From NCBI GenBank assembly GCA_002749535.1, contig MZZL01000137.1, positions 146,345 to 210,344 on the forward strand: a stretch of 64,000 nucleotides of DNA, written 5' to 3'. Each line of letters starts with the position of its first letter. Position 1 is the first letter of the stretch. The notes under the pieces were generated by a model that was given only the letters and a program-made list of their open reading frames with translations, made no database searches and was not told the DNA's origin. Source of the DNA: Apophysomyces variabilis. Lineage: Eukaryota > Mucoromycota > Mucoromycetes > Mucorales > Mucoraceae. Shown here piece after piece: positions 1 through 64,000 of the stretch. Both the position numbers and the translations under genes were made by a program.

Positions 1-129
1 TAAATTCTGTGTTTCCTCGGAGTTAAAAAGAAACGGTAGCTTCACTTTTTCCACCCATTGGTGCATACAAGTACTCTTGTTTTCATTTTTTATACAAAGC
101 CAGATATATTTTCCAGATCAAAAAACTTA

Positions 130-1132
130 CTACTCCTTATTAACTTTCTTAGCCTTCTTTTTGGTTTGTTTTTCTGACGATCCTTCATCAGTTCCTGTCT
201 TCTTGGCACGTTTCAATGATTTAGCTGGCTTGTTACCATTCACGCTGTCCTTCTTAGGTGGTGCCGCTTTTTTGGTTGCAACGGGTGAAGTTTCTTTGGC
301 TTGCTTTGTTTCTTTTGCTGGCTGTTTCTTGGCAGCCTTCTTTTCGGGAACAGTGGCCTTTGGTGGTGATGGCTGCTTTAACGAGACGGTCTTCTTTCCG
401 TTGTCTTCTTCTTCGGATGATTCGGATGATTCAGACTCATTAGTGGTCTCGGGTGTAGGTGTAAAGACCGTTTCTTGGGGCTCTTCCGCGGCATGCCCCT
501 TATATTCTTCGAGTTCCTTTTCATACCTCACCTTATCCTCTTCGTAGATACGCTTGTAGCGCTAAGAAAAGAAAAGAAAAGAAAAGGAAAAGAACAGATG
601 TGTTGGTAAGGGAACGCGTAGGGAGGTCATGAAAACTTACGTCTTTCTCGCTTTCACTTAGGGCTTTCCACATCTCACCCAGCATCTGGACCACTTCCTT
701 CTGATTAGCCTCAGGGTGGTCAGCCTTTACTTGTTCTCTATGCTCATTGGCGAAGTGGATGTAGCTACCGACGAATCTCTTGGGGGCGTTGGGGTCTTTG
801 GGGGCGCGCTTACGCTTCTTCTTGCCTTCAATGGCTTGGTCGGTTGTATTTTCAGCGGTGGACTTTGTTTCAATATGGGCACCTAGAGCCACGCCCAGTT
901 GTCTTAGACCTTCACCGACATGATAGAGAGCTTCACCAATCTAAAAACAGTTTAAGGAAGAGAGAAAGGGGACGTATTGAGTACGAGACATAAGGGATAG
1001 AGAGTGGAAAAGGGAGGATGGGGGGTGGTCAGGTATGGGTAGTGTATACGTGTATGTGTATGGGATATGTTGTTGTGTGTCACTTATATATAGGGTTACC
1101 TGTCGTCGAGTCAATTCGTCAGCGTCAAACAT
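130..1132 (-). CDS. HMG-box chromatin protein
   Basis: Three exons on the minus strand (1132-1100, 940-641, 561-130) splice in phase to 254 residues. A single HMG box occupies about residues 55-130 and starts with the classic KDPNAPKR motif; it continues through FVGSYIHFANEHR, EVVQMLGEMWKAL and the third helix, which crosses the second intron. The C-terminal 120 residues are rich in Lys, Ala, Pro and acidic runs (SSESSEEED), as in histone-H1-like or nucleolar HMG tails. Family knowledge: such proteins bend DNA without sequence preference in the nucleus (Nhp6/Hmo1 class). Start: the short first exon encodes MFDADELTRRQ and has a clean CAG|GTAACC donor. The second intron contains a GAAAA microsatellite. 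Which fungal HMG paralogue this is cannot be decided here. Confidence 0.9.
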
Positions 1133-2957
1133 TTTTTTGTAGCGGAAACAAAAAGTAGAGATGGGGAGAAAAAACTCGGGTGAGGCTATTTTTCTTTTTT
1201 TTTCATTGCTGAAAAAATTTTCTTATGGGTAATGATTTTTCATTGGATGCCTACATTGGCTGGGGACCTCACAGCCGACTCGGTATGCCACTCTGCTATA
1301 CTCAGATACCCACTCTTCCTCCCACTGGCTAGCCAAATCCTAGCCACCCTTACAAGTGGTCAAACTTTTGGTCTCTCACATAAAAAGGGAAATGATTTAT
1401 GGCATTTCCCTCTACGAAGGAGAACCTTTTTGTTTAAATAAACAAGGAAACATATCCCCTTACTTACCTCTACTTATCCTGATCCATTTCAACACGGCTA
1501 TGCTGCTCTATTCCCGTAGCTTGGGTCAAACCATAACGGTTAGAAAGAAGCAAAAATGAGATCTAAGGAAACAGCTCATGTCTATGACGAAAGGAAAAAG
1601 CGCAGTACAAAACAAAAAAAAAGTAAGCATGGCTGCAGAATCTGCAACGGGCAACGACAGAAGAATCAACACGCTCTTGGCTCACAGATAGCGAAGGCCA
1701 GTTGCAGGTGGTACAAGAAGCCGCCCTTTGAAACGAACACAAACATCGTGACCATGTTGTCGCTTATCGAACGTGTCTTGTTTATCATTCTAGGTGACTC
1801 AAGTTATAGGTGTCCTTTCCCCCAATTTGTCCCTACCAATCCATTTTATTCTATTGGCAAAAAAGGAACAGAAGAATAAATGAATAGATGATTCAAGGTT
1901 TTGTTTTGTCAAATTAGACATGTGTGTTTGGTAGAAATTTGTTTATGTGGAACGAAAAGGTCATCTGCTCAAGTGAGAAACCAACGGTCTCTTTGAAGAT
2001 AGCCTCAACACGCCCCTTTCCGAACTTACATTGATAGGAAAGTAGCATCAAACTTCTCTCTTTGTTTCTTCATTTTCAGATACTGATAATGAACTAATAA
2101 TAACAATGACTATGGAAGACTGTGGTCTATTTGATTGTCTGCATTCATTTTATATTAATGGTTGTCGAACAAGACAAAAAAAGAAAGTTACTTGGTACAT
2201 ATTGCATGTATCGCAGTGCACGTTGTGTATTTTTTTTATATGTTTGATTTTGGTGTGGGAACTCCAATGGGAAATGATAACTTAGTACTGCATTAGCCAA
2301 CTGTTGGTTCCGGTAGTAAAGGGGATTTGATCGCTAATCCTTTCTTTCACTTTTCTTCATGGTATGTTGCGAGTGCCTAAAAAGAAGGGCTCATTGACAG
2401 GTTGAAACGCAGCTGTCCTAAGATGGATTGCTAACCTGCACCTCTTTTTTTCCTCTTCTTGTTGTTGGTTACTGAAGATTGAAAAACTAGGAGGCGTTTT
2501 CCCAAAACGGTATAGCTGGTTGATCCTTATTCCTAGAACACTACTGCACGGTTCAGTGGAACGCGTTCTTGCACTGTCATACCCGCTGCGTCGGAGACAC
2601 AATACGCCACCAAGGAATAGCAGCAAACGAAGAAAAAGAGAGATCGGATTGTCTCGCCTATCACTCAATGTAGGGCAAAGTATGGCTCTTAGAGATTTCG
2701 TTCTAACACATATGGAACAAGCTTTATATTCACTTTTCTCTTTTACTTGATTCTGTTGGAAAAAAGATCAAAGTTTATTCGGGTAGGACGACCGACCCAA
2801 AAAATTTATTTTCAGTTGCAAGTCCAATGTCACACCAACTTCAACTGTGCTTTTGGTCGTGCTTATATTAGTTACGTTTCCTGTTATTCTTTCCTCTTTC
2901 TTTTTTTTAGCATCTTTTTTTCTTTTTTGTATATTCTTGTCCCGTTTGCTTTACGTG
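1133..2957. other. intergenic region
   Basis: Divergent intergenic DNA between the HMG-box gene and the SH3 gene. Short open frames on both strands lack codon structure, splice logic or family resemblance. A pyrimidine-rich tract at about 2880-2950 probably belongs to the promoter or leader of the SH3 gene. I see no RNA gene or repeat in it. Confidence 0.5.
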
Positions 2958-4140
2958 ATGAGTCCGATCTCTGCTCTCCACGTTGGCAACCTTTATGGGT
3001 TGTTTAGAAGAGCAGAGCCCTCCTCGTCAAATCAAAGAGGTATGTCTATCAGCATCCTACTAGAACATATATTTTATTGGAAAACTGAACAAGAGATACT
3101 TTACAGAGAATCCCACCAAAAAAGACGACGAACCTATCTCATTCTCAAATAACCCGACTCAAAAGATCACAGCCTTTCCGCCTGCGACAACTACACAAAC
3201 CCCCACGACAACGGTATCACCTAAACCAACGACGACCTTAGCGCCCTCCACAAGCACTGTAACGTCGCCAACACCTACGAGCACCTCACCTTCCTCCACC
3301 TTAGCTATTCTTACGGAATCACCTACTACCGCCCCGTCCACAACTCCGTCCGCTGCAGCCAATTCACAAGCAGATACTGCTAACTCCAGCAGCGGTGGTC
3401 TATCAGGAGGTGTTATCGGCGCCATTGTTGCTGTAGTTATCATTCTACTGCTTGGTATTGGTGCGTTCATTTTCATGCGACGACGCCAGAAACGCAAGAT
3501 GCAGGGGGGCAGCCGAGCGGCAACGATGAACGATCAATTTTCTTTTGCGCCCAATGCTATTACGACACCGCCTATGACGAGTTACAGTGCTGCTGGTCCA
3601 GCTCCATACACCCATTCTCAGCCATCTGCGTCCAAATTCGAGATGTACCATCCTCCTTCGCCTCCACAACCGCAACAAACGCAACAACCCTATGATTACA
3701 GCCCAGTCAAACCCTCCAGCTTCCCCGAACAAACAGCCGTGATGGCGGCTGCAGCGGCTGCCCTTCCTCAGCAAGGAGAAGGACAACAGCAGCAACAGCA
3801 ACAGCAGCCTCCCGTGGCCCATCCAGCTGAAATATGGAACTTACCGCCTATTGCTACTTACACCATCGTATCAACCTATGAGCCCACATTAAGTGATGAG
3901 ATCGACGTTCAACCCGGTGATCAAGTTCAGGTCTTTGAAGAATATGATGATGGATGGTGCCTAGGAATGAATCTCACACGCGGACAAGCTCGTGGTGTAT
4001 TCCCTAAACATTGTGTCATACCACCCTCTCCAGAACCATTACCCCGTCAGACCATGGAATCTGGTCTTGTCGTTGACAATCCTCGTCTAAGTAAACGACA
4101 GAGTTCACTTTACAATGAACATCCCCACCCACCAAAATAG
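2958..4140 (+). CDS. Single-pass membrane protein with C-terminal SH3 domain
   Basis: Two exons (2958-3039, 3107-4140; intron GTATGT...TTACAG, phase 1) give 371 residues. From the N terminus there is a short polar segment, a Thr/Pro/Ser-rich stalk typical of O-mannosylated ectodomains, a transmembrane helix (VIGAIVAVVIILLLGIGAF) followed by the basic stop-transfer MRRRQKRK, a Pro/Gln-rich cytoplasmic linker with poly-Gln, and an SH3 domain near the C terminus (ALYDF-like STYEPTLSDEI, DDGWCLG, GVFPKHCV). This resembles fungal Fus1-type or sensor-like SH3 proteins that link the cell surface to polarity machinery; the role is inferred. No classical signal peptide is seen. The start is the least certain part: the same frame is open upstream to 2847 but encodes only a pyrimidine-tract artefact. 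Confidence 0.75.
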
Positions 4141-4701
4141 ATGCTAGAGAAGACACGCACGCGCACAAACACACATTATATTTGTCATTTTTTTTATTTA
4201 TCTCTTTTTTTCTTCTTTGCTTTAAAGCTAAAAGAAAAAAATAAGAAAGGAGACAAAAAAAGAACAGAGCTGTTTCGAATTTGCAAAACGTGTTGATCAT
4301 TTTGAAACTACTCCTTTTTTAACTTCTTTTTGGTTTGTCAGCACAACTTTATAACCAAGAAAGTTTGGGCTTATTGTTGTGTAGAACTTCTAAAAGACTT
4401 CTTGGCACGAAAAGATGCACAAAACATAATGAGAAAGGATTCCACTGGCGTTATTCCCAAAACGGGAAGGATCTCATTGCGTTTATGCATTCACTTTATC
4501 CAGCATATGCACGCTAAAGAGCTTGCTATGAAATTGATCACCATCGGATCACATAGGGAATCAATCCCCATTGGCTGCTTGGCAATAGTCAGTTAGATCC
4601 AGATTCCGCAATTTCTCATTCCGCAAGAGCATTACTGCATGAAACCAACCCTTTATGTTGTTCGATAGATTCAAAAAAATCCCGCATCCTTTTTGAGAGT
4701 A
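4141..4701. other. intergenic region
   Basis: Convergent interval between the SH3 gene and the small secreted protein. It begins with an AC-rich stretch and A/T runs that look like 3' UTR. An open frame at 4330-4596 on the plus strand has no recognisable features and I do not call it. Confidence 0.45.
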
Positions 4702-4914
4702 TCATATAAAAGAGACTTTAGGTGACTTTTGCTTCGCATGCTCGATGCGGTTCTTGGTGGTCTTGGTTACGTCATATCCAAACTTGATATTGTCCTTGAT
4801 ATTCGAGATATCCGGGGTTGGAACAACGAGAGCATTTACCGAAAGATGGGCCACCGTTGCAACTGAAAGGAAAACAAAGATACAAATGGAAGAGAAGGAG
4901 AAGAAAACCGACAT
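4702..4914 (-). CDS. Small secreted protein, 70 aa
   Basis: A single-exon minus-strand frame starting at the ATG at 4914. The first 25 residues form a strong signal peptide (hydrophobic core around SFSSICIFVFLSVATVAHL) ending near VNA-LVVP. The mature part of about 45 residues is polar and basic with no cysteine, so it is not a cysteine-knot effector. A TATAAA-like element about 55 nt upstream (minus strand, near 4970) supports a real promoter. The same frame is open further upstream to 5028, but that extension is low-complexity leader sequence. No family recognised; a small secreted or cell-wall-associated peptide is the best description. Confidence 0.5.
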   Translation of the reverse strand: MSVFFSFSSICIFVFLSVATVAHLSVNALVVPTPDISNIKDNIKFGYDVTKTTKNRIEHAKQKSPKVSFI

Positions 4915-5124
4915 GGTCTGTATTGGATCTGGATTGTATTCGGCCTTTCTTTCTCTTTCTTCCTTTATATAGATGTAGAGAGAAAAACGCATAGAAAGGA
5001 GTACAGTGATGGTTTCGGAAGCTGTCACAACTGATCAAACTCGGGACTTTTTCGTGCGCGCGCACAACGCTTTTCCTCTTACTTTACTCTTTTTTTTTAT
5101 CCTTTTCTAATCCTTCCAGTACAC

Positions 5125-6926
5125 ATGGTGATGGATGACCAACCATCCTACCAAGATCAGTTTATTAGCTTATTAAAGAAGATCACACAACTACAATGGG
5201 TGCGTGAATCCTTACCATCTCATTCAAAGTATTACGAGGGTCTCCGACAACGATATAAAAGAGAACAGCATCTTCATGCTCTCTATGAAAAGAAACTGTA
5301 CGTTCACTTCTTTCTTTCTTTTACGACAGTAATAAAACGAAAAACGAAAATTGGATCCCAATTGAAAATTTTGTATCTTTTGCGCAGCGAGGAGTACAGG
5401 AAAAAGCAAGATGCTGTCCTACCCATCTTACGACCCATACGACAAACCGTCAATGGGTCCTCAAGTGAGCATAAACGAGAAGAAACATTAGCGGACCTTG
5501 TTGAACCCTTGCGACAATCCCAAGAAAAAATTATTCATATGGAAGCACAAATGGCTGACGCGGAAGAAATGGTAAACCAAGAAAACTAAGTAAACTTATT
5601 TGTGAATAATTCAACCTTCTTTTATTGATTTAAAGCTTCAAGATCTTATGAATAATAAACTCGAGCTGGACTCTGTCTGCGACGATATGCACACTCTGTA
5701 CGACGAAGTGGTTCTGGATACAGAAACTCCTGCCTATGTAGTGGAACAACACCTAAAAAACGAAGTGATCCAGTTGAGTCATGAAATCCCGGAAGTAAGC
5801 ACTCCCAGAAACAAACCATACAATAAAAACAAAAGGAAAAGGGAAGAGGTTGGTTAAGTTTCTAAACAGGCCGGTTTCCTTCGTTTTAGGTTGAGCATAC
5901 CATTAATGTGTACGTTGAAACCCAAAAATGTTTGTATGATGCACGACAACGGATGGAACAGGCCATGATGAGTTTACCTGGTGCCTCGACCTTTCTGGAT
6001 CGGCAAGCCATGGCAAGTCATAGTCTGAGTAATGCCGCCCTCTTTGGCAAATCCAGTACATTGACAGCTCGAGTCGATGCAACGATTCCGTCACTCAAAG
6101 GTTAGACTATCTAACAAAAATATCACGCATAAAAACAGAGACCTAGCAATACTAATAGTTCTGTGCAACACCTCTTGCCATTAAATCTTTTTTTACCATT
6201 AGAGGCGGAAAAGCTTGCTCATGAAGCTTACCGATTAGTAGAACAAGCTTCCAAACTTTGCAAAGATGTACCTGTCATCTCAAACACGCCAGTGGTTAAA
6301 GGTAATTTAGTGGAGTCATTGGACATCACGTTTTGAAGAGTCTCACTGGAAATTGGGGGATAGATGCCAATGTAATGACTGTCCTGACTGGTTACCGAGG
6401 ATATCGGCTCAAGATCGAAGCCTTACTACGGACCCAAATCAATCCAAGATTAAATCAACTGCAAAGTCAGCTGGCTATGACGAAATACCATTATGAGCAG
6501 AAAACCATTGAATGGATTGATCAGCAAATAGTTATGCTGGAAAACGTTCTGCGAGAAAATGGCTGTTTACAGAACATCAGTCTTGAGAGAGAGATTTCTA
6601 TGTTGCGTATGGGATCTAATGCAGCGATTGTAGCAGCGGCGGCTGAAGCCAGTGGGCGGGTCACGGTAGATGATGCGTTGGATGTGGAGACATCGCCTGC
6701 TGAAGTGGAACGGAACGGTCAATTGCCTCAATATACAGAAGATGCAAGGCACGAAAATCATGATCAGCCTTCTCCGCCCCTTTCTTCTAGCGAACAACAA
6801 TCGTCTGTTACCGATCAACCGACCTGTCAACGGTTGCCGGCTTATACCTCTGATGGTCGATCCAATTCATCATCTTCCCATTCAGAATATGATGGTTTTG
6901 ACCAGCCACCAGCCTACAGTAGATAG
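5125..6926 (+). CDS. Unrecognised coiled-coil protein with PY motifs
   Basis: Six exons (5125-5297, 5388-5571, 5636-5794, 5890-6100, 6203-6301, 6364-6926) splice in phase to 462 residues. The protein is mostly helical with heptad-like segments (for example RQSQEKIIHMEAQMADAEEM and the YRLKIEALLRTQINPRLNQL region). The last 100 residues are disordered and rich in Ser/Pro/Gln. The tail holds one PPxY motif (PPAY, very near the end) and two LPxY motifs (LPQY, LPAY), the kind of short motif bound by WW domains of Nedd4/Rsp5 ubiquitin ligases. I do not recognise the family. An adaptor or membrane-traffic role is inference from coiled coils plus PY motifs. The 62-nt last intron (6302-6363) is the least certain junction. 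Confidence 0.75.
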
Positions 6927-8474
6927 AATGATAAGAAACGCAAAATAAAGGCGCCAAAAGAAGGGACATAATTTAATGTAAATCCTTCCATCTACAAAAG
7001 AAACCTGTATTAAAAGTACACTATTTTCCAAAATCAAATTCGCACCTTGCCAGTTCTGAAGTCGCAGGATAATGAAACTAAAACCTGCTTTGTATAATGT
7101 ACAAAATATAAACGCAGTTGAAACCTTCTAATGAATACCGCACTCAATGATTTTAAGTGTATCTTTGATGGTGTGATCATCGTCAATCTCGCTATACGAA
7201 GTGTAGTTAATTAGCAGAATATCAGCACTTTTGTCATCTACCCAGAAAATTCGGCAATTAATCGGTTGGTTCGGTCATCAACGCTGTTGCCAATGTTGTC
7301 TGTTACTTATTTGCAAATTGTCCTTCGGTGGGCAAGCAAACGCTGATAAGCTTGTTGGACTAGATTCATTAATATATGCAATATAATTCCCTTATCATCG
7401 CTTTATCATTTTGTACGGAGCTTCTTGTGTACGGCATTAAAATATTTGGTAATCAGGACCAGGTGTTGAGCAGATGATCTTGCAGAAATCCTTCCTATAG
7501 ATATAATTTATAAAGATAATATAGTAACAGAATATTAGTATATTCACCATTCTGGGAAAAGGCCGACCAAGGAAACATGCCAGTGTTCTGCATACTGCCA
7601 TTGTCATGATACACTCAAGATTACCGAGTTCATCGCCATCTGTACCGATAGGTCGATCCATTTCTTGAGACCAGAAGTTGGGAATACCAGTTTGAAGGAG
7701 AACACCCTCATGCCACCATGCGACTTGTATCGAAGCAATCCCCTCTCATATTGTAACGCCCATCTTTGTGCGGAACGAACGTATATCCTAGCTGGTTTGC
7801 AGCAGCCGATGCACGAAACCCTTCCAAACATCAGTTTGAGAAATCTGATCTTATCTTGGGTCATGGTTACGTTATATAACCACGCCTAGGTGTAGCTTCT
7901 TTCGTGCGGACAGTCAGTGTGGGTCGGCTTTTCCACATGCTTAGATGAGACAACTGATTGCGTCGAGAGAAAGTGTTTAAATAGAAAGTATGTGAGCTGA
8001 CAGTTTCCATAGCAAACGTTTCCTCCTCTAAGGAAGATAGTTCATAGGTTCGGGACGACCACCCACATCAACAAGATGACCCTGCCCATTTTCACAACAA
8101 CAATTTGAACACTCGTTTTTGAAATATGAAAACGTAAAGATGGAAGAATTCATAAAGCTGAAGTGCTTATATTTGTCCCTATGTATCGTTACCTCGATTA
8201 CCCATCAGAAACTTTAAATTATTGGCCTCGACTCTATTTTTATAATTAATAAAAAAGGGAACGATATAAAAAAAAAAGAGAGAAAGAAAGAGTAGTGAGA
8301 GAGAGAGAGAGAGTGTGTGTGTGTGTGTGTCACGATTTGTTACCAAAGGCCCTCAGTCTTTTTGTGTTGATGTTCTCCTAGTTTGGCTTAGTCGGGTTAA
8401 AGGTAAAAGCTTGTCGTGCACGGCTAGATTTCCCTCTTTCTCTATTCTCTTCTGCTATTGAACGAATCCACATC
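6927..8474. other. intergenic region with possible decayed coding fragment
   Basis: Sequence between the coiled-coil gene and the mannosyltransferase. On the minus strand, 7864-7437 contains two overlapping frames with protein-like composition (for example GIPNFWSQEMDRPIGTDGD) that cannot be joined by a plausible intron; it may be a gene relic. The rest is AT-rich with no recognisable gene. Confidence 0.3.
8297..8330. repeat. Compound microsatellite (GA)n(GT)n
   Basis: An uninterrupted GA run passes directly into a GT run, about 145 bp upstream of the mannosyltransferase start codon. Simple repeats of this type are length-variable and lie here in the probable promoter or 5' UTR. Confidence 0.85.
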
Positions 8475-9982
8475 ATGATCACCGCTCGGCATGGCCGTAG
8501 CTTGATGCTATGTCTTGCTCTTATCTCTCTCTTCTTCACTTTCGCACTTATCGGAAAAGACGGCGTGTCCTGGCGAAGACCATATGACTATGACCTTCAC
8601 GTCAAGCCAATGCTCAATGTCAGCCGTGAACGCGCCGCATTCGTTGTATTGGCTCGCAATGACGAACTGAACCGGCTGAGAGAGACAATGCAGCAAATGG
8701 AAGATCGTTTCAACCACAAACGGAATTACCCCTGGGTTTTTCTTAATGACCAACCTTTTACCGACAAATTCAAACGTTGGACTCGCGGCATGTCTTCCGG
8801 TGAAACCTACTATGGTCTTCTGAATAGTACGATGTGGGGCTATCCCGATTGGATTGATCAGGAAAAAGCACTTCAGTGCCGTGAAGAAATGAAAGCCAAG
8901 GAGTTACCCTATGCAGGCGAAGAAAATTACCATCATATGTGCAGGTAAAAGAAAAAGAAACGCGGAAATGTTGGGACATGCTAAAGCGTTCCCTCTTCTC
9001 TTCTTCTTTTTCTTCTTGTTTTCTCTTGTTGAAAAGGTTCCAAAGTGGTTATTTTTTCCGCCATCCATTGTTGGATCAGTTTGACTATTACTGGTAACAA
9101 AGGAAATCTAAAAAAAGCAAAGGACACTAAGAAACTGGAAATACATCCATATAGGCGTGTGGAACCAGGTGTGCAATTCCTTTGTGATATTGACTATGAT
9201 CCGTTCCAATTTATGCAAGCAAATGGTATAAAATATGGTAAGGATCACTTCTGGGGGAAGTGCATAATCAGAACTAAGGGAGAGAAATTGAAGTTTGGTT
9301 CTTTTAAGGATGGTCGATTAGTATCTTGGAATATGCAAATACAATCCCTACGCTTTGGGATACAGTCAAAGCTTTTATGAGTGAGCACCCAGAACATATT
9401 ATTTCCAAGGAAGATCCAAACAGTTTGATGGAATGGATTAGTAACGATGGCGGAAACACTTATAATCTATGTCATTTCTGGAGCAATTTCGAAATCGGAT
9501 ATTTGCCTTGGTTTCGATCAAAGGCCTATATGGATTACTTTGATTACCTTGACAAGTCCGGTGGATTTTACTATGAACGGTAAAAGAGAGAAAGAGGACA
9601 GAATTAACTTGGATAATTGTCAGTAACTGATCCTATCGTTTTTATTATCTTACAAAGGTGGGGAGATGCTCCTGTCCACAGTATTGCTGCGGCTTTGATG
9701 CTAAAGAAATCCGAAGTCCATTGGTTCTATGATATTGGCTATCGCCATGATCCATTCTACCAATGTCCTCGAGAACCATCTTGGCTTCCTACCGAAAAAT
9801 GTTCCTGTGATCCCACTGAAAGTTTCGGTAAGCAGAGATAAGAAAGACATCCCTTCCTGTTATCGATTAAACCATGCATCATTTTTCGTAATCTAGATGT
9901 CCACTGGTATAGCTGTACACAACAATTCCTGAGAATCACCCGGAAACTGCCATCTGATTTCCTTCTGGCACAACGAGATTAA
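8475..9982 (+). CDS. KTR: KRE2/MNT1-type alpha-1,2-mannosyltransferase (GT15)
   Basis: Six exons (8475-8944, 9037-9093, 9155-9237, 9309-9579, 9658-9827, 9897-9982) join in phase to 378 residues. Type II Golgi topology: a short cytoplasmic end and one membrane anchor at about residues 9-27. The GT15 signature blocks are all present in order: [10 protein letters not shown] near the start of the catalytic domain, [54 protein letters not shown] (holding the family's proposed catalytic Glu), [20 protein letters not shown] and [13 protein letters not shown]. In yeast these enzymes use GDP-mannose and Mn2+ to extend O- and N-linked mannans in the Golgi. The length is close to the family norm for a form without a long stem. 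The C-terminal DVHWYSC block is conserved. Confidence 0.95.
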
Positions 9983-10143
9983 TAATGCCTTGCAACATTT
10001 CATTTTACTTATATTCTCATGTCGTTTCTTGTCTTTTTCTCATCTAGTTCTATAAACATTTTAGTTCTTATACCGACGGAGTATCTACCAAAAAATCAGT
10101 CACCGATATAGAGCAGTGCTTGTGCTTACTAGGTAATTGCCCT

Positions 10144-10961
10144 TCACGGGCCATGCAGAAGTCGAACCGGGGTTGGTTGACTAGCAAAATGTTGTGCAAG
10201 CTTGTAATTGCTTGAGTATTGAGAGCTGAACACCGGGATTGGACTTCCATCACTCGAGACAATCATGGATACGCCTTTGAGTGCAATGTTCTTCAACGCA
10301 TTGCCATCCCGGTTCATAGTGCTACAGCCGTTGACGACGGTAACACAGTTGGAGTTCACGCAGCAGACAGCGCCATTACACTTCCTGACCTTGCCGTCCT
10401 TTCCTCGGTATTTTTGTAACTGTAGAGGCTTGAGACACCAGTGGCAGGTCTTACTAGTGTTGTATTCGTCCACAATAACTACCAAGCCTTTTCGTCGTTG
10501 TACTCCACGTAACCGTTTGAGTCTCCTGCGAGCATGTCCTCGAATGCGAGAATTGGTGGGCTGCCAATGGCAGTAAAAATGAACAGTTTTTGAAAAATCA
10601 TGTCTGGGGGGAAGTGCATACGTTCGATGTCAGCATACTTGTGGTATGCTTTCTGGGTAAACACCTCTCCAGTACGCTTTTCACGTTCAATTCTCCTGTT
10701 GTCAGCTTCGGTCCCCTCTTTCTCAGCATTTTTGGCTCGTTCTCTGTGCAGACGATGTCTGTTCGAGCGCGAGTGATGGTTGACAGCTGATGCTCGGAGA
10801 CTCCAGGTATTGTAAATATCGTGCCGTAGCTCTGTCGTTGTGTTACTGGTAAAGTCCCGTATCCGTTGTATCATCCATGCAGATGTCCTACTTGTTGACA
10901 CACCGCTGAATGACGCAAGCATGTACCAATTTGATGGCATGCTGGGATTTTTTTTTTCCAA
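10144..10961 (-). pseudogene. Fanzor/TnpB-like RNA-guided nuclease relic
   Basis: Minus-strand remnant in two frames. The 3' part (10485-10144) holds the TnpB/Fanzor C-terminal zinc ribbon and the third RuvC motif: VVIVDEYNTSKTC, CHWC, then CCVNSNC about 30 residues later, then MNRDGNALKNIAL with the final catalytic Asp. The 5' part (10961-10479) encodes a basic helical region typical of the middle of Fanzor proteins. Between them, near 10540-10560, the expected ...RGHARRRLKRL...KGLVVIVDEY block lies in a shifted frame, so one frameshift breaks the gene. The first RuvC Asp region (DPG) is not intact near 10870. Family knowledge: Fanzors are transposon-borne eukaryotic relatives of TnpB. No flanking inverted repeat was found for this copy. 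Confidence 0.75.
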
Positions 10962-11106
10962 AAAAAAACCAGACCAACGCAGTACCTACCCGCAGCCGTC
11001 ACTTTGGTGTAATGGGCAATTTGCCAGCCGCTGGCATGAGTTTGTTGTAAACTGTCTAACATAGTTTGAAGATGTTTTGGATTGTATTTAGTTGCTGTAG
11101 AGTAGG

Positions 11107-12329
11107 CGTTTTACCCACATTTTACCCCTGGGTAATACCTGAGATTTTACCCACTTTCCCATGGGGGGAGCAATCTTCAGTATTGTTCGGTCTCTCCTTT
11201 CCCAAAAGAGAAAAAACTAGCAAATGTAAAAATATAAGCAGTATGACAGTGTATGTGTGATTCCTAGGAACTACGTCAATATTTATATCACGCGCTTTTA
11301 ACATGGTTTTTTATGGGGTTATTCGCATTTTCTTTTTATTATCCTTTTCTTTCACAAACTTTTTCCTCTGCTTTTTTTCACTCTATGGCGTTTTCAGTAC
11401 TTCTTCATCGGCAAACTCACTTTCACAATGTTGATAATATATCATCTTAATAATATACATCCTTGACCTGAAAGCGTGTTCTTTACTGGTAAGCTTTTAT
11501 CTTCATTTGACAGCACCTCACTCTTTTTTTTCTTTTGATAGCCGATATAATTGCAATGCTATAGGAAAGCTTGCTTCTTACTTTTAGCTAAGGTATTTTG
11601 ATTGACTGACCTAAATGTAACTAATCTTGACTTTTTATTTGTCCTATAGAGTAGCTTTTCCTTTCTTTAAAAAAAGGAAACAGAGAAACATGACACATGT
11701 TTTAATGGTACAGATATATTTTTACGTTGTAACTTGATTACTCATCAAGATAATCTTTTGTAGGCCTATATATAATGCTGCCGTTCGTTATTGCTATGCC
11801 GTCTTAGGTATGTTAACATGTTAGCTTTTAGTACGTTTTACTAATTATTGTTTTTAATAACTATGCCTTTTTAGCCTTCAGTAATTAGGTAAGATTATAT
11901 AGGTCCAATCGTAAAGTTTGCTACTTGTTAGTACGTTATATTTACATATCTTCAATAAAATAAAAATGTTTGTTTTCTCTATATATAAGGCTAAAGAAGT
12001 GTTGTTGTACATGATAAAGAAGTGTATTTTATTGGCTAAAATAATGAATGCAACGAAAAGAGCATCCAACTGAAAAGACTAGATAAGAATCATTAGCTTC
12101 AATAGAATGTATCATTATAAGCAAGTTAATCCAATAAAAGAGCTTAAAGAAAAGAACATGGTCGAATAGAATTCTAATGTTAATTGTTGAATGCATACAA
12201 CTTAGTCCAATAGCATTAATGTAATTACGTCTGACACATACTGTTTTATCCAATTAATAAAGGTAATAAAGGTGGGTAAAATGTGGGTAATATTTGACAT
12301 TTTACCCAGATTTTACCCAGGGTAAAACG
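11107..12329. mobile_element. Candidate non-autonomous TIR element
   Basis: Both ends begin with CGTTTTACCC in inverted orientation (left at 11107, right ending at 12329). Each end also carries a cluster of further TTTTACCC or GGGTAAAA copies within about 60 bp. The interior is about 1.1 kb of AT-rich DNA with no coding signal. This is what a MITE-like non-autonomous DNA transposon with subterminal repeats looks like. No clear target-site duplication could be read, so the call rests on the inverted ends alone. Confidence 0.5.
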
Positions 12330-13040
12330 TCCTTTCAATTGCAGTGTATTTAACGTTGGTGTTTAGTGCTTGTTTTCTGTCTTTTACTTTACCATATTAT
12401 AAAAAATAGTACAATAAAAGGATAAGTAAATAAATATTTGAGAGTGTGTAGGCAGTGCAAGTGTTAAGAATAAGAGTCAACTGCTGAAATACGACCTATT
12501 TAAACAAATCATTTCATTGTGAATGCTTCTCCTTCGATTGTGTAACAGTACAGTATAGTTCAAGACAATGAATCATCTGCAGTCGGCGTGTCAAATACTG
12601 AAGATGATCACTGATAAAACAATCATTATATTCGATGGCGTAATTGATGTTTTTCCTTATGCGAACATTAAAAGCGGTTATCGTAAATCTCCATAATACT
12701 GCAGTATATATAATAAGTACATATCCAGTTTCTTAACACTAGTAACAGTACCTATAAACGAAACTTCTATGGTTTAGCTATATTCACATTAATGTATACA
12801 CTCGGTGAATAAAGAAATTGACCAATAAAGGTTTCTTGCAAAAAAAGAAAGAGAAATGTAACATTGAAATTCTTTGTGTAATTTATCTTCGATGTGTAGG
12901 ACGAGCTTTTTCTTTTTTATTTTCTGTGTATATAGTCTATTGCTTTTATTAATCTATACCTTTGTATTTTAGCTACAAATCTTTCAGAAGAAAATTGACA
13001 GTATCATTATAATAAATAAACAATCGCTTTCACTGGATAG
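12330..13040. other. AT-rich spacer between two element candidates
   Basis: About 700 bp of AT-rich sequence separating the two inverted-repeat elements. I see no coding frame, RNA gene or clear repeat. Confidence 0.4.
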
Positions 13041-13186
13041 AACACTCTGTTTTAGTAAACTATAATGTTACTAAAATGCTACTAAAATTTGATGTTTTAG
13101 GTACATTTTAGTAACATTTTAGGAATACTAAAACTTTTGTTTTAGGATCCTAAAAGGCATATTCTAGTATACTAGACCATTTGTTT

Positions 13187-13450
13187 TAGTAACTTTTTCA
13201 TCTGCTTAAAAAGACACTAAAAAAACACTAAAATGTTACTAAAACATTTATTTTAGGTACTTTTGTACCGGTCAAGTCTCCTAAAAAGATACTAGAACAT
13301 CACTAGAACATTTATTTTAGGTACTTTTTTGCCAGTCAAAAGTCCCACTAAAAAGACACTAGAATATTACTAAAACATATGTTTTAGGTACTTTTCTGCC
13401 GGTCAAAAAAATCAATAAAAAAGACAGCAAAATGTCACTAAAATATGAAC
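13187..13450. repeat. Tandem repeat, about 64-bp unit, roughly four copies
   Basis: Diverged units share the core TTTTAGGTACTTTT...CCGGTCAA, seen at about 13252, 13315 and 13381 (spacing 63 and 66 bp), with a partial first unit. Each unit also has ACTAAAACAT and AAAAAGACACTA segments. The array lies near the left end of the larger inverted-repeat element and shares its terminal motif, suggesting expanded subterminal repeats. Confidence 0.75.
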
Positions 13451-14278
13451 TTTATTCATATCTTTAATCTAATCATACATTATATCATTAGCTGTCTCTC
13501 ACAAATCTTTTATTTTAGTGCATATTCCAATAGAAACTACTCCTGCATTTGCTTATCTTTCTATCGATCCTTTAACAATACAAATGAAAGCTGACTCATC
13601 TTTATGTTGTAGCTATATATAAAAAGCAAATAATTAGGCTTACCAAAATTTAAACGTCGTTTAAAAGCTGTATCATTAAAGCTGTTTTACAATGAATGAT
13701 TACATATACTACAAAAGCACGACCGCAATGGAAATGAGATATATGAATTAGCAGCATTAATTTAACTAATCGTATAATTAATACCTACAAAAATTTTCAA
13801 GGAGTGCTGCATTGCCTGTTCAATAAAATCGAATAGCACATTTGATAGATGCTTTGTTCAGAGAACGAACAATGACTATGCCATGGTTGACCTAAACTGT
13901 AGAGAAGTTAAGAGGGAGAAAAACCTAAAGTGAAATGTAACTTCAACGCGTTACTAAGAATAAGCTGAAGTATATACCCTCATTTACTGATGCGTAAGGG
14001 AATTCAGCATGTCTAAGTGCGCCATTATCAATGAGCCCTTCACAATATTGAAACTACCTTACAACAATATCTATAACGTGCTGCATAGATTGTAAAGGAA
14101 AAGAAAGCAAAAATCGAAGAGAAAGTGAAAAGAAAGAAAAGCTTCCCTAACTTTATTATTTGTGCTTTTATTAGTGAAGTATGTAAGGGCAACGTACCCC
14201 TGACATACTATTGAAATGAGAAGATAAAAACTTCATTGTAAAGTGCGCACATTCAATCATATTCAATTCTAGTAAATG

Positions 14279-14520
14279 TCTCAATCCTGTAACCAACGTT
14301 TTACTGAATGCTGTGCTGCCAGAGAAGTGCAAACAGGAGCCCAACTGTCGTCGCCTGTCCCTATAACTGGTGAACAGTTGACCTTGGCCGCACTCAGCCG
14401 CCAGCTGATCAACGTAGAACATGAGCTGAGAGAGCTTAGCCAGCAATAGCAACTGAATGCCGAACGATTGCACGACATGTTGGTTGAAAACCAATAGTCA
14501 GATCACATTGCTTGGTGAGA
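14279..14520 (+). pseudogene. Decayed coiled-coil coding fragment
   Basis: A plus-strand frame reads through a heptad-rich stretch (ALSRQLINVEHELRELSQQ, then QLNAERLHDMLVENQ) broken by TAG stops at two positions where Gln would fit. It has the composition of a real protein, unlike the flanking DNA, and sits inside the 2.2-kb inverted-repeat element, so it may be what is left of an element-encoded protein. Family not recognised. Confidence 0.3.
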
Positions 14521-15217
14521 TGCAACGCGATCATAGCTCAGCTTCTCAGAGCACTAGTGCCGGTAGTTAAGCTGTTAGCAGGAGAATAGCTGGGCCTCAG
14601 GATCCTGAAATTTCGGTAAATACAATAGCAATGTCATAAATTATAACTTAGCTTTAGTACAAAGGCTGCTTCGCAGCTTCATAGCCCAACTTGGTGCGAA
14701 GTTAGTTTTTAGCAGATTCAGTTATTGTTTCCTCTGCATTATAATAAACTAAGGCATCCACAGTCAATAAAATATTATTTTGGAAACCATATCTTACAGT
14801 CAACTTCCATGTCAATCTCCTGGGGCAGTACTGGAATGCCTCGCATTTGTGAGGAAGCAGCTAATCGCAATTTAACAATGAGTATAGCTAATTTAAAACG
14901 TGTCGCCATTACCATGTTCGAAAGATCACAAGCGGTCATTTTCTTCATGCCGTCTTACAGTCTGCATGGTCTGCATCACGAAGCCATGCTCATTTGCAGT
15001 AGAGCAAACAGAACATTTGCAAGCTATATTGCAGTTTGTATAGTAGCTCATTGTTAAAAGGAAGCTCGCATTAAAGGAATAAAAGTAGATCAAGTATTAA
15101 TTACCCTAATTAATAAAAGGTTCCTTAAATGCAGCTATATTAAACCTCAGACAAAAAATTCTAGTGACATTTTAGGATACTAGAAAATTACTAAAACTCG
15201 TTTTTGAGCGCAGTGTT

Positions 15218-15912
15218 GGTTGTCATCTGTAGTTCTTTTGTTCCTGTTTAGCTTTAGTTAAAGGTAGATCGTAGATGATGTAATAGTATTGCCTATGGCC
15301 AACGTCGCTATCTACTTATAAAGAACGAATACGTAATTATAGAGGGTGTGGGCGAGGAAGCGCTGTTGTGGGATGCATATCAGGAATGGTAACCGCTTTT
15401 GAGGATATCAAAAACGTGTAAGATCCTGAGATTTCGGGATCCGTCTTCGTATACAACGTCTGTGCGTGGAGAGTAAATATATAAATAAATAAAGTCCAAA
15501 GGATCGCTGTCTTAATGGTCGCCTATAGGCCAATCCGCACACAAGGTCATAAAGATCTATCTGTAACATGCACTGCTACATATGAAGTGTGTACGTAGAT
15601 ATTCATTATTATAGTAGGTCTTTGGAAATATAGTACCTTTGTGTCATGACAATGAATGTTTGTAAATCGGGGCACATCGCCTGCCAAGGTGATAGTTTCA
15701 CTTGGTTGGGAACTAGCCTTAAGTTAGGAAACATTAAGGTCACAATCGGCTACAATGAGCTTAACAGCTTTTTGTGCACGGTAGCGTGCATGTATCGGAC
15801 ATGATATATAAGGTGACGATTTTTCATTTTCAGCCACCGCCATGGCAACCTTGTAAGCCCTGGCACGTTTGACCATATTTTTTGCGGGTCAGACTATTTT
15901 TAACACACCAGC
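15218..15912. other. intergenic region upstream of mL44
   Basis: AT-rich sequence between the inverted-repeat element and the mitoribosomal gene. No coding frame or RNA gene is evident. Confidence 0.4.
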
Positions 15913-17058
15913 ATGCTAGGCCTCACCAGAACAGCCAGACTTGCTACACAGTCATGCAGAGGTTAGAAAAGGAAACCATGGCAGGAAGCAGAACATGACC
16001 AACAAGCGAACTGACACCTGGTTTAAATAATTTAGTGGTACCACGCATGACCACGGCAGCATTGCATCGTTCCAGTGTCCGCAACCAAGAAGTACAGTCT
16101 GCCACAGCAACAACGGATAATGTTGAACCAGCTTTGTATGCGTTCGATGCACGTCTCAAACTCAACCTCAGCCCTGCCCTTCTTGAGAAAGCTGTGACGC
16201 ACAAGTCCTTGAGCAACGAAAACCATAATTCTGCTCTGGAATTCATCGGTCGGTATCCATGTCGAATAGCGTGCATGGGAATGAAAACTTACACCGTGAT
16301 AAATGGATTTTAGGCAAGCGAGCTATTGGTCTTTTTACGGCTGAATACTTTCACAGCAAATACCCTACCATGCATGCGGCGGCGTTTGACGGTGCCTTGG
16401 ATAGTTTGCTGTCATATCGAGCCATGAGCAATTTGGCGAGTCAGATGGGTTTGCAACATGTTGTTCGTCAGGCACCCGAGGAGAAACGTCCACGCGTGTT
16501 AGCCGAATGCTTGAATGCCGTCGTGGGTGCACTTTACCAGGAACAGGGTCCTGAAGCAGTGAAGCGATTTGTCCATGCTCATATTATCTCGCGCGATCTC
16601 GATATCCGACCCTTGATTAAATTACCAGAACCCAAGCGTCACTTGACACGGTTACTCGTTAAATTAGGGAAGGAACCCGCTGTCTCGCGCACGTTGTCCG
16701 AAACAGGTCGTCTGTCGAATGCCCCTGTGTTCGTTGTCGGTGTCTTTTCTGGACAGGAAAAGTTGGGTGAAGGTATGTGTATTTATCTAGCTAGCTTTAG
16801 CAGGAGACTAAGTTTTTTTTGACTGACTTTGATCGCATTTAGGTTTCGGAAGTTCACTTAAGATGGCAGAATATCGCGTACGTTTGAGATAAAGATAAGC
16901 TGAAAATGGTGGACTCATTCGCTATTGATTTGTAGGCATGTCAAGATGCGTTATACAAACATTATGGCAAAGAAGAAAAGGATTTCATGCTGCCATCTGA
17001 CGCAGATCATGTCGAATATCAGCCCCCAAAACTAGGCGATACGGAAGCCATCATCTAA
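15913..17058 (+). CDS. MRPL3: Mitochondrial large-subunit ribosomal protein mL44
   Basis: Five exons (15913-15961, 16036-16248, 16314-16772, 16843-16877, 16936-17058) give 292 residues. The N-terminal 30 residues are basic and hydroxylated with no acidic residue early on (MLGLTRTARLATQS), as in a mitochondrial presequence. A degenerate RNase III fold follows (LLEKAVTHKSL, EFIGKRAIGLFTAEYF, AECLNAVVGALYQEQG), and the end is a double-stranded-RNA-binding-like domain with GFGSSLKMAEYRACQDALYKH. Loss of the acidic RNase III catalytic set agrees with the structural, non-catalytic role of mL44 in the mitoribosome. The donor of the second intron is a less common GTCGGT, chosen because only it keeps the conserved FIGKRA frame. 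The gene is convergent with SDF2, with 81 bp between the stop codons. Confidence 0.92.
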
Positions 17059-17139
17059 CGCCAATTCGAAGTAAAAGTAGATAGAAGACGAGGAAGCAAC
17101 CGATCAACTTGTTGACAGTCCAAAAACAAAAAGCTACAT

Positions 17140-18066
17140 TTATTGTGCTGGGATATCAATTGCAGCAAAGTAGATGCCCTCCTATACAATTAGAATCAAT
17201 ACAACCAGTCAAAAAAAAAAGACCACGATATAAAACAATTGTATCCTATTCATTTTACCTGCGTTGCCCATTGGGTGTTTCTAGAGGCAGATCGCGCGGC
17301 AGCCACTTCGAGTTGTCCGGGAATAGGTTGTCCGTATTGATAAGATTTGCTGCATGACAGATAATTTTGGCTATCCACATGTTTTAACTGAACAGGCTCT
17401 TCACGTCGCCAGTATTTTGATCGATTGATGCATTCGAGTTTCCAATCGTCGCCTTGATGAAATCAGGTATATGAGTTTCTTGGCTAGAGCTATAAACTAA
17501 GCTTCTACTTTGTTACCTGTGTCTTCACCATCGAAACAGCTTACTTCTTGCTGAGAAGATAAAGGTGATTTGTGATGATGACTGTGAAGATATCCTTTGG
17601 TATTTGCATGGCGCAATCGTATAGTGGAACCACAAGGAACCACCGCGCTATGACGATGTGCATTAAATAAAACGAAGCAAAATTGTTCCTGTTTGCTGGA
17701 AGGGATCTACTTTACCCTCGTTTGCAGCGTTTACCGGATCCTGCTTGGACGATCCAAAAACTATTCGAGTCGTCTTTTTCGGAAAACCCTGTTACTGATT
17801 GCTGTTGCGACCCTGTACCATACGAGACACCATGCGAATGAAGTTTATGATCGGTTGCTATACTGGTTAACTTGATCGTGCTTCCGCATGTCACGTATTC
17901 ATGACCTATTAAGGAGCGATGATGAGTTTTTGCTCCATTCGCTTATAAGCTTGAAAGCGCCTCCCGATGTGAGTCAGTAAATCCAATTACCGCTTTCAAT
18001 TTCAGGAACATTAGAAGTGGCAAAGGTTAAAGGCAGCAATGCGCACACAACCGCAAGGAACTTCAT
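17140..18066 (-). CDS. SDF2: SDF2-like MIR-domain protein of the ER
   Basis: Five exons on the minus strand (18066-17991, 17905-17716, 17647-17517, 17452-17259, 17181-17140) splice to 210 residues, the same size as animal SDF2. It starts with a signal peptide (MKFLAVVCALLPLTFATS) and then has three MIR repeats: YVTCGSTIKLTSIATDHKLH with GSQQQSVTGF; VVPCGSTIRLRHANTKGYLH with SQQEVSCF; and the WRREEPVQLKHVDSQNYLSC block. The last exon is only 42 nt and adds EGIYFAAIDIPAQ, matching the WxxxEGIY end of the family. SDF2 proteins act in the ER lumen with O-mannosyltransferases and Hsp40/BiP chaperones in quality control. No HDEL-type signal ends this copy, so retention may depend on partners. Confidence 0.92.
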
Positions 18067-19289
18067 GTTGCAGTAGCAAACAGAAAAAGAAGCAGGACAG
18101 CCAGCATTCCTGTCTTGAAGCTCAAAGACTTGGAAACTGCACCCTGGAGAGTCAGCCAATCACCGTGGTGAAATTTCTCCCAAATGCCACGTAGCAAATG
18201 TACTCAACAACGTCAAGATCCCTATATTAAACGTCTAGATAATCATTTTTGTGAATGAGATCCGTTAGCTACCGTGTTCCTAAGGACAGATATCTAAGCA
18301 TATGATTAAGTGGGGCGTGCTTTTGTTGCAAGTGAATGAAGCTGCATGGCGATTTGGAAGACGCAAAGTCGCACAAGAGTCAATACACAATCACCCGCTC
18401 AAAAACCGGTACGAGGATGAAGAACGTTCAATTCTACAGTCAGACAAAGGAAGCTGTTCTGATTCAAGTGACAATGCATCATATATCTCTGCCATATTAC
18501 CGTCAAATGTGCGACAAGATGTAATCCTTAGCATTTGAAGCTGCAATCGGAGCGACAACCGACCATTTTCCAGTTGAACAATATATTCGATACGATGAAC
18601 TAATCCACATAAAATATATCAGCTCTAGAGAAGCGGCAGAGCTGAAGTAGGACAAGTTGCTTGGTAAATTACTGATGGTTGAAGAATCAAACGATATGAT
18701 GAGTTTATCGGCAAATTTACCAAAAATTTATGTCTCTGCAAGTGCATGTTCGGTGAAACTTGGATATCGAAAGTCAATTATCGACAATGTCCGAAAATCG
18801 CCTTCAGGCTATTTGTGGTAGGGTTCATTGATCGTACATTGATAAATCGATCAGTTTTGGCAGGAAAGTAGTTTTTCCCTGTTTACACAATCAGCACTGC
18901 AAAGACGCAGCAGATCCGATGTACGTAGATTGAAGGGAAACGCAAGTTATGTCTTATATATTATGTAAGATTAAAAACTCGTCGAGTGTTACTCTCTTAG
19001 CATGTCATTGAGCCTGTATACTGGAATATGCCGCCGAACTCGAATTATATCTATGCTGTTCGGTATGGGAAAGTCCCAATGAGAATACGCAGTGACGCAT
19101 TATTCAAAACATGAATAGTCTCGCAGAAACTGTTCACGAAGTCGCTGATGTCCAGGAAATACCCGGACTACCAGCGTTTCGTGGTTTGGATTCTTTGATT
19201 TTATATTTCGCAAAAATTTTCACGCAGATCAAGAGCGAAAGTGAAAACGAGACAGAAAATCAAAGAATTGCAGTGTGAAATCAATCTTG
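18067..19289. other. Decayed coding DNA upstream of Sel1 relic
   Basis: Plus-strand open stretches between 18302 and 18830 have protein-like composition (for example EQYIRYDELIHIKYISSREAAELK) but are broken by stops and sit in the same orientation as the Sel1 relic downstream. They may be the 5' half of that gene, but no motif proves it. Confidence 0.35.
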
Positions 19290-20010
19290 TTAGCAATGAT
19301 GCTTACTGCAGGCTTGCGAATCTCCTTTGGAAAGCTAAGTAGTATCAAAATGCTTTGGACATGTATGAAAAGGCGGCAAGATGTTTAACGCCAGAAGCGT
19401 CCTATAAATTGGGAAATCTTTTCATGAAGACTATTCTGCGAAGGGCTTTATACTGAATCAGAATTGAAAAGTGGCATTTGTTTACTATTCTATCGCTAGT
19501 ATGCGCGACTTTTATCCTGCCGCCAGAGAAAATTGCTCGATATTACCAGGAAGGCTTGAGCATGAACTCCGAAATCAACTTTTGCAAAGCCAGACAATGG
19601 TACTTCGTTAGTGATAGGCGCCGATCGTTCGTGCTGTCACTGGGTGATGCTGGATTATCACCCAATGTACCGCTGGGACCCGGACAAGTTGAACACGCGT
19701 GGGCGAAAGCAGCAAACGATCTTTCAGAGATTGAGGAACATCGCCAGATAGCTTTCGATTACTTCAGGAAATTGCTGAGATGGAACCATATGCCAAGTTT
19801 ATGGTTGCAATGTATCATTTATATGGATGGGCTGTCAAGTACCCTGAACCGCAACTTGCGTTGGACATGTTACTTAGTCTCATCGAATCAGGTCTCTATG
19901 AAGTTCCACATGCTATAGCCAAGTGCTATAAAGATGGAGTTGGTGTAGAACGTGACGATACAAAGTATGCTGTGTATAAGGGACTCGCCGAGCAAATGAA
20001 TGCAGAATAA
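19290..20010 (+). pseudogene. Sel1-like repeat protein, degraded
   Basis: Fragments in three frames carry clear Sel1/TPR-like repeats. One reads AYCRLANLLWKAK, a TAG stop at 19340-19342, then YQNALDMYEKAARCL. Another is KVAFVYYSIASM. The last repeat is QLALDMLLSLIESGLYEV followed by PHAIAKCYKDGVGVERDD, ending at a stop at 20010. A frameshift near 19770 separates DYFRKL from the EMEPYAKFMVAMYHLYGW block. Sel1 proteins are scaffolds, often paired with kinases, and are expanded in Mucoromycota. At least one nonsense and two frame changes make this a pseudogene. Confidence 0.75.
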
Positions 20011-20783
20011 TTTACAGTTAGCATAAGCAGTGTTGGCTTTCTCATTAAATTGTGATAGCAATGGTATGTAGGTTATACCTAGCTCGACTGTTTCTCCGCC
20101 ACACTTAGTTCCTGTTTCGTACTGATGAGATATCACTATGGGAAGTATGGGTTCCGTCTGGAATTGGTCAGTTCCTATTCAACTATGTTGTGGTTCCCGA
20201 TGTATTATTTTTCAATAATTAAATAGTCCAGTGTTACAATCCGCAACAGACTCGAAATTATTTATTCTTTTAGTATTATTATTATTTAATGAAAGATAGT
20301 ACAAGAGGGAATCAATGCCTGCAGTGAGTAATCGGTTTCCTACAGCAAATGGCAATCTGTGGCTAGATATAACGACTAGAAATAATATCTTGTTATAACT
20401 AGTACATTTGTGAATGTATATTTCAGTTTCTTATCGCAAGCTTATTTCTTCAGAAGAATGCAAAGTGTGTTCAGAATAGCGTGAGACCCTTGTTCAGCGA
20501 ACAGTAAGACAGTCCGCATTCTGTACTGGCAGTGGTAGCTCGGTGATATAGAGGTTTGCCTCACCGGAAACATTTAGAGAACTACGCTGATTATGAGCTA
20601 TATTTCCCCATCCCATGGGTTTACTCGAACAAATCGTTTAGCGGAAGATAGGGACATTGGGCAACTGTAATCGGATCTTTAAATTCTCCCAAAAAAAGAC
20701 GTCAAATCCAGTGCCTTGGGCAGGGAAGGTGAGAGTCCCGAAAGATTTTTTTTTCCAAGAACCCAAAAAACAATAGTCGAATT
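20011..20783. other. intergenic region
   Basis: AT-rich sequence between the Sel1 relic and the demethylase gene. No coding frame with support on either strand. It presumably holds the promoter of the demethylase. Confidence 0.4.
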
Positions 20784-23413
<2,630 letters not shown>

Positions 23414-24067
23414 CTTTGCTCTTCGTATATATTATCTATATCATAGCCCGGCTCTTTCTCTTGACATTTGTGCTTTTAATTCCATTGTGCCTTCCCCTTT
23501 TTCTTTTCTTTGTATTATAGTATTAGAACGATGGGTCACGACGGACCATGGCTGTTGCTGGCTTTCTGTGGACACGCAACGAGTAGAAAAAGAAACATAA
23601 CCCACATATATTAACATAATTAAACTGCATTACCCATCCAGCCAAAAGCACTTAAAGGTCTTCTATTGTCACTGTTATACAGCCCCTCTGTGTAAAGTTA
23701 ACTTAAACCTCTTTCAACATTTTGCCACCAGACAAAACCGAAACACACTCTTCTACTGCTATTAATGGATGATTCTGTTATGTATTTTTATACAATAATT
23801 TCATCAACAGGGCTCGATCAGAAAATACATTTTTACCCGTTTAACAAAGAAAGATGAATAGTAAATCTGAACCTTGAATACATTGAATACATGTATGCTG
23901 TTTATCATGATAATTTAAGTATACACAGCTGGATCGCTAGTAAATCTCTGCTCTTATTCTTGATGCAATGTCTTGTGTTCAGGTTTTGGAAGACCTCCTC
24001 CAGGCTTATGCCATGAAAGATAAGAAGTATCACCCAATTTCCTAGAGGAAACCAGCCGAGGGTTCAA
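23414..24067. other. Convergent 3' intergenic region
   Basis: AT-rich sequence between the demethylase stop and the CDC50 stop. It is consistent with two 3' UTRs and terminators. No gene seen. Confidence 0.5.
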
Positions 24068-25480
24068 TCATTCGTCCTTATCGGTATCTTCTCTAAAGGG
24101 CTTACCTTGGCCTAACACAATGACGGATGGTAAAGATAAATCCAAGTAGAATACAGAGAGCACCAATACCCATGTAGGCGATGCCCAGATATGGGTTACG
24201 ACCTCCAAGAGGTGAGGTGGTCGAGAGGACGATCCACTTTGATCCGCCATACTGCAAGGTATCAAAATCTGTCCCCATCAAGAAAAGGAAAGAGTTTAAG
24301 CATTCCGTGAGTCTTCCTTGGCATAACCAAAGTATTATCCCTTACTCATGTCAATATGGACCCTCCATCGCCCAGTTACTAGATCGTCTTGGTCGTTTCT
24401 TGCCCAGATCTTACGGAAATCTGGTAAGGCGGCTACATGCATCCAGACCATTAAACGTTCCATTTTACTCAGATCAGGCGGTGGATATTGTTGAGTGTAA
24501 GATCCGTTCGGGTAGCGAAGAGCCCAATTCGGAGGGGGAGCTATCTGCGAAACGGAATAGTGGGTCGGTTGATATTTCTGCTTGTCCGTTGGCCAGGCAA
24601 TCCCAGTATTACTGAATGGGTACACCATGGGCTGAGGTGCATTGACAGAAGTTAAATTCGAGGCAGTGTCTTCATATCCAAACAAACAAAAAGGAATTCA
24701 GCACGATTATTCTCAATAGCATGATCCTCATTAGGATAATATACCGTTAAACATAGAGTTGGCGATCAGACCACAGGGATAGATAATCTTGCCTCCTGCG
24801 TCGGTGGCCAAGGGTGCGCAGTTGGTGGTGATCTGAGTTGCACCAACCGCATTGCCATACAGTTGGTCCGAATCAAAGTTCTTTATGTATTGACGATGAT
24901 TTTGGTAAAAGTTAGTTAGTCGATAGTACATAAAGATCGGACCCTTCATCGTGCTCGGAACGGTAAAATCGAGGACACATTGTTTTATCGTTAGATTGTT
25001 CGGATTTTGCCAGGTTGAATCCAGGAAGGTGGAAACGTTTTGATATCGGAAGACAGGAGGTTGTTGTTGTGTAAGGTTGACATCTTTGGAGAATTGAAAG
25101 CTATAGAGGTGAGGAGCAAGATAGACTGGTTCAGCGTATTGCGAACAAAGGGAATAGTTGATCATTATTTCATCGACCTATATGAGCTTCCTTCATTAGA
25201 AACATAAGGGGATTAGGAAAGATCTAAGGTATTTACATGACCGTTGGACCAGTAGAGTAATCCACCTATGGGTGTGAAGAGGATGCCGACAATGAAGAAC
25301 GTGGGTAGAACGGTACGTGGGATGAGTACAGGCTGCCATGCCCTTAACCGCTGCTGCCTAAAAGCACCGTCTAGTACAAGATAACAATGGTTAAGCTTAT
25401 GGGTTTCTTTCTTCGATGCTGAAGACAGGATCTCTTTTACCAGCCGGTTTTCGAGATTTCTTCTCCTCGCTGTCGGACAT
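24068..25480 (-). CDS. CDC50: CDC50/LEM3-family P4-ATPase beta subunit
   Basis: Six exons on the minus strand (25480-25441, 25370-25237, 25177-24745, 24669-24346, 24268-24106, 24092-24068) give 372 residues. The cytoplasmic N terminus has the conserved FRQQRLRAWQPVLIPRTVLP, followed by the first membrane helix (TFFIVGILFTPIG). The large lumenal domain holds YYRLTNFYQNHRQY, IIYPCGLIANSMFN and GIAWPTDKQKY, with Cys residues and several N-glycosylation sequons. A second membrane helix lies near the end (IGALCILLGFIFT). CDC50 proteins chaperone P4-ATPase flippases out of the ER and are needed for phospholipid flipping in Golgi, endosome and plasma membrane. The very short last exon (25 nt) ends in a charged tail. 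The gene is divergent from the METTL25-like gene. Confidence 0.95.
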
Positions 25481-26123
25481 GAGCACTTTGTTCGAAACGA
25501 AGTCTTCCTCGAACGATGATTTTAAGCGTGCGTGTGGAGTCGATGCACGTGATCTACATGGTTCATTGAAATTGGATATCTTTGCAATCTAAGCTGCCTA
25601 ATAGCCTTAGCGAACAAAACGAACTGCATTACAGCATTGACCCAGTTAAAGCGTTATTGCACTAGAAGTGTGTTGAAAACAACTGTAGGAAGCCTCTTTT
25701 TCCTGTATAGAGTGGCAGGCATTGCCTAAACATGTTTAAGAAGAGATTTGTTTTCAACTGCATGTATGCCAGCTGTCTGACGGTGTGTGACGAATGGATT
25801 CCTTTTTTTTTCCTTTGCGGTTTGCTCTTTTTCAGAGAAGAGTTTAATAGAGCGACCAAACAAGGATCGAATTCGCTATAGCAATAGAATAGAGCCTGTA
25901 TCGAGAATAGACGTAAGGGCAACAAAAAATGGTAAGGATTCTGATATCATCTGATGGTTGCAGGATGTCTTAAAGTCACGTAAACATATTTACACAAATA
26001 GGGCTCAACCCTCTTACCGAAGAAGCATCTTGTGTCCTGATCTCCCTGTGGATCACAGATTAGGAAACTCCGCCTGTATTGTCATTTTCGTCTGTTGCTT
26101 TCACTGCTCGAAGGACATGTGCC
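25481..26123. promoter_or_regulatory. Divergent promoter interval
   Basis: About 640 bp between the start codons of the CDC50 gene (minus) and the METTL25-like gene (plus); both promoters must lie here or in leader sequence. No specific motif is assigned. Confidence 0.4.
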
Positions 26124-27751
26124 ATGCTTCCCGCTACGGAGATCCAGTTGCCACCAGCATTCGCAACAGAGAAACCAGAAACTTATTTAGATGCATTAAT
26201 TTGTTTCTTTGAATCGTACCGGCATTTGACTGATATTCATGTTGTTGACTTCATAACGCAAGATCAGTGGCAACTCATCGATCCGGCATGGCAAGCAGCA
26301 TTACTACCCAGAACGGAAGCGAACAATGATTGGCTTGATTCCCTAGTTTATCTGGCTGCTGGATCCAGTCCAGAAGAGGTACATATATCCAGTCAGAGAC
26401 TGCCTTGATGAGTTGACGCACTTGAGGTAGGAAGCGTGGCCGTCTTCGCTCAAGGGTTTTGTCCAGAAAGCTAAAGATTTAGCACTTCCCAGAAATGCCT
26501 TTATTAGCAGTACGCTATTCATACGAACATAAAAGGAACATATCTCATACGTATTTAATTTCTTGTAGCTCCATGCACAATTGACAAGCGTATTCTGCCG
26601 GGAATGACTGAGAAAAAGATCCATGAAGTAGGCAAAGCAAATTAGGTTGCAACCACGATTTCTTGTGCTTATGCACAGAGCGGTTTAATTTATTTTTTTG
26701 CTCACTGTTATTTTCTGCGTATGTAGGTTGAACACTTGAGCGCTGTAATTAGAGATGTGGCTGCAGTAGGAGGTATTTCACGAGCAGTTGATTTGGGCGC
26801 TGGTCAGGGCTACCTGTCACGAACGCTGGCGTTTCAGCATCAGATGAATGTTCTTGCTGTGGATGCCTCGGAAATTCAAACATGTGGTGCCAAACGCTTT
26901 GATGAGAAAGCCGCGAAAGCGCTTGCCTTGTCCACTGAACTGCATCATATTACCGAAACTATGACTCCAGAAAATGCATCAGATATCCTTTCCAAATGGA
27001 GCAACTCTGGAGAGGCATGGTTGGTTTGCGGTCTTCATGCGTGCGGTGATCTTTCGAGCTTAATGCTACGCTTATTTGCCGAAAACAAGGAGCTCAAGGC
27101 CGTGGTGAATGTGGGATGTTGTTATCATTTCTTAACCGAAAATAGCAAAACAAATGGCTTTCCTATGAGTCAATACCTACAGCGTCAAAGCTATAAGTTA
27201 GGCTCAACGGCCCGTATGTTAGCTTGTCAAGCACCTTCCCGCTGGTTAGATAGAAAATCTGAAAGTCTGAAAGCATTTGAGCATCATTTCTTTAGAACAT
27301 TACTTCAAGTAAGTCTTACATAGGTTTAACCTCGATCAGCTTAACAGTTGGACCAACGTAGTTTATCATGGTGGAAAAAGGACTTGCCTCTGCCACATCT
27401 GCTCCCATTATAGGTCGTTTAAACAAAAAGACCGACTTTGTGTCGTTTCCCGTTTACGTGCAAGCAGCATTAAAACGATTGAATCTCCCAACCAATGCAA
27501 TATCACCAGAGGAATCCGAGATGTACTATAACAAATACAAATTTGAGGACGTGGATAAAAAGATCGCTATCCTATGGACTTTACGTGCCTTGCTGGCACC
27601 AGTCCTGGAAAGCATCATTCTTGTAGATCGCTGGCTTTACCTCAAGGAAGTGGTTTCAGACAGCTCAAATCCTGCCAGTGGCGTATGGATGTGGCCGTTG
27701 TTTGACCCAATAGCTTCTCCAAGGAATGTAGTCATGATGGCTATTAAATAA
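26124..27751 (+). CDS. METTL25/RRNAD1-type methyltransferase-like protein
   Basis: Five exons (26124-26378, 26431-26509, 26569-26627, 26727-27308, 27362-27751) give 454 residues. The SAM-binding motif I is AVDLGAGQGYLSR at about residues 150-162, followed by the acidic VLAVDAS. The family-specific blocks LVCGLHACGDLSSLMLR, VNVGCCYHFLTEN, GFPMSQYLQ and ARMLACQAPSRW are present. The C-terminal part has TLRALLAPVLESIILVDRWLYL and FDPIASPRNVVMMAIK, again as in METTL25/METTL25B. The members are poorly characterised RNA- or ribosome-linked methyltransferases. The last intron (27309-27361) is only 53 nt; its acceptor was chosen because the nearer one leads straight to a stop. Confidence 0.92.
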
Positions 27752-28322
27752 ATAGTAATAGAGAAAAACAGAGTTCATGTTTTAATTTGCCAACACATAT
27801 ATGTCGTTGTTGCCGTATGCCGTGTAGTGATTGTTGTTTGCTGCTGTTATTAGAATGTATATTGTCCACAGTAATAGCTTTGGGCGCTTTAATCGCGATA
27901 ATACCTATGCAACTGCTCATGTATCGCAGCCTGGTATTTCGAAGGAAAGCAAATGATCAAATGTCAAGTATGCTTTAAGGATAGATCGTGAATTCCACTT
28001 CCATAGAGAGGTTGATGTATCCATATTTTGTATCTGAATGGCCTCCCTTCCCATTATGAGCCAAGCATAAATTGACCCGTTAAATGTCCTCAAGGTAGTG
28101 GTTTTGCTTTCTGCTAACTCAGTAACCGCAGCTTCCTAACTTGTTTAGGTAGGTCTCTGTCAACCACAAATTTGGATAGCATCCATGCCCGCGATATCCA
28201 GGATATATGCGAATGTATGCATTGCTAATACAGAGCTAAATAACGCACTTTGACAGGTTTGGCGAGTGAATGACCTCATCTTGAAAAAACAAAAAGAAAC
28301 AATATTGCTACTATTGTTACTG
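27752..28322. other. Convergent 3' intergenic region
   Basis: Interval between two convergent genes. A cysteine- and leucine-rich open frame at 27787-27978 was considered and not called. Otherwise AT-rich sequence without features. Confidence 0.45.
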
Positions 28323-29165
28323 CTAGTCTGTATCGTCTTTGACATCATGTTCAGGCTGTGAAGGGTTCCACATTTTGATTGCCAACAGTACTATGTTAAA
28401 CAAGAACAGCCATAAAGTAAAAATAAGTTGCAGCTTGCCGCCGCGGTCGATTTCGGGCAATGGGTTTTTTTCAATGAGGACGCAGAGAACAATTGATATC
28501 ACGAGATGGAGCAGGCGGGTGAGACAAGCGAGTCCATGCAAAATCTGTCCGACGACTTGGAATGGGCGACAGCTATTGAACACTCGAAATTGTTCGTAGA
28601 ATCGATCGGCTAGTTGGCGTAGGTTAGAAGCTTTGGTGACGGTTACATCTCCATTTCGAAATCTCTCGAGAACCGCTTTCAAGGGACCATAAACTCGGTT
28701 CGTATTGACTGTTGGTTCACGTATGTATCGGACGGCCCAAAAATGCTTACCAACAGTCAACAAAACTTCGAACGTTGTAAGCCCAATAAGACATACGATC
28801 AGCTTAAACACGATATCCTGATTCGTTATGAATGCCATTGATCCGATACAGGAAGGAATAAAACCGAGGGCATTCATGATCACTTCTGTATCAGTTATGT
28901 GAGCCAGACGGTCCTCACCATCCTTTATAAGCCAACTAGTTTTAATGTCCCTGATGCGTCTTTGTTCATAGCTTCTCACGTCGTCCTGGTATCGTCTTAT
29001 TTGTTCCAATTCAACCATGGTTTCCGCTGCCGATACGGGTGTTGATGTGGTCGCATCACCGTGTGTCCCGTCGGCATCTCCAGGTACGCATAGAGTTTGA
29101 CTGATTCCCGTTATGTTGAAGCCCGGATGATCTGCTGTTGAGCCTTCCAATATGCCTTCGACCAT
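28323..29165 (-). CDS. Four-helix membrane protein of unknown function
   Basis: An uninterrupted minus-strand frame of 280 residues. The first 110 residues are polar, with a short charged helix (EQIRRYQDDVRSYEQRRIRD). Hydrophobic segments follow at roughly 121-136, 140-162, 213-236 and 248-266, separated by a cytosolic-looking loop rich in Arg. The C-terminal tail is acidic. I do not recognise the family, and there is no signal peptide. Single-exon structure is unusual beside its intron-rich neighbours, but base composition and codon use look native and the frame is fully intact. Confidence 0.7.
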   Translation of the reverse strand: MVEGILEGSTADHPGFNITGISQTLCVPGDADGTHGDATTSTPVSAAETMVELEQIRRYQDDVRSYEQRRIRDIKTSWLIKDGEDRLAHITDTEVIMNALGFIPSCIGSMAFITNQDIVFKLIVCLIGLTTFEVLLTVGKHFWAVRYIREPTVNTNRVYGPLKAVLERFRNGDVTVTKASNLRQLADRFYEQFRVFNSCRPFQVVGQILHGLACLTRLLHLVISIVLCVLIEKNPLPEIDRGGKLQLIFTLWLFLFNIVLLAIKMWNPSQPEHDVKDDTD

Positions 29166-32100
29166 TGAAGAAGAAGAATTGCTAATCGAAAACTGTATCC
29201 ATCAGATCATATATAGATATATATGTCTGTATGTCATCCCATTGGATTGTTTGGCAATCCTTTCATACATGGATGGAAGTGTTTACATGTCGAAATTTTC
29301 TCACAAAGATATGGTTACTGCACCCCTGCAGCAAAGCAGCTTGTTTTGCTTCGCTATGAAGTCAAAGTCCAACTTCGAAGAAGAATACAGACCGAAGATG
29401 AAGGACTAAGTTTAGGCTGACGCTATAGAGTAGATTGAGAAGCAGATACTGCAACGTTATTTTGCACTTGCTTGCAGGCTATACCGGTTCTACTATGAAC
29501 AAGTATTTTTACTCACATGTGCTGTCCCTCGCTCGCGCCGGACCAAAGTTGGTTTTAGTCTCGCCTTGCGAACAGCTGTTTTGATCTTATCACTTAAGCA
29601 AGCAGTTATTATACGATCATCCTGAGCAATTTTACGTCGAATCAAACCAACTTGGCTTGATCAATCAGGATGATAAGTGGAACAGATTGAGGCATAGGGG
29701 CTGCTCATCGTTTTGATCTTTCTGTTTCCAGCGTGAATTCCATTCCGTCATCGTACAGGTCTGATAGCTTTTATTTGGCAACAACGCCTTAGCCAAAACA
29801 TAACAAAATCATTGAGAATATACTATGCAATGGATGCATATTGCAAAAAGCCTCAAACAGGAAACTGGCATGTGACTTAGACAATGACTTGCCATAGTCT
29901 GTTCATTTACTATTTCAGTACTATTGCATATCTCGAGAGATGTACTCTCATGGCACGTTCATTTGCCACGCCAATATAATGAAGTAAAAGGAAGAGGTAC
30001 GATGATGTCGTTACTGGAAATAGCAGGCAAACCACTGTAGCCGTCTCGCAGTGACCACATCCTTTTTTATCTTATTTCCCAATGCGTTGATTTACGAGGA
30101 ACGTATGGCTTAATGTGGCAGTATTATGATGGTTATAGTATGCTGTCTGTGCAAGTCCTTGCTTTAAGATGTAAATCTTATTTTACTATTCCGTTTTCCG
30201 TAAAATATACTATTTGCTGCATTCCGAAAAGCTATGAGCATTTGAGAACTTCTCGGTCTCGGTTAGGCAATTGCATAAACAAAATGCCCAGTTGCCGGTC
30301 GACGTAAAAGTTGTTCTTTCGAAAGAGCATTCTGCTATTTGAGAAGAACCCTAACATACCTTGTGCCGGCACCATGTTTATGTTTCCCTATTTATTCTGC
30401 TGTATTCGTAAGTATCTGCAAGTTTATTCATCTTTTGCATTTTGTTAGCGAACTGCATCAACTTGGAAGAAGTTCTTAATAGAGAATGGACGGAGGCGAT
30501 GACAGCACGTGATCTTAATTTTCCATGAATTGATCTGCTTCGGCTGCGTAGAAACACTTGCAGAGAAATCCAAGCTTCTTCGTTTGGGCTAAAAACGTTA
30601 TCAATCGAATCGATGTAGACTATTGCAGCAAAATTGACAGGAATCAAATACTATTTCTCACATCTCATTTCTTCTCTTTTCTTAATTATTGCCTCCAATC
30701 CTGTCTCTTTCTGTCTATATGACTCTATTTTATTTTACTATTGTTTCTATAAGATCTATCTGCTAAGGGCATATCTTTGAATTTGCTGTACAGTTGTTTG
30801 CTTAATGTTTAATCATGTTTCCTTTTTTCTTATCATTCGTCTTTCCTTGCTCACTCATTTTCTTTGGATTTCGGTCGCTTTTACCGTTGTATCGCTCTGT
30901 CACAATGGCAAAGGATTAAAGGTGTCAGGATGAACTTTTCCTTCGCTTGTTCTTGCGAAAATACATAGGTCCATTATCTTTCATACCATCTTTCAAGTAT
31001 CAACCGCTCTTTAGCCGTACATTGTAATGATATCGTACGAGCAGACCGCGGAATATCTTACAAGCCATTACCTTTTCTTTCTGCTTAGCACTATAGATGG
31101 CTGAATTTTAAGTTTTGCTTCCCTAATTATCACTATTTGGTGGGGAAAGTCCTGCCAAAGTATTGCCGTTAAAAAGTTTGTACTCTGAATGGTTCCAAGA
31201 GGTATACAGAATCCCATTGCCTTGCTGCTTTAAGTTCCTGAACATGCAAATCACAATTATGATCTTAGCTGCACCTTGCCAAAAGGCAATCGGCGCACGT
31301 CTCGTATTGCCAATCAACAGCTGTTTCAGCTGGCAGTCCTTTCATATCATACTCCGTCTTTTTATACGTACCTCTTCTTTGCTATTTCACCAATCTCCTC
31401 TCAATTGCTGATGGTAGAGGTAGTTCTACGCATCAAAAAAGTGCTTGATGAATCGACCAGCAATATTGTCGAAACTGAAAATAGATTGGCTTCTCCTCCT
31501 ATTTACCATCCTCTCACTGTTGTCATTTATCCTCAAGGCACCTTCAACAATCGATGCCGATAACCATCGCTCTATATTGCGATCAAGCAGTCTGATACAA
31601 GCACCGCTACTGTGATAAACTTCTAATGGAAGACTTTTTGCATGATGAACTAGCAGCTTCAACCCTAACAGCTAGAAAGTACCTTGCTGGTAGCTCTCTC
31701 AACGCTGAAAGGAAGCCTCAAGTGAAGGACGGATCCTGCAAATATACCGTGACAAGAAAATTACCGCCAGGGATGCAAACCCTTATGGCACGGTGTGAGT
31801 TTCCATAGGCATGAATCAAGCTATCAGTGACGTCCTCCAACGCTATAGTCGAGATGGATGGACAATCGCAAAAAGCAGTAACCTTTGCAAGCGCCCGATT
31901 CCTTCTATGTTTTCCCTTTAAATACTTGACTGGTAGGATAAGTAACGCAGGCCACCTGGAACTTTGACAATCACTACAGTTGCTGCGGTACCATCTATAC
32001 GAAAGACATTCCAATGCTGTTTGCACCATTCATTGCATTCTTCATCATTTCGGTTTTTGCAAGGCTATCAACCCCAAACTGTTAGCAAAGCGGAGGATGG

Positions 32101-32715
32101 TCCTAGTCTTCACCCTGACAAGTTTTTGAGTAGCCTGATAATATTATATCCGTGGACGGCTTGCAATTGGATTGACTTTGTCCATATCAACTGGTATACT
32201 TTTTTGTTGCCTTCTTTTTTCTTTTTATTCTCCTACTCTTTCCTGTTCGCTTTCTTTTACACTCCGAATGGAGCGACCGCATACCATTTAAGAAATACAT
32301 TCTGACAATAACGCTGTGTTTTCCGTATTTTCCTCGAATTTGTGCCTCGAGACAAAACTTTGAGTCTAATCAGCTGAATAGAAGAAAAACAACCTCAATT
32401 TTTCGCTTACAGAATGCACTAATGGAGGCCGGCAACGTTATCCTTATTTTTGACAGACAATAGATATAAACGTCGACAGAAACAAATATATCCTTTGCCC
32501 ATGGTGCTCAAGATAAACTGGAAACGAGATCAACTTGGAAGTAATTCTTTTTGAATCTATGCGGCAGCAGTCTATTTAGTTGCACTTTATCATTGATTGG
32601 TAACAAATATTGGAAGAGTCGGAAAAGTTAAACTGACTGCAAAACGGGGAAGAGGAACGGAGATCATTGTTTTGGAACGGAAGACCATCGTTGCGACGCC
32701 CTCGATTGACGGATG
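29166..32715. other. Gene-poor region, 3.5 kb
   Basis: AT-rich DNA with many short open frames on both strands and no supported gene. On the minus strand, 32060-31718 has protein-like text in two frames (WCKQHWNVFRIDGTAATVV, then KYLKGKHRRNRALAKVTAFC after a frame change), which may be a decayed gene. No RNA gene recognised. Confidence 0.35.
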
Positions 32716-33184
32716 TCACAGCCGTGCTAAGACTTGACTGATCTTATCCAGGATCCTCTTCATCGTCGCTCGAACCTTCTCTCTTTTGCTTTTCTTGCTG
32801 CAGGAAAAACTTTCCGTCTCTGAAGCTTCTGTGGATTCGATTGTACTGTTGTGATTTGATAGAAGATGAATCTTAGCAAGTCTATCTTCATCACTGGTCG
32901 TCGATCTTGTTTCTATTGTGGTGTCCTTGGGAGCGACTGTCATACTACAAAGAAAAAAGGGAAAAGAGAAGCAGAAAAAAAAGGCAAAGCGTAGCAACTA
33001 GCTGTTATATACAATGGAACGCGAGAAGGTTCCTATGTTATCTTTACTGTTTCTTATACCTGGACATGGTGGTATCATCGGTGGTGCTTTGGTGCTTAGC
33101 AGTGAGGTCATTTATTTCGTGTAAACCGATGAGGTAAGTCTTGTTGCCCTCTCTTCCCTTCCTAACAGCAGCAGTTGGATGCAT
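32716..33184 (-). CDS. Small two-exon orphan protein, 117 aa
   Basis: Exons 33184-33060 and 32944-32716 are joined by a well-formed intron (CAG|GTATAAG donor, long pyrimidine tract, TTTGTAG acceptor) with matching phase. The product is hydrophilic: an N-terminal MHPTAAVRKGREGN segment, a Ser/Thr/Glu-rich middle (TIESTEASETESFS) and a basic helical end (KKSKREKVRATMKRILDKI) that could bind nucleic acid or membrane. No family recognised. The frame is open upstream to 33274, so a longer N terminus is possible. A nuclear role is only a guess from composition. Confidence 0.5.
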
Positions 33185-33367
33185 TTTCTCGTTCCCCAGC
33201 AATATCAATGAAAATATGTTTGCTTCATTCTTTCTCTGGATTGGTTTCTCTTTTTTTCTTCTCCTTTCGCTCATATGAACCTTCTATACTTTCTTCCTTC
33301 TTGTTTCCCTTTTCGTGTTATTCTTTCTCCGCTTTAAAACAGTTCATGCAAATTCTTGGTAGAAAAA

Positions 33368-33858
33368 ATGGATCTTTCGAAGATCAAGGCACAACAACAG
33401 TTATAGGCTCGCCAAGAACCGAGTCCACTTGGGCGTTTGAATACCCCAACTTCATATGTACCAGAGTTTGACCTGGATTTCTCTTCAGTGACTGACTTCG
33501 GTAAGGGTCTCCGGGATCTAGAGCTAGAGAAACCGGAGAGAGGGTAGATTATGGAATGCACAATGATCTATCAGTCTAACCTTAAAATAGTTTGTTTTAT
33601 TTTTCTTAACATTCGTATAGGACTCTTGAGTACAAGGAGAATGCTGCGGTAGTCTTTGTTTCTGATTGCTCAGTTGATCTTTGGGTAGCACAACTCAGTC
33701 CCCTCTTTCGACAAGGGATGACCCGTTGTTTCAGATACCGGTATGCTGTTTTTAAACGGACCCTTCAGACAGAGTCTCATGATAATCATTGTGGCGTTGA
33801 GGAAACCCCAAAGTATGGATTTTTGGCGAAGCGGGCACGCATAAAAAAGGAAATCTGA
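33368..33858 (+). CDS. Partly resolved orphan gene, 5' exon uncertain
   Basis: A coherent frame covers 33407-33543 and 33621-33858, joined in phase by an intron with GTAG donor and CGTATAG acceptor. It encodes SPLGRLNTPTSYVPEFDLDF, then LEYKENAAVVFVSDCSVDLW, an aromatic and Arg-rich stretch (RCFRYRYAVFKRTLQ) and a basic KRARIKKE end. An ATG at 33368 is in the same frame but is cut off by a TAG at 33404-33406. That TAG is part of a good 3' splice site (GTTATAG), so an unfound upstream exon is one explanation; a C-to-T nonsense change is the other. Function unknown. Confidence 0.45.
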
Positions 33859-35146
33859 AACTTAAAAAAAACTTGGAACACATATGTCACGTCCATAGCT
33901 CATGAGTTGCTTTCTTCTCGTCATCTTAACCCTTGATTCTATAGCACTTTACGAAAAATAAGTGATTTCCGGAATCCCGAAAGATGTTCGTTGTTTCCGT
34001 TTTCTTCCGACGGTATATTTTTCTTAGCAACGAATCAACCACTACCACCAATGTCAAATTTTGCGGATTCACCAACCCCCGCCCATACAAACGATTCCAC
34101 TCAAACGGCATAGAAGTTCGCTCATGAAGGACATCGTTCAGATGGAAGCAATTATTGCTGGTTATGTTAAAGATCTTAACCCCAGTTGCGACAACCCTCC
34201 CATTAAAAGCCTTTTGATATTGTGCAAAATAGCTCGGTTCAGAGATGCCTTTTTTTGGCAATATTCTTACAAACTTGTTTGCTAGGTGCCTTAGGTTCGA
34301 GCAAGTGATCTTAATTTGAGTTACAGCGAGATTTACTGTACCATTTCTAACGAAATGAGGCATTTATCTTGAATTAGGTGAGGCGAGTGTATCTGGATCA
34401 ATGTAAAAACCTTATTGAATTTGCAGTGCTGAAAGAGTGGTTTGCTCATCATCAGAAAATACAACCCGTTGATTGAAATGCACCAAGTTCGCAAATATTA
34501 CTCAACTAAGCAGTTCACGCGAAGAAGCAATGACTGGAACTGGAACAGCATTTATTTGTTTCTAGGGAATTTTTTTGATCGACACACATTCTGAAGTACT
34601 TAACAAGAAGCATGCGGCGATTATATATACACATGAAGCAAAATATATCTGGTGTATAGCGTAGGTGGACAAAAGTGTACAACTAAGAATTGCATCATGT
34701 GAAACAATAGTGCTAATAACCTGTGCGAAATCCTCACAAAGGGTACTTTTGCAATTTCTAGATGATCCACATCAGATGGTATTGAATAGCGTTAAAACCG
34801 CATCGTTCTTCTTCTTTGCGCTACGATAGTTTCATCGTTCATGCCGCCGATATCCCAGAATCTGGTCTCGGTTGCTTTAATAGTTGCTAAATTAAGAGGT
34901 GTTTGACCGGGTAGCAGGAAAAACTCTTCAAGGAAATCGCAATTTTTGCCGGTTCGTGGATCTTCCAAATATTTCTATCAAAATTCTATGACACTTAATG
35001 CGGTAAGATCGCTGAATTTACACCGTGCTATATTCGACAACAAACATACGTTTACGTGTCAAAAGTATCATTACACGATTACGTGCATGGTTTCAACAGG
35101 AGTAAGAAAAGGATATGCAATATGAGCGAGACTCAAATATTGAGAT
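33859..35146. other. intergenic region, doubtful coding traces
   Basis: An open minus-strand frame at 34363-33926 and a plus-strand frame at 34061-34285 overlap; neither has splice support or family resemblance. At about 34380-34470 the plus strand reads a short protein-like segment (LIEFAVLKEWFAHHQKIQPV). Possibly a decayed gene; not called. Confidence 0.3.
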
Positions 35147-35340
35147 TTTTTTTTACACTAAAATATTTGTTGCTTTAGATGGATAAGGCTGTGATAATTA
35201 ATTTTTGTGCGAGGTGTTTTGTAATTGCCTGCTATAATCAAGGATTTCCTTTGTAATAAACCATAGACAGCTGGCAATGTTCACTATAGAGAAACTGGGT
35301 TAGTATTGCTTGATCCTGTGTTATGCAAGATCAGTTGTAC
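35147..35340. repeat. Diverged direct repeat, copy 1
   Basis: About 190 bp starting near ACACTAAAATATTTGT. It shares ordered blocks with 35722-35912, including GGCTGTGAT/GGACTGTGAT, TTTGTAATTGCC, TATAAT and GGCAATGTTCA. Divergence is high with small indels. Confidence 0.6.
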
Positions 35341-35721
35341 GAATACGGGTTTTGTAGTGTGTGTAAGCAAAAAGAGAGGTTGCGTAGATAGCTTGCGTAT
35401 TCATTAATGGTTAAAAGGAGTTCAAGAAAAGAAAAGAAATATGATAATGTAATAAAGGAAAAATAAGTGTGAACGGCATTTGAGTGAACGATCGGATGAC
35501 ATCAAGTACAAGTGAGCATCAGGTGTACATTATAGTCAAACACTAAGATTAGATGTGTTTATCGATAGATTAAGAGTAAGTATAGGTAGTATGTATCTTG
35601 CACATTACTCAGAAGAAGAAGAAAGATGATTGCGTTTAGATAAAAAAGAGAAATAAGAGAAATAAAGGAAAATAATACTTCAATGTAGGATGATGTTTAT
35701 TCAAACAAAAACATTACTCTT

Positions 35722-35912
35722 TTATACTAAAATGTTTGTGGGTCTAGATGGACAGGACTGTGATTATGGACTATGCTCTGTATTAAGTAATTTGTAATTG
35801 CCTTCTATAATGGAGAAATTTCTCCTTAGCAGATCATAGAAGCTCGGCAATGTTCATTGTATTAAGGAACTAAGTTAAGATTGCTTAATTCTGAGTTATA
35901 TAAGTCCATATT
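35722..35912. repeat. Diverged direct repeat, copy 2
   Basis: Same block order and orientation as 35147-35340, about 575 bp downstream, ending just before the hAT terminal sequence. The pair could be long terminal repeats of a lost element or an old segmental duplication. Confidence 0.6.
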
Positions 35913-35956
35913 TAAAGTCCATCTTCCCTATTTAGACATAATTGAAGTAGTAAGAG

Positions 35957-36085
35957 TAGGGTTCACCACGAGTCGAGTTGACTCGAGTCAAGCATTAACT
36001 CGAGTTGACTTGACTTGAATAAACTTTTAACTCGAGTCGACTTGCTTTGACTTGACTCAAAGTTACAAGTCAACTCGAGTCAAGT
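35957..36085. repeat. hAT subterminal repeat cluster
   Basis: Repeated CTCGAGT, GTTGACT and GACTTGA units in both orientations, such as GAGTCGAGTTGACTCGAGTC, give a palindrome-rich block of about 130 bp. hAT transposases bind short subterminal repeats of this kind. Confidence 0.7.
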
Positions 36086-36598
36086 GGAACATTATTTAAG
36101 CGAAAAGAGATCTTAAGAGCATATATAACAATGCAGCATTGGGAAGTTACATTAACCGATTTTGACCTGTAGAAATGCGCACGAAGTTTTAACTACGTTT
36201 CTAATTTTGGTTCAGTTGAATGGAAAGGTTTAAGCGCGGTGTTGTGTAAGTTTTAGACGTTTTTATTGGGATTGCCGTAACGGAGTGATTGCATATAAGG
36301 TCTGTCTTAAAAGTAATGCCAGCCATAGACAAGAGTAAAAAAACTTCCGTTATTGCTTCTAATATATAGAGATGAGGCATGCTTTGTCAAGTTTTTAAGG
36401 AAGGTAAGAGTGAAGCAAGAATAGGGAAAAGAAGAAAAAGCACAAACGTTCAGCGAAGAAAAGACGTCATCGCTCTGACACATAAAAAAGACGTGTTGTG
36501 AAAAAAAAGTTCCGTTCTCTTTTATGGCACGGAATGTTTCAAGGCGGGCGAAAGATGGGTTTATTATATATATATATATATGAGTTACTAAGTATTCT

Positions 36599-37759
36599 CT
36601 AGGAAAGCGATCGCCGCCACGAATCGCTCAATACCAGCTCCTTAACAGTGTCAGGGTTTAGACGATTACGCTCAAAGGGAACGAAAAACTTCGCCTGCGA
36701 AAAACAACGCTCCGACGGTACTGAAGACGCCGGAATAGCCAAATACCGTCTTGCCATCTGCGCTAAAGACGCCCACTCAATGGTGCGATGCTTCCAATAC
36801 TCGAGAACATCCATGTCATCAGTGCTTGTACTTTCTGCAAGGTACACCTCAAGCTCATCTTTCGATCGCTTTGTGTGGAATAGTTTGAATGTGTCAGGGA
36901 CCAGCTGTTGCGAATTGCTACTTGGCTCCTGAGACTTGAAGTGATTGTCCCAGACCTGGCGCACTTGACGCATAGACGATGCAATGTATTCTTCCTCCCA
37001 GCCGTTCTCCTTCCAGTATTCGTCCTTTGTTCTAGGATCCATCACCGTACTGATAGCATACAGTGCTGCCTCAGTCTTGGAGTAATACTTGCACATCTTC
37101 TCAAAGGCAAGTTTGGTGCCATTACGTAACATTGAGCTCTACATAACAATGAAGTACACGAATTAACGATAAAACTCCTTGTACATTCAATAGAAATTCC
37201 TTACCACAGTTAGGCTTTTTTCTGCATAATCATCCACATGATCGAACAGCTTGTTATATGCGAGGATGGTGTAATTGATAGATGGGTAATGGGAAGCGGA
37301 CAAAAGCTTGGTGAAATATTCAAACGGTTTTAGGAATTCCCGGAGCTCTTGCATATGTTCCCAATTACTAGGAGAAAGCGCAAACTGTTGAAGCTCGTTG
37401 GGAAGTAAGCTGCACATAGAGTCGTAAGCATGTCGAAGTTCTAATGCTGTCTCAATCATCTTCGGTGTTGAGTTCCATCGAATTCTAACGTCAACGGCCA
37501 GTTCCATTTTGCTGTTTCCATTTGCATTGTCAGCATTATTCATGCGAACACATCTATGGAACAGTTCACGCCGTTGAGAAGATGAGCGCATTTTCACAAT
37601 TCCTTTTCTGAGACGATTCAGAATTTCACCTACACATAATTGAAAAGGACGGTAAGGAAACAGTTTGGCTTTGGTGGGAATAAACTTACCGATGGGATTA
37701 TCTCCTTCATGAACAGGCCTGTCTGTGTTAAATGCAGCATCACTTCCGAAATCACCCGT
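36599..37759 (-). pseudogene. hAT-family transposase, C-terminal part
   Basis: Three exonic blocks on the minus strand (up to 37759-37690, then 37629-37205 and 37138-36599) join in phase. The last one holds the hAT dimerisation domain: an acidic spacer (LEYWKHRTIEWASLAQMARR), then YLAIPASSVPSERCFSQA, FERNRLNPDTVKELVLS and a stop. The middle block has IRWNSTPKMIETALEL and LLPNELQQF and corresponds to the RNase-H-like fold's C-terminal section. The BED zinc finger, the first catalytic Asp region and the start codon are absent: upstream of 37759 the frame meets a stop and no splice acceptor. The remaining part is intact, so loss by truncation is more likely than slow decay. Confidence 0.85.
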
Positions 37760-38979
37760 TCATTGACGATGAGGCAGGACATTCGTCCGATTCATCCTCT
37801 TGTGAGTCATACACGTTTCCTCGCTCTCGCTCCAGATCCCCCACCCAAAGGGGTAGACAATTGAACTCCAAAACAAGATTCTTAACCTACAGCAGTTGTC
37901 CAAATCTCACAAAAGAACTTATACTAAACAAACTCATCAGTCTCGGCGTAGACAAATATGTCATTGGTAGAGAATTGCATCAAAATGGCATCCAACATTT
38001 CCATGTCTTCTGTTCTTGGCTTACACCGTTGCGCACGCGCAACATGAAACTATTTGATATAATGGGTTATCATCCTCAAATCCAAGGTGCAAGAAATCCA
38101 ACCGCTTGCTACAAATACTGCACAAAGGAAGATCCAAACCCATTAACAAACATTAAACCAATAGAAAATGCCAAAACCCGCCATCCAACCTGGCTGGATA
38201 TTGTAACCGAGAGTAAAACAAGGGAAGAATTCATGGATGCTGTACTGAAGGCCGATGCGTACACATACGTAATTCAACACGAGCAACTCGATTATTATTG
38301 CGATAAAAAATACAAACCAGTAATACCAGATTACGAACCAAATCCAAACCATCATTCTTTTGTCGTTCCCCCGGAGGTAGATGACTGGGTACATCAAAAT
38401 ATCGAACAAAAACCAGAACGCCCAAAATCTCTTATACTCGTCGGCCCAACACGTACCGGTAAAACATGCTGGGCCCGCTCGCTTGGAAAACACACATACC
38501 ACTGCTCAATTTTAAACACAAACTAGAACTTCAACGATCCAGATATCGAATACGCTGTATTGGATGATATTTCCATTCAACATTTTCCTCATTACAAAAA
38601 CTGGCTCGGCTGCCAACAAATGTTTGTTCACCGCGGCCGATACAGTAAAGATAAAGATATCCATTGGGGTAAGCCGGTAATTTGGTTATGCAATCCCGAT
38701 CAAGATCCTCGTCGCCCACCCAATGTCGATCAAAACTGGCTTCAAGGTAATGCAGTCATAGTTGATATACACGGTCCAATGTGGGATCCATCCTCGCCCG
38801 TAACACGCCCTCGTCCTGATCCACTGAACCTTGATTTTAACGACTTTTCGGATATGTCTCCTTCGCCCGCTTCTTACGTACCAGTACCCGATGCATTGCC
38901 GTCGCCCCCATTTATTACTTCTCACCAACCAGGTTTTATAACAATATACGATTCAGATTATGATTATAACTTTGAATAA
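37732..38979 (+). pseudogene. rep: Endogenous geminivirus-like (CRESS) Rep, interrupted
   Basis: A plus-strand frame from the ATG at 37732 runs to a TAG at 38524-38526, and the same frame stays open from 38527 to a stop at 38979. The first part has the HUH endonuclease set: motif I FLTYS (about residues 50-54), motif II HFH (89-91), motif III YCTK (129-132) and a GRS-like HPQIQGA between II and III. Walker A GPTRTGKT lies at 238-245. Beyond the stop lie Walker B (VLDDIS), the motif C region (IWLCN) and a Pro/Asp-rich tail. This order is that of Reps of Geminiviridae/Genomoviridae. An N-terminal Ser/Arg extension of about 45 residues precedes motif I. Removing the TAG by splicing would also remove Walker A, so a nonsense break is more likely. 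It is an old viral gene copy, not a virus. Confidence 0.85.
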
Positions 38980-39277
38980 ATATCTTCGTCCTTTTTTCAG
39001 TAAATAATTGTCGTAGTGTGCCGCAGTCGCAGCCTACCGGCTGTCCCCTCCGGCGGCTCGTACAGAGTCTCATACACCACATTGCATTCACCCGTTTTTT
39101 CCTTTTTTGCTCTTTTTCTCCTCACACATCACTTTTCACATACGTGTTTCTAAGTGATATATGCTTCTTTTGATGGCCTCTATCTCGTGTACGAGTTTCG
39201 TCCATTTTTATTTTTTGGCGAAATTCGGTCATTTTTGACCATTTTGCCAGGTATACCCCTTACGTTTTTTTGCGTTT

Positions 39278-39332
39278 CGGGGGGTGCGGATTACGCGGTC
39301 GAAATCACCTGCCCGCCGAACTGCACCCCCCG
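39278..39332. repeat. 10-bp perfect inverted repeat (hairpin)
   Basis: CGGGGGGTGC at 39278-39287 pairs perfectly with its inverse at 39323-39332 around a 35-nt loop. It lies 300 bp downstream of the Rep remnant. The loop has no TAATATTAC-type nonanucleotide, so it is not a standard CRESS origin hairpin. Confidence 0.75.
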
Positions 39333-40119
39333 GTAATAAAACTCAGATACACCTCGAAGACGCCCCCTTGCCATGGCAACACGCCATCCCCTCGTCTCCG
39401 CTGCAATTTAATTTATCTTATGACACGTGCGGTGCTTTGTCTTGTGACAGAAGGGTACAAAATAAAGAGAATACAAATATACGTAGGAAGGGAAGGGGCG
39501 CACAATAAATATAACACAGAGAAGAAAAGGATACAATGTAATCGCAATTGATAAAAGGGAAAGGGTACAATAAGATGGTCTCAACCGTAAGAAGAGTGTT
39601 AAAGAACTTTAAAGGAGAATAATAAAATAAAGGTGATCGAAAGAAGGAAATACAATAATAGAAGGGTACCAAAAAAAAAGAGTCTCGCGAAATACACAAT
39701 AAACTTCTGTCAATTATATGCTTCAATGATCCTCAGCGATCCAATGACAACAATATAACTTGACCAAGACAAATTTCAGAGTGTAAACAGAGCTTGAGGC
39801 ACAAAAAGGGTTTTTGGATGTCGCTCCCCACACACCTTTCCATTCCCTTTGTCCTCGTCTTTTTATTCATGGAAAACTTCTACTAAACTTCGTACTAGTG
39901 AGACAAGATCTTTAGGAAAGGAAACTAATAAAAGAATGGACGAAACGGAAGACAGCGATAACGAACAAAAGAAAATAATTATGAATTATACTATCTTGAC
40001 TTAAAAGACAACAGCGTATACGTCAGGATAGAACAATAAAATGCAGAGATGATAGCGTCGTGTAACACCGGTTTTACCCAGGTCAAGGTCAAGTGGTAGG
40101 TTCATCATTCACGAAAGTT

Positions 40120-40281
40120 GTGCACCATTGGAGTCTGTTGTGTGTCTATCTTTCGGTTCGTAAAGGTAGTGTACCTCAAAAGACGCGGTGTACCAACAAC
40201 TGCCAGACGTTGTGTCCCAGCCAAATACGTTGTGCACGAACTCCACCCCAAGTGTCGTGTACCTCCAAGAACGTGGTGCAC
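40120..40281. repeat. GTGYAC iteron-like array 1
   Basis: Seven GTG-initial repeats, mostly GTGCAC or GTGTAC, start at 40120, 40169, 40188, 40212, 40232, 40257 and 40276. Apart from the first gap the spacing is 19-25 bp, about two helical turns. Confidence 0.75.
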
Positions 40282-41060
40282 ATAATCGAAGAGACAGGAA
40301 GAAGACCAAGACTTTCCGTAGAATCGAGTATACGCAAGCGCTTCATTTCCGTATTTTTTTACTTCTTTGGGACGGCCAGAAATAATCACCACGCACCGTG
40401 TCATCAGTGACGCGTGCGGTGTTTGTATGGGGGTTGGAAGTACACGTTAGGGATAATAAAAGACGTTAGCAGAACCAACGCTAGAAAAGGTATACAGACA
40501 AGAAAAAGATTTCGATAAAATAGATATACTAAGCGGTGGCAGAAGGGTACAATGAAATAGGATCTCAAAAGGCAATACAAAATATGACACAATAAGCCTA
40601 TTGCTAGTTACTTGTTTCAATGATCGTCCGATGATCCAATGACAACAATAACTCTAACAACAGCTAAAGCGAAACAACAATAAAGAGGTTTACAAAGGGA
40701 AGATACAAAAAAAGACAACCAACTGAATAAGTGCAATCTAAGCGTAGAATGCCACTTGTTCGATTGAGCAGAAAAGGTGTGGTAAAATTCGCTGTGGTTT
40801 TTCCTATCGGATCCCACTATATTTATTTCCATTGCCTTTAAGAAAACTAAGTTTGTCCGAAGGCCAAAGACATATTAAGACTACAAATAGAAAAATGACG
40901 ATAACAAAAGATACAAAAGGTGAAATTGTGTCGATAGGTAAGGTCCATGGATGTACTTGAGAGACAGATGTCGTGTGTAATTTATCACGACGTGTTACGC
41001 CCGGTTTTATACGCTGCATTGTTAACTTCAGGATTGTTCGGTCGTTTTCGTTTTCCGCTC

Positions 41061-41121
41061 GCGCACCCCCTCTCAGTGCACCCCACTTAGGTGCACTACA
41101 ACCAGTGTAATTGTTGTGTAC
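41061..41121. repeat. GTGYAC iteron-like array 2
   Basis: Related copies at 41061 (GCGCAC), 41076, 41091, 41105 and 41116, more closely spaced and more diverged than in array 1. Same relative place in the next tandem unit. Confidence 0.55.
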
Positions 41122-41892
41122 GTAAATCTGTTCATCGTGAATACTCTGGACATTTCCTGTGATTTCGATGCCAATTCCATGTTGATGTTGGTCCTGTGTA
41201 CGGCCGGAAAAAAGTACAACACATCGTGTCATCAGTGACACGTGCGGTGCTTATGTACTGTGACAAGTAAGTACAAAAGAAGGATGGGGATAGAAATAAA
41301 TAAAATAGTACAAGACACAAAAGTACAACAACAACAAGTGTGAATAATGAATTCACAAAATATCAACTGTTCAAACAAATACAATTGAGGGAGGGTCGGG
41401 TTAAGGAAAAGATATAACGAAGGGTAGTAGAAGAGTGTAAAAACAAAATAAAATATATGAAGGAAGATAACAAAGGGAGTTCACCAAATAAACAATGTCA
41501 CTTCAAACGATCTTAGCAGTAAAGATGAGTTCCTTAGATCCTTTCTCAAAAGCAATCTCAAAGACACTCCAAATTCACTGTACCCAGAAAAGATGTTTGC
41601 AAGTACAATACGGTTCCGGTTCTTTTTGGTTCAAAAGGTTCTTTTTCCAGGAAATTCCTCTTCTTCTTTTGCGAAAGAGGTCCTTTCCGTGTCTTTATTT
41701 CCTCTGAAACTATTCGACCAAAGAGGGGAATTCACTAGAACTAACTTAAAATTGAAACCATACAAAACGGAGGTAAACGCTAAGGACATGGGTTAGGAAA
41801 AGCATGCGATCACTGGGAAAGAATGGGAGGAAGGATTCAGCCGTGTTTTTCAAGTTACACCAAATGACCATTTACGTCCGAGGCGGATGTGC

Positions 41893-42022
41893 GTGTACAA
41901 ATAATTGATTGTGGTGTACCAACCAGGTCCATAGGAGTTGTGCACGTACAAGGCAGGTGTGCACCAAACCAAGAGCAAAGGTCGCGCACCTAGGCCAACG
42001 TGTAGTGTACCTAGCCGTGTAC
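41893..42022. repeat. GTGYAC iteron-like array 3
   Basis: Copies start at 41893, 41914, 41940, 41959, about 41984 (GCGCAC), 42005 and 42017, mainly 19-26 bp apart, as in array 1. Confidence 0.7.
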
Positions 42023-43016
42023 TTCTTGAAGATCAAGACAAACTTTCCACCATTCTTACTCCCAAAGGCTCCATCTTTTCATTCTTTCCATGTTGCATTT
42101 ACTCGGGTGGTGAGGCCACAAAAATTATCAGACAAGGTGTCAATCATGTCACGTGCGGTGCTTGGACAATCACTTGTCAAGGCTGAAGGGGACGAAGAAA
42201 AGAAATGTAAGTATGGGTAAAGTAAAATACAAATAGACGAACAGAAATACAGTCTGAAATATCAGTGTCAATAGTAGACAATGGGGTCAATAAAAGAGGA
42301 TAATCGAATGAAATAAAAGATAGCAAGGGAAGTAGGAAAGATAATAACCACAAAAAAAAATTGATCAAGAATAAAGAGGAAAAGTCGAAATACAATCAAA
42401 ATCAAGAAGCAATACACAATGACACGTAAGAAAATATAGGCTGCCCTTCAACACTATCAAGTTCTTCACGCTGTCCAAGGCTAAGTCCCTTTTTATCTGA
42501 TGATTCCCTCCCTGAAGGTCATTCGCCTTCGGGTCTTTTATTCTGTTCACTTCTGGAGAAGTAACTAAACGATTGGACTGGTAAGTCAGATCGCCGACTT
42601 TACCGAACGCAGAAAAAAAAGAAGCTAACATAAAAACTAAAATAAAACAAAACTAAAAGGAAGGCTGAGAACAATAGCCATGCAAGAAAAAAAGAAAAAG
42701 GTCAGAAGCAATCTCTGCAGCTATAATGAACTGCACGCAGAGAGCGGAGGCAAGATAATGCAGCTGTCAAAGGGCTGGGCAGCTCGTACCACCAAGATGC
42801 CTGCAATGATCGGGGACGTTGTGCGCAAGGTCTGCGAACCGATACCTCTGTTTCGTTGGCTACCCACCTTCCGTATACGGTAATCGTCCAAGTCCCAAAA
42901 AGGAAGGTGGCCTTCAGAAGTGTTCTCAAGGCGAAAGAAATGCTTTTCAAAACGGCCGAAAAACTGTCTTGTGGTGAGGCCGGGAAATCCTCAACGCCAC
43001 GCGTCAATCAGCAAAT

Positions 43017-43088
43017 GCCTTGCTAGCTCAATCGGCAGAGCGTGAGACTCTTAATCTCAAGGTTGGGGGTTCGACCCCCCCGTAGGGC
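43017..43088 (+). tRNA. tRNA-Lys(CUU)
   Basis: A 72-nt cloverleaf without intron. The acceptor stem is GCCTTGC with GTAGGGC (with wobble pairs), the D-arm has AGCTCAATCGGCAGAGC, the anticodon stem TGAGA/TCTCA encloses loop CTCTTAA with anticodon CTT at 43050-43052, and the T-arm has GGTTCGA in a G/C stem. A-box and B-box promoter elements are internal, as for any Pol III tRNA gene. Confidence 0.93.
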
Positions 43089-44144
43089 TTACTTTTTGCC
43101 TCCTTTCTGGAGGGGCGGAGTTTTTTACGTGCGCGACATTTTTTCTGCCAACGGTGGGACCCACTGGGGATTAAGGGTAACAAAAGAAACGGAAAGTGAA
43201 CGGACCATAATCTTTACCGGTAAACCTAATCTATAGATTGTCATATTTCTAAAAGTAACTGTAACAATGCGGACACGGTCCAGCATTTGAAAGAGTATAA
43301 CGAACAGACAAGCGATTGTGCAATAACGTTGCTGAGTATCGCCTTCCCGGAGATGTTGCTGTTTTCTGTAAAATGATGGGGTTAACAAGTTGATGTTTTT
43401 TGAGGAAGAGCCAGTGGTGCAACCGTCTGTGCCACACAATTTTGCAGGCATGGCATTCGCGTTTCTTGGTGTGCACCAAAGCAAGGAGGCATGCAGGATG
43501 CAAGATGTTTGCGTCGGAAAGAACAAGTATATTTACTGCTTTTAAATCTCATTAGAATTTGTTTTTTACTACCGTAGGGAAAGGTTCTCTCTGGTAAATT
43601 TTGTTATTCAGAATTTGCGCTGAGTTCTCGGTGGTTAACAGGTCTATAGTACCTCTTATTTTTGGGATCGGATCCGTGGTTACCCAGAGCTTTACTTTAA
43701 CATATCATTAGGTTAAGATAGTCAGATTGACGGCGTCCTTTGTTTTGTTGCTTAGCCTATTCTATCGCTAAGTTAGTGTAGTCAAGTTTCATTGAGCGTA
43801 TTAAAAGGGAGGCATGTTCAGGTCATTTGAAGGGAATGATTGTTCCGTCATTTCATTCTGAAGACATGCACTTTATATTAGAGTAAGACGCATTACGACG
43901 ATTTGCTCTCACCATATACGAAGTTGCTCTTATTTATAAGGCTTCTTACGCCCCTTGCTCACAATTGATTTCTTCTTATTTCTTGATAAACCTACAGATA
44001 ATGATGAACAGATTAAAAAAATGTCAAAGTATCATTTATTTTCTATGAGCCTGTACTACGCAATGACATTTTCAGAGCATAAGAAAAGTTTGAAAAATAT
44101 TACAGAGATTGTACGAAATGGAAGAGGGAAGGGGAAGGATATAA
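43089..44144. other. intergenic region
   Basis: AT-rich DNA between tRNA-Lys and the hydrolase-like gene. Overlapping minus-strand frames at 43526-43125 (with LWCTPRNANAMPAKLCG or RECHACKIVWHRRLHH) have no family support. Confidence 0.4.
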
Positions 44145-46698
44145 TTACAATGACAATTTTAAAGGCTCTAATCGGAATTTAAGTTCTCGCATTTTGGTTG
44201 TGGAAGGATTCCATCGCTGGAACATATCGCGTAGTCGGCAAAGTTGTTCGTATAGATTATTGTCTTTTAGTATTTGTGCGTCATCACAAATTCCACGCAT
44301 CGCCCAAGGAAGATAAAAAGGGTTGAATTGCAGCTTTGCCTGGAAAGGTTCCATCTGTACTTCCACGTCGTCATCTATATCTTGTTCATCCTCGCTGTCA
44401 TTATAAGTTCTAATTTGCTGTAAAGTACCGAATGGTTTAGTTTCGAAGAGGAATCGGATCGCTGATGCGTAAACCTCTATCTCTTCATAGATGGTAGAAT
44501 GTCCGCCTTCTAAAGAGTATAAGTTCCCTGCTAGCACATCACTAAGGTAGATTAAAAGGCCATGATCAGAAAGGCTGGCGTTTTTAAGGCGAAGGGCGAA
44601 TGAAACCAGGTTTATAATAAAGTCGTCTTCGGAATAGATATCTCCATCAATGTATACGGACCGTAGTATATTTGGATGAGATATACCAGACATGAGAGCT
44701 GAATACAGTGGGACGACTTGGTCTTGCATCGAACCCACCAAGACAGTCTTTACGCCACGGGAAAGAATATATGCTAATGAATCGCGGAATTTCTGAGAAA
44801 TATCACTATTTGAGTCCATAAACTCGAATAGCTCTCGCGCTGCATCTGCTTCAAAGTACTTGCCGCAAATTAGCTAAACAGCCATCTTCTCTTTTTCCAA
44901 AAGTCTCCTTACTTTGACAATAAGATTTCGTTTCAATGCCGGGAACGGACCACACGCAATCCCTGCCATGGCCAAAAGACAGATTGACTGACGCAAAAGA
45001 TGGACGTGGCCTCTTTCCAACAAGCGACGGAGTAACATAACTGAAACCGGTGTACCTTGTGAATGCGTAGCCCAGAAGATGATATCAGCCGAAGAAACAG
45101 ACTCAAGCCAAGAAGAATTGTCTAATAAATTCTTGTATAGTTTGTTGACTCGATCCTCTACTTTTCCTTCGCCTTGGAGTGGCACACATGTGATGAGATC
45201 ATCTGCTAGCACTATACCATGCTCACGCTCAAAGTATTGTTTGAGGGCCGCTACCATTTGTTCACAGAATCGAGGCGATGTTCCTGTAGGTTCCCCGATT
45301 ACGCTGCGCACAAGCTATGATTTTGCCGTACCATATATGTTGAGTGGGTTTAAAGCTTGGTATTGAAAATCCTTTTTTTGTTACCTTCATTGGAAACCAA
45401 CCATGTACACCTACAATCACAATTTTCTTTCCTGCCATTCCCTCAGGCATCTTCATCTCTTCTATGAAGGTGGAGAATCTTGTCCTCATACGGCGTTTCC
45501 ACCATAAGGGACCAATAACATCACTTTCAGGTTTAGCTGGTATCAAGATAGAATGAATAATGTCTAGTGTCTTGTTGAAATATGCCGCTGGTGTAGAGGC
45601 GACTGGAGTTTCTCGTGGTGGTTGAAACTGCGAGTGAAACGTAGGGATAACCATGTTTGGCTTTTTCGAGATTTTTGCGCGGGAAGACAAGGATGTATTA
45701 GACGATTTGTGCGTTATGTGATTTGTGCTTGCTGCTTTGGGAGGGAACTGCTGATTTGAGGTTTTTGGTTGTTCACTGTTTTGATGTAGTATAGTATGAG
45801 CTGTAACAGTTTCGTTTGTCTGCTTTCTGACCGGCTTTGTTATTGACGAGGAATTGTCGGATTTTGTATCCTTTCTCATTGTCTCTTCCTTTAACGTCTT
45901 TACATGGCTAGGTGGGCCAAAGAGCAATTCCCAGTAAGATTTCGAAGGTTGGGCATGTTCCGGACCAGTAGGATCAGCCTCCGTGCCCATACTGCTTGCT
46001 TGCTTTTCGTCTATTGTGCTCTGTGTATTGCTACTGGCCATATGAGCCGTGTTTTCTATAATAGGAAATCGTGATGGTTCCTGACTTTTCGTCGGTTCCT
46101 CATCATCTGGAGTATTCGAGGTCTGCCGTGTAAGCCTTTCAATTGCTGAAAGAGAAGAGGATCGTATAAAACTTTCATCGGGCGAAACAAACTCGTTATC
46201 AAGTACAACGCTGCCATTCACAGATATGTTTGTGGGAAGGATCGCAGCGGAGCTTTTGGAGGTGTGAGCAATGCGTGGAAACATCATAGACGACCGCCTA
46301 GAAACGGATATCGTGCTTTGACGTTTGATATTGGAAAACCTTGCACTGGCTGAATCAAAAGGTATGTATTTTGGTTCTGGCAATGTTTTTTGCAATTCTG
46401 TCGAGAGTGCGACCGTGGCATCGGTAAGTTCATAATCCCTGCGAATGGATGCTGGTGGAAGATCACCAGTGAGGACATTGACGGATGTCGCCTTAACAAT
46501 GGCATCCGCTTTCGAGTGAATCATAGTTTTCTCGTTATTATGTTCTTCAAGAACATTTCTCGTTACTGCCGCAGGTGCAACAAAAGGTAGCCAGCTGAAC
46601 ATCCAACAAAAAGATGATATATGAGAAACGTGAACCGTTCGCTGGTTATCTTTGGTTCGCCATATGACCTCCCCCTGATTCCCCATTTCGATCTCCAT
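44145..46698 (-). CDS. Large fungal alpha/beta-hydrolase-like protein
   Basis: Three exons on the minus strand (46698-45385, 45314-44913, 44858-44145) give 809 residues. The first 400 residues are low-complexity and Ser/Thr-rich. The conserved part starts at KIVIVGVHGWFPMK and continues with RSVIGEPTGTSPRFC, ADIIFWATHSQGTPVSVMLLRR, GPFPALKRNLIVK, YFEADAARELFEF and VKTVLVGSMQDQVVPLYSAL. The HSQG element is a G-x-S-x-G-like nucleophile elbow, and GSMQDQVVPL resembles the region of a hydrolase acidic residue, so a lipase or esterase fold is likely. I recall a fungal family of this kind typified by yeast YJR098C, but that link is from memory. The second intron could be 39 or 54 nt; the longer one was chosen because it restores KYFEAD. 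Confidence 0.75.
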
Positions 46699-47466
46699 TA
46701 ATGGTATCTTGGTTGTTTACCATCGTAACCCATCCAATCGTCTTTCATTTTCTTTTAATAACAATAAGAACAAGCTAGCTTTATGCAACAAATAAAGCGC
46801 AGATACACCCTGTAACGTAGGGAATCCCACAGGTCATAAAGTTACAGTAGATGATCTCATAGCCTGATCACAGGCAGCTATCATTTGACGGTGCTATATA
46901 ATTAAAAGCCCTTTCTTATGTTGCAGATTGTGTAAAATCCAGTGCCAATAAGCCGATGACGCCGCGCTCGTGCTAAGCTTTGACACCTGAGACAGTCTCG
47001 TGTAATATCCGTAGTTTATGATTGGTAGAACAAACTTAGGTTTAACCAAACACATGGAGATTCTGTATAAGGGAAGAAGGATTCTACCGACTCCATTGCA
47101 GAAAACATTAGATAAACACCAGTTTTACGGTGTAGTAGATAGTCTGTCTTCTTGAAGGTTGATAGAATCAACACATTTTCTGTTTGTTTCGACTGGTCAT
47201 ATTTCCAATGATGCTCGTTTGCCCTGCTGCAGACGCTCCAAAACTGTAATCTTTTCTGAATATGTGTATTCACTAGTTAGCTTACTATACACGTCGGAGA
47301 GGATCATGGGAACTCTTAAGACAAATTAGTATGTAATGGGATAAGAACTTTGTCAGTATAAATTATCACCTTTCTTTTCTTTTTTAAAGAGATATGATAG
47401 AAATGTAGTAATTTCTTATACAAAGCTATTTATGTAGATATAAAGGTTGTTGTATAACAAAAGTAA
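46699..47466. other. intergenic region
   Basis: Contains the promoter of the hydrolase-like gene and the 3' end of the BAR-protein gene, both on the minus strand. No other gene seen. Confidence 0.45.
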
Positions 47467-48622
47467 TCATTCTCTGCTGCTACGATAAAGAGACTCTTGA
47501 GTCGCTTGAATCTCGTCGAGTTCTGGTGCAACCTCTGCCAATAGACTATGAGCCTGCTTGAAATATGCCGCCTGGGCAGCCACCAAATCAGCTAAGTTGC
47601 GGAACGGTTCAGGCTATATGAAGGAAGGTCATGACCGGATCTTTTTTGCGTAAACAGGTTTGACTTACATTTTCCAATGCGGCCTTCATAAGACTTGTCG
47701 CCTCTTCTACAGCGCCCACAAAGTGGTCTTCTGCTTGCTCCACTTCTAAACGTGCAGCCTCTGATCTTTCAGGGCGTGCAGCTCTGTATCTGGCTTTGCA
47801 TGAATCCAAGGTTAATCTTGCAGATTGAACTTCACGACGTGCTTTGAGTGCTTGTTCAATGGACACTTTTAGGGTGGTTTGCATCGGTTGGTTGAATTTC
47901 GTAACAATTTCCTGGTCCATCTTGAGACGTGCATTGCCAAGTTCTTCAGAAGCTTGAGCCAGCTTAGAAAGTGCGGTGCCAAGAGCATCATTGTTATCGC
48001 CGACTGCTTGGGCACCCTGAGCAGAAACTCGCGCAAGTGCGTGAGAAAGAGTCCTTGGTTGCTGTGGCTCGTTCCGTTGTTGCTCAACTTGAGCGCGTTC
48101 TGCCGGAGAAAGAGAGAGATTCTGCAACTGCGTGGTAAATGTACCAGAAAGGCCAAGCAACGAATCTTGAATCTGAGTGGGGTAATCGTAGGATGGATTG
48201 CTATATGCACGAGTCACCTTAAGTAGATTGACATGCACTGCACGTAGAGCATCAACACGCTATAATCCCTTTGTTAATATGTCATCATCTCTTGTCAATG
48301 CAACTAGAAAACCTTCTCGAGTTCCTTATATTCTTGAGGAAGTTCAGTAACGTCTTCTGCAGTACCAAGCCTTTCTTGCGCATACTACAGGAACAAGGCG
48401 ATTGAGTTTACGCCGGTTGTTATGTCGACTTACCTGTCTCACTTGGCCCAGCCCTTTGCCGAGCTTCTGCGCGAATGGGTTCAACCTCGAACTGAGAGTA
48501 GCAAAGCCATCAAGCGTTGAATTTATCAACATATTTGGATTAATAGCAGACTGGCCTGATGCAGCATTGCCGCTTGCACCTTGAGGTTCGGCATCAATCA
48601 CCCTAAGAGGATCGTTGGACAT
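47467..48622 (-). CDS. GVP36: BAR-domain protein, Gvp36-like
   Basis: Four exons on the minus strand (48622-48434, 48384-48313, 48259-47669, 47613-47467) give 332 residues. The BAR core spans about 50-310: helix 1 with NPFAQKLGKGLGQVRQ, the family hallmark DVTELPQEYKELEKRVDALRAVH, LLKVTRAYSNPSYDYP, a long basic helix with IEQALKARREVQSARLTLD and a third helix through QAEDHFVGAVEEATSLMKAAL. Gvp36 in yeast is a Golgi/endosome BAR protein needed for vesicle traffic and endocytosis. A poly-polar insert (AEQQRNEPQQPRTLS type) sits in the middle. The start was set at MSNDPL rather than an upstream ATG, because the extra 17 residues look like leader sequence. Divergent from PRP43. Confidence 0.88.
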
Positions 48623-49149
48623 AGGTACAATAAGAGGATAGAGGGCAGACCTCTGAACGTGTCCCAAACCGGAAAAGTCACAGCGAACTGGAAAAGTCAG
48701 TTGATCTGAACCCCGTTACGCTAAGCAGCCTGCATTAATATGATTGTTGCTGTTCAGTTCAGTCTGCTAATCTTTACCATTTTCTGTCTTACTATGACGT
48801 TAACCAAGAATAACGCTCATTTTATTGCATGAAACCGACGAGTTTCAGTAGGCACCATCAAGTCAGCGTTCAGATCGAACTTAGCATAAACGAGGTTCTA
48901 CCAAGTATTATTTGATTACTTGTGTCTTCAGAGAGCTCTTCCTGAGACAAATAAACATATCATCGATTAAATCTAGGAACTAGGTTAACTGCGCCGTAAA
49001 CCGATACGAGCCGATTCTGACAATGGATTATTGTGGCACAGGCCGTTATGCGTACTGCGGCAGCCAGTAAAACTGGACTGCGAAAATCTCAAGTGGTAAT
49101 AAAAGTAAGGTAAACCTTACCCTACTCGCCCTTCTGTCGTGCAAGCACC
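48623..49149. promoter_or_regulatory. Divergent promoter interval
   Basis: 527 bp between the start codons of the Gvp36-like gene and PRP43. It must hold both promoters and leaders. No specific element is assigned. Confidence 0.4.
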
Positions 49150-51604
<2,455 letters not shown>

Positions 51605-51755
51605 CGTCATAGAAAGCGAAAAGAAAAGAAACCACTTCCACCAACATTCATATCTGACTTTGATTAAACACGCTGTTGAACCACTTCTGCTGGTAGATTG
51701 TTTATCATTGTAACGATACTATTCATCGCTTTTGATTCCAAATAGCTAATTATTT

Positions 51756-52755
51756 TTAATCCTGTGGAAACAAAGCATTTGAATTAGTACCATAAAGCAC
51801 CTGTCATAGTATGTCCCAATCCCTTTTTCTTTTCCCTTATCTTATCCTTACCTGACGGGCTTTGAGTGAACGGGTGATAATGGAAGTGGGGGTTCTAACC
51901 AACCGTTTATGTGAGTATATCATCTCTCTATCATACTTGATTTTTAACTTACATAATATGTACCACTGCACCCCATCCGGACAAGGCATCTCTGTCCTGT
52001 GCATTCAGCAATGCCTGGGAAATAGTCTCAAACAGATCCTCTGGTCCCAAATCTGGTTCCCACAGCGATTCGCACATGCCGTATAGGTTAGGTCCTGCCG
52101 TTCCACTGACTACGAAGTCCTTGGCGAAGTTTATGCAGCCGATCAAGTCCATAGAGCAGATGAAAGGTTTGTTATCCTTGCCTAACCCTGCAATGACTGG
52201 TTCTACAAAATAAGGACCAAATCTATAAAGGTGATACCCAGTCAATCCGCTAGATCGCTTCCCTTTTTCTGTGATAACAATAATGCTTTCTTTTCACCTT
52301 CGTTCATATAATGTTGAAGAAACGACATGAGCTAAGGTCTTTGGTTCAATATCTCGTTCTTCTCGCATCTTGTACATGTTCACTTTAAACCGAAAACGTT
52401 CCGCCCTGTTAAAAAAGAAAAGCACAAGAGAGAACGTAAACACGATGAGGGGATCTGTCACGCTTTCCATGGAGTTCAGGATAAAAGTAAAATAAAAGGA
52501 GACGTACAATGTCAGAACATCCGTAGCCAAACCAGGCAGGCCAATAAACGTTTTGTCGGTAGCTTGGAAGATCTTCTGAAACTCGGTGGCAACGGTCATG
52601 AATTGCTGGCCTAGACGTTTATCGGCTGCGATGGCTACGCAGTCTTTGCCGACCATGGCTACAACAGAGCCTCCATTATATTCCATAATCGACTATAATA
52701 CTATGGTTAAGCTTTCCGTCTAAATGTGCCAGTATCCATTCTTCATGATTACCAT
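51756..52755 (-). CDS. PUP3: 20S proteasome subunit beta-3
   Basis: Six exons on the minus strand (52755-52753, 52692-52508, 52405-52298, 52222-51953, 51894-51852, 51761-51756) give 204 residues, the family length. It starts [25 protein letters not shown] and continues with [76 protein letters not shown] and RSLKARQD at the end. Beta-3 is a non-catalytic subunit of the core particle. Two coding exons are extreme: the first is only the start codon ATG, and the last is six nucleotides (Asp codon plus stop). Both are required to reproduce the conserved MSIM start and ARQD end. Confidence 0.95.
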
Positions 52756-53338
52756 GTTGGTGAGTGGTTAAATGTGTGAAAAGCAGAATAAGGGTTTGCC
52801 TAGGGCTCAAACGAACAATTCGCGAGCGGACAGACTTTTGCCATACACGCGTCCCCTATTCACACTCCGAAACGACATTTGACGTAGGCACCAACCCACC
52901 CACCAAACTTTTCACATATTCACCTAAAGAATACGCTCAAACCCTCATTATTTGAAATTTAGAGTGGTTCCTGATTATGCCGATACATAACCGTCCCACA
53001 CTATCAATTTAAATCAGAGCGTTCAAATGGACATTCCTGATGGCACTGTTCACTAAGATAGTGTACCAGTTATTTTGAAGGCCTGAAGTAAACGTCCTAA
53101 GGCTGGTTTTCCCTCGCGCCGCTTACACTTATTGTAATAAACTGCGAAATGAATGGACGGCAAGAGTCATAGTGAATAGAATTCATAGAAAAATGTATCT
53201 AGTTGTAGTTGGAAAAGGACCCTGTGTCACTGATAAGCTGCCTATTGTAACAGAATTTCCGTGTATATTTTGTATGAAAATAACTTGATAAATAATGCCG
53301 TAACGTATAACAGAATAATGATATGAAATGCTTAGTAT
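52756..53338. other. intergenic region
   Basis: Contains the proteasome gene's promoter and the 3' flank of the GRAM-domain gene. A few short open frames but no supported gene. Confidence 0.45.
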
Positions 53339-55320
53339 TTAAAACCAACGGCCACCCGATGCAACCACCAACTTATTGAAGCAATCATCACGCTTGATGA
53401 CATTGTCAAAGTGCAGCTTCTAAAAGAATAAAGTGCATTGATATTCAGCGTCTATTCGCGGATTTCCTTACCTCGCCATTCTTTACACTGATATCAAGAG
53501 CTTGGGAATGCCACACCACCATATTCATCCCTTTCGATTTTCGAACACCAACAATATCGGCCCACGAATAATCAACTAATGTCCTTGCTCCTGCCATGCG
53601 GGATGTTCTAAACTGGAAACCGTTTTCCCTACTCTCAAATCGTCAATTCGGTCGCTACGTCAATAATAATTGTACCATGTATACATACCCAAGCACGATG
53701 CGACCGGGAATTGTGCCTTTGTACATGCAACCATAAGCTATATAAGAAAATAAGTCCCATCCAAACTTTATACGAAAAGTCTCAAAACCTACTTGTTCCG
53801 TCATTGTCGTCGTCTTCTTCTTCCGTTGATAATTCTGGCATAGAAGTTGATGTTTCCGCTGATACAGCGGACATACTCCTAGCCGGTTTAGCTTTTCTTT
53901 GTGATCCCTGTAATCGAATAACTTCCATTGCATATTCGGCATCGTTCGGCACGTTCCATAGCAACCAATCAAGTAGATTAAATAACCGTCTGTGGCGAGG
54001 GTAATGGGACCGCAAGGCTTGAAGAACAAAAAATTCGAAGCCTAGCCAAAGAAAAGCCAACTTGACGGTGTACCGAAGCGGCATCACTCCGAGAAAGATA
54101 CCATAGGCCAAGAGAAACAGTAGTAACCACCGGGTCCGTGCGGGTCGTTTCCAAGTGATCAAACTTTTTAACAATGAATATGAGGAGCAGTTCATGCAAT
54201 ATACTTTGTCGTTTCTCACTTTTTAACTCGTTCCAGTAGATCGACAATGTCCAAAAGCTAAAAAACTCGATGATAAGTAAGAGATTTCTCCAAATTCAGT
54301 TTACAAAAGATGTTTTGTCTTGCATAATTTACCAGCAATTGGCCCTTCGGACCGTACTTATGTTTGATGTCTGCCCGCCACTCAAAGACCGATTTTTTAG
54401 CAAGCACACTAAATCCCTGGCGATGATGATGACGATGAGGATCAGGTCGGATACGTCTCCAGAATTGTCCGATCTTGGCCATATTGGGTTCATGCTGTGA
54501 AGAGAAAGACGGCATATCTAACGCCTCGTCGGTTAATTGAGCGAAAGAGTCTAGCCGGATCCAGATAATAAAGCCGGCAGACCAGACAAAAGCAAAAGCG
54601 AGGAGCAGATCATAATACCAAAAGATCAGGTATAGCTAGAAAGACGAGTAAGGAGAGGAGAGCCGGAAAAAAGAAAGCGTTTGTTTCGTAACCATGGTTG
54701 AGACTTACAAAGAGGTACATGGTTGTCAGCAATTTGTTTTCCCAGCGGTATATCCTACGTACTTTTCTGGCTGGTTCCATTAATGGTTCGGCCAGACTAT
54801 ACAAACGGTCGACACCACTCTTAATGATAACTAACGAAAAGGGTTCCAGCTGCTCATCCACTCGATCACTCGCTGCAGATTGGATAATATATTTAACCCA
54901 CTGCATTGGTTCGCATTAGCAGCACGGACACGAATGCTTTTCCATTTAATTTCTTTCTTTTTTTCTCTCAATATTTTTCATTTTTTTTACCGCAGTGATA
55001 TATTCCATCCAGTTGGTTCGTAGTTGTCCGTTGCCCATGAACTGGAAATCGTTTTGTTTTGGTGGCATCAAGTCTGTACGCCTCTTTGTTGCTTCTCGGA
55101 CATGCTTATGAAGATGACTATAATACATGCCAAGTTCATCCGAACGCTCATCCGAATCGGAGTCGCGCGATTCTGTCATGGATGCTGCATCGGATGAAGA
55201 GCGTGGTCGGTTTATGATATTATGGAACACTTGCGATGCACCATCACTCAGTCTTCTACGACGAGGCGTAGCAGGAGGTGCAAGAAGGTCCGAGATGCTT
55301 TTATTGTTTGGTGGATTCAT
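53339..55320 (-). CDS. GRAMD4-like membrane protein with C-terminal GRAM domain
   Basis: Eight exons on the minus strand (55320-54991, 54900-54709, 54635-54333, 54257-54220, 54163-53793, 53737-53689, 53631-53472, 53419-53339) give 507 residues. The N-terminal 90 residues are disordered and Ser-rich. There are hydrophobic segments around LYLIFWYYDLLLAFAFVW and WLLLFLLAYGIFLGVM, with a basic, His-rich loop between them. The C-terminal part is a GRAM domain: GCMYKGTIPGRIVLG, RMAGARTLVDYSWADIVGVR, KGMNMVVWHSQALDI and HFDNVIKRDDCFNKL. The TM-plus-GRAM layout fits GRAMD4, described in animals at ER/mitochondria. GRAM domains bind phosphoinositides or lipids, so a contact-site role is plausible but inferred. 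Confidence 0.8.
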
Positions 55321-55421
55321 GCGTTTGTATTGTATATATGTACGAAAAAGAACAAAATAGAAGCTAAATTCAACACATAGGATATGCTACGGTTTTGCTG
55401 CAGCTGATTGGTTCATTTTCT

Positions 55422-55820
55422 TCATTGAGCTGACCATTGCATCAGTCGAGCTCTTTGCTCAGATGCTGATTTGTCATACGAACGGTTGCTTGGCATTCTC
55501 GCAAAGGGATGGATTTTCGGTGGAGCCCCGTCAAATTTTACCGACCGAGATCTGCGAGGTGCACTCTCTGTTACATTTTTGGCATGCCCGTGGGGAAGGG
55601 CTGTGCTTGCAGCACGTTTCACGAGAATACCACACAGTGACGCATCCGGTTTATGCTTGATATCTTCCATTGTCTCCAGATTCTGTTCCTCTATCAATCC
55701 TTTTTCCTGTATCAAGGCTTGGAGGAGCTCAAAGCAGTCTGGACCACTTTTCTGCCGTTGTCGAGGCCATGAAGTCGGATCCGCCGTAGTCTCATCACTG
55801 AGATCTGGTTCGCTTGACAT
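55422..55820 (-). CDS. Small hypothetical protein, 132 aa
   Basis: An intact single-exon minus-strand frame starting MSSEPDLSDETT. It is hydrophilic, with a short predicted helix (CFELLQALIQEKGLIEEQNL) and a basic Ser/Arg middle (APRRSRSVKFDG), and ends MQWSAQ. It stops only 101 bp before the GRAMD4-like start codon on the same strand. No splice site was found that would fuse the two, although the short gap makes an independent promoter for the downstream gene tight. Function unknown. Confidence 0.55.
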   Translation of the reverse strand: MSSEPDLSDETTADPTSWPRQRQKSGPDCFELLQALIQEKGLIEEQNLETMEDIKHKPDASLCGILVKRAASTALPHGHAKNVTESAPRRSRSVKFDGAPPKIHPFARMPSNRSYDKSASEQRARLMQWSAQ

Positions 55821-56030
55821 TGAAAGATATCGATAGAAAGAAAAAAAAAGCGAGATAGATAAAGTGTCATGCTTTACAGCTGAATTAGCTTTAAGGAAAT
55901 GAAACTGGTCCTATCGAATTGATGTTTACATCCGAGACACATTTTAGACATATTTGGAGTAATGTTTGCTTTTTATTTGTCAACTTTGCGAATGGAAACT
56001 TTGATTCTGTATGTACACGTAGTATATAAA

Positions 56031-61144
<5,114 letters not shown>

Positions 61145-63889
61145 GCCGAAGATCGAAATCAGTCAAAGCTTGATGAGATCAGAGTAGAGTTAGACAAGTA
61201 CAGAGGGGGGGAAGGTACAGTGTCGTTCGGAAGGAGATGCTATCTGGTCTGTGGGTATAAATGAAGTAAGATTAGTTTCCATCATGGCATCAAGGCGAAA
61301 TGACAGCGCGCAGAAAAGGAAGAAGCGAAAGTAGTAATGTAACTAAACCAAGGCAGACACAAAGTGAAAAGGGAAGTGAAGGGAAAGGGGGTGTTACGCC
61401 AAAAAATGGAATAGAAAACCCGCACGGATAAAAGAGGATTGGGTAAGCTGAGCATACACGCTTTTATACCGACCTTTTTTTTTTTCCAACACAGGAGAAA
61501 AGAGAGGGAATTGAATGGACTGGTGCACACTCATTGACCTGTTGAAAGGCAACATCAATTGCGGAGTATGAAAAAATGATGACGAAAAAAATTTTGACTT
61601 GTTAATGCTACACAACATCCGCATGGACAAAAGAAAAAAAAAGGATGAGCAACAGAAAGAAAAAACACAAATGGTCATTTTATGGCACCTACAAAGAATA
61701 TAGAAAAAAGTGCTCTTTGAGCTGTTAGTTGAAAGGTGGTACAGATAAATGCAGCGGTTATGCAACTTATTGTGCGAGGAAAAGTAAGGTTGCGAATTAG
61801 AGAAGTAGTTGATGGAGCTAGAGACGGAAAAAAGAACCACTTTTGCAACGATAGCCGGTGAGAGATAGAATAATAGCCGTCCTAAGTTTATGCTCCTGCT
61901 TCAATCCACTTGCTTAATTTTCTACAGCATATGGTAGAAAATGGATTTTTATTTTACCTTTAGACTGTCTGTCTATGAAGATCCTCTCTTTTCTTTAACC
62001 ATTCTGTCATCTCTACTGCTAATTGGCCTTTGAGAGACTCGTTCCCATGTTATATCCGTATTTAACAGGCTTTATATCCATTGATTTGCATCGATCCATT
62101 TAGAATTGCTTCAATTATTTTCTGATACTCCTCAGTGAATACATCACATATCTGGTATAGACTCTTTATGTGCAGTTAGCATGATAAAGCTAATAATTGC
62201 TGTTTACACTGTAGACGGCCTACAAGCTACACACAAGTGCTCGTTTGATAGATAGAGAAAAGCTAGGAATTAGTGAATCATGAAAGCAAGGAGCCGAAAG
62301 AGGATTGGAATTTCGAAATACAAAGCAAACAATTCCTTCTACCCCGGATATGTTACCCGAGCAAAATGGTTGTTGTTCAACTGCTTTTTCGTTCTAATAT
62401 TAACGGTACAAAGTGATATTTCTCCGCTTTTCCCTGGCAGAAAGATTACAAGCGACTGTATGTATCAAGTTGAGACTCTATGCTGGAAAAGCATAGATGT
62501 CCGCAAACAGCAAGCAAATAATGACCGGCCCATTTTAAGACTTTCTGAATATGTCCATTTTATCCTGCTTTACTTAGACTTGGATCTGACCTTAGTTTTG
62601 CCACGTTTCGAAGTCCCTGTCACATTTAAGTTAGTCTCGGATATGATTTCATATGCAAACAAACATGGCACAATGGGTGAAAAGCTACCTGTACCTTATA
62701 GCTTACTGCTATTGGCAAAAATTTGCTGACCAGCATGGTAGGAATGATAACATTCTATCATGGACCGAGAGAGAGAAAGATCAATAACGCCAAGTTTATA
62801 CAAAACGATGATGGAATGTGTAAAGGAATATCACAGCTGCCTTGCATGATTTACAATTTTTTTTTTGATTTCATATGCTCGCCAATAACCCAACTCGATG
62901 AACATGTTTTGTGTAGAGAAACACCTTATTCCAGTGTAAAACACGTAATCAAAATTTCTGGTTTAAAAAGATAGAAATAAACTAGCATCAGAAACTGCTT
63001 ATTATTGTCACTTATTCCGCTTAAAATACCCAATATATAAACATTGGGTCTGTATGGTTATTTTTCCTCATATTCCATACATTAAGCCCCTCTAGCTTAT
63101 GTTTTCGTTCATCAACTACCATGACATAAATGTATTGGAGAGTCTCGGATACATAACCGCATATCAATCATAAAAACTGCTTAATACGTTCGGACTTTTT
63201 AAAGGATACAATTTAGCCGTCGACTTTTCTAAGGCTTCCTTATAAATGAGCTTTAAAATCAGTACTAAGTTTAATATGATCTATCCGAGCGCGTAGTCTA
63301 TATATCATACATGTGTACATATAATATGGTTTAATCCTCTTTGCCTTCCCAGTTACCAATCAATATCTATTTCTAAGCTTTTGTGAAAATGTTTTTATTT
63401 GCGATGGTTCTGAACTTAAGGGTATGGAATTCAATGACTGATAGTAGTAGCTATGTGTGGCTTTCATGCTCAGAGATGATTAATTCTGCAAAAAATGCAT
63501 ATGAGGTTCGTTCACGGTCCCAACTTTCAGTGTTCCTTCTTGGGAACAATATAGTACCCAAGTTCAAGTATGGCTATCAATATACTCACAGTTTAAATCT
63601 CGCAATCCAGTATAAATTTCTGTTATAATTTGTTGTTGAATTGGACAACTTCTTTGCTAAGGTATACTATATGACCGATTATCAAGCTGTTGATAAATCA
63701 GTCAATGTTATCATGGATATAAAGCTAGCTTGTCTTCTTTTATTTCTTGTTACAATGAAGGCGGTATGAGGAGCGGTCTAAAAAGTTATATTACCCTATT
63801 TAGGTGCATTCCCAAGAGTGTATCTACCTATTAGTGCTATACAGAGTTTGTATAAAAAGAGATTTTCGTGTTTAACTGGCAAATTCCTC
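61145..63889. other. Upstream region of SNF2 and GH3-like genes
   Basis: About 2.7 kb with purine-rich leader-like DNA next to SNF2 and AT-rich DNA further on. Open frames at 62280-62729 and 62723-62974 overlap and have no family support; one alternative frame contains YWQKFADQHGRNDNILSW, so an old decayed gene is possible. A TATAAAAAG at about 63851 precedes the gene at 63890. Confidence 0.4.
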
Positions 63890-64000
63890 ATGCTTCTCTC
63901 TTACTCTATTTGTTCTTTGCTTTTCCTTTTGGCCACCACGCATGCCGAACCGGTGGCCATACTGTCATGGGAGGAAGCTTACAAGAAGGCGGATGCTCTT
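63890..64000 (+). CDS. N-terminus of a secreted protein, GH3-like
   Basis: A frame starting at the ATG at 63890 runs off the window end after 37 codons. It begins with a strong signal peptide (MLLSYSICSLLFLLATTHA) and then EPVAILSWEEAYKKADAL. The SWEEAYKKA block is typical of the N terminus of fungal GH3 beta-glucosidases, which cleave terminal glucose from cellobiose and glucans outside the cell. A TATA-like element lies about 40 bp upstream. Only the start is visible, so the enzyme class is tentative. Confidence 0.55.
   Translation, partial: MLLSYSICSLLFLLATTHAEPVAILSWEEAYKKADAL

What the first reader, a model, noticed from the sequence alone, without database searches (positions are those of the whole stretch)
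37732..38979. Endogenous geminivirus-like Rep gene in a fungal genome, broken by one TAG
Motifs I, II and III of an HUH endonuclease, a GRS-like block and an SF3 helicase Walker A are in one frame; Walker B, motif C and a tail follow after a single TAG with no other break. The near-intact state suggests either recent insertion or selection on the remaining domains. A long Ser/Arg N-terminal extension and an acidic Pro-rich C-terminal tail are not typical of plant geminivirus Reps.
Basis: partly seen in the sequence, partly recalled or inferred. Interest (0 to 1): 0.9.

Follow-up and report, generated by a model that had tools for sequence, protein, structure and literature searches.

The report
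Broken viral Rep gene in fungus
A fungal chromosome carries one leftover copy of a replication gene from a small circular single-stranded DNA virus, missing its start, broken by a stop codon and wedged between transposon debris: a fossil of past infection, of a kind already known in other fungi.

Summary
In detail: 37732-38526 and 38527-38979 are one frame cut by a single TAG, with a geminivirus-type HUH domain, central domain and Walker A before the stop and Walker B, motif C and a tail after it. Both pieces are significant on their own. (1) The gene is not near-intact. The ATG at 37732 lies in a neighbouring hAT transposon: of the ten closest hAT copies nine stop matching at 37745 and one at 37739. 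The Rep-bearing DNA begins at 37746; its next in-frame Met is codon 105. (2) The insert (37746-39420) is single-copy, between a truncated hAT and four solo-LTR-like repeats beside a tRNA-Lys gene, inside a 708-kb contig. (3) In outgroup-rooted trees both pieces fall outside the sampled geminiviruses; support is moderate, branches are long. Best explanation: a recently captured, 5'-truncated, dead Rep fragment of a gemini/genomovirus-related CRESS virus in a fungus that is probably a Mucoromycotina (inferred). Endogenous Reps of this kind have been reported in ascomycetes and a basidiomycete since 2011, so this is a new member of a known kind, hinting that such viruses reach Mucoromycotina.

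The parts
35957..37745 (-). Truncated hAT transposon copy: left terminal inverted repeat and 3' part of the transposase gene; the other 2.5 kb of the element were not found in the window
   Evidence: Pfam Dimer_Tnp_hAT; 142 matches to its transposase in the genome, itself included, 150 of 191 candidates scored; 9 of the 10 closest copies stop aligning at 37745 and one at 37739; rest of the element sought in the window
37732..37745 (+). hAT-derived bases that supply the ATG of the Rep reading frame; an in-frame TAA lies directly before at 37729
37746..39420 (+). Single-copy foreign insert (1675 bp) holding the Rep pseudogene and 441 bp of downstream DNA without a known gene
   Evidence: Only itself in the 38.7-Mb assembly as DNA; each protein piece finds only itself
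37746..38523 (+). Rep piece 1: Ser/Arg-rich leader, HUH endonuclease domain, central domain, Walker A; 5'-truncated
   Evidence: predicted structure with pLDDT 88-98 (10-residue means) over residues 41-140; best PDB fold match a geminivirus Rep domain
37861..38130 (+). HUH domain (residues 44-133): motif I FLTY 37879-37890, motif II HFH 37996-38004, GRS-like block about 38035-38079, motif III YCTK 38116-38127
   Evidence: Pfam Gemini_AL1 2.9e-13; H89, H91, Y129, K132 invariant in the 15-row alignment; motif names recalled
38188..38472 (+). Geminivirus Rep central domain match (residues 153-247), Walker A GPTRTGKT at 38443-38466
   Evidence: Pfam Gemini_AL1_M 2e-13
38524..38526 (+). TAG stop between Walker A and Walker B
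38527..38979 (+). Rep piece 2: Walker B-type VLDD (38557-38568), motif C IWLCN (38680-38694), Pro-rich acidic tail, TAA end
   Evidence: 79.7 bits against the relatives' profile, best of 200 shuffles 4.7; motif names recalled
39278..39332 (.). 10-bp perfect inverted repeat CGGGGGGTGC / GCACCCCCCG with a 35-nt loop; weak candidate for a remnant of a viral intergenic region
   Evidence: fold z -1.95, 10 of 200 shuffles fold as well; no origin nonanucleotide within one mismatch in the insert, five with two
39421..43006 (+). Array of four solo-LTR-like units (A 39421-40403, B 40408-41231, C 41236-42142, D 42147-43006), each beginning TG and ending CA, separated by TCAG, TCAG and ATCA; bounds the insert on the right
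   Evidence: 57 matches in the genome, own locus included, 40 of 99 candidates scored; unit ends and tRNA genes in the same loci
43017..43089 (+). tRNA-Lys(CTT), host gene

Best explanation
This is an endogenous viral element: part of the genome of a gemini/genomovirus-related circular ssDNA (CRESS) virus that entered the nucleus of an ancestor of this fungus and was captured into a transposon-rich spot. In life the protein would have nicked the viral origin with its HUH tyrosine (Y129), rejoined DNA ends and unwound DNA with its SF3 helicase for rolling-circle replication (inferred from homology). Here the gene is dead. The piece lost its own 5' end and start codon where it meets a truncated hAT element, ends against the terminus of a solo-LTR-like unit, and has a TAG between Walker A and Walker B, so helicase motifs B and C cannot be made in the same chain. 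Most conserved residues are kept, so loss of function was recent on the neutral scale. Shown: gene identity, single copy, both junctions in the assembly, loss of the start, the stop, and a place outside the sampled geminiviruses in rooted trees (moderate support). Inferred: the capture mechanism (end-joining or rearrangement), the host group, and the absence of function.
For: Domains and motifs in both pieces; predicted HUH fold; chromosomal context and single copy; junctions with hAT and LTR-like unit A; start codon in hAT DNA; conserved columns kept 25 of 28 in piece 1 and 14 of 16 in piece 2, against 23-28 of 28 and 11-16 of 16 or 17 in the relatives; third-position G 0.12 in both pieces against 0.157-0.257 in 11 host open frames of the window (no significance test); nine relatives scoring above the plasmid Reps; precedent in fungi (PMC3198968, sections 6 and 8 read; PMC6186406, passages).
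Against: No capsid match and no circo/nanovirus-type Rep match, but no control genome rang in either, so both are uninformative. No convincing viral origin in the insert. No reads, transcripts or sister strains were available, so the junctions and the stop are not independently confirmed. Tree positions rest on long branches and mostly unnamed sequences; without the outgroup piece 1 fell on the geminivirus side; no sequence labelled Genomoviridae was in the trees. Grouping of piece 2 with geminiviruses is not rejected (p-AU 0.149).
Confidence: 0.87

Rival explanations
1. Domesticated gene: the fungus expresses the 264-codon first piece, with its ATG borrowed from hAT, as a helicase-less HUH protein, for example one that interferes with related viruses.
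For: Piece 1 is open from an ATG to the stop and keeps 25 of 28 conserved columns, including HFH, YCTK and Walker A; the HUH domain is predicted with high confidence.
Against: The decay is what recent neutral insertion predicts (one stop expected at about 0.020 substitutions per site). Single copy, no expression data. Piece 2 keeps its conserved columns about as well (14 of 16) though it lies behind the stop, which selection on piece 1 alone does not explain.
Confidence: 0.06
2. Rep-bearing transposon: the Rep is cargo or the transposase of a mobile element, like the Tuber melanosporum repeat with a Rep-like ORF and transposase ORFs, or belongs to the adjacent repeat array.
For: The Rep adjoins a hAT transposase and a repeat array; [quoted passage not shown]
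Against: Rep and insert are single-copy. The 9 hAT copies printed run on as hAT at the junction. The repeat units occur in many places although the Rep occurs once, and look like solo LTRs near tRNA genes. The insert ends do not show the TG..CA ends of the units.
Confidence: 0.04
3. The TAG is a sequencing error or a strain polymorphism, and the gene is otherwise whole.
For: A single in-frame stop and no apparent frameshift in 409 codons, between Walker A and B where the aligned relatives vary.
Against: It does not rescue the gene: the 5' end and start codon are missing in any case. No read data here.
Confidence: 0.07
4. Assembly chimera or contaminating viral contig.
For: Both ends lie against repeats, where misjoins happen; a published screen of fungal isolates, Rhizopus and Syncephalastrum among those sequenced, lists its circular ssDNA viruses as contaminants (PMC9603141, passages).
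Against: The insert is internal to a 707,785-bp contig, breaks sharply at one hAT position, lacks its 5' end, carries a stop, and has no second copy.
Confidence: 0.03

Closest known systems
Endogenous geminivirus-like Reps of fungi (Liu et al. 2011, PMC3198968, sections 6 and 8 read)
   Same: Geminivirus-domain Rep genes or remnants in fungal chromosomes, no fungal capsid listed; interrupted frames in Tuber
   Different: The paper's table lists seven ascomycetes and one basidiomycete; here the 5' end is replaced by hAT DNA and the host is probably a Mucoromycotina
Geminivirus-like transposon of Tuber melanosporum (same paper, section 8)
   Same: Rep-like ORF near transposase sequence in a fungus
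   Different: There 42 Rep genes or remnants and terminal repeats of the element; here one copy and no shared ends, the neighbours are separate elements
Geminiviridae Rep (Spinach severe curly top virus P0001, Telfairia golden mosaic virus P0002, Opuntia virus 1 P0006/P0008)
   Same: HUH, central domain and helicase motifs in the same order; 29-33% identity over piece 1
   Different: Ser/Arg leader and Pro-rich acidic tail; outside the clade of these viruses in rooted trees of both pieces
Eucalyptus urophylla associated virus REP (P0022) and 17 unnamed metagenome Reps of its group
   Same: Piece 2 is 32-45% identical to these 18 (P0010 best, 38 of 83 columns) and lies on their side of the trees
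   Different: HUH domain only 24-35% identical; the 10 of them in alignment A1 have 72-84 residues between the columns of W219 and R230 where the window has 10; no paper found for the named virus
Genomoviridae (mycoviruses such as SsHADV-1)
   Same: Fungus-infecting relatives of geminiviruses; fungal endogenous Reps are reported near this clade (PMC6186406 passage)
   Different: Not compared directly: no sequence labelled Genomoviridae came back from the searches
Phytoplasma plasmid Reps (pPAPh2 and others)
   Same: Similar to piece 1 at 25-31% identity in the three compared
   Different: Best 72.8 bits, against 90.5-123 for nine relatives but above the other 19; separate clade in both trees

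Membership tests
CRESS-virus Rep of the geminivirus/genomovirus type | HUH endonuclease domain with motifs I-III and a GRS block | tested here: met
   Pfam Gemini_AL1 50.2 bits; HFH and YxxK in invariant columns; Foldseek best match TYLCV Rep domain 2.2e-7
CRESS-virus Rep of the geminivirus/genomovirus type | Central domain followed by SF3 helicase with Walker A, B and motif C in one chain | tested here: not met
   The parts are present in order but a TAG separates Walker A from Walker B; a Rep pseudogene, not a working Rep
Endogenous viral element | Viral gene integrated in a host chromosome, with host DNA on both sides | tested here: met
   Internal to a 707,785-bp contig, hAT on the left, LTR-like units and tRNA-Lys on the right; reads not available
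Geminiviridae | Rep falls within the family | tested here: not met
   Outside the geminivirus clade in rooted trees of both pieces; in the unrooted N tree beside it, not within it; p-AU 0.031 for piece 1 and 0.149 for piece 2 held with geminiviruses plus P0028. Long branches, four geminivirus entries only, so moderately firm
Geminiviridae | Coat protein, twinned particle, TAATATTAC origin in a hairpin | tested here: inconclusive
   No Gemini_coat match in the genome but no control rang either; no nonanucleotide within one mismatch in the insert; particle not testable; a fragment need not keep them
Genomoviridae | Rep groups with genomovirus Reps | not testable with these tools
   No labelled genomovirus Rep came back (IMG/VR scans 31, 44-46)
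Rep-bearing transposon (Tuber type) | Several copies with common ends | tested here: not met
   Insert and both pieces are single-copy
Bacterial or phytoplasma plasmid Rep | Closest relatives are plasmid Reps | tested here: not met
   Best of three plasmid Reps 72.8 bits against 90.5-123 for 9 of 28 relatives; the other 19 relatives score 42.0-66.6, below it

The most novel reading that the evidence does not exclude
The fragment samples an undescribed CRESS-virus lineage, outside Geminiviridae, that infects Mucoromycotina fungi, and a second, more decayed Rep-like fragment in the same genome (L045) shows that more than one such lineage reached this fungus.
Probability: 0.4. Interest if true: 0.55.

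Novelty: new member of a known kind. Interest (0 to 1): 0.36.

Why it matters
Few ssDNA viruses of fungi are known: one paper counts three Genomoviridae mycoviruses at its date (PMC9603141, passage), and those I recall are from ascomycetes. The same paper reports no DNA virus in 61 cultures of pathogenic fungi, with Rhizopus and Syncephalastrum among the isolates sequenced, and lists circular ssDNA viruses it amplified as contaminants (passages only). A Rep fossil in the chromosome of a probable Mucoromycotina is evidence of past contact that contamination does not easily explain, and it gives a sequence with which to look for living relatives. It also warns that a start codon beside an endogenous Rep may be borrowed from a neighbouring transposon.

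Tried and rejected
Chimeric Rep (N half gemini-like, C half of another lineage): suggested by the first trees, not significant (p-AU 0.092, 0.149 and 0.22; clades named after seeing the trees), and gone when phytoplasma Reps rooted the trees. Intron over the TAG: considered by eye only; an intron ending at that TAG would have to begin in or before the WARSLG block, which is invariant in the 14 relatives, so rejected. Viral origin in the insert: none within one mismatch and only a weak hairpin. Rep as the mobile enzyme of the repeat array: rejected, since the units are solo-LTR-like and 15 of 20 loci, the window's own included, hold a tRNA gene. Host name by protein search: query 28326-29165 gave no hit among 462 candidates. 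Relatives in IMG/VR: none usable; six loci at 25-29% identity to the later part of the query, not used. Papers on endogenous ssDNA viruses in Mucoromycota: none seen in the listings (listings and abstract starts only, held library only).

Full report
WHAT IS THERE. In the + strand, frame 37732..38526 (264 codons, TAG) is followed directly by 38527..38979 (150 codons, TAA) in the same frame. Piece 1 matches Pfam Gemini_AL1 at residues 44-133 (50.2 bits) and Gemini_AL1_M at 153-247 (50.8 bits), both over the cut-off of 24, and geminivirus Rep domains in the PDB by sequence (1l2m 1.4e-8, 7vg8 2.7e-8). A structure prediction of piece 1 alone (15-row alignment; mean pLDDT 74.0, pTM 0.46; 10-residue means 88-98 over residues 41-140) finds TYLCV Rep (2.2e-7), 1l2m and the wheat dwarf virus Rep domain as top PDB folds. 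Residues 1-39 and 254-264 are under 50 and the Walker A part is poorly modelled. Piece 2 has no Pfam or PDB hit but scores 79.7 bits against a profile of the post-Walker-A parts of 27 of 28 relatives; the best of 200 shuffles scores 4.7. P0003 was left out of that profile because too little of it follows Walker A.

HOST AND CONTEXT. The window is bases 146345-210344 of contig C29 (707,785 bp) of a 38.7-Mb, 126-contig assembly. Of 10 window frames scanned, 8 have Pfam matches, among them BAR, HSA, QLQ, DEAH-helicase, methyltransferase and RNase III. The genome has 44 chitin-synthase (PF03142) match rows, 8 of them over 690 bits, and 32 CotH match rows. The chitin-synthase family also rang in 4 of 14 control genomes and CotH in 3 of 14, all prokaryotes, so these are indications only. 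A paper reports CotH proteins as dominant in Mucoromycotina within the fungal kingdom and 17 cotH-like genes in Mucor lusitanicus (PMC9973265, passages). I infer a Mucoromycotina host; the species is not known, and one protein search for it found nothing.

LEFT JUNCTION. 35957-37745 (- strand) is a hAT transposon fragment (Dimer_Tnp_hAT; 142 transposase matches in the genome, own included). Of the 10 closest copies (L024-L033), 9 stop aligning to the window at exactly 37745 and one (L030) at 37739; more distant copies (L034-L042) gave no DNA alignment there. In the 9 printed, the copies continue as hAT while the window changes to other sequence. The closest copy, L024, is 99.2% identical over 962 bp. 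The other 2.5 kb of the element was not found elsewhere in the window (the strong hit is the left terminal repeat itself). So the ATG at 37732 and the next bases to 37745 are hAT DNA, an in-frame TAA lies at 37729, and the next in-frame Met is codon 105, beyond motifs I and II. The Rep has lost its own start.

RIGHT JUNCTION. 39421-43006 holds four repeat units of 983, 824, 907 and 860 bp that begin TGACACG, TGACGCG, TGACACG and TGTCACG and end GTCA, separated by TCAG, TCAG and ATCA. DNA 38980-42980 gives 57 matches in the genome, own locus included (40 of 99 candidates scored). Of the 20 loci scanned, L003 (own) included, 15 hold a tRNA gene (two of them of undetermined type); several single units show 4-bp flanking repeats (L011, L017, L019, L020, L021), others do not (L013, L022). 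I read them as solo LTRs of a tRNA-targeting retrotransposon; no internal part was sought. Unit A in the window has CTTA on its left and TCAG on its right, so no matching flank. The insert therefore abuts an LTR-like end, which suggests a rearrangement or end-joining rather than a clean insertion (inference).

COPY NUMBER. Piece 1, piece 2, PF08283 and the whole insert as DNA each find only this place. PF00799 finds one more, weak place (24.0 bits, cut-off 24): in L045 an AT-rich stretch has a motif-I-like FFLTYS piece in one frame, without any Pfam hit of its own, and an HFH/YMMK piece in another frame (Gemini_AL1 24.3 bits, cut-off 24; REP_ORF2-G2P 22.6 bits, below its cut-off 27.8). It looks like a second, older CRESS Rep fragment.

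RELATIVES AND TREES. Search with piece 1 gave 15 proteins among 156 candidates at 1e-5; with the 12-row alignment A2, 28 among 7,680. Of the 28, 7 bear specific names: four geminivirus entries, Persimmon circular DNA virus, Eucalyptus urophylla associated virus and a Ziziphus jujuba genome protein. No record labelled Genomoviridae appeared. Trees without outgroup (29 rows N, 28 rows C) placed the two pieces differently: piece 1 as first branch of a 9-row set with geminiviruses and P0026-P0029 (95/92), piece 2 inside the Eucalyptus-type group beside P0010 (85/81). Tests did not settle it: piece 1 held with the Eucalyptus-type group p-AU 0.092, piece 1 with geminiviruses plus P0028 0.031, piece 2 outside the Eucalyptus-type group 0.22, piece 2 with geminiviruses plus P0028 0.149 (clades named after seeing the trees). 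With three phytoplasma Reps as outgroup (32 and 31 rows), both pieces fall on the non-geminivirus side: piece 1 next to P0003, P0025 and the Eucalyptus-type group (82/85), piece 2 in a 22-row clade with P0024-P0027 and that group (93/82). Branches are long and support is moderate. By BLASTP piece 1 is nearest to the plant-genome protein P0028 (123 bits); 9 of 28 relatives score 90.5-123, the best of three phytoplasma Reps 72.8, and the other 19 relatives, the Eucalyptus type among them, 42.0-66.6. A plasmid-wide search gave 27 records, the ten listed all phytoplasma.

STATE OF DECAY. Columns at least 90% conserved in the relatives are kept at 25 of 28 in piece 1 and 14 of 16 in piece 2; in each, one of the lost columns is a gap. 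The relatives themselves keep 23-28 of 28 and 11-16 of 16 or 17. With 409 insert codons, one stop is expected at about 0.020 neutral substitutions per site; one stop or fewer has probability 0.044 at 0.10. If indels come at a tenth of the substitution rate (an assumption), one stop or fewer with no indel has probability 0.06 at 0.02 and 0.0006 at 0.05. Within the same genome, hAT copies L024 and L025 (96% protein identity) carry no stop and L026-L032 (79-94%) carry 1 to 5 in about 180 codons; some of these may be inherited or lie in introns, so this is a rough yardstick. Third-position G is 0.117 and 0.12 in the Rep pieces against 0.157-0.257 in 11 host open frames (no test). These results fit recent death without requiring selection, and do not exclude selection until recently.

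VERDICT. An endogenous, 5'-truncated, stop-broken Rep fragment of a gemini/genomovirus-related CRESS virus. Liu et al. 2011 (PMC3198968; passages, section 8, section 6) list such Reps in seven ascomycetes and one basidiomycete and describe a Tuber transposon with a Rep; PMC6186406 (passages) says fungal endogenous Reps cluster near Genomoviridae and Geminiviridae. The present case is a new member of that kind. Of interest are the probable host group, the place outside the sampled geminiviruses, and the borrowed start codon. I saw no paper on this in Mucoromycota in the listings, which is weak evidence of absence. I recall, but did not find in the library, a report of an endogenous CRESS virus in a chytrid, so early-diverging fungi are not wholly new ground.

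Noticed in passing
window 39421-43006; other copies L004-L022: Four different solo-LTR-like units (A-D) joined head to tail with 4-bp spacers just upstream of tRNA-Lys; the same units occur elsewhere in other orders and alone, and 15 of 20 loci hold a tRNA gene. It looks like a tRNA-gene-targeting LTR retrotransposon family with tandem insertions.
   Followed up: partly
L045:1459-1886 (minus strand): A second, AT-rich, frame-broken Rep-like fragment (FFLTYS in one frame, HFH..YMMK in another; Gemini_AL1 24.3 bits against a cut-off of 24), perhaps an older CRESS-virus insertion.
   Followed up: partly
window 10144-10626 (-): TnpB/Fanzor-like fragment: Cas12f1-like TNB domain at 22.2 bits (cut-off 26.3), E 1.6e-4, in a fungal genome.
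   Followed up: no
window 38143-38505 (-) and 38686-38952 (-): Antisense open frames of 120 and 88 codons opposite the Rep; perhaps by-products of its G-poor coding strand.
   Followed up: no
P0028 (Ziziphus jujuba LOC125421085): The best BLASTP match of piece 1 among the relatives is a protein predicted from a plant genome contig of 29.9 Mb, itself apparently an endogenous Rep.
   Followed up: no
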